A program made the position numbers and the translations under genes. From NCBI GenBank assembly GCA_905478225.1, contig CAJQHR010000005.1:62001-126000 (forward strand): a DNA stretch of 64,000 nt, given 5' to 3'. This DNA is from an uncultured Crocinitomix sp. (GTDB lineage Bacteria > Bacteroidota > Bacteroidia > Flavobacteriales_D > Crocinitomicaceae). Below the pieces are notes generated by a model. The model worked only from the letters and a program-made list of their open reading frames with translations, made no database searches and was not told the DNA's origin. This document shows positions 1-64,000 of the stretch, piece by piece. The stretch's first letter is position 1; each line of letters opens with the position of its first letter.

Positions 1-896
1 TCAATCAAAAATGAGTTGTAAGTTCCTCCTCCAGTTACTAAAACTGTTTTAATTTTATTTTGATTCAAAACGGTAGCAATTTGATTTGCTTCATGCTGCA
101 CAATTGTGTGCAAAATATCCGGTAATTCATGCTGATCACTTAAAAAGGAATAAACAATCGGATAAAACTTCTCATTCAACCATTCTACTGCTAGGGATTT
201 TGGAGGATTAATAGAATAATAATCTAAGAGATCAAGTTGTGCTAATAGATCAGGGATAGGTTTTCCAGATTTTGCAAGAACGCCACTTTCATCATATTCT
301 TTCTGATAACTCTGGCGCATTATTTTATTCAGAGGTAAATTACAAGGTGCAATGTCAAATGCAATTCTTTTCGTATTGATTTGATAACTGATATTTGCAA
401 TGCCGCCCATATTCAAACAAGCGTCAAACTCTGAAAACAGAAAAGCATCTCCAACAGGCACTAGTGGAGCGCCTTGACCACCCAATTGCACATCTTTAAT
501 TCTAAAATTATTGACAACTGGCTTTTTGGTAAGTTTCGCAATTGCATCTCCATCTCCAATTTGAACCGTTATACCTTTTTCTGGTTCGTGAAAGACAGTA
601 TGGCCGTGAGAAGCAATTAAATCTACCTCATCAAAAATTCCATTTTCCTCCATAAAAATAAAAGCCTCGTTCCCCAAAAAAGAACCATAATCAACCTCTA
701 ATTGCTGTAATTTATCTTGACTTATTAAGAACGCACCATTTAACCGATCGCGCCAATCAGCCGAATATGCTAGACCTTTGGTTGCTTTTATAAGAAAATT
801 CCACGCTCCGTTATTCTGATCAAATTCCACAAAACACAAATCCAAACCGTCTAGCGAAGTTCCTGACATTAAGCCAATCACCCTTACCTTTTTCAA
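1..896 (-). CDS. anmK: Anhydro-N-acetylmuramic acid kinase (3' end outside window, 5' end irregular)
   Basis: Phosphorylates 1,6-anhydro-MurNAc while opening the anhydro ring, in cytosolic recycling of cell-wall sugars. The minus-strand frame reads VIGLMSGTSLDGLD at the N-terminus, the family's ATP/sugar-binding signature, then ASHGHTVFHEP, VNNFRIKDVQLGGQGAPLVP, CLNMGGIANISY and LVTGGGTYNSFL. It runs off the left edge, so the last part is missing. The start is a problem: an ATG at 914-916 begins M-A-S-F-K-K but is out of frame with the body, and the A6 run after it (seen as T6 on the plus strand near 899-904) would need one more A to join them. In the body frame an upstream stop leaves TTG at 894-896 as the first plausible start (MKKVRVIG). 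The family call is secure; the start is not. It is divergent from the acyl-CoA dehydrogenase gene. Confidence 0.85.
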   Translation of the reverse strand, partial: MKKVRVIGLMSGTSLDGLDLCFVEFDQNNGAWNFLIKATKGLAYSADWRDRLNGAFLISQDKLQQLEVDYGSFLGNEAFIFMEENGIFDEVDLIASHGHTVFHEPEKGITVQIGDGDAIAKLTKKPVVNNFRIKDVQLGGQGAPLVPVGDAFLFSEFDACLNMGGIANISYQINTKRIAFDIAPCNLPLNKIMRQSYQKEYDESGVLAKSGKPIPDLLAQLDLLDYYSINPPKSLAVEWLNEKFYPIVYSFLSDQHELPDILHTIVQHEANQIATVLNQNKIKTVLVTGGGTYNSFLI

Positions 897-1024
897 ACTT
901 TTAAAAGACGCCATAGTAATGCTAAATTATTGCTAAATTTGTACCCGATTTCAAATCTATTTGGTGAAAACGATCTAGAATGAAATCTTGAACAAGATAA
1001 ATATTTATTTCAAAGTTAAACGTA

Positions 1025-2167
1025 ATGGATTTTAGATATACGGAAGAGCAAATGGCGGTGAGAGATGCTGCAAGAGATTTCGCACGTAACGTGCTTAAAC
1101 CTGGTGTAATCGATAGAGATATACATGCTAAATTTCCTGTGGAGGAAGCAAAACAATTAGGTGAGCTAGGATTTTTAGGAATGATGGTTGACCCAAAATA
1201 CGGCGGGGGTGGAATGGATTCTGTATCCTACGTATTGGCAGTGGAAGAAATTTCCAAGATAGATGCATCCATGGCGGTATGTATGTCAGTTTGTAATTCA
1301 CTTGTATGTTGGGGATTGGAAACTTTTGGAACGGAAGAACAGAAACAAAAATATTTAACACCAATTGCACGCGGAGAAAAAATTGGAGCGTTCTGTCTTT
1401 CTGAGCCAGAAGCTGGGTCTGATGCAACTTCTCAGCAAACTTCGGCAATTGATCAAGGCGACCATTACTTATTAAACGGAACAAAAAACTGGATTACGAA
1501 TGGTAGCTCAGCTTCTATTTATATTGTTATTGCACAAACGGATAGAGAAAAAGGACATAGAGGAATCAATGCTTTAATCATTGAGCGTGGAATGGATGGT
1601 TTTATCGTTGGTGAAAAAGAGGATAAAATGGGAATCAGAGGATCTGATACGCACACCTTAATCTTTAATGACGTTAAAGTACCAAAGGAAAATAGAATTG
1701 GTGATGAAGGTTTCGGGTTTAAATTCGCTATGAAAACACTAGGCGGTGGAAGAATTGGAATTGCATCACAAGCTATGGGAATTGCTGCAGGAGCTTTAGA
1801 GTTAGCAATAGCATACTCTAAAGAGCGTAAAACATTTGGGAAAGAAATTTACAAACACCAAGGCATTGCCTTTAAATTAGCCGACATGGCCACACAAGTT
1901 CACGCTGCACGATTAATGTGTTTAAATGCTGCTTCGCTTAAGGATCAGGGTGAAGAATACACAGAAGAAGCTGCAATGGCAAAACTGTATGCTTCGGAAA
2001 TTGCACAATTCGTTACAACAGAAGCTGTGCAAATTCATGGTGGATACGGATATGTTCGTGAGTATGAAGTTGAACGTATGATGAGAGATGCAAAAATCAC
2101 ACAGATTTACGAAGGAACTTCAGAAATTCAGAAAATTGTTATTTCAAGAGGGATATTGAAGGATTAG
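1025..2167 (+). CDS. Acyl-CoA dehydrogenase (short/medium-chain type)
   Basis: FAD enzyme that oxidises acyl-CoA to trans-2-enoyl-CoA and passes electrons to electron-transfer flavoprotein, in beta-oxidation or amino-acid breakdown. The 380 residues match the usual length of the family. Visible are the all-alpha N-terminal domain, the FAD/substrate signature FCLSEPEAGSDA near residues 121-132, the GGGRIGIASQAMGIA helix, the QIHGGYGYVREYEVERMMRDA signature, and IYEGTSEIQ near the end. The Glu of YEGT (about residue 363) sits where short-chain and butyryl-CoA dehydrogenases have the catalytic base. It stands alone: anmK is divergent upstream and a strong hairpin terminator follows. Chain-length preference cannot be read from the sequence. 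Confidence 0.93.
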   Translation: MDFRYTEEQMAVRDAARDFARNVLKPGVIDRDIHAKFPVEEAKQLGELGFLGMMVDPKYGGGGMDSVSYVLAVEEISKIDASMAVCMSVCNSLVCWGLETFGTEEQKQKYLTPIARGEKIGAFCLSEPEAGSDATSQQTSAIDQGDHYLLNGTKNWITNGSSASIYIVIAQTDREKGHRGINALIIERGMDGFIVGEKEDKMGIRGSDTHTLIFNDVKVPKENRIGDEGFGFKFAMKTLGGGRIGIASQAMGIAAGALELAIAYSKERKTFGKEIYKHQGIAFKLADMATQVHAARLMCLNAASLKDQGEEYTEEAAMAKLYASEIAQFVTTEAVQIHGGYGYVREYEVERMMRDAKITQIYEGTSEIQKIVISRGILKD

Positions 2168-2207
2168 TCGCTAGTCGTTAATCACTAGTAATTAGATATT
2201 ACCACTG

Positions 2208-2235
2208 GACAGGCTCATGGCGACGGATGTTAGAT
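2208..2235 (+). repeat. Dispersed 28-nt intergenic repeat, copy A
   Basis: The segment starting GACAGG and ending GTTAGAT recurs at 31187-31214 with three transitions in 28 positions. Both copies are on the plus strand and both lie between genes. Just downstream here, GGATGTTAGA occurs twice (about 2225 and 2264). Function unknown. Confidence 0.7.
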
Positions 2236-2288
2236 GGGCCGCTCTTAGCTTTTGCCGAAGGGTTGGATGTTAGAAAAAAAATAAGATT

Positions 2289-2321
2289 GGGCCTCGTTTA
2301 TGAATGAGGCTCTTTTTTTTT
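2289..2321 (+). terminator. Rho-independent terminator after acyl-CoA dehydrogenase
   Basis: The arms GGCCTCG and TGAGGCT form a GC-rich hairpin, extended by G-T pairs, directly followed by a run of nine T. It lies 120 nt after the stop codon. Confidence 0.8.
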
Positions 2322-2371
2322 GAAATAATTTTTGAGATTTGCAATTTGAATATTGCCACTTGCCTCTTTAT

Positions 2372-3655
2372 TTAAAGTAATGCGATTAACTCTTCCAACT
2401 TAATTCCACGAGAGCCTTTAAGAAGGATATTTCCCTCTGCTATTGCTTTCAAATTTTCGTGATCAACTAGTGCCTTCCAATTAATGAACTTAGGTAACTT
2501 TGTTTTCGTTTTACCCATCTCTGTTCCAACTAAAAAAGCGTTGAGCTTATGTTTTTCTAAAAAGTCGACAATTTTCTGATGTTCATCTTGAGAGATTTCG
2601 CCTAGTTCTAACATATCGCCCAAAATCACTAACTTATTTTCACCGTCCATGGCAACAAAACTTTCCAAGGCCGCCATCATACTTGTGGCGTTTGCATTGT
2701 AACAATCTACAATCAATGTATTGCGATCGGTCTTTGTAACTTGCGATCGATTATTGGAAGGAACGTAATTTTCTATTGCAGCGCAAATATCATCAGGATT
2801 AACTTTAAAATAACCTCCAATGGCAACAGCCGAAAGAAAGTTGGTGAAATTATATTTACCCACCAAGTTGGTGTGCAGTATAGCCGATTGATAAGTATTC
2901 GCGAACCAGGAAAACTTTACAAGCGGATTTTGGCTTAGCAATTCACCTCTATAATCCCCATGATGCTCCCCATAGGAACAAATTTCAATCCCCTTTGGCA
3001 AGTGACTCACTAAAACGTCATCTTCCGAATTGACAAAGAGCGTCCCATAAACATTTGCGATAAAGTCATACATTTCGGTTTTAGTTTTAATTACCCCAGC
3101 CAATGATCCAAAACCCTCAATATGAGCTGCACCAACATTGGTGATCATGCCATGTGTAGGCTCAGCAATATCAACTAATTCTTTAATATCACCTAGCTTA
3201 TTGGCTCCCATTTCAATAATTGCCAATTCATGCGACCCATTCAGCTTAAGTAGTGTGAATGGCACACCCAGATGATTATTCAAGTTACCTTCAGTGACAA
3301 GAATGTTATATTTTTTAGCGAGTACGGCTCCCACCAATTCTTTGGTTGTTGTTTTACCGTTACTTCCGGTGATACCTATGACTGGTATCTTGAACAGCCG
3401 TCTATGATAATTGGCCAAATCTTGCAGTGTTTTTAAGACATTATCAACCCGAACTATTCGTTCATCTGTAACTCCCGTCACCTCATCAACCAAAGCCAAA
3501 CTACAACTTTCTTCAAGGGCTTTCCCGGCAAATGTATTTCCATTAAAATTCTCTCCTTTTAAAGCAAAAAACAAGGCGCCTTTCTTCAAATTTCTTGTAT
3601 CAGTTGTGATTCCAGTTCCGGCTAAAAAATGTTGATGTAGTTTTTCAATTGTCAT
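2372..3655 (-). CDS. murF: UDP-N-acetylmuramoyl-tripeptide--D-alanyl-D-alanine ligase
   Basis: Cytosolic ATP-dependent ligase that adds D-Ala-D-Ala to UDP-MurNAc-tripeptide, the last soluble step of the peptidoglycan stem peptide. It is 427 residues. The N-terminal substrate domain contains TDTRNLKKGALFFALKGENF. The Mur-ligase P-loop GITGSNGKTTT is at residues 94-104, followed by EGNLNNHLGVP and the carbamylated-Lys/metal region. The C-terminal domain has VDCYNANATSM and VILGDMLELGE. The ATG lies 2 nt after the stop of pgk, so both genes are probably transcribed together from the promoter upstream of pgk. No other murein genes are nearby. Confidence 0.96.
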   Translation of the reverse strand: MTIEKLHQHFLAGTGITTDTRNLKKGALFFALKGENFNGNTFAGKALEESCSLALVDEVTGVTDERIVRVDNVLKTLQDLANYHRRLFKIPVIGITGSNGKTTTKELVGAVLAKKYNILVTEGNLNNHLGVPFTLLKLNGSHELAIIEMGANKLGDIKELVDIAEPTHGMITNVGAAHIEGFGSLAGVIKTKTEMYDFIANVYGTLFVNSEDDVLVSHLPKGIEICSYGEHHGDYRGELLSQNPLVKFSWFANTYQSAILHTNLVGKYNFTNFLSAVAIGGYFKVNPDDICAAIENYVPSNNRSQVTKTDRNTLIVDCYNANATSMMAALESFVAMDGENKLVILGDMLELGEISQDEHQKIVDFLEKHKLNAFLVGTEMGKTKTKLPKFINWKALVDHENLKAIAEGNILLKGSRGIKLEELIALL

Positions 3656-3657
3656 GC

Positions 3658-4854
3658 TTAATCATTTAAAATTGCTGCAATTCCTGGCAGTTGTTTACCT
3701 TCCAAATATTCCAACATTGCTCCGCCGCCTGTAGAAACATGACTTACTCGGTTAGCAAGATTAAATTTATTAACTGCTGCGACACTATCTCCTCCTCCAA
3801 CTAATGAGAAGGCACCATTTTCAGTTGCTTCAGCCACAGCCAAGGCAATTTCTTTAGTCCCTTTCTGAAACTTACTCATTTCAAAAACGCCCATTGGACC
3901 ATTCCATAAAATAAGTTTGGACGCTAATATCTCAGCTTTAAATGCTTCCGCGGCATTATCTCCAATATCGAGCCCCATCCAACCATCTGGTATTGCATGA
4001 GTCGAACAAATTTGCGTCTCGGCTTCATCTGAAAATTCATCCGAAGCGACAGTATCTATAGGAATTAGTAATTTAACGTTCTTGGCTTTCGCTTCGGTAA
4101 TTATTTCCTTGGCGGTCTCTAAAAAATCGTTCTCGATTAAAGAATTCCCTACCTTGCCGCCCATTGCTTTCGCAAACGTATACGCCATTCCGCCACCAAT
4201 AATTAGGCTATCAACTTTATCCAATAATTTCGTGATAATTGTAATTTTTGAAGACACCTTAGCCCCGCCAACAATTGCTGTAAGCGGTTTTTGAGTTGAG
4301 TTCAATACTTTATCAACACTTTCAATTTCTTTTTCGATTAAATAACCGAACATTTTATCATTCGGAAAGAATTTTGTGACAACTGTTGTAGAGGCATGCG
4401 CGCGGTGCGCGGTGCCAAAGGCATCATTTATGTATACATCTCCGTGTTTCGCTAATAGTTCGGCAAAATCTTCTCCACCTTTTTTTTCTCGTTGGTGAAA
4501 TCTTAGGTTTTCTAGCAAAAGGACTTCTCCAGCTTGTAAGGCTGCTGATTTTTCAAAGGCACGTTCTCCAATGCAATCTGACGCAAATGAAACGGAATGC
4601 CCCAAATGTTTTTCTATTTCACTAATAATATTTTTTAACGAAAAAATAGGTTCAGGTACATTTTTCGGTCGCCCCATATGAGACATTAGCACAACTGATC
4701 CTCCATCATTCAATACCTTTTTAATGGTTGGAATTGCCGCTTTGATTCTTGTAGCATCAGTAACTTCCATAGTCGCCTTGTTCAATGGCACATTAAAATC
4801 AACACGAATAAGTGCGCGTTTTCCTCTAAAATTATAAGTCGAGATTGTTTTCAT
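3658..4854 (-). CDS. pgk: Phosphoglycerate kinase
   Basis: Glycolytic enzyme interconverting 1,3-bisphosphoglycerate plus ADP and 3-phosphoglycerate plus ATP in the cytosol. At 398 residues it is a standard bacterial length. Signatures in order are [13 protein letters not shown] near residues 14-26, [79 protein letters not shown] and the nucleotide loop [11 protein letters not shown]. It is first in a two-gene unit with murF, 2 nt apart. A TATATTTG-type -7 box reads toward it just upstream. Confidence 0.97.
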
Positions 4855-4871
4855 ATGATTCTATTAAAAGA

Positions 4872-4898
4872 CAAATATAAGTTGAAATTCAATCCCAA
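4872..4898 (-). promoter_or_regulatory. Candidate pgk-murF promoter
   Basis: Minus-strand TATATTTG (4872-4879) fits the Bacteroidota -7 box TAnnTTTG, 17 nt upstream of the pgk ATG. A TTG (4896-4898) lies 16 nt further upstream, slightly shorter than the usual 17-23 spacer. Confidence 0.45.
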
Positions 4899-4925
4899 AT
4901 TAATTGAATCTATTCTTTTAATTAA

Positions 4926-4957
4926 CAAAAAGAGGAAGTCTTATAAAGACCTCCTCT
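4926..4957 (-). terminator. Terminator of the cytochrome-like operon
   Basis: On the minus strand a 12-bp stem (AGAGGAGGTCTT with AAGACTTCCTCT, one G-T pair) has a TAT loop and is followed by TTTTTG. It lies 29 nt after the stop of the last gene of the operon. Confidence 0.8.
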
Positions 4958-4985
4958 CAGAATATTTATGAAAGCTTAACTTACT

Positions 4986-5831
4986 TTAGTTTAAGGACAC
5001 TTTTCTGTTAAATACTTGATTGTTGATAAATAACGAAAGAATGTAGACTCCTTCAGTCTCGATATTTGTTACGGTTAATTGCTCAGTATAATCTCCTGAG
5101 TTTTGATAACCGAAATCATAATATTGAATTAATTTTCCGGAAAGGTCTTGAATATTTAAAACAACTTTAGATTCTTCAAGCAAAGAATAGTTTAAGTTTA
5201 ACTCATTCGTTTGACTATTAAAAAAGATTTTATAAGCCTTATCTAACTCATTTTCCTCAATCCCCACACCAAAAAGCGGAATGCTATTGTTTCCAAGAAA
5301 GATCTCATCACCTGAGCTCGATCCATTGTCATTTGAAATATTCACCGCATAATAAGCTGTTAATTCGCCCATGTCTGAAGCTGGAGCAGTCCAATTAAAT
5401 GACCAGGCAAGTTCATCAGCAGCAGAGTGTCTGATATAATCAACTCCATCTAAAGTTGCTATACTTGTAGAAGCCCCTGCGGTAAATGATCCTGCAAAGT
5501 TATTATCTGCATCTAAAATTGTAAGTTCAAACCCATTATTTGTACCAGAAATTGTTGAAAGGGAAATGGGGTAAGTACTACCTGGCATATAGCCTGGGCC
5601 GCCACCTACCGTAAAAAACACAACGCCTTCAGATGACATTGTAGACCCCGAATGACAATCTGTACAATTTCCGTCTCCGGGTGCACCTGTTTTACCAGCT
5701 GGTGGATTCACCCCAAAGTTCACAGTCTCAATACCATCATTGTGATATGTTGAAATATGATTGCTTTCGTAAAAAAAGGAAAATCCGAGGACTCCAACTA
5801 TAGGGAGTAATAAAAGTATGTTTTTCTTCAT
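4986..5831 (-). CDS. T9SS-exported protein with a CXXCH motif (choice-of-anchor-V-like)
   Basis: The start at 5831 is preferred because it gives a signal peptide (MKKNILLLLPIVGVLGFSFF); the frame is open further upstream. After it comes GKTGAPGDGNCTDCHSGS. CTDCH is a CXXCH motif that could bind one c-type heme and is typical of proteins annotated as choice-of-anchor V. A beta-sandwich-like middle follows, with GFELTILDADNNFAGSF. The last roughly 80 residues look like a T9SS sorting domain (KVVLNIQDLSGKLI, then GVYILSLFINNQVFNRKVSLN), implying export by the T9SS encoded at 40.7-48.4 kb. It is last in a four-gene unit with two other CXXCH/CX4CH proteins. Heme binding is inferred, and the substrate is unknown. 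Confidence 0.75.
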   Translation of the reverse strand: MKKNILLLLPIVGVLGFSFFYESNHISTYHNDGIETVNFGVNPPAGKTGAPGDGNCTDCHSGSTMSSEGVVFFTVGGGPGYMPGSTYPISLSTISGTNNGFELTILDADNNFAGSFTAGASTSIATLDGVDYIRHSAADELAWSFNWTAPASDMGELTAYYAVNISNDNGSSSGDEIFLGNNSIPLFGVGIEENELDKAYKIFFNSQTNELNLNYSLLEESKVVLNIQDLSGKLIQYYDFGYQNSGDYTEQLTVTNIETEGVYILSLFINNQVFNRKVSLN

Positions 5832-5943
5832 GTCGTGTAATTTGAATTTCAACGAAAATAACACATTTACGAAAACCTTCCAACTCGAATGAAGGATAAT
5901 ACATGAAAAAAGAAGGATTGTACAAGTCTTCTATCGGGCTGGT

Positions 5944-6306
5944 CTAATTATCAAGCTTTCCTTGTTGAATCCAACAATCAAATTTTTGAATTAAACTGTC
6001 TGCAATTTTATCTCCACCTATAGGCATTGGCGTTTTTGAAACATCATCCGAAATTGTCAAGAAAATCTCATCAGCATGATTTGAGATACTATCATGTGCA
6101 ACAAAAATACGTCCCGCAGCTGCATCCTCCGCACTGTGACACCCAGAAACATTACAAGAGTTATTAAAAAGCGGAACCAATAAATCATCATTAAAATATA
6201 CCGTATCCGTGCACGCACCGGTGGGGATAGGTTCCACCGATTTATCTTTAAGACATGCCGTTAGTGTGAGTCCTGCGAATGTGAAAAATAATATCTGTCG
6301 AATCAT
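5944..6306 (-). CDS. Small lipoprotein with a CX4CH (cytochrome-like) motif
   Basis: The 120 residues begin with a lipoprotein signal ending in LTLTAC, so Cys18 should be lipidated. The mature part contains LFNNSCNVSGCHSAEDAAAG. The CX4CH arrangement is common in small cytochrome-like domains of Bacteroidota, and a Met (about residue 94, TPMPIGG) could act as second axial ligand. Its ATG overlaps the stop of the upstream barrel gene by 4 nt, indicating translational coupling. Probably an envelope electron carrier or heme protein. Heme attachment is not proven by sequence alone. Confidence 0.7.
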   Translation of the reverse strand: MIRQILFFTFAGLTLTACLKDKSVEPIPTGACTDTVYFNDDLLVPLFNNSCNVSGCHSAEDAAAGRIFVAHDSISNHADEIFLTISDDVSKTPMPIGGDKIADSLIQKFDCWIQQGKLDN

Positions 6307-7166
6307 AATTTAAATCTTCTATTAATTGAGAACCCAAATCGCCACTGCCCGTCTAACCAATTAGAGGTTGTGTTAGGTACAAAAATGTTTTCATTCAATG
6401 CCCTGGAGTTTGAGAAATTAAGAATGAAAGAATGTCCACCAGTTAAAATTTCAATTCCAACACTTAAAGGGTCTTGATAATTGTCTACAATGCTTTCCGG
6501 TCTATTAAATATGTGATTGTACTCTACCAACAAGCCGATAGTTTTGGTAAAACGTGTTCGCGCAGAAACTCCCGCAAAGACTAACCCGTTAGCATCAACA
6601 AAGTCTACAAAATTTCTGTGGTTATAACCCACATTCGCCTGAAGCACAAAACGATCAGAAAATTTTCTGGCCACTAAAAGTTGATTTGTAAAAGTGAAAC
6701 GGTTTAAAAATTTAGGATAAGACGCGACGGATGATGAATCAGATATAGCTGCCTTATAAGGCAATATCAATGAGCTTACAAAAACTAAATTCACAGGCAT
6801 TCCTGATTGCTTTTGCTGCAAAATTTTATACTTGGCATAACCATCTATTACTCCTGTAATTAAACCAACGCCTTTGTTACGACCAAGCCCAATATCTAAA
6901 TTGTCCAAAACGCCATACTCAAATGCAATTCTTACATCCGCCAAATTGTCGAATCCATAAAAATTCTGTAATCCGCCTGAAGCGCCTGCAATGTCACCAA
7001 ATTTATGTGCGACAATAAATTCTAAAGTCCGCTCGGGTAGCAATTGGACAGAGTGATTGGTAAGCACTCGAGTTCCAGAAAAGGACTCAAGTACGGCCTC
7101 ATCCTGCGCGAAAGCTCCATTCCCTAGTACAGATAGAGCAGCAAATAATCCAAAAGTTCGTTTCAT
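6303..7166 (-). CDS. DUF5777-like outer-membrane beta-barrel protein
   Basis: The 287 residues start with a signal peptide (MKRTFGLFAALSVLGNGAFAQ), then alternating hydrophobic and polar strands ending in aromatic residues, typical of an outer-membrane barrel. The features RVLTNHSVQLLPERTLEF and FIVAHKFGDIAGASGGLQNFYGFDN match what I know of the DUF5777 family, which often lies beside cytochrome c genes. It sits between a diheme cytochrome gene (48 nt upstream) and a cytochrome-like lipoprotein (4-nt overlap downstream). A role as a porin-like conduit or scaffold for redox proteins is inference. Confidence 0.7.
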   Translation of the reverse strand: MKRTFGLFAALSVLGNGAFAQDEAVLESFSGTRVLTNHSVQLLPERTLEFIVAHKFGDIAGASGGLQNFYGFDNLADVRIAFEYGVLDNLDIGLGRNKGVGLITGVIDGYAKYKILQQKQSGMPVNLVFVSSLILPYKAAISDSSSVASYPKFLNRFTFTNQLLVARKFSDRFVLQANVGYNHRNFVDFVDANGLVFAGVSARTRFTKTIGLLVEYNHIFNRPESIVDNYQDPLSVGIEILTGGHSFILNFSNSRALNENIFVPNTTSNWLDGQWRFGFSINRRFKL

Positions 7167-7214
7167 TAATTGTTTGTTTAGTTCAAAATAACTCTAACCT
7201 GAGCAAGGGTAATT

Positions 7215-8246
7215 CTAATTACTTCCGCCAGTTTCGATATAATAAAGCAGATCTAACAGCTGCGTTTTACTCATTTTTTCAAAGCTGTACATGGGCATAT
7301 ATTGTTTTCTTCCGCTCATAGCATAAGTTCCGTAACGGGTGATGTGTGGAACAGCTAGATTGTTGTATTTGTCTTTTTTACGGTGTAAAAAATTTAAAGA
7401 TAATTTATCATCACTCATTGCAAAATTTGTGATCCCTTTTTTCTTATCATGACAATGCAAACAGCCCTTATTGAAAATATATTTCCCCTGTTCTGCATTG
7501 GGTTTATACCCTTCTACTTTTGGAATTTCTGAAGTACCAAAATGCGCATGATTGACTTGCGTATATCTTCCCTTTAGCATTTTAGCCGCCTCTTTTTTAT
7601 TGGTTGAAAGCAGATATGTAAAGGTCTCCATATCTTTGTCATTAAACTTTAAATCACTTATCTTCAATTCTAGCGATTTATAATAATGCAGCACGGCACG
7701 CACCTCCCAATGATCCATTAACCTGCCTTGCGAGCACTGTGTGGCACATAATTGAATCGCATTGTACAAGCTATCTCGAGTAGGTTTCACGAGATCACCA
7801 TACTTCTTGGCATAGTCGTCATTATACCAATGCTCCTTATTATACATTCCGTAAAAGGTAGATGCGGGTAAATAAGGCACATCATTTTTCATTCCATATT
7901 CGAGCACAGCTTCTGGTGAATCATCTGCCGGATCACTAATTTCCATTTGGACATTATGGCAATCAGTACATACAAAATATTTCGAAATTCGCTTATTTGA
8001 TCCATCCAATAAACTTCCGTACTTCACAATCTCCTCACCCATTCGAGCAGAATCTGCATCAATTTTTTCAATATGGTGGTTCGGTTTTTCCTCCCCAAAT
8101 TGAATTAATGCTTCTGAAACCGTTTTTGGATATGGATTTGGTTGACTTTCAGTATATTTACTGATGCGATTGTCTGCGTTATTGAAGGCAACAACAATGC
8201 TCACGATCAAAAATATTAATGTAAATTGCAAGATGGTTTTGAACAT
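7215..8246 (-). CDS. Diheme c-type cytochrome
   Basis: The 343 residues start with an N-terminal hydrophobic signal/anchor (TILQFTLIFLIVSIVVAF). Two canonical heme motifs follow: CTDCH in the N-terminal half and CLHCH in the C-terminal half (GKYIFNKGCLHCHDKKKG). Downstream Met-containing stretches (AMSGRKQYMPMYSFEKM) could give axial ligands, and the C-terminal helix LLDLLYYIETG is typical of cytochrome c folds. It is probably periplasmic or membrane-anchored. It is the first gene of the four-gene unit and is divergent from recG, with only 50 nt between the two start codons. The electron donor and acceptor are unknown. Confidence 0.85.
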   Translation of the reverse strand: MFKTILQFTLIFLIVSIVVAFNNADNRISKYTESQPNPYPKTVSEALIQFGEEKPNHHIEKIDADSARMGEEIVKYGSLLDGSNKRISKYFVCTDCHNVQMEISDPADDSPEAVLEYGMKNDVPYLPASTFYGMYNKEHWYNDDYAKKYGDLVKPTRDSLYNAIQLCATQCSQGRLMDHWEVRAVLHYYKSLELKISDLKFNDKDMETFTYLLSTNKKEAAKMLKGRYTQVNHAHFGTSEIPKVEGYKPNAEQGKYIFNKGCLHCHDKKKGITNFAMSDDKLSLNFLHRKKDKYNNLAVPHITRYGTYAMSGRKQYMPMYSFEKMSKTQLLDLLYYIETGGSN

Positions 8247-8296
8247 ATCAGAATAAAATTATTGTTGGAATTTACTAAAAATAATTTGATTTACTA

Positions 8297-10396
8297 ATGT
8301 CGGGTTTATTATCTACCCCAATTGAATATCTTAAAGGAGTTGGTCCGAAAAGAGGCGCAATACTGCGTGAAGAAGCGGGTATCCGAACGTTTGGAGACCT
8401 GTTATTCTATTTTCCTTTTCGATATATTGATCGTTCTACATTTCACCTAATAACACAAATTCCAGAAATTACGGGCGCCGTTCAACTAAAGGGTAAAATC
8501 ATAAGTGGAAAAGAAGTTGGGTCAGGTCGTGGCAGAAGGTTTGAAGCAAAATTTAGAGATGAATCTGGCATTCTAGATTTGGTTTGGTTTAAGGGTATAA
8601 ACTGGATAAAACCTAAACTTATTTCAGGCACTGAATTAATTGTTTGGGGGAAAGCGAAACAATATGGTTCAAAATACAACATCTCGCATCCTGAACTAGA
8701 ATTTATCACCCCCAATAAACCACTTGAAAAAGGTCTGCAACCTGTTTACCATAGTGGCGAAAAATTACAAAAGTCTGGATTTAATTCGCGCGGAATAGAG
8801 CGTTTATTAAAAAAGTTACTGCCCACAATTAAAAACCAAATAACAGAAGATCTGCCGGATTGGATTAGAAACGATTTAGGCTTAATGGGGAAAGAAATGG
8901 CGATTTATAATATTCACCAACCGCCTTCTGAAACAGCAGCTAAAAATGCTCAATTTAGATTAAAATTTCAAGAATTATTCTATTTACAGCTGGAACTTTT
9001 GGTGCGTAAACAAATTACTTCCCGAAAAATAAAAGGATTCAGATTCGAAGAAATTGGGAATGAATTTACCACATTTTTTGATGAGCACATTCCGTTTGAA
9101 TTGACTGGAGCACAAAAACGAGTCATCCGAGAAATTCGTAAAGACCTTAGTTCTGGAGTTCACATGAATCGATTATTACAAGGAGATGTAGGAAGTGGTA
9201 AAACACTTGTGGCCTTAATGGTGATGTTAATAGCTGTTGGCAACAGTTATCAAGCCTGTATAATGGCACCTACAGCAATACTTGCTAACCAACACTTCAT
9301 TTCCATTTCAGAAATGTTGTCAAAAATGGACATTAAGGTGGAATTATTAATAGGCGCTACAAAAAAATCAAAGCGAAAAATATTACATGATCAATTAGAA
9401 CAAGGAGAGATTGATATTTTAGTTGGAACCCATGCATTACTTGAACCCGTTGTTCGGTATAAAAATTTAGGACTCGCAATAATTGATGAACAGCACCGCT
9501 TTGGAGTCGCACAACGCTCGAAACTTTGGAAAAAAAATCTCTTACCCCCGCACCAATTGGTAATGACAGCCACCCCAATTCCGCGTACATTGGCCCTCAC
9601 CTTTTATGGCGATTTAGATGTTTCAGTAATTGATGAAATGCCGCCGGGACGAAAAGAAATCCAAACCTCTCACAGATTTGAATCTGCCAGATTAAAGGTA
9701 TTTCAATTCATGGAAGATGAAATTAAAAAAGGGCGCCAAGTCTATATTGTTTATCCGTTAATTGAGGAGTCGGAAAAATTGGATTATCAAAATTTAATGT
9801 CGGGCTATGAATCAATTACACGGCGTTTTCCACTTCCTGAATATAAGGTTAGTATTGTACATGGCAGAATGAATCCGGATGATAAGGAACATGAAATGCA
9901 ACAATTTGTGAAAGGCAAAACTCAAATCATGGTGGCAACTACGGTAATTGAAGTTGGCGTAAATATTCCAAACGCCAGTGTAATGATTATTGAAAGTGCC
10001 GAAAAATTTGGATTATCTCAATTACATCAATTACGCGGCAGAGTGGGACGCGGGGGTGAACAATCCTTTTGCATACTCATGAGTAGTTATAAAATTGGCG
10101 AAAATGCGAGAAAACGCCTCGAAACTATGTGCGAAACAAATGATGGTTTTAAGATTTCGGAGGTTGATTTAAAACTTCGTGGACCTGGAGATATTATGGG
10201 AACGCAACAAAGTGGACTGCTAAATTTGAAAATTTCTGACCTTGCAAAAGATGCGCAAATTGTTCAATTGGCGCGAGAAAAGGCGAAAGACTTATTGGAC
10301 AAGGATATCAAATTTGAACGAAAAGAACATGCCTATTTAGCAAAAAAATTACGCTCATTGATCCAATCAAAACCAAATTGGAGCCGAATAAGTTAG
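8297..10396 (+). CDS. recG: ATP-dependent DNA helicase RecG
   Basis: Branch-migration helicase that remodels stalled forks and Holliday junctions. The 699 residues match the family. The N-terminal wedge/OB domain begins LSTPIEYLKGVGPKRGAILREE and contains FPFRYIDRS. Helicase motif I is GDVGSGKT (residues 296-303), motif II is DEQH (397-400), motif III is MTATPIPRTLA, motif VI is QLHQLRGRVGRG. The RecG-specific C-terminal LKLRGPGDIMGTQQSG is present. Divergent from the cytochrome operon. Confidence 0.97.
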   Translation: MSGLLSTPIEYLKGVGPKRGAILREEAGIRTFGDLLFYFPFRYIDRSTFHLITQIPEITGAVQLKGKIISGKEVGSGRGRRFEAKFRDESGILDLVWFKGINWIKPKLISGTELIVWGKAKQYGSKYNISHPELEFITPNKPLEKGLQPVYHSGEKLQKSGFNSRGIERLLKKLLPTIKNQITEDLPDWIRNDLGLMGKEMAIYNIHQPPSETAAKNAQFRLKFQELFYLQLELLVRKQITSRKIKGFRFEEIGNEFTTFFDEHIPFELTGAQKRVIREIRKDLSSGVHMNRLLQGDVGSGKTLVALMVMLIAVGNSYQACIMAPTAILANQHFISISEMLSKMDIKVELLIGATKKSKRKILHDQLEQGEIDILVGTHALLEPVVRYKNLGLAIIDEQHRFGVAQRSKLWKKNLLPPHQLVMTATPIPRTLALTFYGDLDVSVIDEMPPGRKEIQTSHRFESARLKVFQFMEDEIKKGRQVYIVYPLIEESEKLDYQNLMSGYESITRRFPLPEYKVSIVHGRMNPDDKEHEMQQFVKGKTQIMVATTVIEVGVNIPNASVMIIESAEKFGLSQLHQLRGRVGRGGEQSFCILMSSYKIGENARKRLETMCETNDGFKISEVDLKLRGPGDIMGTQQSGLLNLKISDLAKDAQIVQLAREKAKDLLDKDIKFERKEHAYLAKKLRSLIQSKPNWSRIS

Positions 10397-10442
10397 TAAG
10401 CATCTAATTAGTTTTTCATACCTTTAGGATAAATCATTTCTA

Positions 10443-10781
10443 ATGAAACATATACTCCTTCTTACACTCCTATTTACATCACTCTTTAATTTTGCTCAGG
10501 CAACTGGAAGGATTATGGTTGATGGCAGAACCATTACCCAAGACATTCCATATTTGATGGACATGAACAAAGCAGGAATCTTAGTTTTTAATATTGCTGT
10601 TGACGTGAAAGGTAATGTCACATCATGTAAATTGAATAAAATGGAGTCAACCATAAAAAGTACGGTTTATGCCTATCAGGCAAAAAATTTAATTTTAATG
10701 AAACTTAAATTTGAAAAGGGGAATGGATATCCAACATTCCATCAAGGCCTAGTAACCATTTCTGCGCGAATTCCTGATTAA
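10443..10781 (+). CDS. Small secreted protein with TonB-C-terminus-like segment
   Basis: The 112 residues have a clear signal peptide (MKHILLLTLLFTSLFNFAQA). The mature part contains GILVFNIAVDVKGNVTSCKL, the strand pattern seen in TonB C-terminal domains, but the protein lacks the membrane anchor and proline-rich linker of a true TonB. It follows recG by 46 nt, so it may be cotranscribed. A periplasmic role is likely; function is unknown. Confidence 0.6.
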   Translation: MKHILLLTLLFTSLFNFAQATGRIMVDGRTITQDIPYLMDMNKAGILVFNIAVDVKGNVTSCKLNKMESTIKSTVYAYQAKNLILMKLKFEKGNGYPTFHQGLVTISARIPD

Positions 10782-10895
10782 GAAAATGCCAAATCGTAAA
10801 TTGGGTTTCCAATTTCAACTCTACTTCTCCCTTACATCTTAATTTATATGGGCAACCCTTGACTGTAAAAACACATCTTTGCCAAAACTTATCGA

Positions 10896-11586
10896 ATGAA
10901 TAAAATAGTCATCTTACTGCTGATGCTCTCCAATTTTACTTTTGGCCAAATTGAAAAAAGCTTGCTTTATTGGCAATAGTTACACTGCTTCAAACAATTT
11001 ACCGCAACTTGTTAGTGATTTAGCCACCGCGGATGGAAACACTTTTATACCAGATGGTTTAACTGCCGAAGAAACATCCTACCTGCAAAATGCAGCAACG
11101 CATGTATTCACTGATGTTGATTCGATTACGGTCGACTACACCACTCCAATCGCTAGTTTCTCTGTTTCATTCGACGGACCAATTGCTACGTATACGAATA
11201 CAAGTGCACACGGCTTTGAATATTTTTGGGAGTTTGGCGACGGAGAAACGTCAACGGACGAGCATCCTGTGCACGAATATCCAGATGAAAGCGAATACAT
11301 AGCTACATTAACAGTAACCAATTGTGGACAAGAAGATTTGAGCGTTGGTGGAATTGATGATACGGGGATTAATGATTATCATCAATCCAATTTGAACGTT
11401 TTCCCTAACCCATCCAAAGGGACAGTTACCATGCGTTTTGATGGAACTTCGGCATTGGAAATATTCACGTTGGATGGCCAGCTTTATTTCAACGAAATAG
11501 TCAACGAACAAAAAATACTAGCACTTCCTTCAGGTGTTTATTTAGTTCGAGTGAACAATGACATGCGAAAACTTATCGTACTTTAA
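10896..11586 (+). pseudogene. Decayed SGNH-type/PKD protein with T9SS tail
   Basis: An ATG at 10896 begins a signal peptide (MNKIVILLLMLSNFTFGQ), but that frame stops at 10977-10979. The next frame carries KACFIGNSYTASNNLPQLVSDLA, the N-terminal block of SGNH-like secreted esterases. Removing one A from the A6 run at 10954-10959 joins the two as QIEKACFIGNSYT. The SGNH domain is only about 30 residues long: the sequence jumps to FIPDGLTAEETSYLQNAATHV, which resembles the domain's tail, so the catalytic middle appears deleted. A PKD-like domain (FEYFWEFGDGETSTDEHPVHEY) and a T9SS sorting domain (LNVFPNPSKGTVTMRF to RKLIVL) follow. The intact frame 10942-11586 could still be translated from a TTG, but without a signal peptide. 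Confidence 0.7.
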
Positions 11587-11615
11587 TTACCGAAGCTGAG
11601 CATAAATTAAAACCA

Positions 11616-11644
11616 TAAAAAAAGACCCACTATAAAGTGAGCCT
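11616..11644 (-). terminator. Terminator for the DUF4956/VTC pair
   Basis: Minus strand AGGCTCAC - TATA-rich loop - GTGGGTCT, an 8-bp stem with two G-T pairs, followed by T7. It lies 23 nt beyond the DUF4956 stop codon and also separates it from the convergent gene. Confidence 0.75.
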
Positions 11645-11666
11645 TTCCCTGTTTATTAGAGAGAAT

Positions 11667-12293
11667 CTATCGATTCTCTGGGAGTTCTTCATAATATATT
11701 TTAATCTCAGCTGTATCCTTTAAAAAGTCTATCTTTCCTACTTCTGCTCTAATTATTGTCATTCCAGTTCGGTCCTCCAAATCAGCAATTAACTCATTAT
11801 ACCTGCTTGGCTTAATGTTCTCAATTTTCTCGTACACAATGGTTTTGTCTTCTTCGTTACTTTGAAGTAACCAATTCTCCATTAAGTAAATCACCAACCA
11901 TACAACCGCATTAATAAAGATCATTTCAGCGTAACTTAAGTTACCTGAAAGCGCATTTACAACGGCCAATCCAATCACCAAGAAAAGATAGGTCATTTCA
12001 CGAATACGCATTGGGTTTGTACGGTAACGGATAATGCCAAAAATGGCGAATAAACCGAGTCCCATCCCAACCCCCATGTCGAATTTTTTCAAAGCAAAGC
12101 AGATGAAAAATGAAATGATTGAAATCATGTAAAACGTAAACAGATAATTTTTACGCGGCGTTTTTCTGTAATAAACGTACCTCACTATTGCTGTGAGGAA
12201 GATTAAATTAATAGCAAACTTGAACATCAACTTCCACAAGTCGTTATCAATTAGTTTCATTCCTAAAAATTCAAATGCTTCTGGCTGGTCCAT
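11667..12293 (-). CDS. DUF4956 membrane protein
   Basis: The 208 residues have about four to five transmembrane helices in the N-terminal two thirds (for example FAINLIFLTAIVRYV, YMISIISFFICFAL, MGVGMGLGLFAIFGIIRYR) and a soluble alpha/beta C-terminal domain. The GLFAIFGIIRYRTNPMRIREMTY block is characteristic of DUF4956. Its ATG lies 1 nt after the stop of the VTC-domain gene. These two families are repeatedly neighbours in bacteria, suggesting a joint role in polyphosphate or polyanion handling at the membrane, which is not shown directly here. Confidence 0.85.
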   Translation of the reverse strand: MDQPEAFEFLGMKLIDNDLWKLMFKFAINLIFLTAIVRYVYYRKTPRKNYLFTFYMISIISFFICFALKKFDMGVGMGLGLFAIFGIIRYRTNPMRIREMTYLFLVIGLAVVNALSGNLSYAEMIFINAVVWLVIYLMENWLLQSNEEDKTIVYEKIENIKPSRYNELIADLEDRTGMTIIRAEVGKIDFLKDTAEIKIYYEELPENR

Positions 12294-12294
12294 T

Positions 12295-13047
12295 TTATAT
12301 TAATTTATCTATTAAAAGTATTTTTTCTTTAAAGTTATTGTACTTCTGGTCTGGATACAATGCAACTGTACCTACACAGTATTTACTCATTCCATTCGGA
12401 CGAATGCCATTCTTTTTCATAATGCTATAAAAAAGGCTATTGCGATTCGCATTTTCTTGTTTAAGCTCTGCTATAACTACATGTCCGTAATTCACAGTTC
12501 TACCATCCCAATCGAACGATAAATCCAAATCCAAGGTTAAACGCTCCTTTTCATTGTTGTTTACCAATGTAATACGGTTAAAGTTGTTCCAAAGTTTCGA
12601 TTCTAAATGAATAGGATCTCCGATTACTTCGGTGATATAGCTGTTTGATTTCTTTTTTAAGTCCAATTCAAAATCAGGCAATTTGATTCTGCTTTTTGCC
12701 GTACGTCCTTTATACTTGTTCTTAATTTCTAAAAAATAAAGGTTAGATTCAACGTAATTTCGAATACGCACTTTAAATCTATTGCCCTTGCCATTGTGGT
12801 GATCTCTGAAAAATTGAAATTCTGGCGTGTCGAAATAAAGCGTTTTATATGAGGATATTAAGTTTTCCTTAATATTCAAAACCTTGTATTGCTCCTTTAA
12901 AATTTCCAAAAACTCGTTTAATGACTGACGTTTAAATACAAATTTAGTATCCGTACGATTCATTAACTTAACACCATCCATCTCCGACAAGGTGATCGGA
13001 CCAAAATCTTTAAGGATATTAATATCTTGTGGCAGAGGCTTTGTCAT
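12295..13047 (-). CDS. Polyphosphate polymerase (VTC) domain protein
   Basis: Starting at the ATG at 13047 (a TTG three codons upstream is less likely) gives 250 residues. The sequence follows the VTC tunnel-domain pattern: LMNRTDTKFVFK near the start, SSYKTLYFDTPEFQFFRDHHNG, NRFKVRIRNY, LYFLEIKNKYKGRTAKSRI, and LTLDLDLSFDW near the end. The alternating Arg/Lys/Glu residues that line the catalytic tunnel for triphosphate are visible. It is probably cytosolic, presenting its active site to the DUF4956 partner encoded directly downstream. Confidence 0.85.
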   Translation of the reverse strand: MTKPLPQDINILKDFGPITLSEMDGVKLMNRTDTKFVFKRQSLNEFLEILKEQYKVLNIKENLISSYKTLYFDTPEFQFFRDHHNGKGNRFKVRIRNYVESNLYFLEIKNKYKGRTAKSRIKLPDFELDLKKKSNSYITEVIGDPIHLESKLWNNFNRITLVNNNEKERLTLDLDLSFDWDGRTVNYGHVVIAELKQENANRNSLFYSIMKKNGIRPNGMSKYCVGTVALYPDQKYNNFKEKILLIDKLI

Positions 13048-13135
13048 TGGCAGCAAAAATAACTTATTTTTTATTGTTAAGACAACGTTAAATCAAACGA
13101 ATTGCACGAATCTCGTTATCTAAAAAGAATATAGA

Positions 13136-13365
13136 TTAGACTTTGAAACCGTTAAAAGGATTAATCGGTACATTATTTTTATTCAGACTAATTCTAGTTA
13201 ATACAAAGGAATGCTTAAATTTAGTCCACTTTACACGAATGCCCAAATATGCTGTTTCTTCTGTTTTTCTAAGTTACGGTGCTCATCAATCGGTGAAATA
13301 TTAATGTTTGGACGAGTCAAAATTAGACGTGAATTAAAATAGAAAAAATTGAATACAAGAAGAAA
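13136..13365 (-). pseudogene. Frameshifted C-terminal remnant of an unidentified gene
   Basis: The 357-nt gap between the VTC gene and cdd looks empty in ORF terms, but the minus strand reads as protein in two pieces. The first is NSRLILTRPNINISPIDEH continuing to RNLEKQKKQ. After a one-base frame change near 13255 it continues AYLGIRVKWTKFKHSFVL, then TRISLNKNNVPINPFNGFKV and a TAA at 13136-13138. Composition and the alternating pattern suggest the end of a beta-barrel or membrane protein. The 5' part is absent, since cdd begins at 13405. I see nothing else in the gap. Confidence 0.45.
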
Positions 13366-13404
13366 TTACAACCGTTTTGACTTTGAATTGATTTAAATCA
13401 GCTT

Positions 13405-13878
13405 ATGCAAAAAAAAATTATAATAGATTACGAGGAGTTCAATTATGACGATATCACAGATGCAGAATTAAAAGAATTAATAGATTCTACAATTAAATTT
13501 GCAGATAACGCTTATGCTCCCTATTCTAAATTTCACGTAAGTGCAGGACTAAGGTTGGATTCTGGTAAAATTGTGAAAGGGGCAAATATGGAGAATGCAT
13601 CTTATCCCGTTTCGATATGCGCAGAGCGCAATTTACTATCTCACACAGTTTCAAATTACCCAAACCAACTCATTACAATGATCGTTGTTTATGTGGATAA
13701 AGATTTGAAAGTACCCGTTCCTCCTTGCGGACTATGCCGCCAAACTTTAGTTGAAGTTGAAATACGACAAAAATACCCCATTCAACTCATTATGTATGCC
13801 AAAAACGGAACGGTTATTCGCCTTAATTCATGTCAAACCTTGCTTCCTTGGGCCTTTGACGGCAGTTTTCTGGATTAA
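13405..13878 (+). CDS. cdd: Cytidine deaminase
   Basis: Zinc enzyme converting cytidine/deoxycytidine to uridine/deoxyuridine in pyrimidine salvage. The 157 residues fit the homotetrameric class. The substrate loop AYAPYSKFHVSAGL is at about 37-49. The zinc/catalytic motif CAERN has Cys72 and Glu74, and PCGLCRQ supplies Cys108 and Cys111, so the site has three Cys ligands. Its stop overlaps the convergent DUF4919-like gene by 4 nt. Confidence 0.96.
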   Translation: MQKKIIIDYEEFNYDDITDAELKELIDSTIKFADNAYAPYSKFHVSAGLRLDSGKIVKGANMENASYPVSICAERNLLSHTVSNYPNQLITMIVVYVDKDLKVPVPPCGLCRQTLVEVEIRQKYPIQLIMYAKNGTVIRLNSCQTLLPWAFDGSFLD

Positions 13879-14462
13879 TCCTCTTCCTCATCTGGATTTT
13901 TATCGGGGAGAGGATCGTCTGAGTGCTGAAAAGATTTGGCTAAATAACTTAATGGCATTTTTACGTTAAAAAACAAACCTTTTATTCGGTTCTTCCGTTT
14001 TTGTCCTTTCCAAGAAAAAATGAGTTGATCACAAGAACCAACCAAAGCCTGTCTTATAACGGTTAACCCCAAATCTCCAGTGATTCGATATTCATCATCT
14101 ACTGAAATTACAACAAAGCCATTATTGCAGTCCTCCCCTGTTCCACTGGCATAAATCACTTCTAAAAAAGAAACGTAGAGTTTTGCAAATACAGTTGCTT
14201 TTCCAATATCTATTTCTCTGTTATATAAAAACACCATTTTCAATAAAACACCCAAATTAACAGGAGTTTCATTTAAAACCGCCAAACCCAATTTTTCTGT
14301 TTCTAAAAAGGAAGTATTTGCTTTATAGGAGTCCTCAAAAAGCCGCTGTTTGTCAGTAGCACCGTAGGGATAGTAATTTTCTTGAAAAACATTTCCATAA
14401 TACAAACGTGTAAATTCAGCATTCGTTAAACTCGTGTCCTGCTCTTGAAATCGTCGTACCAA
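13875..14462 (-). CDS. DUF4919-like protein
   Basis: The 195 residues read LVRRFQEQDTSLTNAEFTRL, then YYGNVFQENYYPYG, the pattern I associate with DUF4919 proteins of Bacteroidota. The start is doubtful. No in-frame ATG exists upstream before a stop near 14500, so TTG (14460-14462) is the first usual codon. Family-like residues (SSNFFYAT) continue upstream of it, suggesting an unusual start or a damaged 5' end. The C-terminus is acidic (PDEEED). No signal peptide is visible. Convergent with cdd, divergent from pdhA. Function unknown. Confidence 0.65.
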   Translation of the reverse strand: MVRRFQEQDTSLTNAEFTRLYYGNVFQENYYPYGATDKQRLFEDSYKANTSFLETEKLGLAVLNETPVNLGVLLKMVFLYNREIDIGKATVFAKLYVSFLEVIYASGTGEDCNNGFVVISVDDEYRITGDLGLTVIRQALVGSCDQLIFSWKGQKRKNRIKGLFFNVKMPLSYLAKSFQHSDDPLPDKNPDEEED

Positions 14463-14539
14463 TGTTGCATAGAAAAAATTTGAACTCGTATCTCCAATTC
14501 AACAGTAAAAAAAGTACCTATTATTTAAAAATAAAGATA

Positions 14540-14547
14540 TATATTTG
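14540..14547 (+). promoter_or_regulatory. Candidate -7 box for pdhA
   Basis: TATATTTG matches TAnnTTTG and ends 27 nt before the pdhA ATG. No clean TTG lies 17-23 nt upstream (only AT-rich sequence), so only half of the consensus is met. Confidence 0.35.
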
Positions 14548-14574
14548 TCTTTCATTAAAGCTAAAACGGGCAAT

Positions 14575-15630
14575 ATGGTATCAAAGACTGCTACTACTAA
14601 AAAAGCGACGAAAACTACCCGAAAAACTGCAGGGTCAAAATTCTCGAAAGAGACTCACGTAAAATGGTATAAAGACATGCTCTTGATTCGTAAATTCGAG
14701 GAAAAGATTTCGCAATTATATATTCAACAAAAATTCGGTGGATTTTTGCACGTCTATATTGGGCAAGAAGCAATCGCAGTAGGAACTGCATCTGCAGCTA
14801 AAGAAGGAGATAAGCATATCACTGCATATCGTGATCATGGTCATCCAATGGCTTTGGGAACAGACCCTCGAATATTGGCTGCTGAATTATACGGTAAAAT
14901 TAGGGGTTGTTCAAAAGGAAAAGGTGGTTCAATGCACTTTTTTGATACCGAAAAAGGATTTTATGGTGGTCACGGAATTGTTGGCGCACAAATCCCTATG
15001 GGAGCTGGATTAGCATTTGCTGAAAAATATAGAGGAACGGATAACGTAGCATTTTGCTCGTTTGGTGATGGTGCTGCACGACAAGGTGCTTTGCACGAAA
15101 CCTTTAATATGGCCATGACATGGAAATTGCCATGTGTTTTCATTATTGAGAATAACAATTACGCCATGGGAACTTCTGTTGAACGAACGACAAACGTTAC
15201 GGACATGTCAAAAATAGGCTTATCTTATGAAATGCCTTCATTTGTCGTGGATGGAATGCGTCCTGAAAGTGTTCATGAAGCAATTGAAGAAGCTGCCGCT
15301 CGTGCCAGAAGAGGCGACGGACCAACGCTTTTAGATATTAGAACTTACCGTTATAAAGGACATTCTATGTCTGATCCGCAAAAATATAGAACAAAGGATG
15401 AAGTTGCCGAGTGGCAAGCAAAAGATCCAATTGAGCATGTTTTAGGAGTAATCAAAAAGAACAAGTTCTTAACTGTAAAAGCAATTGAAGAAATTGATGC
15501 ATGGGTAAAAAATGAAGTAGCCGAATCGATTAAGTTCGCTGAGGACTCCCCTTTACCTGAGGCGGATGAATTGTATAAAGATGTTTATGATCAAGCTGAC
15601 TATCCTTACATCAAAGAATATTTAGCATAA
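14575..15630 (+). CDS. pdhA: Pyruvate dehydrogenase E1 component, alpha subunit
   Basis: With the E1 beta subunit it decarboxylates pyruvate using thiamine diphosphate and acetylates the lipoyl group of E2. ATG 14575 is chosen; a TTG at 14545 is upstream and would overlap the promoter box. The 351 residues begin with a Lys/Thr/Ala-rich tail, then WYKDMLLIRKFEEKISQLY, GQEAIAVGTASA and KGKGGSMHFFD. The ThDP motif runs from GDGAARQG (about 164) to NNNYAMGTS (Asn193-Asn194). The phosphorylation-loop region TYRYKGHSMSDP is present. It is followed 62 nt later by the E2 gene. The E1 beta gene is not in this window. Confidence 0.95.
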   Translation: MVSKTATTKKATKTTRKTAGSKFSKETHVKWYKDMLLIRKFEEKISQLYIQQKFGGFLHVYIGQEAIAVGTASAAKEGDKHITAYRDHGHPMALGTDPRILAAELYGKIRGCSKGKGGSMHFFDTEKGFYGGHGIVGAQIPMGAGLAFAEKYRGTDNVAFCSFGDGAARQGALHETFNMAMTWKLPCVFIIENNNYAMGTSVERTTNVTDMSKIGLSYEMPSFVVDGMRPESVHEAIEEAAARARRGDGPTLLDIRTYRYKGHSMSDPQKYRTKDEVAEWQAKDPIEHVLGVIKKNKFLTVKAIEEIDAWVKNEVAESIKFAEDSPLPEADELYKDVYDQADYPYIKEYLA

Positions 15631-15692
15631 ACATTGTTTTCTGGTGTTAATTACCTTGAGATAAATAAATAATAAGCAAACGAAATTATAAA

Positions 15693-16946
15693 ATGGCCGA
15701 AATCGTAAGAATGCCAAAATTATCTGATACAATGACCGAAGGAGTTGTTGCAGAATGGCATAAAAAAATTGGAGACACTGTTGCTGAAGGTGATTTAATC
15801 GCTGAAATAGAAACAGATAAGGCGACCATGGAATTTGAATCCTTTTATGATGGTGTATTACTGCATATTGGGGTTAATAAGGGTGACGCAGCCCCAATCA
15901 ATGATATCCTAGCAATTATTGGTGAAAAGGGAGAGGATGTAGCTGCAATTATTGCAGAAGCAGGAAATCCGGCGGCAGCACAAGAGCAGAAAGAAGAAGC
16001 TCCTGTGGACAAAGTCGAACCAACCCCAACCCCTTCACCGGCAGTTGCAGTTGCACCAAGCGCACCTGTTGAATCAAAACCCGCCGCAAGTTCAAACGGA
16101 AGAATTTTTGTTTCTCCCCTTGCCCGTAAAATGGCCGAGGAAAAAGGAATTAATCTAGCAACCGTTCATGGTTCAGGTGAGAATAACCGAATTGTAAAAT
16201 CAGATATAGAAAATTATATGCCTACAACTGCTGGAACAAATAGTTATGCTGCTGCCGCAGGAACAGAGTCTTATACAGATGTGCCGCTTTCTCAAATGAG
16301 AAAAGCGATTGCACGAACGTTAACCGCTTCTAAATTTTCTGCACCGCACTTCTATTTAAAAATGGAAGTGGATATGGACAATGCAATTGCTGCTCGAAAA
16401 GCAATTAATGCGGACGAAGGTATTAAAATCTCGTTTAACGATATGATTGTGAAAGCTTCAGCAGCTGCGCTTAGAAAAAATCCAAAAGTGAATGCGGATT
16501 GGATCGGTGATGCAATTCGTTATAACGATCATATTCATATCGGAGTTGCCGTTTCCGTTGACGAAGGTTTATTGGTTCCTGTTGTTAAATTTACAGACAC
16601 AAAAGGCTTTGATCAAATTGGTCATGAAATTAAAGACTTGGCTGCAAGAGCGCGTGATAAAAAACTACAACCTGAGGAAATGCAAGGTGGAACTTTCGCA
16701 ATTTCAAATTTGGGAATGTTTGGTGTTGAGGATTTCACTTCAATTATCAATCCGCCAAACGGATGTATTTTATCAGTTGGACAAATTAAAGCGACTCCTG
16801 TTGTTAAAAACGGAGAGATTGTGCCAGGTAACATCATGAAATTAAGCTTGTCTTGCGACCATAGAGTAGTAGACGGTGCAGTTGGTTCTGCATTCTTAAA
16901 AGATTTAAAAAGCTTCTTAGAGAATCCAGTAAAAATGATTGTGTAA
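15693..16946 (+). CDS. pdhC: Dihydrolipoamide acetyltransferase, E2 of the pyruvate dehydrogenase complex
   Basis: Forms the PDH core and transfers acetyl from lipoamide to CoA. The 417 residues are in the usual order. A single N-terminal lipoyl domain carries the lipoylated Lys43 in IETDKATMEFES. A Pro/Ala-rich swinging linker (about 95-130) follows, then the E1/E3-binding domain (VSPLARKMAEEKGINL) and the catalytic domain. The active-site motif SCDHRVVDGA has His390 near the C-terminus. It is cotranscribed with pdhA and closed by a terminator. Confidence 0.95.
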   Translation: MAEIVRMPKLSDTMTEGVVAEWHKKIGDTVAEGDLIAEIETDKATMEFESFYDGVLLHIGVNKGDAAPINDILAIIGEKGEDVAAIIAEAGNPAAAQEQKEEAPVDKVEPTPTPSPAVAVAPSAPVESKPAASSNGRIFVSPLARKMAEEKGINLATVHGSGENNRIVKSDIENYMPTTAGTNSYAAAAGTESYTDVPLSQMRKAIARTLTASKFSAPHFYLKMEVDMDNAIAARKAINADEGIKISFNDMIVKASAAALRKNPKVNADWIGDAIRYNDHIHIGVAVSVDEGLLVPVVKFTDTKGFDQIGHEIKDLAARARDKKLQPEEMQGGTFAISNLGMFGVEDFTSIINPPNGCILSVGQIKATPVVKNGEIVPGNIMKLSLSCDHRVVDGAVGSAFLKDLKSFLENPVKMIV

Positions 16947-16969
16947 GACATTTATTTATAATCATATTT

Positions 16970-17004
16970 AAAAACCAGTCTGCTTAAGTTGGACTGGTTT
17001 TTTT
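16970..17004 (+). terminator. Terminator of pdhA-pdhC
   Basis: A perfect 9-bp stem AAACCAGTC / GACTGGTTT is followed by a T-run, 24 nt beyond the pdhC stop. Confidence 0.88.
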
Positions 17005-17089
17005 GTTTCAATTATTAAAGACGATATTGCGTAAAGAATTTTAATAGGATACGACTACCTTAGTTAGATCCAATCTACCGCTTACAAAA

Positions 17090-17746
17090 ATGGTATACGA
17101 GTACAACGTAAAAGAAGAACGATTAATCCTAAACATTGAACCAGCCAAAAACCGCGGCACGGTATTTTTTACTGGCGTACAAATTGCTGAAATCACCAAC
17201 CATAAAGAGCTTAGTAAAGGCAAAACAATCAATTTAGGAACGAATGACCAGCTCTTTATTAAATTCATTAATAAGGCGGAAGGATTTACCATCATGCGTA
17301 ACAATCGCCACATTAAACAATCTGCAGGGCATCCTAAAAATTTGCTAAAAAGAACACGAACTCCATTAAAAATTGGCGCACTCATTTTTACAGCACAATT
17401 AATCTATGTACTTTTTGACTTATATCAAAAGAATGAGTTTGATGCTTCAAATTTTAGCGTTAAAACCATTACTTATCTCGCTTATTTTGCCACTCTAATA
17501 GTTAGCATTTTAATTGGACTTCAATTAGCAAGGCGCGGCAATTGGCAAGGACCCACAATCGGTTTCACTTTAATCCTATTCAATTTGCTCTTCTCACTTG
17601 GACTAGGCCTTTATTATAATACTGGATTTAATCTTTTTGTGTGGAGTTTTTTAACCGTCCATGCTTTTGTTTTAATACTGCTTTTTACGCACTCGGCGGT
17701 CATTAAATATGTCCGTAACTATTCTAAATCCTTAAAAGGTTCGTGA
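17090..17746 (+). CDS. Four-helix membrane protein, unknown function
   Basis: I do not recognise this 218-residue protein. Residues 1-90 form a soluble beta-rich domain (VYEYNVKEERLILNIEPAK, VFFTGVQIAEI, TNDQLFIKFI). It is followed by four likely transmembrane helices at about 93-112, 127-146, 156-175 and 182-200, and a short basic tail. The soluble N-terminal part is probably cytoplasmic. It converges on the OmpA-like gene with 1 nt between stops and no terminator, so read-through antisense RNA is likely. Confidence 0.75.
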   Translation: MVYEYNVKEERLILNIEPAKNRGTVFFTGVQIAEITNHKELSKGKTINLGTNDQLFIKFINKAEGFTIMRNNRHIKQSAGHPKNLLKRTRTPLKIGALIFTAQLIYVLFDLYQKNEFDASNFSVKTITYLAYFATLIVSILIGLQLARRGNWQGPTIGFTLILFNLLFSLGLGLYYNTGFNLFVWSFLTVHAFVLILLFTHSAVIKYVRNYSKSLKGS

Positions 17747-17747
17747 C

Positions 17748-18419
17748 TTAATCCAAAATTTGGATTTCGGTACGTCGATTTAATGCACGGCCATTTTCAG
17801 TTTCATTTTCCGCAATTGGTAATGCTTCGCCGTAACCTTTGGCTACAATTCTGCTGCTGCTAATTCCCTTTTTAACGAGATACTCTTTCACAGCTTTGGC
17901 GCGGCTCTCTGATAAAGATAAGTTTGTAGCATCTGACCCTTGATTGTCAGTATGGCCGCCAATTTCAATCTTTAAATCAGATTTCAATTTTAAATACTTC
18001 ACCAGTTCATCCAATTCCTCAAAGGAGGCGGATTTAATAACCGACTTATTTGTTTCAAAATGCAAATTGCTCAATGTAAATGAAGATTCTTCTTCGTATT
18101 GAATAATGATATCAAAATTATTATACACTTGATTTGGTCCCAATGTCGGAATCTGAATTGCCGAATAATCTTTAGACTTCCCAACCCTTTTTAAACGAAT
18201 GTTGTACTCACCTGCCGGTAAATCAACAATGAACTTTCCAGCACCATCTGAAACACCTGAAATGGTAACATTATTTTTGGTATCGAAAAATAGAATTTGG
18301 GCGCCTGGGATTGGAGCGTCACTGAAATCGGTTACAAGTACATTTGCACTTGCAATATCTTGAGCGCGGCTAATACCTGCAGTCAAGGCAAAAAGGAGAA
18401 TTATAATTTTCTGTTTCAT
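17748..18419 (-). CDS. OmpA-family peptidoglycan-binding protein
   Basis: The 223 residues have a signal peptide ending ISRAQ. An N-terminal carboxypeptidase-regulatory-like beta domain contains DAPIPGAQILFFDTKNNVTI and SDGAGKFIVDLPAGEYNIRL. A C-terminal OmpA domain runs from about residue 115. The murein-binding signature IGGHTDNQGSDATNLSLSESRA and GYGEALPIAENETENGRALN contain the expected Asp and Arg that grip diaminopimelate. It is periplasmic or surface-exposed, tethering envelope to cell wall. Similar two-domain proteins are common in Bacteroidota. Confidence 0.88.
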   Translation of the reverse strand: MKQKIIILLFALTAGISRAQDIASANVLVTDFSDAPIPGAQILFFDTKNNVTISGVSDGAGKFIVDLPAGEYNIRLKRVGKSKDYSAIQIPTLGPNQVYNNFDIIIQYEEESSFTLSNLHFETNKSVIKSASFEELDELVKYLKLKSDLKIEIGGHTDNQGSDATNLSLSESRAKAVKEYLVKKGISSSRIVAKGYGEALPIAENETENGRALNRRTEIQILD

Positions 18420-18473
18420 CTGAATAACGTTTTAGTTGTTATTCTTAAATGTTGGATGAATCAAAAAGTAACT

Positions 18474-18522
18474 AAAAAAAATCCCGTTGTGCATTTCGAG
18501 AGCCTCAATGTACAACGGGAAT
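18474..18522 (-). terminator. Terminator of fabD
   Basis: Minus strand ATTCCCGTTGTACAT and ATGCACAACGGGAT form a stem of about 14 bp with one mismatch around a 12-nt loop. T7 follows, 27 nt beyond the fabD stop. Confidence 0.88.
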
Positions 18523-18549
18523 TAATTGGTGTTGTGCTTTTAAATCAAC

Positions 18550-19440
18550 TCACTCAGCAACGATAGCGGCACTTTCTGTCGGAAACTTACGGTCTATTTT
18601 TTTAAATAAACCTTGTAAAACTTTTCCTGGACCTACTTCAGTTACAGACTCGCATCCATCAGCAATCATTTGCTGCATAGTTTGGGTCCATCTTACTGGG
18701 GCGGTTAATTGCGCGATTAAATTTTCTTTGATCTCATCAGGATTTAGAACAGCAGAAGCCGTTACATTTTGATAAACAGGGCAAACAGGCGTGTTAAATT
18801 TAGTTGCAGCAATTGCGGCAGCCAATTCTTCACGCGCTGATTCCATTAAAGGTGAGTGAAAAGCGCCACCAACTGGCAATTTTAATGCACGTCGCGCGCC
18901 AGCTTCAGTTAAAACCTCACAAGCGGTATCAATTGCATCCAAAGCTCCAGAAATCACTAATTGCCCAGGACAATTGTAATTTGCAGCGACTACTACTCCA
19001 TCAATATCTGCGCATGCTTTTTCAACGATTTCATCATCTAATCCTAAAATTGCAGCCATTGTTGAAGGTTCAACTTCACATGCTTTTTGCATAGCCAAAG
19101 CCCGTTGAGAAACTAATTTCAATCCGTCTTCAAAATTTAAAACGCCATTTGCTACCAAAGCGGAAAGTTCTCCTAATGAATGACCTGCCACCATTTCTGG
19201 TTTAAAATCATCACCCAAAACTTTCGCCAAAATAGCCGAGTGTAAAAAGATGGCTGGTTGCGTTACTTTAGTCTGTTTCAATTCTTCATCTGTTCCTTCG
19301 AACATGATATCTGTAATGCTAAAACCCAAAATCTCATTGGCTTTTTCAAACATTTCTTTTGCTAAAGCAGAATTGTCGTAAAGATCTTTACCCATTCCTA
19401 CAAATTGAGCACCTTGCCCTGGAAACACATAAGCTTTCAT
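18550..19440 (-). CDS. fabD: Malonyl-CoA--ACP transacylase
   Basis: Moves malonyl from CoA to acyl carrier protein, supplying fatty acid synthesis. The 296 residues are close to the usual length. They begin with YVFPGQGAQFVGMGKDL. The nucleophile is Ser88 in GHSLGE, and the catalytic His195 is in GGAFHSPLM. The Gln of the oxyanion region is in VTQPAIF. It is not beside other fab genes. A TATATTTG-type box lies on the minus strand at 19472-19479. Confidence 0.96.
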   Translation of the reverse strand: MKAYVFPGQGAQFVGMGKDLYDNSALAKEMFEKANEILGFSITDIMFEGTDEELKQTKVTQPAIFLHSAILAKVLGDDFKPEMVAGHSLGELSALVANGVLNFEDGLKLVSQRALAMQKACEVEPSTMAAILGLDDEIVEKACADIDGVVVAANYNCPGQLVISGALDAIDTACEVLTEAGARRALKLPVGGAFHSPLMESAREELAAAIAATKFNTPVCPVYQNVTASAVLNPDEIKENLIAQLTAPVRWTQTMQQMIADGCESVTEVGPGKVLQGLFKKIDRKFPTESAAIVAE

Positions 19441-19471
19441 ATTTTATTACTTTAAAATTTAGAATTTGGGA

Positions 19472-19479
19472 CAAATATA
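19472..19479 (-). promoter_or_regulatory. Candidate -7 box for fabD
   Basis: Minus-strand TATATTTG (TAnnTTTG) lies 31 nt upstream of the fabD ATG. No TTG at the expected distance. Confidence 0.35.
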
Positions 19480-19570
19480 GGCTTTTTGGTTGTGGTGTAT
19501 ATATCCATGACAATTGCTTGATAATTTTTATTAGATTTAATATTGAACTAAGCAATACCCTTCTCGCTAA

Positions 19571-19834
19571 ATGAAATTTAAAATTCGGTATATCGCATCA
19601 ATTAGATCTGCAGCATTGATTTCCAACGGTCTATTACTATTTGTCTGTAATAATCCTACAGAAAGCGATAAATAACCTCAATAAACCGACGATTTGTTTG
19701 CTAATATTCCGAAAAAAGATTTAACAATTTGTTGAAATTATTAAGGTAGAAAAAAGAAATTAGCGAAGCTAAAAAAACATCTAAAGGGCGATCCAATGGT
19801 CTCAATTGTAACTTTTCACCGAAGGGAATTTTAA
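19571..19834 (+). pseudogene. Possible lipoprotein-like remnant in a 600-nt intergenic gap
   Basis: The gap 19441-20040 has no ORF of normal length. On the plus strand a 34-codon frame (MKFKIRYIASIRSAALIS, then LLLFVCNNPTESDK) resembles a lipoprotein signal. The same frame continues past several stops as TDDLFANIPKKDLTI and KKLAKLKKHLKGDPMVSIV. An overlapping 49-codon minus-strand frame starting MILPTIKIPFGEKLQLRPL is an alternative. Neither is well supported. The rest of the gap is AT-rich and looks featureless. Confidence 0.22.
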
Positions 19835-20040
19835 TTGTGGGTAAAATCATAATTCATTTTTATTTCTCTAAAGTAAAGCCAATCAGGTTATAAGCTAAAA
19901 TTATTGGCACAAAACTAAAATAAGTAGTTTTTTTTGCTGCTCGCTGATTATTTTTTACTATATTTAACCCTATAAACAAGCGACGCAAGATTCATACGTG
20001 ATCTGTCTTAATAATATTAAACTAAACAAACTTATAAAAC

Positions 20041-20970
20041 ATGAACGAAGAAGCCTTAATCCCCATAGTAATAGCAGCCGTCGTCCTGCTCTTATTAATA
20101 ATAAAATCAGTTATTATTGTACCTGAGAAGAAAATTTATGTGATCCAACGCCTTGGTAAATTCAAAAGAATGGCCAGCCCAGGTTTTGGCATGATCATCC
20201 CATTTATTGATCAAAAAGCAGGCGTTATTAATATGCGTGTACAACAATTGGATGTTGATGTTGAAACAAAAACGAGAGATGATGTATTTGTTCACTTACG
20301 TGTATCGGTGCAATTTCAAGTAATGCAAAACAAAATTTTTGATGCGCATTATGCATTGGATAATCACCGTCACCAAATTGCGTCGTATATATTTGATGAT
20401 GTACGTGCTGAGGTTCCAAAAATGGAATTGGATGATGTATTTGCGAAGAAAGAAGATATTGCAAAAGCAGTTCGCCAAAACTTGGCAGACTCAATGGATG
20501 ACTACGGTTATTCAATTGTAAAAGCTTTGATCACGGATATTGATCCAGATTCGAACGTAAAAGATTCAATGAACCGAATTAATGCGGCGAAAAGAGACAA
20601 GGAAGCAACAATGGAGAATGCTGAAGCAAACAAAATTACAGTTGTAAAAGCAGCTGAGGCAGATGCAGAATCTAAAAGACTTTCGGGGGAAGGTATTGCC
20701 CAACAGCGATTGGAAATTGTACGAGGTTTCAAAGAGTCTGTTGAAGATTTCCAAAAATCATTAAAGAATATTACGCACGAAGAAGTAATGCAATTTGTAT
20801 TATTAACGCAATACTTTGATACGTTAAATAATATTGGACAGAATGGCAAAAACACGTCAATTCTAATTCCTCATTCGCCAAGTGCAATGCAAGACTTCCA
20901 ACAACAAATTGTGAATGGTACTTTGATTGGTAAAAAAATGGAAGAAGCGAGCAGCTCAGACGACGACTAG
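20041..20970 (+). CDS. SPFH/Band-7 (stomatin-like) membrane protein
   Basis: The 309 residues have an N-terminal transmembrane helix (about 7-26), then the SPFH domain: VPEKKIYVIQRLGKFKR, SPGFGMIIPFIDQKAG, RVQQLDVDVETKTRDDVFV. An Ala/Glu-rich coiled coil follows (AEADAESKRLSGEGIAQQRL) and an acidic tail (EEASSSDDD). This matches stomatin/QmcA-type scaffolds that oligomerise in membrane microdomains and often regulate proteases. A NfeD partner, common in this family, is absent. Instead a small four-helix protein gene begins 15 nt downstream. Confidence 0.9.
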   Translation: MNEEALIPIVIAAVVLLLLIIKSVIIVPEKKIYVIQRLGKFKRMASPGFGMIIPFIDQKAGVINMRVQQLDVDVETKTRDDVFVHLRVSVQFQVMQNKIFDAHYALDNHRHQIASYIFDDVRAEVPKMELDDVFAKKEDIAKAVRQNLADSMDDYGYSIVKALITDIDPDSNVKDSMNRINAAKRDKEATMENAEANKITVVKAAEADAESKRLSGEGIAQQRLEIVRGFKESVEDFQKSLKNITHEEVMQFVLLTQYFDTLNNIGQNGKNTSILIPHSPSAMQDFQQQIVNGTLIGKKMEEASSSDDD

Positions 20971-20985
20971 TTATTAAAAGTTGGC

Positions 20986-21405
20986 ATGATTAAAACGGTA
21001 TTACTTCTTGTTTTAACCATCATTGCAGTCTATTTCGGACTGACATATGCCAGCGAAATCTTTGATATTCCCCGTTCACAAATTTTTGCTTGGACGGGGA
21101 TTATTTTAGGTGTATATTTAATCGAACGTTTTTTGAAATACTTAATTCAATTACCGTTCAAACTGTATTTTGAAGAATTGCGCCGGAACGTTTTAGCAAA
21201 AGGTGTGCAAGATACAGGGCTAACATTGGCTTATATCAGCTTTTGGTTAGCCATAGGTTTTACGCCAATTAATGGATTGGTAAATGGCGTAACAACTGAA
21301 TTAACTTTTTCCAATCCGCTATTTTTAAAAATTGCCTTAGTACTATTTTTGGCAACATTATTATTTTCTGTTTTATGGTGGATTTCTTTCAAACTAAAAC
21401 GATAG
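20986..21405 (+). CDS. Small membrane protein, unknown function
   Basis: This 139-residue protein has four probable transmembrane segments (VLLLVLTIIAVYFGLTYA; IFAWTGIILGVYLIERFL; GLTLAYISFWLAIGFTPI; LFLKIALVLFLATLLFSVLWW) and no family I recognise. It lies 15 nt after the SPFH gene and its end overlaps the next gene by 31 nt in another frame, so the three are likely one transcript. Confidence 0.7.
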   Translation: MIKTVLLLVLTIIAVYFGLTYASEIFDIPRSQIFAWTGIILGVYLIERFLKYLIQLPFKLYFEELRRNVLAKGVQDTGLTLAYISFWLAIGFTPINGLVNGVTTELTFSNPLFLKIALVLFLATLLFSVLWWISFKLKR

Positions 21406-22418
21406 GTTTATTCCTTTTCTTGTATACAGGAATGTTTGCTTATGGTCAAAACCCTCAGGTGGATCAATCTGGGATTCGGATCATGTTTTATAATGTTGAA
21501 AATTTATTCTACCCTACCAATGACCCCCTTAAAAATGATGATGAATTCACAGAAGAAGGCATGCGCCATTGGACATTTTGGCGGTATAACGAAAAAATAA
21601 ACAAAATTTGTAAAACTGCGTTGGCCATAGGAGAATGGGAACCACCTGCGGTAATTGGATTGTGTGAAGTTGAGAATATTGAATGCCTCAATGACCTTGT
21701 GAATGATTCCCCTTTAAAAAAATTCGGTTATAAAATTGCCTTTCACGATTGTGATGACAGGCGTGGAATTGATGTAGCACTGCTCTATCGTCCAGAATAT
21801 TTTGAACTACTTTCTTTCGAATCCATTAAATTAAATTTCCCAGAAGAAGGAAGCCGCCCAACAAGAGACATTTCGTACACGAAAGGTATTGCCGGAAAAG
21901 ACACCTTGCATTTATTTGTAAATCATTGGCCTAGTCGCTACGGCGGTCAATTAGCGACTGTTCCAAAACGGAACTTTGCAGCTACCGTATTGCGCGCTAA
22001 ATTCGATTCAATAACAGCTGTAATTCCTTCAGCGAATATAATTGCCATGGGCGATTATAATGATCATCCAGATGATGAAAGTATGTTGGAGATCATGAAA
22101 GCCAAAAAAACCATTGCCGAAATGGGTAAAGGTGATTTATTGAACATGATTTGGCAGTATGAGTTTAAAAAGGGCACGCATAAATACGATCACGAATGGG
22201 GAATATTGGATCAATTTGTGGTGAGCAAAGGATTAATAGACAGTACGAGCAACCTCTATTCAAAGCAAGAATTGGCACAAATATTTGACGCTGATTATTT
22301 ACTAGAACCCGAAAAAGATGGCGTTGGAAAAATCACGAATAGAACCTATATTGGTTTTAGTTTCCACGGCGGTTATTCTGATCATTTGCCTATTTACATG
22401 GATGTGCTGTTTAAATAA
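21375..22418 (+). CDS. Secreted endonuclease/exonuclease/phosphatase-family protein
   Basis: The 347 residues start with a signal peptide (GLFLFLYTGMFAYGQ), so the product leaves the cytosol. The metal-dependent phosphodiesterase fold shows IRIMFYNVENLFYPTND (Asn and metal region), VIGLCEVENIECL (catalytic Glu), VNHWPSRYGG (His), IAMGDYNDHPDDES (Asp-Asn) and HGGYSDHLPIYMDV (terminal Asp-His). Targets could be extracellular DNA, RNA or phosphoesters. The ATG lies inside the 3' end of the preceding gene. Confidence 0.88.
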   Translation: MVDFFQTKTIGLFLFLYTGMFAYGQNPQVDQSGIRIMFYNVENLFYPTNDPLKNDDEFTEEGMRHWTFWRYNEKINKICKTALAIGEWEPPAVIGLCEVENIECLNDLVNDSPLKKFGYKIAFHDCDDRRGIDVALLYRPEYFELLSFESIKLNFPEEGSRPTRDISYTKGIAGKDTLHLFVNHWPSRYGGQLATVPKRNFAATVLRAKFDSITAVIPSANIIAMGDYNDHPDDESMLEIMKAKKTIAEMGKGDLLNMIWQYEFKKGTHKYDHEWGILDQFVVSKGLIDSTSNLYSKQELAQIFDADYLLEPEKDGVGKITNRTYIGFSFHGGYSDHLPIYMDVLFK

Positions 22419-22435
22419 GCATGACTTTTTTAATC

Positions 22436-23035
22436 TTAAGGCCCATCAACCAAAAAATTACTTTCACGCGGCAGGGATTTAATTTCATCTTGAAAATTTA
22501 AGATCCAAAGTATCGATCCAAAACTCGCCAAAAAACTACCTAAGGTTCTGACCATTTGTAACGCCGGATTTTGCATCATCTGTGGAAAAAGTTCGGCAGA
22601 AATATGCATTATGGAAAATACTATTATTACAATACCCGCTCGTTTGATCCAAATTTTTCTTCTCACAGCAGAGAGCACCAATGATAAGCCCAAAATAACA
22701 GAAATAGCTGTTAATCCATAATAGGCCAACATATAGCTGTCTAAATTTACATTACCAATAACTAACTGATACCAATAATATAAAATAAACATGTAATAGA
22801 TTCCATACAAAACCAAAAGATAAAACGATATTCTAAATTGTTTTTTGAATAAATAAATTCCGATAAAAATTCCTGACACTGTATGTATTATTCCAACTGA
22901 GGTTACGAGGTATATGAGTTGTTCCAAGTATAAATGGAAAAAATCAGGCCAATTAAGATGTGCGAGCCAAAAGAGTTGACAGAGCAAGTTGAGGCAAATT
23001 AAATATTGTGTTGACCTTAGAAAGTTTTTTGTCAT
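22436..23035 (-). CDS. Multi-pass membrane protein, unknown function
   Basis: The 199 residues carry about six hydrophobic segments, for example LICLNLLCQLFWLAHL, YLVTSVGIIHTVSGIFIGIYLF and SFYLLVLYGIYYMFILYYW. I recognise no family motif. It converges on the endonuclease-like gene (17 nt apart). Confidence 0.65.
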   Translation of the reverse strand: MTKNFLRSTQYLICLNLLCQLFWLAHLNWPDFFHLYLEQLIYLVTSVGIIHTVSGIFIGIYLFKKQFRISFYLLVLYGIYYMFILYYWYQLVIGNVNLDSYMLAYYGLTAISVILGLSLVLSAVRRKIWIKRAGIVIIVFSIMHISAELFPQMMQNPALQMVRTLGSFLASFGSILWILNFQDEIKSLPRESNFLVDGP

Positions 23036-23115
23036 GCCCTGACCGAATTGATTATCTTCTTAACGAGTAAAACCTTTTCAATTTTAAAACGACATCAAAA
23101 GAAAAGGAAATTCAT

Positions 23116-23155
23116 AAAAAACGCCCATTCCGCCAATGGCCGAATGGGCGTTTTT
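23116..23155. terminator. Strong symmetrical terminator
   Basis: A 14-bp perfect stem AAAAACGCCCATTC / GAATGGGCGTTTTT with an 11-nt loop has A- and T-runs on both sides. It lies 18 nt beyond the stop of the minus-strand gene 23174-23596 and can act in both directions. Confidence 0.88.
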
Positions 23156-23173
23156 CCAATCATTTTTAACTGA

Positions 23174-23596
23174 TTATAAGTCTCCAGGACCTCCAACAGT
23201 TTTATATTCCTTTTTCTTTGGTTTTAATTTTTCTACAAATATGACAAAAAAGTGCTCTTGATCTTCATTGATAATTTCTTCAGAAATACCATTTGAAACA
23301 CCCGGCGCTTTTCCTTCTTTATTGGAAAGCTTCATGTCCATTAACTCGTAAGTACCATCCTCAAATTGCAAAAACACCGACACGATTTTTCCATTCTCAA
23401 CTCTTGCTTTTCCAGATAAACAAACTGATTCGCCGGATGTTACAAAACTGATGTATACTTTTCTGTGCATATCATCTGACACTGAATATGCTCCACGCGT
23501 TTCAAAAGCCGCTCTCCATTCCTCTAAACACCCTGTTTGTGCATACGCACCAGAGACTAAAAACGTAATAAATAAAAGTAAAATTGTTCTTTTCAT
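23174..23596 (-). CDS. Small secreted protein, unknown function
   Basis: Starting at the ATG at 23596 gives a signal peptide (MKRTILLLFITFLVSGAYAQ) and 140 residues; a longer frame to 23626 would spoil it. The mature part has VYISFVTSGESVCLSGKARV and IVSVFLQFEDGTYELMDMKL, beta-rich, with a basic C-terminal tail (KLKPKKKEYK). No family recognised. Divergent from gmhA. Confidence 0.65.
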   Translation of the reverse strand: MKRTILLLFITFLVSGAYAQTGCLEEWRAAFETRGAYSVSDDMHRKVYISFVTSGESVCLSGKARVENGKIVSVFLQFEDGTYELMDMKLSNKEGKAPGVSNGISEEIINEDQEHFFVIFVEKLKPKKKEYKTVGGPGDL

Positions 23597-23665
23597 AAAA
23601 TCTAAATTGGTAATCATAACAATCAATCTCCCAAATATAAGAGAAGTTTAACAAATGAATGGAAA

Positions 23666-23693
23666 TTGATCTATACTATTTTTATTACATTTG
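23666..23693 (+). promoter_or_regulatory. gmhA promoter
   Basis: TTG (23666-23668), a 17-nt spacer and TACATTTG (23686-23693) match the Bacteroidota consensus. The -7 box ends 17 nt before the gmhA ATG. Confidence 0.6.
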
Positions 23694-23710
23694 GTGAAAC
23701 TTCAATTTTA

Positions 23711-24283
23711 ATGAGTACTAAACAAATAGCAGACCATTTTTTAGAAGCGCAAGAAATTTTGTCGCAATTCATTGAAAATCAAGACAATTTTGAAAAAATA
23801 AAAACCGCCGGAGATGAGATGATTGGCGCTATAAAGGCTGGTGGAAAAGTCATTTCTTGCGGTAATGGAGGTTCTATGAGTGATGCTATGCATTTCGCAG
23901 AAGAAATGACAGGACGCTTCAGAGAAAATCGAGGCCCATTAGCGGCGATAGCTATTTCAGACGCGTCACATATTTCATGTATTTCTAACGATTATGGTTA
24001 TGAGTTCATTTTCTCGCGCTTTGTAGAAAGTATTGGCGGAAATAATGATGTTTTACTCGCCATTTCAACAAGCGGAAATTCGCAAAATGTGATTAATGCG
24101 ATTGAAAAAGCGAAAGAAAAAGGAATGTTTGTTGTTGCTTTAACCGGAAAGGACGGCGGCAAAATCGCAGGCATAGCCGATCTTGAATTACGTGCGCCAA
24201 TGAGTAAATGGGCTGATCGTGTTCAAGAAATTCATATCAAAATCATCCATTCTCTGATTCATTATATTGAGAATAACATTTAG
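23711..24283 (+). CDS. gmhA: Sedoheptulose-7-phosphate isomerase (SIS domain)
   Basis: Makes D-glycero-D-manno-heptose-7-phosphate, the first step of ADP-heptose synthesis for LPS core or S-layer glycans. The ATG at 23711 is chosen because the promoter box is immediately upstream and the 190-residue length fits. SIS motifs are [20 protein letters not shown], with the conserved Asn-Gly-Gly-Ser loop, and [17 protein letters not shown]. The C-terminal His/Glu helix ([17 protein letters not shown]) carries the family's catalytic His region. The last 41 nt overlap the convergent gene. Other SIS-domain phosphosugar isomerases are the alternative. Confidence 0.9.
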
Positions 24284-24560
24284 TCTGTTTTTTCTTCTTT
24301 CTTGCGCTGTGTTTCATTAGTAAAAAACAAATGGCGGAACCAATTCCTGCTGATCCAAGAATAATGAAGATAATTCGAATTCTAAAGTTCATATTCAAAA
24401 ATTCGATTTCAACGCGATTGAAATTCTGAACCGGAAATGTGATTAATAGTATAGCTAATAAAGTCATGAAAACAATACGTGCTTTCTGTTTCATGCTCAT
24501 TTTTGGTGCTAGCGGTGGCGTATGCTCTTGACCTATTTTATTTTCAGTTTCTTCAGACAT
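24243..24560 (-). CDS. Small two-helix membrane protein (LapA/DUF1049-like)
   Basis: The 105 residues have two transmembrane helices ([19 protein letters not shown] and [21 protein letters not shown]) separated by [13 protein letters not shown], and a basic tail ([12 protein letters not shown]). The N...V-E-I-E-F-L pattern between two helices resembles the LapA/DUF1049 domain, which in other bacteria helps LPS assembly, but the match is weak. Its 3' end overlaps gmhA by 41 nt on the opposite strand. Confidence 0.6.
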
Positions 24561-24788
24561 GATTTATCAGAATTTTTAATGAATGTAAGAATAAAATTAG
24601 AAGCCCACTTTAGTTTTACTTGAATTTGAAGCAGAATTAATGAATTGGATGAAAAATTTATGATTTACAGTTTTAAAAAACAAACACCCTTTCCGGACGA
24701 CGGTATTTTAATCGTAATTATTCTTATAAATTAATCTTTATTCGTATATTTAACACAAGTTTCAATCCCAAAACTTAATTCATTGATC

Positions 24789-26314
24789 ATGCTAATTAAA
24801 ACGTACGGCTTTGCCGTATATGGGGTTGAAGCGATTCCAATCACTATAGAAACCAATGTTGGTCAGGGTATTAACTTCTTTTTAGTTGGACTGCCAGACA
24901 GCGCGGTAAAAGAAAGTCATCAGCGGATTAAGGCCGCGTTTACGAATACCCTTTTGAAATTCCCGCGTAAGGAAGTCACGATTAATATGGCACCTGCAGA
25001 TATTCGGAAAGAAGGTTCTGCATATGATTTATCAATTGCTGTTGGTATTTTAGCCGCAAGCGAACAAATAGAACCCGAAAAAATTGCCGATTATGTCATT
25101 ATGGGCGAGCTTTCATTGGATGGAAGTTTGAGGCCGATTAAAGGCGCACTATCCATGGCAATAAAAGCAAAAGAACTTGGTTTTAAAGGCTTTATCTTAC
25201 CGAAAAAAATTCACAAGAGGTTTCAATTGTGGAAGGATTGACGATTTTTGGCATTGATAAAATAACGGATGTTGTTGAGTATTTTAACGGTGAAAAAACA
25301 CTCAAGCCAGTTCATTATACTCCTCAGACAGAACTAGAAATATATCACGAATTTGCTATAGATTTTTCAGATGTGAAGGGGCAAGAAAACGTGAAACGCG
25401 CCCTAGAAATTGCAGCATGCGGCGGACATAATATTCTATTAATCGGTCCACCAGGTTCAGGAAAAACAATGTTGGCAAAACGATTGCCCTCCATCCTACC
25501 ACCGCTCACAACAGATGAAGCTTTAGAGACCACAAAAATTCATTCGGTTGCAGGATTAGTGGGCGCCAATAAAGGTTTATTAACAAAACATCCGTTTCGT
25601 TCTCCACACCATACGGTGTCAGACGTGGCCTTGGTTGGCGGAGGTTCTCATCCGAAGCCGGGTGAAATATCACTCGCACACAATGGCATTTTATTTCTGG
25701 ACGAATTGCCAGAATATAAACGCCAAGTTTTAGAAGTGATGCGACAACCTTTAGAGGATCGGATGGTTTCAATTTCGCGTGCAAAAATGTCGGTTGATTT
25801 TCCAGCAGGTTTTATGTTGGTAGCTTCTATGAATCCTTCGCCATCAGGTAATTTTTACGATCCAAATGATCCGAATAGTGATCCTGAATATATTGTGAAA
25901 CGTTACATGAATAAAATCTCCGGTCCATTAATGGATCGCATAGACTTGCATATTGAAGTTCCGGCGGTGCCTTTTGAAAAATTGTCGAATGCAGAAAAAG
26001 GTGAATCAAGCGCCATCATCCGAAAACGCGTTGTAAAAACACGGAACATGCAGGAAAAGCGTTTTGAGGCTATTCCGAAACTTCATTATAATGCGCAATT
26101 GGAACCCAAGCTAATCGAAAAATTTTGTGGTATAGATTCAAACGGCCAAGAGTTGCTAAAAAAAGCCATGGACAAAATGGGATTATCTGCCCGCTCTTAT
26201 TCACGCATCTTAAAAGTAGCAAGAACCATAGCCGACATGGAAGAATCAGATTCAATATTAACCCAGCATTTAGCCGAAGCGATTCAGTTTAGAAGTTTGG
26301 ACCGGAATAATTAA
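24789..26314 (+). pseudogene. comM: YifB/ComM family AAA+ ATPase, interrupted by a frameshift
   Basis: ComM is a hexameric helicase-like Mg-chelatase relative that aids integration of incoming DNA during transformation. The N-terminal part (24789-25241) starts MLIKTYGFAVYGVEAIPI with NMAPADIRKEGSAYDLSIA. The C-terminal part contains Walker A GPPGSGKTMLAKRLPSILPP, FRSPHHTVSDVALVGGG, Walker B ILFLDELPE and ARSYSRILKVARTIADME. The frames break at an A7 run (25203-25209). With eight A the sequence would read GFILPKKNSQEVSIVEGLTI continuously. This is a real mutation, a sequencing error, or a slippage site. Start TTG at 24783 is rejected for ATG 24789. Confidence 0.88.
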
Positions 26315-26428
26315 AGGTGAATTAAACCGGTGTTTTAAAAGCTGCAAACTAAAGCGATCAAATTAATTGAAAATATACCAAGAGTTAGCTTGTATATTGA
26401 ACGGCCACTAAAAACACCTTCAATTAGC

Positions 26429-26436
26429 TATATTTG
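26429..26436 (+). promoter_or_regulatory. Candidate -7 box for the beta-barrel gene
   Basis: TATATTTG ends 20 nt before the ATG at 26457. A TTG lies 29 nt further upstream, too far for a good match. Confidence 0.3.
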
Positions 26437-26456
26437 GGGTGCAAAACAGAACTTCT

Positions 26457-27209
26457 ATGAAAAAAATAGTTGCCACTCTATTTACCATTCTTCTAATTTC
26501 ACCAGCTGAAGCCCAGGATAAGAAAGTTTTTTTAAACTTCTTCACGGGTGTTGCTTCGTTCAAAACCAATATTACACATATTGAAGGAAATAACTTTCAA
26601 CCCACAACGCTATATTCTATAGCTCCTACTGGGCTGAGGTTAGACATTGAATTATTAAAAAATTCATACGTAGGCCTTCAATTTGGAGTTCAAAGTTTTT
26701 ACAACGACTATTTGAGAGTAGCTGGTGACAATTACGCGGCGAGAGTGAATAGATCACCGGCTTCAGCAAGAAATTTTGGAATTAGTTTAAAGTATGAGAT
26801 TAATTTATCAAAGACCTTTAAATTAACCCCTTTCGTTGGCTATTCGATTAGCTTTTTAAATCAACCAGCGAACGCTACTTCGCAATTTGAAATTAGATCA
26901 AAATCAAGCAGTACCGCATCAGTGAACGGTATGGTAACAGATGTAAAACGAGACTCTCTTTACTCATCTACTGAATTTATAACCAATAAATTAAACAACT
27001 TAATGGTTGGTGGCGAATTGGTCGTTGACTTTAAAAACAATTTAGGAATGTATTTCTCCTATGCCTTTTCGTACAACTCTCAATATTATGCTATTCAGTA
27101 CGGCGAATATCATAGTACGAGCTATCCTACCCAAAAAGCCAATACCTCTTTTGGAAAAAGTGGTCATTTTTACCATCTTGGACTTAGGTATCGCATTTTC
27201 AATTACTAA
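26457..27209 (+). CDS. Outer-membrane beta-barrel protein
   Basis: Starting at 26457 gives a signal peptide (MKKIVATLFTILLISPAEAQ) and 250 residues. The rest shows regular amphipathic strands: YVGLQFGVQSFYNDYL, NFGISLKYEINLSKTF, LTPFVGYSISFL, LGMYFSYAFSYNSQYY. It ends HLGLRYRIFNY, with the aromatic C-terminus expected of an outer-membrane barrel. No subfamily recognised. It converges on another envelope gene 23 nt away. Confidence 0.75.
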   Translation: MKKIVATLFTILLISPAEAQDKKVFLNFFTGVASFKTNITHIEGNNFQPTTLYSIAPTGLRLDIELLKNSYVGLQFGVQSFYNDYLRVAGDNYAARVNRSPASARNFGISLKYEINLSKTFKLTPFVGYSISFLNQPANATSQFEIRSKSSSTASVNGMVTDVKRDSLYSSTEFITNKLNNLMVGGELVVDFKNNLGMYFSYAFSYNSQYYAIQYGEYHSTSYPTQKANTSFGKSGHFYHLGLRYRIFNY

Positions 27210-27232
27210 TCAGTTAAATACGAAACAGGTTT

Positions 27233-28057
27233 CTATTTCTCCTTTTTACGGAGATTCAAATCATACGTATACCCCATAAAGTAGCCTATATCTCTGATTG
27301 AAATAGTAGATTCGTGCAACACACCCTCTTCATAAATCCCTGATTCTGGATGAAAAGATCCTTCAATTTTTATATCAAAATAGCTCGTCTTTCTGCCCCA
27401 AAACGCCATTTTCACTCCACTAACGAAGCTTAGTCCTTTAAATAATTCTGCTCTAAAAAACAGCTTAGGAACCAAAGATACATTCCCCCCTCGCGTTTTC
27501 ATATTTAAATTATAGCCATAATTAAACACATTCCATGAAGAATCAACGACTACAAATAATGAACTGCGGCCTCCACTGCTACTTTCTGCTCCATTGAAAT
27601 TCGGAGAGGAAATCGACGAAAAATAAGTATTCAAATTTAATCCGATCCCTATTCTTTCAGTCAGATCATATGAAAAATGAAATTTTAAATTTGTTTTGCG
27701 GATGTATAAATTAATAAAATGAGCATCAAGAACATCTCTATTCTCAAAGTTGTCTTCAGTATATATATCGACTACTGCTAGATCAACAGAATAATTATCA
27801 TAACGGCCTCCAATGCCAGCTCCCCAACTCACTTTATTTTCAAATTTCCGGCGGTAAATTAATCCAAATTCACCTGATCTCAATTTTGCGTAGTTTGTTA
27901 AAACGTTTGGACTTGAGGCTAATACGAATTCAGAATTCGCATCTTGAAACATGTTTACAAAAGGAGACCCATAAAAATGTAAAAACCGTTCTTTTTGAGA
28001 ATAACCACTCGAGGAAAAGAATAGCAAAAAGCACAATAAGTTTAAATAGCTTGACAT
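27233..28057 (-). CDS. Secreted beta-rich (probably outer-membrane) protein
   Basis: The ATG at 28057 is preferred because it gives a signal peptide (MSSYLNLLCFLLFFSSSGYSQ); the frame is open to 28231 but that part looks non-coding. The 274 residues alternate in barrel fashion: GEFGLIYRRKFENKVSWGAG, LKFHFSYDLTERIGIGLNLN, LFFRAELFKGLSFVSGVKM, ending IGYFMGYTYDLNLRKKEK. Function unknown. The 325 nt upstream to the stress-protein gene hold no gene I can support. Confidence 0.65.
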   Translation of the reverse strand: MSSYLNLLCFLLFFSSSGYSQKERFLHFYGSPFVNMFQDANSEFVLASSPNVLTNYAKLRSGEFGLIYRRKFENKVSWGAGIGGRYDNYSVDLAVVDIYTEDNFENRDVLDAHFINLYIRKTNLKFHFSYDLTERIGIGLNLNTYFSSISSPNFNGAESSSGGRSSLFVVVDSSWNVFNYGYNLNMKTRGGNVSLVPKLFFRAELFKGLSFVSGVKMAFWGRKTSYFDIKIEGSFHPESGIYEEGVLHESTISIRDIGYFMGYTYDLNLRKKEK

Positions 28058-28382
28058 AATTTTTATTTCTGAATCATCACATGAGCAATATATAAAAAAA
28101 TGAACAATGGCGATTACTGATAACCCGATATTGCATTCAATCCTTAAATGGAAGAATTTAAAAACCCATACTTCTATGAGCATGGATTTCACTGCAAAAA
28201 AACCTAAAACTGATTCAGTGTTAAAGTCCAATTAATCCTCCAATTTTGTTCAATTTTCAACAATAATTTTGGGGTACTGATTAAAAATAAATTGGATTAT
28301 TGACTTTCACTTGTTCATTACTCTATTGCGGCACGTATTTTGAACGGGTCTTTTTTGTATATTTACCTGTAAACCAATTTTT

Positions 28383-29192
28383 ATGGAAAGAAGATCAATA
28401 CTTGTACCGCATGACTTTACAACAGTTGCGGACAACGCTGTTTCATATGCGATTCAACTCGCAACCTCAATCCACGCTAATGTAGACATTTTGCATATTG
28501 TCAAAGACAGTAAGGATAAATCAAGTGCTGCAACTAAATTGGAAAAAATCATTCGTGAGGTTAAAGATAAACCGGAAGAAGTATCGATTAACTACCACAT
28601 TAAATCAGGTTCAATTTATACAGACATTGCGAGCATGGCATCTGATCTTCATTCAACCATGATTATTATGGGAACCCACGGTGTTAAAGGAATGCAGAAA
28701 TTATTCGGTAGCTTTGCAATCAAAGTAATTACCAGTACACATGTACCATTTTTAATTGTACAGGAACAGTTTACTGGTATTGACATGAGTAAGATCGTAG
28801 TACCGATTGATGAGTCCCAAGAAAGTTTACAAATTGAGCAAGTAGCAACCGGTTTAGGTGATATTTTAAACTCTGAAATACACGTCGTTTCTGAGAAGAA
28901 AATCGACAGTAATTTAAAGCTTAAAACAGCAGTACACAGTGGTTTATTTACAAAACAGCTGAAAGCAAAACGCGTTGCTTATCAAACAAAAATTCTAGAA
29001 AAAAAGAAGGGATATTCTACGGATATATTGAATTATACAACAGAAATAGGTGCAAACTTAATTGCCTTCGCTTATCACTCAGATAGATTATTACCACAAT
29101 TTGACAAATTCGCGCAAAGCTTAATCACTAACAGCCAAGGTGTGCCTGTGCTAGTGCTTAACTCAAAAGAAGCAGGAAACTACTTTTTCTAA
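28383..29192 (+). CDS. Universal stress protein, tandem UspA domains
   Basis: The 269 residues hold two Usp-like halves. The first (about 5-130) has ILVPHDFTTVADNAVSYAIQ, MIIMGTHGVKG and HVPFLIVQE. The second (about 137-265) has KIVVPIDESQESLQIEQVA, LIAFAYHSDRL and VPVLVLNSK. The nucleotide motif G-x2-G-x9-G appears in the first half as GTHGVKGMQKLFGS and is not evident in the second. A cytosolic stress/energy sensor is likely; ligand unknown. It ends before a shared terminator. Confidence 0.88.
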   Translation: MERRSILVPHDFTTVADNAVSYAIQLATSIHANVDILHIVKDSKDKSSAATKLEKIIREVKDKPEEVSINYHIKSGSIYTDIASMASDLHSTMIIMGTHGVKGMQKLFGSFAIKVITSTHVPFLIVQEQFTGIDMSKIVVPIDESQESLQIEQVATGLGDILNSEIHVVSEKKIDSNLKLKTAVHSGLFTKQLKAKRVAYQTKILEKKKGYSTDILNYTTEIGANLIAFAYHSDRLLPQFDKFAQSLITNSQGVPVLVLNSKEAGNYFF

Positions 29193-29214
29193 TAGAGAAA
29201 TATTATAGGGTATT

Positions 29215-29260
29215 AAAAATCCCCACTGTCCATTTCAAAATGTTCAGTGGGGATTTTTTT
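29215..29260. terminator. Bidirectional terminator between Usp gene and dnaJ
   Basis: A 14-bp perfect stem AAAAATCCCCACTG / CAGTGGGGATTTTT has a 16-nt loop, with T7 on the plus strand and T5 on the minus strand. It serves the convergent Usp and dnaJ genes. Confidence 0.9.
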
Positions 29261-29268
29261 ATCTTCAA

Positions 29269-30402
29269 TTATCCTTGAAAGAAATTTTTCATTTTATCAA
29301 AAAATCCTTCTTCCTTTCCGCCAGGTTTTGGTTGAAAGTTTTCAGATTCTCTTAATTTTTCTAAGCTCGCCTTTTCATCAGAAGATAATTTCTTTGGTGT
29401 CCATACATTTAAATGTACTAACAAATCACCACCTCCATAACCTTGCACGCTTGGTATACCTTTACCACGTAATCGCAACATTTTGCCACTTTGTGTTCCA
29501 GGTTCAATTTTAATTTTTGCTTTGCCTTCAATTAAAGGAATTTCAATTGACGCACCTAAAACGGCATCAATAAAACTTATATAAGCTTCGTAATGTAAGT
29601 TGTCTCCTTCGCGCTGTAAATGCTCGTGCTTCGCCTCTTCAATTACAACTAGTAAATCGCCAGGCACACCATTAAATGGACCCGCATTTCCTTTACCTCC
29701 CACTTTCAATTGCATCCCCTCTTCTACTCCTGCAGGAATGTTTATTTCAACCACTTCCTCTTTACGTCTCAAGCCTTGCGCATCAACACCAGATGGTTTT
29801 TTATCAATGATCTTACCTGTTCCATGACAAGTAGGACAAATTGACTGTGTTTGCATGGCACCAAGCATAGTTTGCGTAACACGCATCACACGCCCTTGAC
29901 CATTACAAGATTTACACGTATTGTAGGTAACGCCGTCAGCATTCACCAATTTATTTACCTTGATTTTTTTCGTAACGCCTAAAGCAACTTCTTCAAGATT
30001 CAATTTAATTTTGATTCTTAAATCTGATCCACGAGCTACTCGTGAACCGCCGCCGCCGCCTCTTCGGCCTCCACCTCCGCCAAACGAACTACCAAAAACA
30101 TCTCCAAACTGATCGAAAATATCATCCATGTTCATTCCGCCGAAACCACCGCCATGACCACCTTGTGCCGCACCACCTACTCCTTGATGACCGAAGCGAT
30201 CATAACGCGCTCTTTTGTCCGCATTACTTAAAACTTCGTATGCCTCAGCAGCTTCTTTAAATTTGTCCTCAGCTGCACTATCATCCGGATTTTTATCGGG
30301 ATGGAATTTTAAGGCAATCTTTCGATAAGCCTTTTTGATTGTCTTTTCGTCAGCGTTTTTTTCAACTCCAAGGACATCATAATAATCACGTTTTTCGCTC
30401 AT
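29269..30402 (-). CDS. dnaJ: Chaperone DnaJ with a reduced zinc domain
   Basis: Hsp40 co-chaperone that stimulates DnaK ATPase. The 377 residues contain a J-domain with HPD at 34-36 and a Gly/Phe-rich region (about 70-120). The cysteine-rich region has only two CXXCXGXG repeats (C163-C166 and C189-C192) instead of the four of E. coli DnaJ. The substrate-binding beta domains follow ([32 protein letters not shown]) and a C-terminal dimer segment. As far as I recall, two repeats are usual for flavobacterial DnaJ. It lies 17 nt after grpE. Confidence 0.95.
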
Positions 30403-30419
30403 GCTCTTAATTTAATCGC

Positions 30420-30995
30420 TTATTGTCCTACCACAACTTTAGCGTAACGAAGTGCTCTGCCTCGTAGGTTATATCCACGCTCAATCACATCTACAATTTT
30501 TCCTTTATCCGCAGCATCTGCAGGAATATTTGTAATCGCCTCATGTTTATCTGCATCAAAAACATCTCCTTTGCAGTCCATTGGTTCTAGTCCTTTATTC
30601 TTCAAAGTCATGAAATACTTGTTGTAAATCAATTTAAAACCTTCACGCAAACTCTCAACGTCTTCTACTTTTTCGTTATTCGCAATTGCACGTTCAAAAT
30701 CATCTAAAGTCCCTAATAAATCAGCCATTAAAGATCCATTTGCAGTGCTAATAATATCTGCCTTTTCTTTGATTGTTCTTTTACGGAAATTATCAAAATC
30801 CGAATAAAGGCGTACATACTTATTATTTAGTTCAGCATATTTCTCTTCCAAAGTTGGTTCTTTTACTGATTCAGCAACTTGCTCTTCAATCACATTTTCT
30901 TCTTCCTGAGTTTCCCCATTTTCGGAAGTTGAATTAGCAGTGTCATTCGTTTCCTGCTCTTGTCCAGTTACTTCTTCGTTTTCTTTTTCAGACAT
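30420..30995 (-). CDS. grpE: Nucleotide exchange factor GrpE
   Basis: Releases ADP from DnaK. The 191 residues have an acidic, Glu/Thr-rich N-terminal 55 residues. A long coiled coil follows (YAELNNKYVRLYSDFDNFRK). Then come a four-helix part with LGTLDDFERAIAN, and the beta-wing AITNIPADAADKGKIVDVIERGYNLRGRALRYAKVVV. Operon with dnaJ; dnaK is not nearby. I saw no clear CIRCE element or TAnnTTTG box upstream. Confidence 0.95.
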   Translation of the reverse strand: MSEKENEEVTGQEQETNDTANSTSENGETQEEENVIEEQVAESVKEPTLEEKYAELNNKYVRLYSDFDNFRKRTIKEKADIISTANGSLMADLLGTLDDFERAIANNEKVEDVESLREGFKLIYNKYFMTLKNKGLEPMDCKGDVFDADKHEAITNIPADAADKGKIVDVIERGYNLRGRALRYAKVVVGQ

Positions 30996-31186
30996 TTTTA
31001 TTCATTTTTAATTAGCATACGCAAAAAGGCTGCCAGTGCTTCGTTTCAGTCAATCTGTCACTTTTTTGTCATGTCCGCACCAATTCTAATGGCAAAGTGG
31101 CAATCGGTGGTGGTTTTTGTCACATTTGGCGGAGGTTGCATGTTAGAGGTTAGAGATTATATTTTGGAGCTTAGGGCTTAACATTC

Positions 31187-31214
31187 GACAGGTTCATGGC
31201 GGCGGATGTTGGAT
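31187..31214 (+). repeat. Dispersed 28-nt intergenic repeat, copy B
   Basis: Matches 2208-2235 in 25 of 28 positions, with all three differences transitions. It lies in the 256-nt gap between lnt and grpE, which otherwise holds no gene. GCATGTTAGAGG, similar to the GGATGTTAGA motif beside copy A, occurs about 50 nt before it. Confidence 0.7.
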
Positions 31215-31251
31215 TTTTTTGGCTTGCCTGGTTTGTTTGGCCCTGCGTATG

Positions 31252-32889
31252 TTAGTTATTTTTCTTCCTCGTAAGATGCGCTTTTTCTGCCAAGCCTGTG
31301 GTTTTGGCATAGGTTGTCACGGCGTAAATAAACAAAGCAATTATTAAGAAGAGGGAAATTCGTCCTAATACGTCGCCATATCGGACAAAAAAGGTGATTT
31401 CCGTATTTCGATTTAAATTAGCTTGCAAGGCGCCTCTTTCATTCCAACCCAATTCAGAAATAATTGTTCCTCTTTGATCGATAAAGCATGAAATTCCTGT
31501 ATTGGCAGAACGGGCGACAGAACGTCTATTTTCAATGGCGCGAATTTGTGAAAACATTCTGTGTTGTTTATAACCTGGGGTATCATCCCACCAACCGTCA
31601 TTTGTAACGACGCAAATAATATCGGCCCCGCGAGCAGTGAAATAGCTCACATAATCTCCATAAACCGACTCATAGCAAATTAACGGTGCATACAAATAAT
31701 CGCCAGATTTCATATTCATTGGTTCCTCACCTAATCCAATCATACCAGATGTTCCACCTAATTCAACAGAGTATTCTTTCAGAGAAGGAAACCAAGACAA
31801 AAAAGGAACTTTTTCCGCTCCTAAAACTGGTTTTGCTTTGTGGTAAATTTGAGTTGGTCGGTTGGGATCAATTAAGAATGCAGCATTATAATTTTCAACA
31901 TACGCGTTGATGGATTCATTGTAATTAGATGCCAAAGAATTTTCTTCTCTAAAGAGCTTATAGGAATCAGCGCCAATAAGTAAATTGACATTATGGTTTG
32001 ACCGCAACCATTCTTTTATCAAAATCATGTTGGGCTCTTCTTCAAGATTTGCCTCGTTCACTCTTCTTGAAATGGCTGTTTCTGGACAAACAATTAAGTC
32101 TGTATTCTCATCAACTTTGCTTTCAGCCAGTTCAAACATAATGTCCAATTGATCCGGCAACGGCATTATAAATTTTTCACCATATGGATCTAAATTAGGT
32201 TGGACAACGACGATATTCACAGGATCCTCAGTTTCCTCGTACGAAGTATAAATGATTACTGAGCTGAGCACAGGAATAAAAATAACCAATCCCAAAAAAA
32301 GGAATAATGGTGCTTGAATTCTTACTGTTTCTTTTCTAATCTTGACATTTCTAACCACAAAGTACACCCCAATATTCACGAGTAAAACCCACAGTGTTCC
32401 GCCCGTAACACCTGAATATTCATACCATTGAATGAGCCAAGGGTATTCGCCAAAAATATGCCCAAAACTGAGCCAAGGCCAAGATAATTCCCAGATATAA
32501 TGACAATACTCAAATCCAATCCACAATACAACAAGTGCCAATAGACCTTTATTCTCTCCTAATTGTCGACCAATGAATCCAAATAAAAAGAAGGGCAAGG
32601 TCATTAGTAAGGAATTGCAAAATATGGCCATGTACATACCGCCCTCAGAAGCATTATAAATCCACCAAGTAGTGATGGAATTAAAAATTATGAAATAAAG
32701 ATAATTGTATGCGAATCGTTTAAAAAATCGTCCTCTCTTTTTCTTGTTCAATTCTAAATTAATGACAATCAAAGGAACAAAGGCGACAAATGCCAATGGA
32801 AACAAACCTCCTGTAAATGGAAAACTAATTCCCATCACTGTTCCACCTATAACAGCCAACAACAATAAATACAACGGTTTAATATCCAT
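31252..32889 (-). CDS. lnt: Apolipoprotein N-acyltransferase
   Basis: Inner-membrane enzyme that adds the third acyl chain to lipoproteins. Starting at the ATG at 32889 (the frame is open to 32985) gives 545 residues: six or more N-terminal helices, then a nitrilase-like periplasmic domain. The Glu-Lys-Cys triad is visible as Glu270 (IVCPETAIS), Lys351 (YHKAKPVLGAEKVPF) and Cys405 (APLICYESVYGD), close to E. coli Lnt spacing. The CVVTNDGWWDDTPGYKQH loop and a final C-terminal helix are present. Suits a genome rich in lipoproteins. Stands alone. Confidence 0.93.
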   Translation of the reverse strand: MDIKPLYLLLLAVIGGTVMGISFPFTGGLFPLAFVAFVPLIVINLELNKKKRGRFFKRFAYNYLYFIIFNSITTWWIYNASEGGMYMAIFCNSLLMTLPFFLFGFIGRQLGENKGLLALVVLWIGFEYCHYIWELSWPWLSFGHIFGEYPWLIQWYEYSGVTGGTLWVLLVNIGVYFVVRNVKIRKETVRIQAPLFLFLGLVIFIPVLSSVIIYTSYEETEDPVNIVVVQPNLDPYGEKFIMPLPDQLDIMFELAESKVDENTDLIVCPETAISRRVNEANLEEEPNMILIKEWLRSNHNVNLLIGADSYKLFREENSLASNYNESINAYVENYNAAFLIDPNRPTQIYHKAKPVLGAEKVPFLSWFPSLKEYSVELGGTSGMIGLGEEPMNMKSGDYLYAPLICYESVYGDYVSYFTARGADIICVVTNDGWWDDTPGYKQHRMFSQIRAIENRRSVARSANTGISCFIDQRGTIISELGWNERGALQANLNRNTEITFFVRYGDVLGRISLFLIIALFIYAVTTYAKTTGLAEKAHLTRKKNN

Positions 32890-32951
32890 GAAAACAAAGT
32901 TATAATTATTTGCAGAATTTAAACCGTAATCATTCATTTGAATAGTTTTCA

Positions 32952-32959
32952 TATATTTG
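32952..32959 (+). promoter_or_regulatory. Candidate -7 box for the acyltransferase gene
   Basis: TATATTTG ends 37 nt before the ATG at 32997. The TTG upstream is only 11 nt away, so support is partial. Confidence 0.3.
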
Positions 32960-32996
32960 TTTGAATCCCAAATAAGAATTACCAAAGCTATATTTG

Positions 32997-34109
32997 ATGC
33001 CGAGAAACAAACGCTTACATTTCAAAGATATTCATGCTTTAAAAGCTTTGGTCTTTATACCCATCTTTTTGTACTGTACATTCTCATTAATAAATCCGAC
33101 AAACACAGGTGCTTTAGCAGAAGTGACAATAATTGCTGGAAAAATATCACAAAGTAGTTTTGACTTTTTATTTTTCCTCACCGCCTTTTTAGTCACCTCG
33201 CACGGTTTACGCGAATATAAATACACAGAAAAATTTTCGCTGAAGAACTTTTATATAAGACGGATTTTGCGTTTATCTGTTGTGTTGACGCTCTCCTTGG
33301 TTTTTGCATTTGCGTTACATCCTTGGCTCATAGGCGTTTTAGATTTGCAACCCATGGTGACGCCTAGTATTGAACCTTACATTTGGCTCATTCCTAATTA
33401 TCTCTCCGATTTTGCTGGTCCACAATTAATTTATTTGACGATTATTTGTACGGTATTTATGTTTCTGCAGTTTTATGCTTTTTGGGGAATTATGCTCCGA
33501 TTTTTCCATAATTACCTCAATTTAATTGCAGTTATACTTCTAGTTGTCGGACTTGTAAGTCGAGTCTTGCATGAGTATAACCAATCTGATTATTTAATGG
33601 ACACCTTGTCTTTTGGAATTCCAATTGGTATTGGCGCCTTAACAGCGATTGCGGTTCGGAAAGAAAGTAGCGTTGTAGTTAAGCTGAAAGAGTTTTCAAA
33701 AAACACAAACTCGTTTATTTATATTATTGGTAGCCTGCTGTTTTTGGGAGGTTATATTTTAGCTAAAAACTCCTATTTAACGGCAATTATACCATTATTA
33801 ACGAGTCTTTTTTTCGGATATGTTTTAATTGAACAAACCTTTGGGAAGAATTCGTTGGTGCAGTTTAAAACCAAAAAAATACTAACCTATTTGGGCAAAA
33901 TCAGTTATGGAATGTTGGTTTATCAAGCCATCATTAATGTCATGATCATTATTGCCATGGAATCGTTAGATCAAAATTTAGATTCATTTTATATGATTGG
34001 GATTGTGATTGTTGCCAGCTTTATTGGTACAGTGGTAGTCTCTGACATAAGCTTCAAACTATTTGAAAAACCACTGTTAAGATTTCGTCGCGAGTTTAAA
34101 AAGGTGTAG
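32997..34109 (+). CDS. Acyltransferase family 3 (OafA/YrhL-like) membrane protein
   Basis: The ATG at 32997 is chosen over the adjacent TTG, giving 370 residues with about ten transmembrane helices. HFKDIHALKALVFIPIFLYC resembles the family's first helix, where a conserved Arg-x-x-A is usual; here it reads HALKALV, so the classic Arg is not seen. HGLREYKYTEKFSLKNFYIRRILRL matches the family's F-Y/RR-I-LRL block. Such enzymes O-acylate polysaccharides or LPS. A secreted protein gene follows after 2 nt. Confidence 0.83.
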   Translation: MPRNKRLHFKDIHALKALVFIPIFLYCTFSLINPTNTGALAEVTIIAGKISQSSFDFLFFLTAFLVTSHGLREYKYTEKFSLKNFYIRRILRLSVVLTLSLVFAFALHPWLIGVLDLQPMVTPSIEPYIWLIPNYLSDFAGPQLIYLTIICTVFMFLQFYAFWGIMLRFFHNYLNLIAVILLVVGLVSRVLHEYNQSDYLMDTLSFGIPIGIGALTAIAVRKESSVVVKLKEFSKNTNSFIYIIGSLLFLGGYILAKNSYLTAIIPLLTSLFFGYVLIEQTFGKNSLVQFKTKKILTYLGKISYGMLVYQAIINVMIIIAMESLDQNLDSFYMIGIVIVASFIGTVVVSDISFKLFEKPLLRFRREFKKV

Positions 34110-34111
34110 GG

Positions 34112-34879
34112 ATGCAATTCTTAACCATTTTCTTATTTCAGTTTTCATCCATTTCTTATGGGCAATCCGAAATTATTGACAGATTTCAAAAGGCGGCTGA
34201 AGTTGAATTTGGATTTTATGACACCGTTTATCCTGACACATTTTTAGTGCAAAATTACAGAATGGATACAACTGAACTTTACTTTATCGTTCAACCATAT
34301 GATCCATCAAAAAGAAATCCTGAACTATTTGCATATCGCAGGTCGGATTCTAGCGCATTGAATGGGACAATCATCTACCAGCAATTCAAAAATGAATATT
34401 ATCAGAATAGCTTTTCACAATCCTATACTAGAAATGCTCGGCTATACGAAAATGGTCAACAAATTAGGCTCGTAAGTCGGGGATATTTTCGCTATTCAAC
34501 TTCATATTTTGCTGATGAACCAAGATTTGATGGTACTTTATTCGACCCGATTAAAAATGGTTTTTCTCAAAGACAATTAAGTGGTGGAGGTTATCGATAT
34601 GATTACATGAATGATACCTTAACATTAATATATTTTGACGGTACGCATAATTCAGATACCCCAAATGCCATGTTGAATACAAATTATTGGACTGTACGCC
34701 ATATTTCTGATGAAGAGAGGAAACTGCTCAATATTCCTTATAAAATTGTGCTTTCAAAGAAACCTGAAAGGGAATATTTCTACTTGCAGTCTGAAAATAG
34801 AAAAGAAACGGACATTGAAGTACTCGAAAGTTTTCTAAAGAAAAACAAAAAACGTAATGCAGCTTTAACGGAAAACTAA
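34112..34879 (+). CDS. Secreted protein, unknown function, paired with the acyltransferase
   Basis: The 255 residues have a short signal peptide (FLTIFLFQFSSISYGQ). The mature part contains AEVEFGFYDTVYPDTFLVQN, TTELYFIVQPYDPSKRNPEL and YRYDYMNDTLTLIYFDGT, mixed alpha/beta, with a basic C-terminus (LKKNKKRN). I recognise no family. The ATG lies 2 nt after the acyltransferase stop, so the two are cotranscribed. The end overlaps the convergent ABC-F gene by 4 nt. Confidence 0.65.
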   Translation: MQFLTIFLFQFSSISYGQSEIIDRFQKAAEVEFGFYDTVYPDTFLVQNYRMDTTELYFIVQPYDPSKRNPELFAYRRSDSSALNGTIIYQQFKNEYYQNSFSQSYTRNARLYENGQQIRLVSRGYFRYSTSYFADEPRFDGTLFDPIKNGFSQRQLSGGGYRYDYMNDTLTLIYFDGTHNSDTPNAMLNTNYWTVRHISDEERKLLNIPYKIVLSKKPEREYFYLQSENRKETDIEVLESFLKKNKKRNAALTEN

Positions 34880-36813
34880 GCCTGCACCTTCGTATTCAAC
34901 TCATCCAATTCCATTTCAGAATCCTCCCAAATTGTCATTGCTTTTTCGAGTTCGGCTTCTGTGTTTTTATAATCCTCAGATGCTGCGTTAAACTTATCCG
35001 TTTCTTCGTATGGCGTTTCTTCTAGGGTTTTGGTTTTTTCTTTCAGTTCCACTTCAAGGTCAGAGATTTTACGCTCGTATTTTTTGATCTTTTTCTGAAG
35101 GCGTTTAATTTGATTTTGCTCTTCCCAAGAAAGCTGGTTTTTGTCCTCGGCTTTTTTAGGTTTTTCAGCAGACTTTGAATTTTTAGTAGAAGCCATTTCT
35201 GCTTCTTCGTAATTGATCCGCTCTAAAAATTCGTTCACACCAAAATAATGCGTTTTAATCTTTCCTTCTTTAATCTCCCAAATTTTATTACTTAAACCAT
35301 CTAAGAATTCACGATCATGCGAAACCAATAATAAGGTTCCGTCATAATTCTTAAGGGCATCTTTTAAGATGTCTTTACTTTGAATATCCAAGTGATTGGT
35401 AGGCTCATCCATGATCAAGAAATTAAACTCTTGAAACAATAATTTACAAATTGCTAAACGAGTACGTTCTCCTCCACTCAGTACTTTCACTTTCTTTTCA
35501 GACTCTTCTCCACCAAATAAAAAGGCTCCTAAAATGGAACGAATATCTTTTCGCTTCTCCCCTTTTGCAATATCATCAATGGTTTTGAATACCGTTTTTT
35601 CGTCATCCAGTTTTTCAGCAGAATCCTGTGCAAAATAACCGACAGTCACATTATGACCGCGCTCAATTTGCCCGTCATATGCCATTTCCTCAGTGATACA
35701 CTTAATCAAGGTAGATTTTCCAACTCCATTTGGTCCCAACAAGGCAATTTTCTCTCCCCTTGCCAATATCACATCTAAACCATTAAAAATAGTTTTAGTA
35801 CCAAATGACTTTTTGATGCCATTCATATCCAACACCTTCTTTCCAGAAGCTTGTTGTAAGGTAAATCTTAAATGAAAAGCTTTACGCTGAATATTATCAA
35901 CTTCAATACGTTCAACTTTATCCAATTTCTTAATTAAACTCTGCGCAAAAGAGGCTTTATTTGCCTTTGCTCGGTATTTATTAATGAGTTCCTCTGTGCG
36001 TTTAATTTCGCGATCCTGATTCTTTTTAGCTGCTTGCGCGCGCTCCATTTCCTCGGCGTGTAAAACTAAATAACGTGAGTAATTGCACTTATAATCGTAA
36101 AGACGTTGATTCGCAATTTCTATCGTTCGATTGGTGACATTATCTAAAAATCTTCTATCATGAGAAATCAAGATTAATCCACCTTTAAAATTCTTTAAAT
36201 AATTTTCAAGCCATTGAATAGAGACAATATCTAAGTGATTCGTAGGCTCATCAATCAACAAAACTTCAGGGTTATTCACTAAGAGTTTTGCTAATTCAAC
36301 CCGCATTTGCCAACCACCACTAAAACTTCCAATTTGATTGTCAAATTCTTCCTGTTTAAATCCTAATCCCTTTAAAACAATCTCAATTCGCTCAGCAAAA
36401 GAATGCGCATCAAGAACAACGAGGCGGTCATTAATTTCAGTGACTTCATTTATCAAATCCAAATATAAATCTGATTCATAATCCGCACGAGTGGTCAATT
36501 CATTGTTCACAAAATCTAAACGGGCGTGCAAATTAGTGATTGCCTCATTCGATTTTTCAATATAATCTCTAACAGAAATGTCTTTCTTAATTTCAATATC
36601 CTGAGTTAGATAACCAATTGAAACACCTTTCTCAATCACAACAGTTCCATCAGTCGGCACGATCTGTTTTGAAATCAAACCCAACAAGGTTGACTTACCC
36701 ACCCCGGTTTTACCAGTAAGACCAATTTTGTCTCCACGATCTATGAATAAAGAAATGTCTTTATATAAGAAACCTTGCGGTAAATGATATGATAATCCTC
36801 CGAACCTAACCAT
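34876..36813 (-). CDS. ABC-F family ATPase
   Basis: Soluble twin-ATPase that acts on ribosomes (translation factor or antibiotic protection), not a transporter: there is no membrane domain. The 645 residues have a first cassette with Walker A GLTGKTGVGKSTLL near residue 33 and signature FSGGWQMRVELAK. Then come the P-site tRNA interaction linker (about 245-310), a second cassette with GPNGVGKSTLI and VLSGGERTRLAICK, and a C-terminal coiled coil (about 560-645) rich in Lys/Glu. Both Walker B boxes read LIDEPTNHLDI or IMDEPTNHLDI. Probably a housekeeping member; subclass not resolved. Confidence 0.92.
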   Translation of the reverse strand: MVRFGGLSYHLPQGFLYKDISLFIDRGDKIGLTGKTGVGKSTLLGLISKQIVPTDGTVVIEKGVSIGYLTQDIEIKKDISVRDYIEKSNEAITNLHARLDFVNNELTTRADYESDLYLDLINEVTEINDRLVVLDAHSFAERIEIVLKGLGFKQEEFDNQIGSFSGGWQMRVELAKLLVNNPEVLLIDEPTNHLDIVSIQWLENYLKNFKGGLILISHDRRFLDNVTNRTIEIANQRLYDYKCNYSRYLVLHAEEMERAQAAKKNQDREIKRTEELINKYRAKANKASFAQSLIKKLDKVERIEVDNIQRKAFHLRFTLQQASGKKVLDMNGIKKSFGTKTIFNGLDVILARGEKIALLGPNGVGKSTLIKCITEEMAYDGQIERGHNVTVGYFAQDSAEKLDDEKTVFKTIDDIAKGEKRKDIRSILGAFLFGGEESEKKVKVLSGGERTRLAICKLLFQEFNFLIMDEPTNHLDIQSKDILKDALKNYDGTLLLVSHDREFLDGLSNKIWEIKEGKIKTHYFGVNEFLERINYEEAEMASTKNSKSAEKPKKAEDKNQLSWEEQNQIKRLQKKIKKYERKISDLEVELKEKTKTLEETPYEETDKFNAASEDYKNTEAELEKAMTIWEDSEMELDELNTKVQA

Positions 36814-36852
36814 TGAAATTTAAATCTTAAAAATGCAAAGGTACAAGATTAA

Positions 36853-36904
36853 CCCGAATTATGGTTGCGACTTGTTGATCTTCTAGCCGATCACATAATT
36901 CGGG
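36853..36904. repeat. Perfect 11-bp inverted repeat between gldM copy and ABC-F gene
   Basis: CCCGAATTATG (36853-36863) and CATAATTCGGG (36894-36904) flank a 30-nt loop. There is no T-run on either strand, so it is not a standard terminator. A second hairpin with a TCCGC/GCGGA core overlaps the end of the gldM copy at 36997-37026. Confidence 0.6.
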
Positions 36905-37027
36905 CATCATCTGGTGTTCGTTAAATAGTAGTTGTTTGGAACAATAGCTGATTTGCTTTTAGCCTATTCCTCACCAATTGCTTCATACGGTTTTTGATCA
37001 AATTGGTCCGCCTCAAGCGGATTTGAT

Positions 37028-38749
37028 TTAACGAACAGTAAAGACTAAAGGATTAGCATTTTTTTGAACCCCAGAAGGATCCACATACTTCACAGTAATT
37101 GTTACTTTCTTACCTCCACAAGCCTGGGTTAAAATTTGTTTAGCTCTTGCATTAAGTGAACCGTCTCTATTAATTTTACCTTCTCCTGTTATTCGATCTA
37201 CCGAAACAAGACCACTAACCACTTTAAAGTTCACACCTGTCAACGGAATTCCTTCACCATAACGCAATGAAACTCTCGTTTGCGCCCTTACACTGCTACA
37301 ACCTGGATTTTGACCACCAGAAATACCTCCCAGAAAAACTTCAGGTTTAGGCAATTGTTTTACCTCAAACGTATTTGACGCAACGGTTACCACAGAACCA
37401 TCTTCCTTTTCACCACGAACCGTTATGGTCGCTGTACGAATGCCAGAACCTACTCTCACAATCCATTTGCCACCGCTACCTCTTGAAACGCTGCAACCAC
37501 TGCTCGCACTAATACTCACTTTATCCCCTGGAAAACCAGAAGCAGCCGCTTCAAGCTCATTGTCATACCCACGATAAAGCAAACGCATATTTGGTTGAGA
37601 AATAGCGCCCATTGGTGCCCCAACCGTATAATCAAATTCCCACGGCTTCCATACAGTGACTCCACGCTCTTTAATTCCAATTGCACCTTTTACTTTATGA
37701 AAACCAACCTCAGATCCCTCTAAATTAAGTCCTCCTTGTGTTTCAGTCCAACGTTCTTGCAATGTATCATCATCCATGCCCCACATTATTTTATTCACCG
37801 AGGTAGAATCATACGCCGCAATCATAACTTTTAGAGCTAAAGAATCGCCTTGGTTAATATATCCCGAACTTGCAAAAGCCATAGGCTCAATTTTATTAAT
37901 GATAAAAGGCGGAGCAGATACTTTGCCCAATAAATATTCGCAAGCAATTGACTCGGCACTTTTAACATCCACTTTTAAAGACGTGAACATGGCAGCCGCA
38001 GCAACGATTGGCGCATGGTTAAATGTAGCTGACACCCAAGGAACATCCATTTCTTCACCCGAATCATATAACGTTTCAGGTATTGTTAAGGAATGATAGA
38101 AGTGGGCAATCTTACTCGTATCCTTCGGATTTGCGTTACGCAATGCTTCCGAAAGTCCTTCTGGAGAACTGGGCGGTGTAAAACTATAAGCCGCTCCCTC
38201 TGTATAAGTTCCCATAATTACAGCCATCTTATCTCGGTAGGCGTGAATGCGATCCGTAATTTGTTTTCCACGGTCAATTGGGTCTAAAGGATTAGATCCA
38301 ATAAATAATTGCGTTGGAATATCATAATTGTCCTTGACATCAATTTCAATTAACGGCCTCAATTTCGTGACAAATCCATCTTCATCCGTCCCATTTTCCG
38401 CGATCCATGGTTTCCCCTCGGCTTCTTCAATCATCTCGCTGCATTCATTCAATAAATAACTGACGAGCGATCTGGTTTCAAACTCAAGCGAATCTGCTTT
38501 GCCGTTCCAAACACTAAATTCAGTTAAATCCCCATTTGATGCGGTGATGGTTGCTTTTTTTTGCGCGAACATGCCATAATCTTCTCCTACTTTGTTATGC
38601 ACGATCTCAGCGCTTGCATCTAGTTTATCGTTAATTGTTACGAATGCATTAACAACTTCCTTAGTTACGTTTAAAGCAAGCAAGGCGGTTAAAACGAGAT
38701 ACATCATCCCGATCATTCTTTGTCTTGGTGTTTCTTTTCCTCCGGCCAT
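37028..38749 (-). CDS. Second GldM-like protein (T9SS motor component paralogue)
   Basis: Starting at the ATG at 38749 gives MAGGKETPRQRMIGMMYLVL, almost the same start as gldM at 43561; upstream in-frame codons are rejected. The 573 residues carry one transmembrane helix (about 14-32) followed by periplasmic domains. Blocks shared with gldM are FVTINDKLD, NYDIPTQLFIG, NHAPIVAAAAMFTSLKVD, FASSGYINQGDSLALKVMIA, WEFDYTVGAPMG, GYDNELEAAASGFPGD and LGGISGGQNPGCSSVRAQ. GldM with GldL forms the proton-driven motor of T9SS and gliding. The frame is intact with conserved signatures. It lies downstream of the interrupted gldN copy. Whether it pairs with GldL is inference. Confidence 0.88.
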   Translation of the reverse strand: MAGGKETPRQRMIGMMYLVLTALLALNVTKEVVNAFVTINDKLDASAEIVHNKVGEDYGMFAQKKATITASNGDLTEFSVWNGKADSLEFETRSLVSYLLNECSEMIEEAEGKPWIAENGTDEDGFVTKLRPLIEIDVKDNYDIPTQLFIGSNPLDPIDRGKQITDRIHAYRDKMAVIMGTYTEGAAYSFTPPSSPEGLSEALRNANPKDTSKIAHFYHSLTIPETLYDSGEEMDVPWVSATFNHAPIVAAAAMFTSLKVDVKSAESIACEYLLGKVSAPPFIINKIEPMAFASSGYINQGDSLALKVMIAAYDSTSVNKIMWGMDDDTLQERWTETQGGLNLEGSEVGFHKVKGAIGIKERGVTVWKPWEFDYTVGAPMGAISQPNMRLLYRGYDNELEAAASGFPGDKVSISASSGCSVSRGSGGKWIVRVGSGIRTATITVRGEKEDGSVVTVASNTFEVKQLPKPEVFLGGISGGQNPGCSSVRAQTRVSLRYGEGIPLTGVNFKVVSGLVSVDRITGEGKINRDGSLNARAKQILTQACGGKKVTITVKYVDPSGVQKNANPLVFTVR

Positions 38750-39043
38750 AGTTTTTGATTTTAATGCCCCTTTGAGGTAGGGCGGTTTAATCAAGAAATG
38801 CCTAGAAATGAAAAAAGTAACAATTTGTTTCAAATTATATTTTATATAGTCGATTGAAAGAAGTAATTAAGTCATTCGCTGCCTGCCATAAACGCTTCCA
38901 TTAAATGAGGAATAAAAACGTCAAAAATCACAGGGATGGAATAAGCAGTTTATAGAGGAATGAAAGCATTTTGCCTACTATAACGAAACAAAGGAAACAC
39001 ATATCCTTCAATGCCTTATTCAGTATAAAATCGTTATTTTTAC

Positions 39044-39580
39044 ATAAAAAAACTTATTTCTGTTTCTCTAAAGTCGATTCTTGTCGTAATGTTCTCTATC
39101 CTTATTATTGCGTCATGTGGTATATATGAAGATGGTCCTGCTTTCTCTATTAAAACAAAAAGAACGATTGGTGAATGGGAGTTAACTTCGTTTAACGAAG
39201 GGAATGAAATATTGAGCTATAAAGGTGTTCATGCGGCCGAGATTGACGGATGTGGTACTCGAACAATTTATGACAAGATATTTAAAGAACAAAACGTTGT
39301 TTGGGACATGGGGTCTGATTACGACCTCAAAGAAAGGTACAGCCTAGTGGAATTAAAACACAATTACGCCGAATCATATATCGCTCCTTCATGTACGCCA
39401 AAATATATCACGCTTGATTCTTCAGTAAATACCGAAGTTAGAAGATGGAGTTTCAATAATAACAAAGAAGAATTAACAATTACTTAGGCCGGTGATCATG
39501 AAGAGTATCAAATTTTGAGATTAACAAATAAAGAGCTTAAATTGGAAGATGTTGATGGTAATATCCTATCCGTTTACTAA
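39044..39580 (+). pseudogene. Degenerate lipoprotein gene (lost start, in-frame TAG)
   Basis: One frame encodes KKLISVSLKSILVVMFSILI, then IASC as a lipobox, and GEWELTSFNEGNEILSYKG. After an in-frame TAG at 39485-39487 it continues AGDHEEYQILRLTNKELKLE, then DVDGNILSVY and TAA at 39578-39580. The codon where ATG AAA AAA would be expected reads ATA (39044-39046). An internal ATG at 39089 keeps the lipobox but loses the charged N-terminus. The pattern GEWEL...L.I.N....L resembles small lipocalin-like lipoproteins. Likely a decaying gene inserted between gldM and gldN copies on the opposite strand. Confidence 0.6.
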
Positions 39581-39634
39581 AAGATAAAACCATCTTTGTT
39601 TGATTTATCGATTAATAATTGCCCTTTTCTGTTT

Positions 39635-40549
39635 CTAATACTTCCAGAGATCATATTCAATGGTATTGACTAGTTCTTTGATTCTTTCTGACTCTAACAA
39701 GGCGTCCATGGCTACTTTATAACTATCAAAATCACGATTGTGTAGATTTGATTCTTTGATAATAACGCTTTGGAACAGCCGTCTTGAAAATACTTCATCC
39801 AACGTTAAGCCCCTTTCTTCATCTGCAGCATCAATAAGGGCGTATTTTTCAAATACGCTTCGACACTCTTGATAGTTCAGCCAAAACAATTATTTCGTTC
39901 CTGTTATATTTCCATTCTTATCTTTTACATAGATTAAAGGTGAAATGCCAATAATGTGTCGGTCAAGCACGCTGCGTTCTCTGTCAAAACACCAATTCAC
40001 TTGAAATCTATATTGAATAATATCAACAGTAGCATGCCTGACTGTGTCGTAGTTTTGAGACGTGTCCAATTCGTTTTCTCTTACAGTGCCGAAATAGCGA
40101 AAGATCTCCTTATGATAATCGTCTTTATTGGTTTCTGACTTCATAGGATATTTGAATGCATCACCATCCGTCAAACTTTCCAAAACGGAGTTATTAGGTG
40201 CGTATAAAGTTAAATCACCTCTCATTACATGATAGCGGATAATACTCCATAAGCTTTTAGCTGACAGGTCCAGTTTCTCATTCTCGTTATGAATCGTATC
40301 TGTTCTAGAATAAAGAGAATGATAAAAATATTGATTTGAATCAACCTTGCTCCACACGCGTTTAAATAGATTGGACGAATTTCGAAAATTTCGATAGGCG
40401 TATGTTCTATGTTTTGTCGCAATAAACTCCTTAACATAAACCCCATCTAGCATACCAGGTCTCGGAACCCTAGAAGAATCATTTGAAATTTGAGCAGCCG
40501 CACCAGACAAAATAAATTGAGTTGCAATAAAAAGACTTATTTTTTTCAT
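39635..40549 (-). pseudogene. Second GldN-like gene interrupted by an in-frame stop
   Basis: The frame starts at the ATG at 40549 with a signal peptide (MKKISLFIATQFILSGAAAQ) and follows GldN closely: PGMLDGVYVKEFIATKH, LFKRVWSKVDSNQYFYH, LWSIIRYHVMRGDLTLYAP, DRERSVLDRHIIGISPLIYV. After NGNITGTK a TAA at 39890-39892 interrupts it. The same frame then continues LFWLNYQECRSVFEKYALI to YDLWKY, matching the GldN C-terminus. The stop stands where intact gldN has Glu before LFW, so a single G-to-T change (GAA to TAA) explains it. The truncated product would lack about 85 residues. Confidence 0.85.
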
Positions 40550-40685
40550 TTGCTTAAAGTTCATTTCACAACTCAATATAGTATGTCATTGAAAATGAGA
40601 GTTAATCCATTCATAGAATCAAAAAAATGGTATTCGTTACATTGATTAGTGCAGAACTTAATGATATCTGATCACAAAAAGGCAT

Positions 40686-40718
40686 AAAAAAACCCCTGAC
40701 GTTTAAAGTCAGGGGTTT
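40686..40718 (-). terminator. Terminator of the gldKLMN operon
   Basis: Minus strand AAACCCCTGAC / GTCAGGGGTTT, 11-bp stem with a 7-nt loop, followed by a T-run. It lies 18 nt beyond the gldN stop and separates gldN from the second gldN copy. Confidence 0.9.
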
Positions 40719-40736
40719 CAATTTTATTATTACGAG

Positions 40737-41753
40737 CTAGAAGCTCCACAAGTCATGTTCGAAATTAAAGATTTTCTCTTTAATCTTTTTGGACTCGAGC
40801 AAGGCATCAACGCCTGCTTTGTAGCTATCAATATCTCGATCGTATAAGTTTGATTCTTTTATAATGTAACTCTGGAACATTCGCTTCCAAAACAAATCAT
40901 CAAATGACATGCGTTGTGAATCGTTGTTACGATTTTGAACGAAGAAGTTTTGGAAAACGTATCTACACTCAGGGAAATACAACCAAAATAATTCTTCAAA
41001 TCCAATAATATTTCCAGCATCATCTCTCTCATAAATTACTGGTGCAATACCAATGATTCTGCGATCCATTACCGATCTTTCTTTATCGAAAAACCAATCC
41101 TCTTTTAATCTGTACTGTACAATTTCATCCGAGTTATACCAAGTTGTATCATCCGGAGGATAAACAGCATCATAATTACCTGTAGCCGGATCATAGATTA
41201 CACTATCATCAGCTGGATATTGCCAACTTTTTAATGGAACGGCTGCTGGATCTCTATAGATACTTCCTATGTAAAGAAATACTGCCTGTTTAAACACATC
41301 ACTATTATAATAGTTAGGTACAGGAACCAAAGGATCTTTAACGATAATCGGATATTTAAATTGATCACCGTCTTTATAATCCTGCCATTCTGGATCATAA
41401 GGAGAATAGATAGTTAAATCACCCCACAATACGTGATATCTGATGATTGTCCAAAGACTCCAACGAGTGGTATTCTTATTCCAAGCACCCAATACGTTAA
41501 TATCATCCAATGGATAATAAAGTGGATGATTAAATTTTTCTCTCAAATCAATCACACTCCATACCCTTTTACTCCAAGTAACATCCGCCTCGCGAACATA
41601 CTCATAAGGCACGACCTTCTTAGTTGGAATATGTTCTTTCACATAAACTCCATCTAATACCCCAGGTGCTGGACTGGCTATTGGTCCGCGAATATTCTGA
41701 CCATAACTTGCCCCTACACTCAGCATCACTAAAGAAAAAATTAATCTTTTCAT
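40737..41753 (-). CDS. gldN: T9SS ring component GldN/PorN
   Basis: Periplasmic protein that joins GldK in the ring under the outer membrane and couples it to the GldLM motor. The 338 residues have a signal peptide (MKRLIFSLVMLSVGASYGQ), then PGVLDGVYVKEHIPTKKVVP, KRVWSVIDLREKFNHPLYYP, SLWTIIRYHVLWGDLTIYSP, VQYRLKEDWFFDKERSVMDR and ELFWLYFPECRYVFQNFFV. It is last in the gldKLMN unit, 83 nt after gldM. An insertion around 150-205 (rich in Pro/Asp/Tyr) is longer than in the second copy. Confidence 0.95.
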   Translation of the reverse strand: MKRLIFSLVMLSVGASYGQNIRGPIASPAPGVLDGVYVKEHIPTKKVVPYEYVREADVTWSKRVWSVIDLREKFNHPLYYPLDDINVLGAWNKNTTRWSLWTIIRYHVLWGDLTIYSPYDPEWQDYKDGDQFKYPIIVKDPLVPVPNYYNSDVFKQAVFLYIGSIYRDPAAVPLKSWQYPADDSVIYDPATGNYDAVYPPDDTTWYNSDEIVQYRLKEDWFFDKERSVMDRRIIGIAPVIYERDDAGNIIGFEELFWLYFPECRYVFQNFFVQNRNNDSQRMSFDDLFWKRMFQSYIIKESNLYDRDIDSYKAGVDALLESKKIKEKIFNFEHDLWSF

Positions 41754-41836
41754 CTCCTAATTATTAATTATACAATACAGGGGAATAAATTCTATCAAAA
41801 GGACTCATCCCCCCTATTATTTTTTAAGCTTCGTTA

Positions 41837-43561
41837 TTACCTTGTAGTAAATACGCAAGCAGTACGCTTGGAAACACCATCTGGCCCTCTATAGTTAACT
41901 AATAGAGTTACCTGTTTTCCTGACGATTGTGCTAAAATTTGTTTGGCTTTGGCTTCCAAAACACCCCCTCCGGTAATTCTTCCTTCTCCTTTAATACCGT
42001 TTACTGTAACGGTACCACTTGCGATTGAAAACTTAACACCTGTCAAAGGTACACTTTCATCATATCTACAAGAAACTCTCCCTTGAGCTCTTACACTGGA
42101 TAAACCAGGGTTTTGCCCGTTAGAGATACCTCCTAAGTACAAGTTCGGTGTTGGAAGACTTTTCACTTTGAATTTAAATGATCCCAAGTTTACAGATCCG
42201 CCATCTTCTTTACGCCCGTTGACGCTAATTGTAGCTTCTCTAGTCCCAGCACCAACTTTAGCAACATATTGAGCTCCTTTCTTACTAATAGAACACCCAC
42301 TACCCGATAAGGTTACACGATCTGCAGGAAAACCTGAAGCGGTTCCTTCTACAATATTGTCGTAACCTCTATAAAGTACACGCATTTCAGGTAATGCAAC
42401 AACTCCCATTGGTTGACCAACAGTATATTCAAATTCCCATGGTTTTGGGACTTCGATACCACGTTGTTTAACCATAATCACACCTTTTACTTTGTGTAAT
42501 CCTGGTGTATCACCTCTTAGGCTTATGCTTCCATCTGCGTTATTAGAAGGTTTCCAGTTATCAGTATTCAATGTATCCTCATCTTGACCATATTTTACTT
42601 TCGGCGTTTCCGTCGAATCGTAAGCCGCGATCATAACACGAAGGTTCAATGAATCACCTTGGTTAATATATCCAGTACTTGCAAATGCTAATGGCTCAAT
42701 TTTGTTGAAATCAAACTCTTGAACATCTACTTTAGACAATAAGAATTCCGTAGCCATTGACTCCGAGTTCTTAATATCCAATTTAAGTGCTGTCAGCATT
42801 GCAGCAGCTGCAACGATTGGCGCATGATCAAACATTACTGAAGGCCAAGGAAGTGTTTCCGTTTCCCCGTGCACAGTTTGGTCAATTTTCTCTGGAATAT
42901 CCAAAGATTTCATGAACGCTCCAATTGCTGCTGTATCATCCGGGTTACAAGTAGTTAAACTCTCCTTTAACCCACTTATGTCGGTTGGAGGAGTAAAACT
43001 ATATTTACCCTTTGGCGTATTATATGTCGCCATGATAGTCGCAACCGCATTTCTGTATTCGATTACTTTAAGACGGATATCCTTCCCTTTTTGAACAGGG
43101 TTTTGAGGATCTCCTCCAATGAACATGTTCGTTGGAATATCGTAATTATCCATTCCTAAGATTTCAGAAAGAGGTCTTAGAGAAAGAATATTCCCATTAT
43201 CATCCTTTTCTTCGATCCAAGACTCTTTTTCAGACATTTCAATCATCTCGTTACTTTCACCTAAAAGGAAACTAACAATTTCGATTGTCTTGTCACGCAC
43301 CTCGAAAGAGCGGTCTTGCCAAACTTTAACTGAATTTACATCTCCACCTTGGGCTTTAACCGTAGTGATCTTTTTGTCAAAAGAAGAATAATTACTTTGA
43401 TTGTTTTGATCGATAATTTGTGTACTGCGATCCAATTTATCATTAATCGTTACGAAAGCAGCAATAACCTGCTTCGACACGTTTAGTGCTAAAAGGGCAG
43501 TCAGTACGAGGTACATCATACCGATCATCTTTTGTCTAGGGGTTTCTTTTCCTCCTGCCAT
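41837..43561 (-). CDS. gldM: T9SS/gliding motor component GldM/PorM
   Basis: Single-pass inner-membrane protein whose dimeric periplasmic domains span to GldKN and transmit motor torque. The 574 residues start MAGGKETPRQKMIGMMYLVL, with the transmembrane helix at about 12-32. The Arg before the helix and the small-residue TM face are as in the family. Four periplasmic domains follow, with markers FDHAPIVAAAAMLTALKLD, ASTGYINQGDSLNLRVMIA, WEFEYTVGQPMGVVALPEM and LGGISNGQNPGLSSVRAQG. 53 nt after gldL. Confidence 0.96.
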   Translation of the reverse strand: MAGGKETPRQKMIGMMYLVLTALLALNVSKQVIAAFVTINDKLDRSTQIIDQNNQSNYSSFDKKITTVKAQGGDVNSVKVWQDRSFEVRDKTIEIVSFLLGESNEMIEMSEKESWIEEKDDNGNILSLRPLSEILGMDNYDIPTNMFIGGDPQNPVQKGKDIRLKVIEYRNAVATIMATYNTPKGKYSFTPPTDISGLKESLTTCNPDDTAAIGAFMKSLDIPEKIDQTVHGETETLPWPSVMFDHAPIVAAAAMLTALKLDIKNSESMATEFLLSKVDVQEFDFNKIEPLAFASTGYINQGDSLNLRVMIAAYDSTETPKVKYGQDEDTLNTDNWKPSNNADGSISLRGDTPGLHKVKGVIMVKQRGIEVPKPWEFEYTVGQPMGVVALPEMRVLYRGYDNIVEGTASGFPADRVTLSGSGCSISKKGAQYVAKVGAGTREATISVNGRKEDGGSVNLGSFKFKVKSLPTPNLYLGGISNGQNPGLSSVRAQGRVSCRYDESVPLTGVKFSIASGTVTVNGIKGEGRITGGGVLEAKAKQILAQSSGKQVTLLVNYRGPDGVSKRTACVFTTR

Positions 43562-43614
43562 GATTTATCTATTTTTTTGATTTAACATTAATTAATTTAC
43601 ATTTTAAATGAAAA

Positions 43615-44454
43615 TTAATCTCTAGATATAGTCATAGCTTTTAGCATGTTACCATAAACTTGGTTCAAATCAGTCAAGTTTTGAGATAGCATTGCCATGT
43701 TTTCTTTGTAGCGCTTAGTATCTTCTACTGAATCGCTTAAGTTAGACATCATTTCAATTACGTTTGCTTGGAACTTCTCAGTTGACTCTAGGTGAGCTGA
43801 AGATCCTTTTAATTGCAATTCGTATACATTGTTTAATGCAGCCAAGTTCGTTGATACTTTAGAGATTTGCTCTCCAAATGAAGCACCTTCTTCAGCAACA
43901 GAAGTCAATCCTAAGATCGTCTCAGAAGCTCTTTCATAAGTGTTTGATAACCCTTTAACTTGCTCTGAAGCGTTTTCTAAACTTGAAACATAACCATCAG
44001 TTGCAGCAACAGCTCCTGAAACAGCTTTAAGACCTTCAGCATTATCACTTAACGTTCTAATACCATCTCCTAATCTGTTTAATAGATCTGCGTCAATTTT
44101 TGCTTCCTCTAATAAGTTATCAAATTTTTCAGTAATCCCTGTAACGGAACCACCTCCACCACCGTGTGACAATCCTGATTCACCTTTCTCATCTAAGTAA
44201 GCATGTAAATCAAAATCTTCGTCGTGCGCTAATGCTAATTCTGGGTACACTAATTCCCATTTCGGGTCTTCGTGTAACGGCTCAAACGCCGAGAAGAAGA
44301 AAATTACGGCTTCTGTCGAAAGTCCTGCTACAAGCATGGGTCCGGCTCCTGGCCAGTGCATAATCTTAAACATTGCTCCGACGATTACTACAGCTGCACC
44401 GATACCGTACAACTTCGCCATAAATAATTTCCACTTTTTAGTTCCTGGTCTCAT
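43615..44454 (-). CDS. gldL: T9SS/gliding motor component GldL/PorL
   Basis: Inner-membrane protein forming the pentameric proton channel around the GldM dimer. The 279 residues have two transmembrane helices at about 15-32 and 38-55 (LYGIGAAVVIVGAMFKIMHW and AGPMLVAGLSTEAVIFFFSA). Glu48 in the second helix corresponds to the conserved proton-carrying Glu. Residues from about 100 on form a long cytoplasmic coiled-coil tail (NLLEEAKIDADLLNRLGDG; ENMAMLSQNLTDLNQVYGNM). Between gldK (50 nt) and gldM (53 nt). Confidence 0.95.
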   Translation of the reverse strand: MRPGTKKWKLFMAKLYGIGAAVVIVGAMFKIMHWPGAGPMLVAGLSTEAVIFFFSAFEPLHEDPKWELVYPELALAHDEDFDLHAYLDEKGESGLSHGGGGGSVTGITEKFDNLLEEAKIDADLLNRLGDGIRTLSDNAEGLKAVSGAVAATDGYVSSLENASEQVKGLSNTYERASETILGLTSVAEEGASFGEQISKVSTNLAALNNVYELQLKGSSAHLESTEKFQANVIEMMSNLSDSVEDTKRYKENMAMLSQNLTDLNQVYGNMLKAMTISRD

Positions 44455-44504
44455 AGTATCCTTGCTTTTAATTTAACATTTATTTATTTGGTTTATTTAC
44501 TTGC

Positions 44505-46082
44505 TTATCTCAATTCGATATCTGACTTCAATTCCTCTCCGCCTTCTTTATCGAAATCATCACCACCACGTCCAATGTGCGTTTGAACACATCTAAATCC
44601 AACGTATGACTTTGAAGTATCCTGATACTCATAAGTACGAGTTCCAGTCTGTAGGTAGTATCCTATATCTTTCCATGAACCACCTCTAATAACTTTACGC
44701 TTCATTGATGGTGGATCCCAATCCATAGCATTGTATCTATATTCAGGACTTAAATCATGAGAGAACTCATAAACAGACTCATCAAAAGCAGTTTCTGTCC
44801 ACTCTGCAACATTTCCTGACATACAGTAAAGTCCATAACCATTTGGATTGTAAGAATAAGATTTAACAGTATAGAAACCGCCATCATCAAAATATCTTCC
44901 TCTCATTGGCTTGAAGTTACCTAACATACATCCACCTGAGTTTCTGATATAAGGACCTCCCCAAGGGTATGGACTGTGTTTTAAGTTTCCACGAGCGGCA
45001 TACTCCCACTCACCTTCTGTCGGTAATCTAAAATCTTGTACCCACAGTGCGCCAACGTTATGTAACCAGCTATTTAACTTTTGAGTTCTCCAAATACAAA
45101 ATGCTTTTGCCTGTACCCATGTCACACCAACAACTGGATAGTTGTCATATGCTGGATGCCAGAAATACATATTTGTCATTGGATCATTAAATGAATACGT
45201 AAAATCACGTACCCAACATAAAGTATCTGGATATACATTAATTACTTCATCAATAATGAAACGACTTCTGTCTGTGTGAGATCTTAAAGCATTGTTTTGA
45301 CCTTTTTTATTGAAGTAACCTAGATCTTCATCTTGACCTACTGGCTCATCCGTAAATGGATGTGCAGGATTTTTCAATTCACGGTGTTGTGGATCTAAAG
45401 AAGGGTATTTGTAGTCTCCATCTTTATTATATCCATCACGTTTCACATTTACACGGCCTTTACGAGCAGCCTCCTGCAAGTCAATCCAGTAATAACGGAA
45501 TTTCAACTTGCGCGTATCGATTTCTCTTCTTTTATAGAATCGTTCGTTTGGACGCAAGTACATATCAGAGATCAAAGGTACAATCTGCTGATCCTTTATT
45601 CCTCTTACTTTCCAAGACAAGGCAAACAACTCTCTATTGATATAAGGCTGAGATGGATCGAATTCTTTCCATTCTAAGTTTACCTCATCATAATAGATGT
45701 CCGGGTGATTTAACATGTCCCCGATTGCCTCTTCCTCAATCTCATCATTCCCTGTTGGATTAGTGTTCTCATATACCTTCTCCAAAAAGATTGAATCTCT
45801 TACCCAATAAACAAATTCACGATACTCGTTATTTGTTATCTCAGTTTGATCCATATACAATGAGTGTATGGACACAACGTGAGAACGAGACTGATGCAAG
45901 AATGGAACATCTTGATCACTCGCACCCATTATGTAAGAACCTGAAGGGATGTAAATCATACCTAGAGGGAGTTCTGGAAAAAATACTTTTCTTCCCTGCA
46001 CTCCAAGCAAATGCCCAGACCCTGAATTACAACTTGATATCAAGAGTGTAATTCCTACTACAAAAACTATTAATTTCTTCAT
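44505..46082 (-). CDS. gldK: T9SS lipoprotein GldK/PorK
   Basis: Outer-membrane-anchored lipoprotein that builds the T9SS ring with GldN. The 525 residues have a signal ending LLISSC with the lipidated Cys18. The body is a formylglycine-generating-enzyme/C-type-lectin fold: IYIPSGSYIMGASDQDVPFL, MDQTEITNNEYREFVYW, YPVVGVTWVQAKAFCIWR, FRLPTEGEWEYAARG, YCMSGNVAEWTE, VIRGGSWKD. It serves as structural scaffold here, not an enzyme. First gene of gldKLMN, 108 nt after a PorP/SprF gene. Confidence 0.95.
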   Translation of the reverse strand: MKKLIVFVVGITLLISSCNSGSGHLLGVQGRKVFFPELPLGMIYIPSGSYIMGASDQDVPFLHQSRSHVVSIHSLYMDQTEITNNEYREFVYWVRDSIFLEKVYENTNPTGNDEIEEEAIGDMLNHPDIYYDEVNLEWKEFDPSQPYINRELFALSWKVRGIKDQQIVPLISDMYLRPNERFYKRREIDTRKLKFRYYWIDLQEAARKGRVNVKRDGYNKDGDYKYPSLDPQHRELKNPAHPFTDEPVGQDEDLGYFNKKGQNNALRSHTDRSRFIIDEVINVYPDTLCWVRDFTYSFNDPMTNMYFWHPAYDNYPVVGVTWVQAKAFCIWRTQKLNSWLHNVGALWVQDFRLPTEGEWEYAARGNLKHSPYPWGGPYIRNSGGCMLGNFKPMRGRYFDDGGFYTVKSYSYNPNGYGLYCMSGNVAEWTETAFDESVYEFSHDLSPEYRYNAMDWDPPSMKRKVIRGGSWKDIGYYLQTGTRTYEYQDTSKSYVGFRCVQTHIGRGGDDFDKEGGEELKSDIELR

Positions 46083-46190
46083 GCTACCTTTGTTTTTTCT
46101 ACCAATCTTTATCTTTCGACTATCAGGACTTAATAAGGGTTAGGTCTTCTATTAACGAGAGTAATTTAATTAGGTTACATTTTTTTTTGA

Positions 46191-47177
46191 CTATTGCAAA
46201 ATGAACGGATTACCATGACGCGGAACAACAGGCGGCGGCGGAAACATGCAATAGTTCGCCATCAACTCATGTGTACCTTTACCATATTCGTTCAATGGAT
46301 TGGTCATTATATCAAATGAATATCCAATTTTAAACATGTCTTTACTTACGTTTTTACTTGGAGAGAATCCGTATCCCGCCATTACTGCAATTGCATCTGA
46401 GAAACGGTATGAAGCACCAGCCCAGAAATAAGAATCGGTATTCAACCAATAGTCAGCCATGATGTTTACATCAAATACCATTGTTGACCCATCAGCTTTT
46501 AACAAAACACTTGGTTTTAATTCTAATTTGTTTCTAGTACCAATTTGCTCACCTAAATCATAGGTATAACCTCCCATTACATAATAGTGTCTTGCAACTG
46601 AAAAACTTACTTTATCTAAATTCGCGGGAGCTAAATGCGTAGCAGAAATCCCAACATAGTAACCTTCGTTACCATACCAGTACAAACCAAAGTTTTGATC
46701 AAATCCAGTTGCAGCAATTTTTGTATTAATAGATGCAATGGCAGGATCTTCGTTTGCAGCTATTTGAGGCGGAATCCAACTAGGACTGAATCCAACGTTT
46801 ATAATACCCAACCCAATACCTCCACTCAACGTACCAAAATCAGTTGGCAAGTGATAAGCAGCGCTTAATGTTAGGTTGTTATTTCTTTGAAATCCAATTG
46901 CATCATTAGAGAATGATAAACCAACTCCCAAACCACCAGGTCCAAGAATCACGTTTTGCAAGTTGCCTTGCGCGTTGAAAAGTGTTGTATTCGGTGCATC
47001 TTGCACACGATCCCATTGATTTCTGTAGATCAAAGTACCACAGTAACCTCTAAATCCAGTCGTTGCCGGATTATAAGACATGCGATCAAACATGTAATGC
47101 GTGAATTGTTTATCTTGTTGTCCGTAGACAAAACTTACTGACAAACAGCACAATACTAGAGATAAAACTTTCTTCAT
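46191..47177 (-). CDS. PorP/SprF family T9SS membrane protein (copy 1)
   Basis: Outer-membrane barrel of the family that accompanies GldKLMN and attaches secreted adhesins at the surface. The 328 residues have a signal peptide ending VSFVYGQ, then QFTHYMFDRMSYNPATTGFR, YRNQWDRVQDAPNTTLFNAQ, LGVGLSFSNDAIGFQRNNN, GLYWYGNEGYYVGISATHL and FKIGYSFDIMTNPLNEYGKG. Directly upstream of gldK, the position porP has in porPKLMN. Clearly a paralogue of the next gene upstream. Confidence 0.9.
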   Translation of the reverse strand: MKKVLSLVLCCLSVSFVYGQQDKQFTHYMFDRMSYNPATTGFRGYCGTLIYRNQWDRVQDAPNTTLFNAQGNLQNVILGPGGLGVGLSFSNDAIGFQRNNNLTLSAAYHLPTDFGTLSGGIGLGIINVGFSPSWIPPQIAANEDPAIASINTKIAATGFDQNFGLYWYGNEGYYVGISATHLAPANLDKVSFSVARHYYVMGGYTYDLGEQIGTRNKLELKPSVLLKADGSTMVFDVNIMADYWLNTDSYFWAGASYRFSDAIAVMAGYGFSPSKNVSKDMFKIGYSFDIMTNPLNEYGKGTHELMANYCMFPPPPVVPRHGNPFILQ

Positions 47178-47386
47178 AAATTAGCTTTTTCAATACTATT
47201 TAACGTCGGAACACTCCAACAAGTGGCTAAAATAATTAAAATTAATGGAAAACGAAATTATTTTATTGATCTATTTCACTTTCCTAATTCAATGATTTTT
47301 TTTTAACACCACAATCTGGCGTATTCTATAGCATGGATTGATCTAAACATTTGCTAGAACAGGGTCTTTGGTCTGATAGGATACGG

Positions 47387-47413
47387 AAAAAATCCAATAT
47401 AGGTTTCAATTGG
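47387..47413 (-). terminator. Weak terminator after PorP/SprF copy 2
   Basis: Minus strand CCAAT - 10-nt loop - ATTGG - A - T6. The stem is only 5 bp, so termination would be partial and gldKLMN could be reached by read-through. Confidence 0.4.
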
Positions 47414-47443
47414 CTTTATTTTCATTCATGATATAAGTCATAT

Positions 47444-48400
47444 TTACTCAAGACTGAAAAGGAATCCTGTTCGACCTACTGTTCTTTTTGGTGGGAAAAT
47501 GCAATAACTCACCATCAATTCATGCGTGCCTCTTCCGTACTCGTTTAATGGGTTTGTCATGACGTCGAATGAATAACCGATTTTAAAGTTGTCTTTTGCA
47601 TAACCAGCCATAAGTGCAAAGGCATCTGACAAACGATAGGTTGCCCCTGCCCAAAAGTAAGAATCTTTAGTCACCCAAAGATCCGCTTTCAAATTCACAT
47701 CAAAGACCATTGTTGATCCATCTGCTTTAATTAAGGTGCTAGGGTTTAAATAAAATGGCATACCATTTCCAAGAGAAATTGGCTTTTTGATCCCTGCCAT
47801 CACATAATAATGACGCGCCATATTAAAATTAACAGTGGTTAATTTGGCTGGAGCAACATGTGTCATAGATATTCCGGCATAATAATCGCCATTACCATAC
47901 CAATACAATCCAACGTTTGAATCAAATCCAGTTTGCCCTGTTTTTGTAGTCACAATACTTGGATCCATACTCGCTGGTATGTCAGGTGTGATCCAATCTG
48001 GATCTAAACCTACATTTATCAAACCAATCCCCAACCCCGCACTCAGCGTACCGTAATTGGTTGGCATATGATAAGCCCCACTTAAAACAACATTATTGCT
48101 TTTTTGAAAACCAATCACATCATTTGATAAGGACATCCCTATTCCTATTGAACCTGGACCAACGTTTAAATTTTGGAGGTTCCCCTGAACGTTGAGCAAT
48201 GTTGTATTTGGAGCATCTTGCACTTTATCCCACTGGTTGCGATAAAGCAATGTGCCGCAATATCCCTTAAAACCTGTTACAGCAGGATTAAATGACATTC
48301 GATCAAACATGTATTGGGTGAATTGCCGATCTTGCTGGGCAAATGTTGCTGTAAAAAGAGTAGTTACTAGTAAAAGTGCACTGAGTAATAATTTAATCAT
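47444..48400 (-). CDS. PorP/SprF family T9SS membrane protein (copy 2)
   Basis: The 318 residues have a signal peptide ending TLFTATFAQ and the same block order as copy 1: QFTQYMFDRMSFNPAVTGFK, YRNQWDKVQDAPNTTLLNVQ, IGIGMSLSNDVIGFQKSNN, GLYWYGNGDYYAGISMTHV, NFKIGYSFDVMTNPLNEYG. Differences cluster in loops between strands and at the C-terminus. The tandem arrangement indicates local duplication. First gene of the likely T9SS transcript; four ACTCAA repeats lie 88-164 nt upstream. Confidence 0.9.
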   Translation of the reverse strand: MIKLLLSALLLVTTLFTATFAQQDRQFTQYMFDRMSFNPAVTGFKGYCGTLLYRNQWDKVQDAPNTTLLNVQGNLQNLNVGPGSIGIGMSLSNDVIGFQKSNNVVLSGAYHMPTNYGTLSAGLGIGLINVGLDPDWITPDIPASMDPSIVTTKTGQTGFDSNVGLYWYGNGDYYAGISMTHVAPAKLTTVNFNMARHYYVMAGIKKPISLGNGMPFYLNPSTLIKADGSTMVFDVNLKADLWVTKDSYFWAGATYRLSDAFALMAGYAKDNFKIGYSFDVMTNPLNEYGRGTHELMVSYCIFPPKRTVGRTGFLFSLE

Positions 48401-48430
48401 GAGTTAATTATTTGCTTACCATTTAACAAA

Positions 48431-48459
48431 TTGAGGTCTCCCTTGTATTTGTATGTTTG
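48431..48459 (+). promoter_or_regulatory. Consensus promoter with no gene downstream
   Basis: TTG (48431-48433), 18 nt, TATGTTTG (48452-48459) fit the consensus fully on the plus strand. The only genes downstream are on the minus strand, so any product would be an antisense or small RNA. Confidence 0.3.
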
Positions 48460-48487
48460 ATAATTTAAAAAGTAACTATGCAGCTGT

Positions 48488-48564
48488 TTGAGTTTGGTGT
48501 GTGTGTCTTGAGTAAGCGGCTGGAGTGAATGTCTTAAGTGCGACTTGAGTTTAAGTTTTTGAGT
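48488..48564 (-). repeat. Four ACTCAA direct repeats upstream of the T9SS cluster
   Basis: On the minus strand ACTCAA occurs at 48488-48493, 48508-48513, 48545-48550 and 48559-48564, within the gap between the arginase-fold gene and PorP/SprF copy 2. May be a regulator-binding array, or low-complexity sequence. Confidence 0.4.
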
Positions 48565-48665
48565 GTGAGGTTAATGTAGGGTATTGATAACCTTCACAAG
48601 ATGTTTCGGCTATTAATAAATTTTAAGAATTTGCTCCGCCATGTGCGGACGGAATTTGAAATTTT

Positions 48666-49823
48666 CTAAGATAATTTCTTATACGTTCTTAACCAAAGAT
48701 CTGGCAAGTCGTTATTAAGGGCGTTTTCGTAATCTTCATAATCGCAAGGCACTAATAAATGACGTTGCAATTTAACTCCTTTGATTTTTGGATAAGGAAC
48801 TTCCATCCACCAACGGCTGCTTTTATTGCTTTTGTAAAAAATGATCTCATCACGGAAATCATCAATATTTACACGGTACTTGATATAAGCTGTCTTACTT
48901 CCTATTGGATAATCTTTTTTACGCAAGTTGAATCCTTCAATGAAATACCAAATCATTTGGGATAACAAATTTAAATCGCTCTGGTACCCCACTCCGTTTG
49001 GAGAAAAATTGAACAAACCCAAACTTGTTAGTTTATCACTTAAGCCCGCATAGCGCATAATACGACAAGCATCTTCACCATAAAAACCATTGGGTAAATT
49101 GCGTTGGTTGCTCTTATTGTCAGATGAACGAATAGCGTCCATATCAAAACTTAAAATGTCTGCATTCCGCAATTGCGGTTCAACCATCTTCTCATTATTA
49201 TAGAAGTCACCTAGGCGGTACGCGTCAAAATAAAGATCTTTCAACAATTGCGTTTCTTTTGGGTTTACCAAGTAGGATTGATAACCAAATAACGAAAAGT
49301 TGAATAGGTAATTGGGTTTGTGTAAAACGATTTTATTTAACCATCCTTTTGCGTTTATTTCATGATCAGGATCGCCTAAATCAAGCGCAGGGTCAACCCC
49401 TATAATATTTATTGTTTGCTCTAATTTTTCGTAAGCTTGGTAAATTGGATAAGTCAAATCTTGACTTCCACCAATTACGATTGGGAACACCTCCGATTTG
49501 ACTAATTCTGTCACAACATCTCGAACCGCCATGTAGGTATCAGCCACCGATTCACCTGGGCGAATAATTCCTAATTCACAAATCTCCGCTTTCCATTCCC
49601 CCGCATACAGTTCGAACAATGATTGTCTAAAATCATTGATCCAGTTTTCATTTTGAGAAATGTCACTATTTCTGTAATCGGGAACATAAATGAGCGCTAT
49701 GCTGCCTTCTGCCAGCTGCTCATAATTAATGAGCGAATTATTGAGAATTCGTTCTCCAATTTGACCTGGGTTAAAACCCTTTCTTTCTTCACTCATTTCG
49801 AAATAAATACTTAAATCTTTCAT
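48666..49823 (-). CDS. Arginase-fold (formimidoylglutamase-like) protein with altered metal site
   Basis: The 385 residues follow the ureohydrolase fold. The metal-binding signature GGxHD reads GGSQD (Gln121), the DAHxD signature reads VDPALDLG (Asp144, Asp148, no His), and the third block reads SFDMDAIRSSD (Asp227, Asp229). Both metal-ligand His positions are therefore replaced, so normal Mn-dependent hydrolysis is doubtful. It lies between topA and the PorP/SprF-gldKLMN genes, a position I recall being shared by other Flavobacteriia. No histidine-degradation genes are near. May be a structural or regulatory protein. Confidence 0.82.
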   Translation of the reverse strand: MKDLSIYFEMSEERKGFNPGQIGERILNNSLINYEQLAEGSIALIYVPDYRNSDISQNENWINDFRQSLFELYAGEWKAEICELGIIRPGESVADTYMAVRDVVTELVKSEVFPIVIGGSQDLTYPIYQAYEKLEQTINIIGVDPALDLGDPDHEINAKGWLNKIVLHKPNYLFNFSLFGYQSYLVNPKETQLLKDLYFDAYRLGDFYNNEKMVEPQLRNADILSFDMDAIRSSDNKSNQRNLPNGFYGEDACRIMRYAGLSDKLTSLGLFNFSPNGVGYQSDLNLLSQMIWYFIEGFNLRKKDYPIGSKTAYIKYRVNIDDFRDEIIFYKSNKSSRWWMEVPYPKIKGVKLQRHLLVPCDYEDYENALNNDLPDLWLRTYKKLS

Positions 49824-49867
49824 TTATCTAAATTATTCCTGATCGGTCACTATTGGTCAACAAAATA

Positions 49868-52174
49868 CTACTTCTTCTTTTTCTTACCTTTTGGCTTTGG
49901 TTGATTTTTAGAAATTTCAATGCACTGCTCATATGATAACTCTGCAGGCTCAACATCTTTTGGAAGTTTGAAATTTTTCTTGCCAATTTTCAAGTAAGCA
50001 CCATATCTCCCATTCAACAACTGCATGGTATCGTCTTCTTTGAAAACTTTAATCATTCGGTTACGATCCTCTTCTCGCTTTTCCTCAATTAAAACGATTG
50101 CACGTTCTAATTCCATATTCTCCAATGTATCTCCGTTTGCTTCTTTAATAGAAACAAAGAGTTTGTTTAATTGAACATATGGTCCAAATCTTCCTTTATT
50201 GATTTTTACAGGAACCCCTTCATACTCACCAATTACTTTTGGAAACTTGAATAATTCAAGCGCCTGTTCAACCGTAATGGTTTGAATACTTTGATCTTTC
50301 TGAATGGATGCAAACTTTGGTTTATCTTCATCATCTGCCTCTCCAATCTGAACCATTGGCCCAAATCGGCCAATTCTCGCATACATGTTTTTGCCAGATT
50401 TTGGATCAACACCCAACAATCTTTCTCCAGATGCTCTTTCAGAATTCTCAATTGTGTCTTCCACTTTTAAATGGAACGGCGTATAAAATTCCGAAATCAT
50501 TTTAGTCCACTCTACCAATCCTTTTGCAATATCATCAAACTCTTTCTCCACACTTGCTGTAAAGTTATAGTTCATCACTTGATCAAAATGCTTCATTAAG
50601 AATTCAGTAACAACACGACCAATATCGGTTGGCACTAATTTTCCTTTATCACTTCCGGTCTTTTCAGTACTTGTAAATTCAGATACTTCTGGTCCTTCTA
50701 ATGAAATCACCATATACTTACGCTCCGTTCCTTCGCGCTCTCCGCGATCTACATATCCTCTTTTTTGGATGGTAGAAATTGTTGGCGCATAAGTTGACGG
50801 ACGACCGATTCCTAATTCTTCTAATTTCTTCACCAAGCTTGCTTCAACAAATCTTGAAGGCGGTCTTGTAAAACGCTCCGTTGAAGTAATTGTATCTCTC
50901 ATCAATAAATCTCCTTCATCCATTGGGGGCAATAGGCCTTCCATTTCATCCTCTTCATCATCAATATTCGATTCAAGGTATACTTTTAAGAAACCATCAA
51001 ACAATACGATTTCTCCAGTTGCAGAAAACTCTTTATTATCAGGTGCATCAATTTTAATTGACGTACGTTCCAATTTTGCTTCAGCCATTTGCGAGGCAAT
51101 TGATCTTTTCCAAATTAATTGATAAAGTCTTGCTTCGTCTCTTTCCGCATCAATTTCATGTAATCCAAAATTTGTAGGACGAATGGCCTCGTGAGCTTCT
51201 TGGGCTGAGTTTGATTTATTTTTGAATTTACGGTGCTCAAAATATTGTGCGCCGTAAGCTGTTTCTATTTCTGTTTTTGCTGCGTCGACTGCCGTTTGAG
51301 ATAAGTTAACTGAATCAGTTCTCATATAGGAGATTAAACCAGATTCATACAGGCGCTGTGCTACAGACATTGTTCGAGATACTGAAAAACCTAATTTTAA
51401 ACTGGCCTCTTGTTGTAAAGTAGATGTTGTAAATGGAGCAGTCGGACTTTTCTTAATGGGCTTTTTTACAATACTATTTACTTTAAAGTCGTGATTCGTG
51501 GATTTATCAACAAAACTTTTAGCTGCATCTTTTGAATCGAACTGACCACTTAATTTCGCTTTAAGTGAAGAACCTCCTACTTTAAATAAAGCATCTGTTC
51601 TAAAAAAACTATTTGATTCAAACTTTTCAATGTCTTGTTCGCGTTCAACAACCAATCTAACAGCAACAGATTGCACTCTACCTGCAGATAAAGAAGGTTT
51701 TACTTTTCTCCATAAAACGGGTGAAAGCTCAAAACCAACCAATCTATCTAAAATTCTTCTGGCTTGCTGCGCATTCACTAAATCAGCATCAATCTCTCTT
51801 GGATTTGCGATAGCCTCCAAAACAGCCGATTCGGTAATTTCATTAAAAGTAATTCGTTTATATCCTTTTTTATCAAGACCTAAGGTTTCTTTTAAATGCC
51901 AAGAAATGGCTTCTCCCTCACGGTCCTCATCAGATGCTAACCAAACCTCATCAACAGTTTTCACCATCTTTTTTAGTTCCGTTATTACCTTTTTCTTATC
52001 GGTTGATACAATATACTTAGGAGTAAAACCATTCTCAACGTCAATGGATCCATCTCCTTTTGCCAAATCTCGCACGTGTCCATAACTTGACATTACGACG
52101 AAATCTTTTCCTAAATATTTCTCAATTGTTTTTGCCTTTGCAGGTGACTCAACTATTACGAGATTTTTTGCCAT
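49868..52174 (-). CDS. topA: DNA topoisomerase I
   Basis: Type IA enzyme relaxing negative supercoils. The 768 residues start MAKNLVIVESPAKAKTIEKY (TOPRIM domain) with DEDREGEAISWHL acidic metal residues, then RRILDRLVGFELSPVLW, SAGRVQSVAVRLV and the active-site Tyr in SGLISYMRTDSVNLS. The zinc fingers of E. coli TopA are replaced by Lys-rich repeats with RYGAYLKIGKKNFKLPKD-type modules and a poly-Lys end, usual in Bacteroidota. 44 nt upstream of the arginase-fold gene and divergent from miaB. Confidence 0.96.
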   Translation of the reverse strand: MAKNLVIVESPAKAKTIEKYLGKDFVVMSSYGHVRDLAKGDGSIDVENGFTPKYIVSTDKKKVITELKKMVKTVDEVWLASDEDREGEAISWHLKETLGLDKKGYKRITFNEITESAVLEAIANPREIDADLVNAQQARRILDRLVGFELSPVLWRKVKPSLSAGRVQSVAVRLVVEREQDIEKFESNSFFRTDALFKVGGSSLKAKLSGQFDSKDAAKSFVDKSTNHDFKVNSIVKKPIKKSPTAPFTTSTLQQEASLKLGFSVSRTMSVAQRLYESGLISYMRTDSVNLSQTAVDAAKTEIETAYGAQYFEHRKFKNKSNSAQEAHEAIRPTNFGLHEIDAERDEARLYQLIWKRSIASQMAEAKLERTSIKIDAPDNKEFSATGEIVLFDGFLKVYLESNIDDEEDEMEGLLPPMDEGDLLMRDTITSTERFTRPPSRFVEASLVKKLEELGIGRPSTYAPTISTIQKRGYVDRGEREGTERKYMVISLEGPEVSEFTSTEKTGSDKGKLVPTDIGRVVTEFLMKHFDQVMNYNFTASVEKEFDDIAKGLVEWTKMISEFYTPFHLKVEDTIENSERASGERLLGVDPKSGKNMYARIGRFGPMVQIGEADDEDKPKFASIQKDQSIQTITVEQALELFKFPKVIGEYEGVPVKINKGRFGPYVQLNKLFVSIKEANGDTLENMELERAIVLIEEKREEDRNRMIKVFKEDDTMQLLNGRYGAYLKIGKKNFKLPKDVEPAELSYEQCIEISKNQPKPKGKKKKK

Positions 52175-52424
52175 ACCTTATATTTCGGTTCTATATGTAA
52201 CTGTTAAAAACTGCAATCCTTAAAAGAGATACTTAAAAACTTAACCTTTGAGTTTATTTTTAATTATCTTCTAAATCGCGAGCCAAAATTAGAAATGATA
52301 TTTCAATTAATGTATCAGTTTTGTCGGAAAAAAGATTTTTCTTTCCCTTATTATGTAATAATAAAAAACGTTAAATCCTAAAAAATAATTTTCTGCCATT
52401 ATGTCATACCATCTAAAATATAGC

Positions 52425-52432
52425 TAAATTTG
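52425..52432 (+). promoter_or_regulatory. Candidate -7 box for the miaB operon
   Basis: TAAATTTG ends 26 nt before the miaB ATG. No exact TTG at 17-23 nt upstream. Confidence 0.4.
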
Positions 52433-52458
52433 CACAAAAATAGCCGAATAATAGATTA

Positions 52459-53901
52459 ATGAGAGAATTTGGAACAGAAGAAAAGGTGATTGACGAAAAA
52501 CTGCAAGGTTCAGCAACTTTGTTAGATCGCAAAGAAATAACACCTAACGGAAAAAAACTTTATTTGGAGAGCTACGGTTGCCAAATGAATTTTTCGGACA
52601 GTGAAATTGTAGCATCAATTTTAAGTGAAGAGGGATATACGACAACACGAAATTCAGAAGACGCGGATGTCATTTTAATGAATACCTGTTCCATAAGAGA
52701 GAACGCCGAGCAACGTGTTAGAAATAAACTCAGCCAATATAATAAGCGTAAGAAAAAAAATCCTTCGTTGGTAATTGGAATACTAGGCTGCATGGCTGAG
52801 CGCTTAAAGAAAGATCTTTTAGAACAAGAGAAATTAGTTGATTTAATAGCAGGACCAGATGCCTATCGCGATTTACCCAACTTAATTGAAGAGGTAAATG
52901 GAGGACAAAAAGCAGTCAACGTATTATTATCTCGTGAAGAAACCTATGCGGATATTGCACCAGTAAGATTAGGTGCGGGCGGCATTACTGCTTTCATCTC
53001 AATTATGCGAGGTTGCGATAATATGTGTTCATTCTGCGTAGTCCCTTTTACAAGGGGCAGAGAACGAAGCCGTGACCCTGAATCAATCGTTAAAGAGGCG
53101 CGAGAACTATACAACAACGGATACCGTGAAGTAACACTACTTGGACAAAATGTAGACAGTTACAAATGGAACATTACCAAAAAAGGAGAAGTAATTGACG
53201 CAACACAACCAGTGGTTACCTTTGCCGATTTAATGGAAAAAGTGGCGCTTGTTAATCCTGATTTAAGAATTCGCTTTTCTACGTCGCATCCTAAGGATAT
53301 GACAGATGATGTATTGCACGTTATGGCGAAACATGAAAACCTTTGCAAGTACATCCACCTTCCAGTCCAATCTGGTAGTTCAGATGTTTTAAAAAGAATG
53401 AATCGTGGCTATACGCGTGAATGGTATTTAAATAGAATTGATGCCATAAAAAGAATTTTACCTACTGCATTTATTTCCTCAGATATAATTACAGGATTCT
53501 GTGGTGAGACTGACGAAGATCACAAGGAAACGCTAACCTTAATGGAAGAAGTTGGGTACGAATTCTCATACATGTTTTTCTATTCTGAACGACCAAAAAC
53601 GTTGGCCGAACGGAAATTTGAAGACGACATCCCGGAAGAATTAAAGAAACAGCGTTTGTATGAGGTGCAAACCTTGCAAGCTAAACTGTCTTATGCTGCT
53701 AATGAGCGCCTGGTTGGGACCACTTGTAAAGTATTAATTGAAGGCACATCAAAACGTTCAGACGATTTTGTTTACGGACGTAATTCACAAAATGTGACAA
53801 CAATTTTTCCGAAAGACAATTTTAAACCTGGTGATTATGTTGATGTAAAAATTACTGATTTCACCAGCGCCACGCTAAAAGGAATAGCCCTTAAAAGCTA
53901 A
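52459..53901 (+). CDS. miaB: tRNA-2-methylthio-N6-dimethylallyladenosine synthase
   Basis: Radical-SAM methylthiotransferase that adds the 2-methylthio group to i6A37 of tRNAs reading U-starting codons. The 480 residues carry an N-terminal UPF0004 domain with cluster ligands Cys41, Cys77 and Cys111. The radical-SAM CxxxCxxC is at Cys186, Cys190, Cys193 in [22 protein letters not shown]-terminal TRAM domain follows ([20 protein letters not shown]). First of a string of plus-strand genes; the next ATG is 2 nt downstream. Confidence 0.95.
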
Positions 53902-53903
53902 CT

Positions 53904-55148
53904 ATGGATTTACAACAGATAAAACAACGTTTTGGTATTATTGGTAATTCGAGCGCTTTAAAGCAAGCCTTGAATATTTCTGTGCAAGTAGCGCCCACTG
54001 ATATTAGCGTGCTTATTACCGGTGAAAGTGGAACAGGGAAAGAAGTAATTCCTAAAGTTATTCATCAATTAAGTGCACGTAAACACGGCTCCTATATTGC
54101 CGTTAACTGCGGTGCAATACCTGAAGGAACAATAGATAGTGAACTTTTTGGACACGAGAAAGGATCGTTTACAGGAGCCCACGACCAGCGGAAAGGCTAT
54201 TTTGAAGTTGCGGACAACGGCACCATTTTTTTAGATGAAGTTGCCGAATTGCCGCTGACGACACAAGTACGACTTTTAAGGGTTTTAGAAACTGGTGAGT
54301 TTATTCGAGTTGGATCATCACAACCGATTAAAACAAATGTTCGAATCATAGCTGCGACAAATGAAAACATGTTACAAGCCATTCAAACGGGGAAATTTAG
54401 AGAGGATTTATTTTACAGGTTAAGCACTGTTCCAATTAAATTGCCGCCTTTACGCCAAAGAAAAGATGACATTCACTTATTGTTTCGCAAATTCGCATCA
54501 GATTTTGCTGAAAAATACCGCATGCCCTCCATTCGATTAACTGATGATGCGATCCACGTTTTAAACAATTACAATTGGCCAGGAAATATACGCCAATTGA
54601 AAAACGTGACAGAGCAAATCTCGGTAGTTGAGAATAGCCGTGACATTAGTGGAGAGATTTTGCAAACCTATTTACCCGATTATACGGCTACAAACCTACC
54701 AATACTCGCAAGTACAGCTTCTAAAGAAAGTGACTTTAGTGAGCGTGACCTTTTGTATAAGGTACTCTTTGATATGAAAAAAGATTTGGGCGAGCTTAAA
54801 AAAATGGTTGTGAACATGCTTCGCGAGGGCACTGATGATTTAAGTAGCGAAGATCGGAATGATATGATTTCAAAATTATATCCTGAACCAGGTACAAAAC
54901 GTCCTAATTTATTGGCGGAGCCATACATCTACAATGAAGACACAACAGTTCACACACCCGACCAATATGGAAATGGCTATGAAGAACATATAGAAGTTGA
55001 GGAATCACTCTCTTTAGAAGACCGTGAGAAGGAATTAATTCAAAAAGCATTGGAAAAACACAGAGGTAAAAGAAAATATGCCGCACAAGACTTAGGGATA
55101 TCTGAACGTACCTTATACCGTAAAATAAAAGAATACGATTTAAAATAA
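53904..55148 (+). CDS. Sigma-54-dependent transcriptional activator without receiver domain
   Basis: The 414 residues begin directly with the AAA+ domain: Walker A GESGTGKE (40-47), the sigma-54 loop GSFTGA (87-92, usually GAFTGA), Walker B GTIFLDE (106-112), the arginine finger region [15 protein letters not shown] middle linker (about 270-360) has an acidic stretch, and a Fis-type helix-turn-helix ends it ([20 protein letters not shown]). Lacking a receiver, it is presumably controlled by other means. Between miaB (2 nt) and lptE (27 nt), a placement common in Flavobacteriia. Confidence 0.92.
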
Positions 55149-55175
55149 GCGAGGACTGCTGCCGTTATACTGAAT

Positions 55176-55670
55176 ATGAAAACATTATTTGCATTTTTTT
55201 TGATTCCAATTCTACTCTACTCTTGCGACATAGAATATGGAATGCTTGATGGCAGTATTGATGCAGAAACTTTTTCAGTTGAATTATTTGAAGAACAAGC
55301 TGCAAATGCACCTGTTGGTTATGGTGCAGCCTATACCGATTTCTTCAAGGATTATATGATCTCCCGAACGAAATTGGATTTAAAAAGCAAGAATGCGGAC
55401 ATTGAAGTCTCAGGCAGAATCACTTACTTTAACACCACGCCCGTATCTGTCCAATCGGATGAATTAGCTGCATTAAACAGACTAATAGTAACTCTTTCCG
55501 TTACTGTGATTAATAATAAAAACGAGGATCAAAGTTTTGAAGCTAATTTTACGCAACAATCTGATTTTGATGCCAATTTAGATTTAACCGCCGTGCAATC
55601 TGAACTGCTGGACGATATCAATGGAAAATTGTCCCAAGATATAATTAACCGCCTTACAAGTAATTGGTGA
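55176..55670 (+). CDS. lptE: LptE-like LPS-assembly lipoprotein
   Basis: The 164 residues have a lipoprotein signal ending LLYSC (Cys17). The mature part reads DAETFSVELFEEQAANAPVG, then DYMISRTKLDLKSKNADIEV, SGRITYFNTTPVSVQ and EDQSFEANFTQQSDFDANLD, the Bacteroidota LptE pattern. LptE plugs the LptD barrel that inserts LPS in the outer membrane. Identification rests on this pattern and on its position before the TPR-like gene and secG; sequence identity to proteobacterial LptE is expected to be low. Confidence 0.8.
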   Translation: MKTLFAFFLIPILLYSCDIEYGMLDGSIDAETFSVELFEEQAANAPVGYGAAYTDFFKDYMISRTKLDLKSKNADIEVSGRITYFNTTPVSVQSDELAALNRLIVTLSVTVINNKNEDQSFEANFTQQSDFDANLDLTAVQSELLDDINGKLSQDIINRLTSNW

Positions 55671-56806
55671 TTTCGGGTGATAAAATAGCGCACTATATTT
55701 CGCTGCCTCAAGCTGTTGAAAAAGACGATCTTTCAGATTTAGAAGAACTCGTAAAAAAGTATCCATATGCTAGCAGTTTTCGTTTGTTAGAATTGAAAGG
55801 CTTAGCGCTTGCCACTAGCATTGATTTTGAAGAAAAACTAAAGTCAACAGCGATTCACGCACCTGATCGTGGACATTTATACGAATTCATTCATTCTGGA
55901 GATGCAACAAATGAATCGGAACCACTAAGCGATTTTTCAGCAACCGAAGCGGAAGAAAAACAGGTCCCAGTTCCGGCAGTTGTAGAAACGCCTGATAATG
56001 TAGAAGTAAAAACGTTCGTCCCTATCATTCAAGAACCTACAGAAGAAATTAAGGTTGAAGCTGAAATTAGTATACCTCCTGTTGAAGCAAATGAAAATGT
56101 TGCGAGTGTTGAAGAATCAATTCCAGTAACAAGGCCTGAGGTTGAAGAATCGATCATAAAAAATGATTTAACAGAACTTGATGTTGACATCTTAAATAAA
56201 GCAATAGATGTGGCTTTTGTAAGTTCTGAAATTGCTACTAACAATCCGTTTGAAGAAGTTGAAGAAAAGGAGTTGGAAGCGGTCATAGAAGAAATTCCAA
56301 TTGAAGAAGAAATTACGGTTGAACCAGTTTCAAATGATTCGCTTGATGAGACTATTAATAGAGGCGATTTAACCTTTATACAGTGGCTTCGAATTAAACA
56401 AGAAGGAAATAAATCTTTAGCAAAAACAGAAGAAAAAGAGGCAGCTCCAACTATTGAAGAAGTTGAATCCACCCCCGTATCAACAGAAAAAATAGTAGAA
56501 AAAGAAACACCTAAAGAGGACGGTAGAAAAAAAGATATTGACGCTTTGCTGGATAAATTCATGGCAGAAGAGCCAAGGATCTCAAAACCAGTTCAAGACT
56601 TCTATAATCCGGTAAAAAGCGCGCAGAAAAGTGTAGAAGAATCGGACGATATGGTCACCGAGACTTTAGCTAAAATTCATGTGTTACAAAAGAATTATTC
56701 AAAGGCAATTTCAGCTTATGAGAAATTAATTTTGTTATATCCAGAAAAAAAGACTTTCTTTGCAAGTCGAATTGAAAAAATAAGGGAAGAATCTAAAAAA
56801 AGATAA
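55667..56806 (+). CDS. Acidic TPR-like protein between lptE and secG
   Basis: Starting at GTG 55667 (379 residues), whose last two bases begin the lptE stop TGA, a coupled GTGA junction; there is no ATG, and TTG 55664 directly follows a stop. The N-terminus (IAHYISLPQAVEKDDLSDLE) is helical. The middle (about 75-290) is a Glu/Val/Pro-rich, probably disordered segment. The end has a TPR-like helix pair (TLAKIHVLQKNYSKAISAYEK). No signal peptide, so probably cytosolic. Neighbours suggest an envelope-assembly or secretion link. Function unknown. Confidence 0.75.
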   Translation: MISGDKIAHYISLPQAVEKDDLSDLEELVKKYPYASSFRLLELKGLALATSIDFEEKLKSTAIHAPDRGHLYEFIHSGDATNESEPLSDFSATEAEEKQVPVPAVVETPDNVEVKTFVPIIQEPTEEIKVEAEISIPPVEANENVASVEESIPVTRPEVEESIIKNDLTELDVDILNKAIDVAFVSSEIATNNPFEEVEEKELEAVIEEIPIEEEITVEPVSNDSLDETINRGDLTFIQWLRIKQEGNKSLAKTEEKEAAPTIEEVESTPVSTEKIVEKETPKEDGRKKDIDALLDKFMAEEPRISKPVQDFYNPVKSAQKSVEESDDMVTETLAKIHVLQKNYSKAISAYEKLILLYPEKKTFFASRIEKIREESKKR

Positions 56807-56807
56807 A

Positions 56808-57152
56808 ATGGGGACTCTATTAACTATAATCATATTAGTAGCCTGTGTAGCACTAATTTTATTTGTGCTTGTACAAAATCCAAAAGGAGGAGGATTAAAT
56901 TCTGAATTTGGTTCAGCCGTGCAATTGGGCGGTGCTAAGAGAGCGACCGATATCTTAGAAAAAGGAACTTGGGGATTAGCAATTGCAATTGCTGTAATTG
57001 TATTAGGAATGGCACTTGGGGGGAATGATGCACCAGCTGCTGGCGATCCTAGCGAAATTGAAACAGACCTGTCAGAAATTGATGCTGATGACGCACCTGA
57101 AACAGGTTTAACATTACCAGAAGGATTAAACCCTGGAGCAGCCGGAGAATAA
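56808..57152 (+). CDS. secG: Preprotein translocase subunit SecG
   Basis: Small subunit of SecYEG. The 114 residues have two helices (about 2-22, LLTIIILVACVALILFVLVQ; and about 52-70, GLAIAIAVIVLGMALGG) flanking the conserved NPKGGGLNSEFGSAVQLGG loop, then an acidic 40-residue tail (EIETDLSEIDADDAPE) longer than in E. coli. It begins 1 nt after the TPR-like stop and ends at a strong terminator. Confidence 0.93.
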   Translation: MGTLLTIIILVACVALILFVLVQNPKGGGLNSEFGSAVQLGGAKRATDILEKGTWGLAIAIAVIVLGMALGGNDAPAAGDPSEIETDLSEIDADDAPETGLTLPEGLNPGAAGE

Positions 57153-57173
57153 ATATTAGAATAAATAATATCT

Positions 57174-57209
57174 AAAAATGTCAGTATGTCATTCATATTG
57201 ACATTTTTT
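57174..57209. terminator. Terminator after secG
   Basis: 15-bp stem AAAAATGTCAGTATG / CATATTGACATTTTT, with one G-T pair, TCATT loop and T6. It ends the miaB-secG transcript and separates it from groESL. Confidence 0.88.
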
Positions 57210-57242
57210 CTGCAATAAAGTCTGATAATTTAGCCATTTTGA

Positions 57243-57255
57243 CACTTAATAAGTG
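57243..57255. promoter_or_regulatory. Palindrome upstream of groESL
   Basis: CACTTA-A-TAAGTG, a perfect 6-bp inverted repeat 70 nt before groES, overlapping a TTGACA-like hexamer (57239-57244). It is unlike CIRCE (TTAGCACTC-N9-GAGTGCTAA). May be an operator for heat-shock control. Confidence 0.35.
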
Positions 57256-57324
57256 GATTAGGAGAATGGCACAAATTGTGACTAAACAAAACAAAGATTA
57301 TAAACGAACAAACAAAATATAATT

Positions 57325-57591
57325 ATGTTAAAACCATTAGCAGACCGAGTTTTGATAGAAGCTGCTCCGGCAGAAGAGAAGACCGCAAGTGGAATCATCA
57401 TTCCTGACACGGCAAAAGAAAAACCCTTGCAAGGTAAAGTAATTGCAGTAGGGCCCGGTAAAGTGGACGAACCCATGACAGTAAAAGAAGGAGATAGCGT
57501 GCTTTACGGACAATATTCTGGTACAGAAATTAAATTAGATGGAAACACCTATTTGATTATGCGTGAATCAGACGTTTACGGAATATTATAA
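57325..57591 (+). CDS. groES: Co-chaperonin GroES
   Basis: Heptameric lid of the GroEL chamber. The 88 residues begin [20 protein letters not shown], and the mobile loop is [28 protein letters not shown] and [20 protein letters not shown] complete the barrel. 31 nt before groEL in the standard two-gene operon. Confidence 0.97.
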
Positions 57592-57622
57592 TAATTGTTT
57601 AAACTGAATTAAATAGAACGAA

Positions 57623-59254
57623 ATGGCAAAAGAAATAGTTTTTGATATTGAAGCAAGAGATCAATTGAAAAAAGGAGTGGACGCTTTGGCGAACGCTGTA
57701 AAAATAACATTAGGACCAAAAGGAAGAAATGTAATTATTGATAAAAAGTTTGGCGCACCGCACATTACAAAAGATGGGGTTACTGTTGCAAAGGAAATTG
57801 AGTTAGCGGACGGCATTGAAAATATGGGCGCACAAATGGTGCGTGAAGTTGCTTCAAAAACTGCAGACATTGCAGGAGACGGAACAACAACAGCAACTGT
57901 TTTGGCGCAAGCAATAATTACAACAGGTCTAAAAAACGTGGCAGCAGGGGCAAATCCAATGGATTTGAAACGAGGAATTGACAAGGCGGTAAAAGTGGTT
58001 GTAAATAGTTTAAAAGAACAATCTCAAGAGGTTGGGTCGGATAATGATAAAATCAAACAAGTCGCGACAATATCAGCAAATAACGATAGTTCAATTGGTA
58101 GCTTAATTGCTGAAGCTATGAAAGTTGTTGGTAATGAAGGCGTAATTACCGTAGAAGAAGCAAAAGGAACTGAAACTGAAGTTAAAACAGTTGAAGGAAT
58201 GCAATTCGACCGTGGATACCTTTCTCCATACTTTGTTACGAATGCAGAAAAAATGATTGCTGAATTAGAAAATCCGTACATCTTAATTTACGATAAAAAG
58301 ATTTCTAACATTCAAGAAATACTGCCAGTATTAGAACCAGTTGCACAATCAGGGAAACCTTTATTGATTGTTGCTGAAGATATTGACGGAACCGCCTTAT
58401 CTACATTGGTAATTAACCGTTTAAAAGCAGGGCTAAAAATTGCAGCTGTTAAAGCTCCAGGATTTGGTGACAGACGTAAAGCAATGTTAGAAGATATTGC
58501 AGTATTAACAGGAGGAACTGTAATTTCTGAAGAAAGAGGATTCACTTTAGAAAATGCAACAATTGAACACCTGGGAACTGCTGAAAAAGTAGACATTGAC
58601 AAAGACAATACAACAATTGTTAATGGACAAGGGAATAAAGAAGCTATTGATGCGCGTATTAACCAAATTAAAGCGCAAATAGAAACAACAACTTCTGATT
58701 ACGACAAAGAAAAATTACAAGAGCGTTTAGCAAAACTTTCTGGTGGGGTTGCAGTACTTTATGTAGGTGCGGCAACTGAAGTTGAAATGAAAGAGAAAAA
58801 AGACCGTGTTGATGATGCTTTATCTGCTACACGTGCAGCAGTTGAAGAAGGAATTGTTCCTGGTGGAGGTGTTGCATTTATTCGTGCAATTGGTGCCTTA
58901 GATGGGCTAGAAGGTGATAATGCAGATGAAACAACCGGAATTGCCATTGTAAGAAGATCAATTGAAGAACCGTTAAGACAAATTGTTAAAAACGCAGGTG
59001 GTGAAGGCGCAGTAATTGTGCAAAAAGTAGCTGAAGGTAAAGGTGACTATGGTTTTAATGCAAGAACAGAAGTTTTTGAAAACCTATATGACGCTGGCGT
59101 AATTGATCCAACGAAAGTGACTCGAATCGCGATAGAAAACGCGGCTTCGATTTCATCCATGTTATTGACGACGGAATGCGTTATTGTAGATATTCCTGAA
59201 GATGAACCTGCTCATATGGGCGGTGGAATGCCTGGTGGAATGCCAATGATGTAA
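57623..59254 (+). CDS. groEL: Chaperonin GroEL
   Basis: ATP-driven 14-mer folding chamber in the cytosol. The 543 residues are standard. Equatorial motifs are [33 protein letters not shown] (nucleotide Asp) and [12 protein letters not shown]. The apical domain has [13 protein letters not shown] and [15 protein letters not shown]. The hinge and C-terminal equatorial part have [15 protein letters not shown]. The tail is Gly-Met rich ([11 protein letters not shown]). A tandem 7-bp repeat and a terminator follow. Confidence 0.98.
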
Positions 59255-59258
59255 TTTG

Positions 59259-59290
59259 TCAATGTTCAATGTTCAATGTTCAATGTTCAA
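59259..59290 (+). repeat. 7-bp tandem repeat after groEL
   Basis: TCAATGT repeated four times plus a partial unit, starting 5 nt beyond the groEL stop. Copy number could vary by replication slippage. Confidence 0.85.
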
Positions 59291-59427
59291 ATGTAAAGTA
59301 AGTTCACCTTAAACATTTGTTGTAATTGTTAATTAATTGTACATTGATAACTGAAATATGTTTTCTAGACGATCTGTTCTTCCCTAGCTCGCAAGAGATA
59401 TAGGATAGCACGGAACGGCAACATAAA

Positions 59428-59465
59428 GTCCCGCTTTGGTTTTACTGGAGCGGGACATTTTTTTG
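59428..59465 (+). terminator. Terminator of groESL
   Basis: Perfect 8-bp stem GTCCCGCT / AGCGGGAC with a 13-nt loop, then A and T7. It lies 173 nt beyond the groEL stop. Confidence 0.85.
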
Positions 59466-59495
59466 TAGGGCGTCTATTGGAAAGAACTAGATGAA

Positions 59496-61364
59496 CTATT
59501 TTTTTGTGAATTTATGTTGAACTGTCACACCGTCAACAGTGCTCAACTGAAGTATGTAAATTCCTTGAGAAAGTGATGAAACATCAATACGCTTCCCCTG
59601 AAAAGCAGCAGACTGCATACATTCTTCGCCTATGACATCATAGATTGTAAATGTCTTAAACTGCTGTCCTCGAATGATTAATTCCGTAATCGCAGGATTT
59701 GGAAACACTTCAAAATCAACCGTTTCATTTTCGAAAGTGGATAGATATAGATCTTCACCAGGCAGTTCAACTGAACTTGGATAAGTTGAGTTGTGATGCA
59801 CAGTTATATTGGCAACATTGCCGTCTCCTTCAACATACATTTCTCCGCCATCTTGTAAATTAACGTTAAAACGTACGGCGTGATTACCGCTAACGTAAAT
59901 CTTAATGGCATGACCCGTTAACCATGTATAATTGGTAAAAGGCATTTCGATATTCACTTCATAAACCTCACCAGGCTCCATAAAATCTTCGTCAGCCTCA
60001 TAATAATCTCCACCACGAAATCGCATGCGTTGAATACCATCAGTTATTAGCATACTTCGACCATCTGGATAAAGATCAGCTAATCGAATAGCAATATCAC
60101 CATCTGGCTGATCGCTTTCAATGAAAAGTTTAATTTTTATGCGCCCCGTAATTGCAATTGAGTTGGCTAATGTTCTGGTTTGAAAAGTCAGAATATCGTT
60201 TCGAACATCCAGACTATTTTGATTATAAGGTCCTTGATCTAAATCATTTGAAAGAGTAGCCCCACCAATTGTTGGACTTGGATCATTCGGGTCGCAAACA
60301 AAAGAGTCATCACCTACTCCACCATCCCCGTTCAATGCTCCATCTTTATCTAAAAACAAGAGATCTGAATCAGTTGCATGAATATCGTCTGAATTGGAAG
60401 TATGCCAAGTATCGTTGCCACCCATTTCATAATATGTAATTAAATCTGTATCGTCCCAACCGTTGTCTGCATCTAATAAATAATAGTTCAAAAAATCCCA
60501 GGCCATTGAGTCACTTTTAAACTCTGCATTATCATATGTGAGTTCACCCTGAACAGCAGAGCCAACATATGCAGCACCTGTGCCTCCGTGTACCCATGGA
60601 CCAACCAATAACCATTGCTGATCTTGCACATCAGCATCAGCATCACTGCGTGAGTTTTTATAGAACTCCATCATTGCATCTATTGTATGGTCATACCAAC
60701 CACCAATTTGCAACGTTGGAATATGGATTTCACTTGAAAAATAAGCCCCCTCTTCTGCGATAGTCCAAAACAAATTATCATAGCGGTTAGCAAGGACGAT
60801 AGGGGAGAGTCCAATACCGAGCGCATCTAATTGAAATAAACGCGCTTCTTCGAGCACGCCGCCGTAAAAATACGTTTCATAACCTTGCGCACCAGTATTC
60901 ACCATGGGAACTGCACAGGTATGGTTAGGATGCTCTTCTCTTGCCGTGTGATATTGAACGCCACCCAATGCTGAAGGTCCCCATGTTCCAATGCGATCTC
61001 CGTGCCAATCTTGTTCAGTAATCCATTCACAAATATCATAACCATCTTCTCCCCTTTCAAAATCGGTCACATCTGCTCCAAAAGAACCATAAAAGCCGCG
61101 CCAATCTACAATCACCCAAATAAATGGTTGATCATCCAAATCCATTCCAACTCCCATTGGAAGTGACCAAGAATAGAAATCCTTATTGTAAGGAGTTTGA
61201 ATTAAAACGACCTCACCACTTGTAACTCCATCTGGAATATATACATCTGCTTGGAGTAATTCTCCATCTCGCATTGGAATCCAAATATCATCAAATGTGG
61301 GAGTCATTTGCGCAGAGCTACAAATCGTAAAAAATAAGAGTGTTAGCGTTGTTAATAATTTCAT
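59496..61364 (-). CDS. CocE/NonD (S15-like) hydrolase with T9SS sorting domain
   Basis: The 622 residues have a signal peptide (MKLLTTLTLLFFTICSSAQ). An alpha/beta-hydrolase domain of the X-Pro-dipeptidyl-peptidase S15 class carries DIWIPMRDGELLQADVYIP and VDWRGFYGSFGADVTDFE, the nucleophile Ser131 in GTWGPSALGG, IGGWYDHTIDAMMEFY (Asp) and GPWVHGGTGAAY (His). A jelly-roll C-terminal domain (RIKIKLFIESDQPDGDIAIR) follows, then a T9SS tail (FEVFPNPAITELIIRG to VTVQHKFTKK). It would be exported by the T9SS in this window. Could cleave esters, amides or proline peptides; substrate unknown. Confidence 0.88.
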   Translation of the reverse strand: MKLLTTLTLLFFTICSSAQMTPTFDDIWIPMRDGELLQADVYIPDGVTSGEVVLIQTPYNKDFYSWSLPMGVGMDLDDQPFIWVIVDWRGFYGSFGADVTDFERGEDGYDICEWITEQDWHGDRIGTWGPSALGGVQYHTAREEHPNHTCAVPMVNTGAQGYETYFYGGVLEEARLFQLDALGIGLSPIVLANRYDNLFWTIAEEGAYFSSEIHIPTLQIGGWYDHTIDAMMEFYKNSRSDADADVQDQQWLLVGPWVHGGTGAAYVGSAVQGELTYDNAEFKSDSMAWDFLNYYLLDADNGWDDTDLITYYEMGGNDTWHTSNSDDIHATDSDLLFLDKDGALNGDGGVGDDSFVCDPNDPSPTIGGATLSNDLDQGPYNQNSLDVRNDILTFQTRTLANSIAITGRIKIKLFIESDQPDGDIAIRLADLYPDGRSMLITDGIQRMRFRGGDYYEADEDFMEPGEVYEVNIEMPFTNYTWLTGHAIKIYVSGNHAVRFNVNLQDGGEMYVEGDGNVANITVHHNSTYPSSVELPGEDLYLSTFENETVDFEVFPNPAITELIIRGQQFKTFTIYDVIGEECMQSAAFQGKRIDVSSLSQGIYILQLSTVDGVTVQHKFTKK

Positions 61365-61498
61365 AAAAAAAGATTTTGACCATCCATGAATGGTTAAACA
61401 CGTTTCAATTTACGTAATAATTTATAAAGTTCTGCCATTTAATCGTTGAGAAAGACTCAGATTATTTGGGGTTAAACTCTTATTACAGGAAACAAAAA

Positions 61499-62095
61499 CT
61501 AGCGAATAATTTTACCTATTGTTCGAAAAATCAATTTAATATCTAACCAGAAAGAGCGATCAGCAATGTATTTTAAATTAAGTTTTAATTTGGCGGGCAT
61601 TACCTCCTCTATATATGCTTTGTCGGGATCATCAGCGGCACCCAAGATCTTTTGCTCATCTAAGTATTCGATAGAAGCATAATCAGTTAATCCTGGTAAA
61701 ACCGTCAATACATTCAATTGCTCTGCAGAATACATCTTTACGTATTTAGGCACCTCAGGGCGAGGGCCTACAACGCTCATATCTCCTTTTATGATATTGA
61801 TGAGTTGTGGTATTTCGTCTATTTTAAACTTGCGAATAAATTCGCCTACTTTAGTGATTCGTGAATCATTACCAATAGTTATTTGACCCGCTTTGTCGGA
61901 ATAAGATCGCATAGACCTGAATTTATACAATCCAAATTCTTTTTGATTTTTTCCAACTCGAATTTGACGATAAAAAATACCTCCACGACTATCGAGCGCA
62001 ATCCAAATAGAGATAATCATTAAGATGGGCGAAAAAATAACCAAAGCGATTAATGAGGAAAGAATATCAAATACGCGTTTGGCTATAAAACTCAT
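61499..62095 (-). CDS. Sugar transferase (undecaprenyl-phosphate glycosyl-1-phosphate transferase class)
   Basis: Starting at the ATG at 62095, right after wecB, gives 198 residues: a short membrane-bound form with one N-terminal hydrophobic hairpin (RVFDILSSLIALVIFSPILM). The conserved blocks are IFYRQIRVGKNQKEFGLYKF, RSMRS, KVGEFIRKFKIDEIPQLINI and GDMSVVGPRPEVPKYV, with the catalytic Asp-Glu pair. It starts repeat-unit synthesis by loading a sugar phosphate on undecaprenyl phosphate. Part of the polysaccharide cluster at the right edge. Confidence 0.92.
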   Translation of the reverse strand: MSFIAKRVFDILSSLIALVIFSPILMIISIWIALDSRGGIFYRQIRVGKNQKEFGLYKFRSMRSYSDKAGQITIGNDSRITKVGEFIRKFKIDEIPQLINIIKGDMSVVGPRPEVPKYVKMYSAEQLNVLTVLPGLTDYASIEYLDEQKILGAADDPDKAYIEEVMPAKLKLNLKYIADRSFWLDIKLIFRTIGKIIR

Positions 62096-62096
62096 T

Positions 62097-63179
62097 TTAG
62101 TTGTTCTGCAAAATGTGGTTAATGATATTCTCACAGGCTTTACCGTTGCCATAGAGGTCCTTTTCAAAATCAGAATTTTTATTCAACATTAACGCAACAG
62201 CGTCAACAATTTTTGTTTGATCCGATCCTACTAATACATTCACTCCCTCAGAAATAAGCTCTACCCATTCGGTTTGCTCACGCATGGTAATGCAATGCTT
62301 TTTAAAGAAGAAAGCTTCTTTTTGCAGACCGCCACTATCGGTCATGACCAAATCACAATGTTTGATCAATTCGATCATATCAAAATATCCAACAGGATCA
62401 ATCGTCTTCACCTTCAGCTTCAAGCCAAATGCTTCCAATTTTCCTTTTGTTCTAGGATGCAAAGGCAAGACTAAGGGAATTTTATTTGCATGAATCTCAT
62501 TGAGCGCATTAACAATACACTTTAATTTTTCTGGATCGTTTGTGTTTTCGGCACGGTGTAATGTGGCCAAACAAAACTTTTCTAAACCCAATTCAGAAAT
62601 AATGGTTGATTTTTCGCTTGAGATTTCAGCATAAAAATAAGCCGCGTCCTGCATAACATCACCCGACTTTACAACAGCACAACTTATATTATCATACCCC
62701 TCATCTCGCAAATTATCAATAGCTGTATCCGTTGGGCAAAACAAATAATCGGAAATTCGATCCGTTAAAATACGATTCACCTCTTCAGGCATTTCCATAT
62801 TAAAACTGCGTAAACCAGCCTCCACATGTGCTACCTTTACATGCAGCTTTTTAGCAGCTAATGCTCCAGCCAATGTTGAATTTGTATCTCCATATACCAA
62901 CAATAAATCCGGCTTTTCATCCTTAATAATTCCCTCAATACCTTCTAGCATACGCCCCGTCATTGCGCCATGATCTAGGCTATTTATTTGCAGATTATAT
63001 TTGGGTTTAGGAATATTCATTTCCTCGAAAAAAACATCACTCATGTTTTCATCAAAGTGTTGTCCAGTATGTACAATAATCTCTTCTACTCGATCAGATT
63101 TTTCAAAGGCACGGCTTAAAGCACCCGCTTTGACAAATTGCGGGCGAGCTCCTATAACGGTTAAAACTTTTACTTGCAT
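62097..63179 (-). CDS. wecB: UDP-N-acetylglucosamine 2-epimerase (non-hydrolysing)
   Basis: Interconverts UDP-GlcNAc and UDP-ManNAc for surface glycans. The 360 residues show VIGARPQFVKAGALSRAFE, VHTGQHFDENMSDVFFEEM, LVYGDTNSTLAGALAAKKL, HVEAGLRSFNMEMPEEVNR, ATLHRAENTNDPEKL and VMTDSGGLQKEAFFFKKHC. The GARPQ, HTGQH, HVEAG and TDSGG blocks are the UDP-binding and catalytic set. 1 nt before the sugar transferase and 3 nt after the aminotransferase gene, so one operon. Confidence 0.95.
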   Translation of the reverse strand: MQVKVLTVIGARPQFVKAGALSRAFEKSDRVEEIIVHTGQHFDENMSDVFFEEMNIPKPKYNLQINSLDHGAMTGRMLEGIEGIIKDEKPDLLLVYGDTNSTLAGALAAKKLHVKVAHVEAGLRSFNMEMPEEVNRILTDRISDYLFCPTDTAIDNLRDEGYDNISCAVVKSGDVMQDAAYFYAEISSEKSTIISELGLEKFCLATLHRAENTNDPEKLKCIVNALNEIHANKIPLVLPLHPRTKGKLEAFGLKLKVKTIDPVGYFDMIELIKHCDLVMTDSGGLQKEAFFFKKHCITMREQTEWVELISEGVNVLVGSDQTKIVDAVALMLNKNSDFEKDLYGNGKACENIINHILQNN

Positions 63180-63182
63180 CTA

Positions 63183-64000
63183 TTAACACATTACTGAATT
63201 TACGGCATTAATTACCGCGTTGGTTATCGTATTTAAATTATCATCCGTCAAATTAAAATAGACGGGGAGTGTAATTTCATTCTGATATTTACTAAACGCC
63301 ATAGGATAATCTGCCATTTTGAATCCACGGCTTTTATAAGCAGTCAATAAAGGCAAGGGTTGGAAATGCACATTTACTGAAACTTGTTGTTCAAAAATTC
63401 GATTGATAATTTCGTCGCGTTGCGCTTCAGTTGCATTTTTCACTCTAATCATGTATAAATGATAAGAGCTTTCCTTCTTATCACTTTTAAAAGTAGGCTG
63501 AATTATCAAGTCTTCATTTTCAAAAGCTTGATTATAAATTGCAAAGATTTCACGGCGGCGATTTAAATTTGATTCATAACGCCCCAATTCAACCAAACCA
63601 ATGGCTGCTTGAATGTCCATCATGTTGCATTTGTAACCTGGCTCTACTACATCATATCTCCAATTTCCGCCACCAGCTTTTGCTTTTGCCAGGGCATCTT
63701 TTGACTGACCGTGTAGGGATTTAACATTTAATAAACGATAGACCTCATCCACATCAAATCGCTCAGGTAAATTCAAACAAACTGCCCCACCTTCTGCAGT
63801 GGTCAAATTTTTAACCGCGTGAAAAGAAAAAACAGCCACATCCGTTACGCTGCCGTTTATTTTGCCTTGATAGCTTGCCCCTATACTATGAGCGGCATCC
63901 GCCATCACTAAAATCCGTCCAAGTGTAGCTTGCTCATCTGAATGTGGCGAAAAAAGCGATTTTATTTCCTTGCTTGCCACCAATTCGTTAATCTCCTCAT
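63183..64000 (-). CDS. DegT/DnrJ/EryC1/StrS aminotransferase (5' end outside window)
   Basis: PLP enzyme that aminates UDP- or dTDP-ketosugars. The frame is open to the right edge (EEINELVASKEIK), so the N-terminus is missing. Visible are VMADAAHSIGASYQGK (the Asp that contacts the pyridine ring), the Schiff-base Lys in VAVFSFHAVKNLTTAEGGAV, GYKCNMMDIQAAIGLVEL and VSVNVHFQPLPLL. Likely makes an amino sugar for the glycan assembled with the downstream wecB and sugar transferase. Confidence 0.92.
   Translation of the reverse strand, partial: EEINELVASKEIKSLFSPHSDEQATLGRILVMADAAHSIGASYQGKINGSVTDVAVFSFHAVKNLTTAEGGAVCLNLPERFDVDEVYRLLNVKSLHGQSKDALAKAKAGGGNWRYDVVEPGYKCNMMDIQAAIGLVELGRYESNLNRRREIFAIYNQAFENEDLIIQPTFKSDKKESSYHLYMIRVKNATEAQRDEIINRIFEQQVSVNVHFQPLPLLTAYKSRGFKMADYPMAFSKYQNEITLPVYFNLTDDNLNTITNAVINAVNSVMC

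Follow-up and report, generated by a model that had tools for sequence, protein, structure and literature searches.

A second gldM gene of two-history mosaic, conserved beside the gldKLMN cluster of an uncultured Crocinitomix sp., may encode an alternative rotor

GldM family proteins form a 5:2 complex with GldL, and flagellar motors can combine more than one stator type with a single rotor. In F. johnsoniae, the GldL substitution E59A is reported to uncouple secretion from gliding, and microscopy suggested that some GldLM complexes are static and others move (PMC8986121); the GldN paralogue GldO, encoded adjoining gldN, is described as partially redundant (PMC9127263).

We analysed a window of 64,000 nt from an uncultured Crocinitomix sp. 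(GCA_905478225.1, contig CAJQHR010000005.1, 62,001-126,000), whose positions serve as coordinates throughout. It holds a second gldM, here M'; we found no description of a second gldM in the literature searched. M' shares with GldM/PorM of F. johnsoniae and P. gingivalis the family score, transmembrane (TM) helix, residues R9 and Y17, four-domain shaft and predicted fold; unlike them, it is an extra copy by an intact gldM, lies past a terminator-like hairpin, has an upstream element of its own and is a mosaic of two histories. The accompanying N' is, like GldO, a GldN paralogue directly after gldN, but differs in its in-frame stop, its fast evolution and the second gldM that follows it. The idea shared with multi-stator flagellar motors is that of exchangeable parts on one machine, except that here the shaft is duplicated while the base (GldL) is single. 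The features are as follows:

34876..36813, minus strand: ATPase gene, presumably of the ABC-F type, at the cluster border (synteny cluster c5)
37028..38749, minus strand: M', second full-length GldM, 573 aa, start ATG at 38749
38750..38821, minus strand: M' leader with a hairpin-like block, conserved in an alignment of four close species
38797..38821, minus strand: promoter-like element GTTACTTTTT-N12-ATT, beginning 72 nt ahead of the M' start codon
39089..39487, plus strand: small lipoprotein-like ORF, 132 aa, in the N'/M' interval
39635..40549, minus strand: N', second GldN, split by a TAA into 219 and 84 codons
40686..40715, minus strand: terminator-like hairpin and T run in the gldN/N' interval, from sequence
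40737..41753, minus strand: gldN, 338 aa (TIGR03523, 188.7 bits)
41837..43561, minus strand: gldM, 574 aa (TIGR03517, 227.9 bits summed over the frame)
43615..44454, minus strand: gldL, 279 aa (TIGR03513, 234.4 bits)
44505..46082, minus strand: gldK, 525 aa (TIGR03525, 561.7 bits)

An earlier note on this DNA had placed N' and M' beyond a terminator, with a small lipoprotein gene on the opposite strand between them, and both observations hold, the hairpin with its T run parting gldN from N' and the lipoprotein-like ORF lying where described. The swapped order N-N'-M' that it also reported is correct as an order; it is not unusual among relatives, where by synteny M-N-N'-M' recurs in several lineages beside the same ABC-F-like gene. 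That gene borders the cluster both here and in relatives (c5 comprises 20 stretches, the window among them). Hairpins also follow gldN in G001, G003, G005 and G008, with a different sequence as judged by eye. The lipoprotein-like ORF had no Pfam match, and among 40 stretches, including two from its own genome, no match was stronger than E 0.85.

M' is a full-length gldM-like gene, as had been proposed: its TIGR03517 score, added up along the frame, is 207.9 bits against a cut-off of 180, it shows 54% identity to GldM across its whole length, and it matches Pfam GldM_1st, GldM_2nd and GldM_3rd above cut-off. GldM_4th reached 20.9 bits, below its cut-off of 24.6, and at E 0.001 it is absent from the matches of the resident GldM as well; D4 was located through full-length alignment to GldM, completing the series D1-D4. 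An AlphaFold2 model (pLDDT 85.5, pTM 0.53) has a helix at residues 8-70, and its top PDB match is GldM 6ey4, at a whole-length TM-score of only 0.30; whole-length scores for 6ey4 and 7cmg span 0.30-0.39. In the N-terminal TM helix, R9, which we take to be important for the motor, and Y17 are invariant in 53 of 53 sequences. A motor role is reported for Y17 (PMC9127263).

The GldL-facing N-terminus of M' is nearly unchanged from that of GldM, in keeping with the N-terminal signature noted before: at 34 of 45 sites the same amino acid occupies no fewer than 12 of the 13 M and 12 of the 13 M' sequences, and type-specific sites number zero. Over the whole alignment, nearly fixed differences between 13 M and 13 M' number only 2 in 574 sites; we therefore do not claim specialisation of M' through fixed residues. 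So small a difference would suit a dosage effect, with M' merely an extra GldM and the copies interchangeable, as would the large T9SS effector set of Fluviicola taffensis, which we presume to be placed near the Crocinitomix group. For that species, at least 230 potential T9SS effectors are reported as encoded (PMC10202324). Against dosage, which we consider unlikely, stand the separate D1-D2 lineage of M' in subfamily A, its own upstream element and the unduplicated partner GldL.

Indeed, neither gldL nor gldK is duplicated, as first suggested: the genome has one GldL match (TIGR03513), and of 11 match places for GldK (TIGR03525) only one lies above the cut-off and ten below, leaving no second GldL and GldK with which to complete another T9SS. 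N', in turn, reaches 103.8 bits on TIGR03523 (cut-off 85.9), above it only when a single in-frame TAA (39892-39890) is ignored, and both pieces match Pfam GldN (57.5 and 71.5 bits); the second gldN-like frame of the earlier note is thus upheld by its family, although the interrupting TAA was absent from that account. Its frame is not intact, its dN between G000 and G001 is more than sixfold that of N (0.498 vs 0.075), and it is absent from several relatives. Four tblastn matches considered as N' remnants in the stretches searched of G004 and G006 all proved to be gldN itself. N' looks to be decaying, and on these sequence comparisons it appears to be the sole relic-like part of the locus.

M', by contrast with N', is kept: all nine genus genomes searched carry two full-length GldM. 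Its dN/dS (NG86) is 0.098/1.212 between G000 and G001 and 0.022/0.707 between G004 and G006, against 0.077/0.65 and 0.010/0.157 for M; by these values M' is under purifying selection. Third positions are saturated between M and M' (identity 0.37-0.48). In phylogenies, M' branches within the family's own GldM radiation, and neither a position outside GldM nor a lack of selection, either of which would have spoken against a second GldM, was encountered. The idea that the locus is a remnant of a second T9SS, horizontally acquired or ancient, could appeal to two duplicated core-cluster genes, one of them broken; we regard it as highly improbable, because only one GldL and one true GldK were found, and because M' sits within the GldM of this family and is under purifying selection; this relic reading of the earlier note is not sustained.

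The two halves of M' have different histories. In subfamily A, that of the window, M' copies cluster together in TM-D1-D2 with moderate support, and the D1-D2 tree unites 13 M' of this subfamily in one clade (88/90). At the ring-docking end, D3-D4, M' of subfamily A instead joins M of its own lineage and a single M' clade is rejected (p 3.6e-4); three lineage-wise groupings from D3-D4 are rejected in D1-D2 (p 6.8e-9, 1.4e-4 and 0.03), the AU test groups having been chosen after inspection of the first trees. A first breakpoint scan was dropped as circular, because its trees came from the very halves under comparison, and a held-out version was used. At held-out D2 sites the D1 tree was better than the D4 tree (+50.3 and +49.9 lnL), and at held-out D3 sites it was worse (-42.5 and -39.8), with a peak at residue 387; the history switches near the D2/D3 hinge. 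The D2 tree predicted held-out D1 sites weakly or not at all, one D3 interval gave +17.2, and held-out TM sites were mixed (+25.2, +8.1, -8.1 and -25.3).

G044 has the same half-by-half split. In the sister subfamily B, one clade of the G018, G044 and G015 M' is rejected even in D1-D2 (p 3.4e-4), and M and M' of G017 pair in D1-D2, so that one old M' fails for the whole family. Independent lineage-specific duplications, in place of one old M' followed by conversion, would account for this rejection, for whole-protein trees that pair M with M' in G018, G017, G072 and G049, and for the pairing of N with N' in G030, G018, G044, G015, G013 and G049; the shared site beside the ABC-F-like gene, the shared M-N-N'-M' order in several lineages, and the conflict between GldM halves in subfamily A and G044 run counter to them, and we think them possible but doubtful. 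In the genus itself, M' and M separate again in D3-D4, weakly (85/49), which argues against recent conversion there. Five genomes (G014, G034, G042, G019 and G023) are A-like in D1-D2 and B-like in D3-D4, a mosaic that is only suggestive in sequence comparison because O+B cannot be rejected in D1-D2 (p 0.16). Overall, it looks as if gene conversion keeps the docking end of M' matched to M; matched D3-D4 could alternatively reflect convergence under a shared partner. From evolution alone, the mosaic suggests a GldM made of two modules that meet at the D2/D3 hinge.

GTTACT occurs within 130 nt upstream in 19 of 21 M' genes, and the one argument for a promoter-like element is this conserved place upstream of orthologues. 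Counts of the element against a reversed-pattern control were 7 vs 5 in G000, 12 vs 8 in G001, 8 vs 10 in G003, 15 vs 18 in G004 and 8 vs 4 in G007, no better than the control for inferring a regulon; of 37 sites read with their flanks (50 in total), 12 were flagged inside an ORF. Folding of 38750-38860 gave a z-score of -1.59, not significant for a structured RNA leader. The SigP consensus given for P. gingivalis differs from the M' element (PMC4800418). In two genomes this upstream element also precedes the gene of an ECF-like sigma factor.

We lean towards M' being a working, separately controlled second rotor of the same machine as GldM, its docking half converted or exchanged and N' being lost. 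One old gldM duplication carrying the promoter-like element would have given rise to M' in subfamily A. The TM helix of M' would fit the one GldL stator, and docking on the one GldKN ring would fall to the D3-D4 tip; in two-hybrid tests, PorM-D4 alone is reported to suffice for PorN binding (PMC5790014). TM-D1-D2, the half nearer the motor, would since have kept a lineage of its own, whereas in different lineages the resident gldM would have overwritten D3-D4 or exchanged sequence with it, the changeover lying near the D2/D3 hinge. The motors would then form a population in which the shafts, M' homodimers or M/M' heterodimers, can be exchanged on a common base and ring, and N' would be a GldO-like second ring subunit in course of loss. 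The earlier suggestion of an alternative GldM rotor pairing with the single GldL thus gains partial support from presence in 9 of 9 genomes, purifying selection, the N-terminus and the upstream element. A fuller version, in which GldM and M' compete for one GldL base or pair as heterodimers, recurrent conversion that stops at the D2/D3 hinge keeps the docking ends fit for a single ring, and M' has its own promoter, possibly served by an ECF-like sigma factor, is tentative and on balance improbable.

These results bear on the way in which a single GldLM motor serves secretion as well as gliding. A single base may turn two kinds of shaft, because relatives keep M' under selection while N' decays; two natural rotors with one base and one ring would allow this to be tested by removing single rotors. 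If the two rotors are indeed interchangeable, secretion and gliding could each rely on a shaft of its own within one machine.

On its minus strand the window carries two PorP-like genes, gldK, gldL, gldM (M) and gldN (N). A terminator-like hairpin follows and, past it, a gldN paralogue (N') and a second gldM (M'), with a small lipoprotein-like open reading frame between them on the opposite strand:

46191-48400, minus strand: two tandem genes before gldK, which we take to be PorP/SprF-like
40686-40715: terminator-like hairpin
39635-40549, minus strand: N'
37028-38749, minus strand: M'

M' encodes a full-length GldM, 54% identical to GldM and scoring 207.9 bits summed over the frame in a profile search (cut-off 180); N' matches the GldN profile at 103.8 bits (cut-off 85.9) when read across one in-frame TAA. 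GldL has a single profile match in the genome, and only one of 11 GldK match places lies above the cut-off. The earlier note's account of a second gldN-like frame and a full-length second gldM beyond the terminator, with a lipoprotein gene on the opposite strand between them and gldL and gldK unduplicated, is thereby borne out. Two tandem PorP/SprF-like genes also precede gldK in the related genomes G001, G005 and G004 (as far as the G004 stretch reaches), and a single one does in the remaining stretches long enough to show that region. Elsewhere in the window's genome (G000), a 264-residue frame on contig C6 (L192:4060-4854), for which Pfam gave no hit, resembles GldM residues 400-573 (34%, 70 bits); comparable C-terminal-only proteins of about 200-270 residues occur in several relatives and G132. 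A third GldN-like protein lies dispersed on contig C40 (L193:4874-5818; Pfam GldN 82.2 bits, 37% to GldN), and weak dispersed GldN matches are also present in other genomes of the family.

Two long GldM frames were found in 9/9 genomes of the genus, 9/39 from the rest of the family and 8/31 from the rest of the order (79 genomes listed), with G069, interrupted by contig ends, a possible further case; most are drafts, so apparent absence and contig order carry risk. M' lies on three named Crocinitomix MAG contigs (83-84%), which may belong to genomes already counted. Of 118 genomes drawn across the phylum, 32 had a GldM match (30 above the cut-off), and a second full-length GldM was listed only for the window's own. 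The open-licence T9SS literature as far as consulted, including that on Crocinitomicaceae and Fluviicola, held no description of a second gldM (gldM2/porM2, paralogue, duplication). Among related genomes, G001, G003, G005, G015 and G018 carry, like the window, M-N-N'-M' with one and the same ABC-F-like gene behind it. The order N-N'-M' reported in the earlier note stands, but is no oddity. The arrangement recurs with additional interspersed genes in G030 and G044, as far as the contig end in G008, and without the ABC-F-like neighbour in G049. N' is absent from the run in G007, G027, G033 and G072 (M-N-M' plus ABC-F-like gene); in G012, M'-N' and the ABC-F-like gene follow M-N 8.4 kb further on, and in G004 M' and that gene lie 18 kb away from M-N. 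In G056, G060 and G066 the ABC-F-like gene directly follows M-N.

By the NG86 method, dN/dS was 0.098/1.212 (G000-G001), 0.103/1.542 (G000-G004) and 0.022/0.707 (G004-G006) for M', and 0.077/0.65, 0.062/0.665 and 0.010/0.157 for M in the same pairs, with dS close to saturation in the wider ones; M' is therefore constrained like M. The far larger G004-G006 synonymous divergence of M' has lower codon constraint and between-species exchange as candidate readings. For G000-G001, N gave 0.075/0.85 and N' 0.498/2.048, a dN more than six times that of N. The GldN search listed no N' in G004, G006, G007, G016, G027 or G033, although in G006 and G016, where M and M' lie on separate contigs, this could be a gap. 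Identity after and before the N' stop is 49% and 39% to the genome's own N, 42% and 37% to the G001 N', and level with the N' of G008 (43/43) and G003 (43/42). Intact controls rise likewise past the same point (N, G000-G001, 96/85; N', G003-G008, 69/59; N', G001-G008, 46/39). The stop is therefore probably recent; slight decay beyond it, or an assembly error, is possible.

The whole-protein GldM tree (53 rows) placed M and M' in a mixture. GldM comprises an N-terminal transmembrane (TM) helix and periplasmic domains D1-D4, with borders taken here from Pfam. For the window's own subfamily A, which the K+L tree serving as organismal frame recovers at 100/100, we analysed 31 rows, leaving out other subfamilies and G006, near-identical to G004. 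In D1-D2 all 13 M' formed one clade with moderate support (88/90), whereas in D3-D4 a single M' clade was rejected (p 3.6e-4) and grouping followed lineage. The D3-D4 groupings were in turn rejected on D1-D2 (p 6.8e-9 for M with M' of the genus and G016, 1.4e-4 for the G030 pair and 0.03 for G027, G033 and G012 together). The p values for these groups and for those of the sister subfamily below are optimistic, as the groups were chosen once the first trees were available. Within the genus, M' rows stand apart from M again in D3-D4 (85/49), and the event there is therefore older than the genus radiation. In a held-out test, with D1-built and D4-built trees scored on untouched D2 and D3, D2 preferred the D1 tree (+50.3 and +49.9 lnL, intervals above zero) and the D4 tree did better on D3 (-42.5, its whole interval negative; -39.8, its interval extending to +17.2); the cumulative score peaked at residue 387, beside the D2/D3 border. 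D1 versus D3 trees gave -117.9 and -88.8 on held-out D4 and +38.9 and +55.7 on D2. On the other side, the D2 tree predicted held-out D1 weakly or not at all (+56.8 and +40.7, intervals reaching below zero; +24.3, -13.6), and TM sites were mixed (+25.2, +8.1, -8.1, -25.3).

For the sister subfamily B we used 12 rows and added G013, G014 and G019 as outside rows. Here the M' of G044 pairs in D1-D2 with that of G015 (96/94; p 2.7e-5 for rejecting a pair with its own M) and in D3-D4 with its own M (100/99; p 0.024 for rejecting a pair with G015 M'). In D1-D2, however, one clade of G018, G044 and G015 M' was rejected (p 3.4e-4) and the G017 copies pair together, so one old M' is argued for in subfamily A only; independent duplication and whole-gene conversion both remain candidates for B. 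These D1-D2 results speak for lineage-specific independent duplications in place of one old M' with conversion; such independent duplications we nevertheless consider unlikely. They also hold our confidence only somewhat above even in the explanation we favour, a second GldM rotor on one base and one ring whose D3-D4 was exchanged with M in subfamily A. G014, G034, G042, G019 and G023 group with B by K+L, yet their GldM is A-like in D1-D2 and B-like in D3-D4, perhaps a further exchange at the hinge. In half trees of N and N' (32 of the 44 rows, two long N' branches and the outgroups having been omitted), the genus N' form their own group. The N and N' of one genome pair with each other in both halves in G044 and G018 and in only one half in G030, G015 and G013, a pattern that duplication or conversion would produce indistinguishably.

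In four close species a block that begins with GTTACTTTTT, some 72 nt ahead of M', has been conserved, whereas DNA farther upstream has not. GTTACT occurs in the 130 nt preceding M' in 19/21 cases, M in 6/32, N in 1/31, N' in 0/13, K in 0/30, PorP-like genes in 2/28, L in 1/31 and ABC-F-like genes in 0/21, starts being the first ATG of the frame except for M and M'; its distance to the start varies from 45 to 121 nt. As M with the motif include those of G012, G016, G027 and G033, the element of M' may come from gldM by descent. Genome-wide element counts were no higher than those of a reversed-pattern control. In a flanking-gene survey, in which 14 of 27 sites were read for G001 and G004, the element preceded an OmpA/CarboxypepD_reg gene in 4/5 genomes, and a DUF7935-like and a sigma-70 gene in two each (ECF Pfam score 20.5 in G000, below the cut-off of 21.1, and 26.8 in G007, above it). 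The window's OmpA/CarboxypepD_reg protein (17748-18419) has the GTTACTTTTT-N12-ATT element upstream at 18448-18472 (minus strand), as before M', and 3/4 relatives searched have orthologues with it. A shared control role of the element is a lead only.

According to PMC5790014, PorM D4 suffices for PorN binding and D2-D3 self-associate in two-hybrid assays, and a hinge at D2/D3 is named there; the half matched between M and M' would thus be the ring-docking half, and the separate half the motor side. In the N-terminus that faces GldL, M and M' are nearly identical (34/45 sites common, none type-specific), and only 2/574 sites differ in a nearly fixed way, so we claim no new chemistry for M'. The simplest reading of these sequences is that both shafts, M and M', would stand on one base and one ring.
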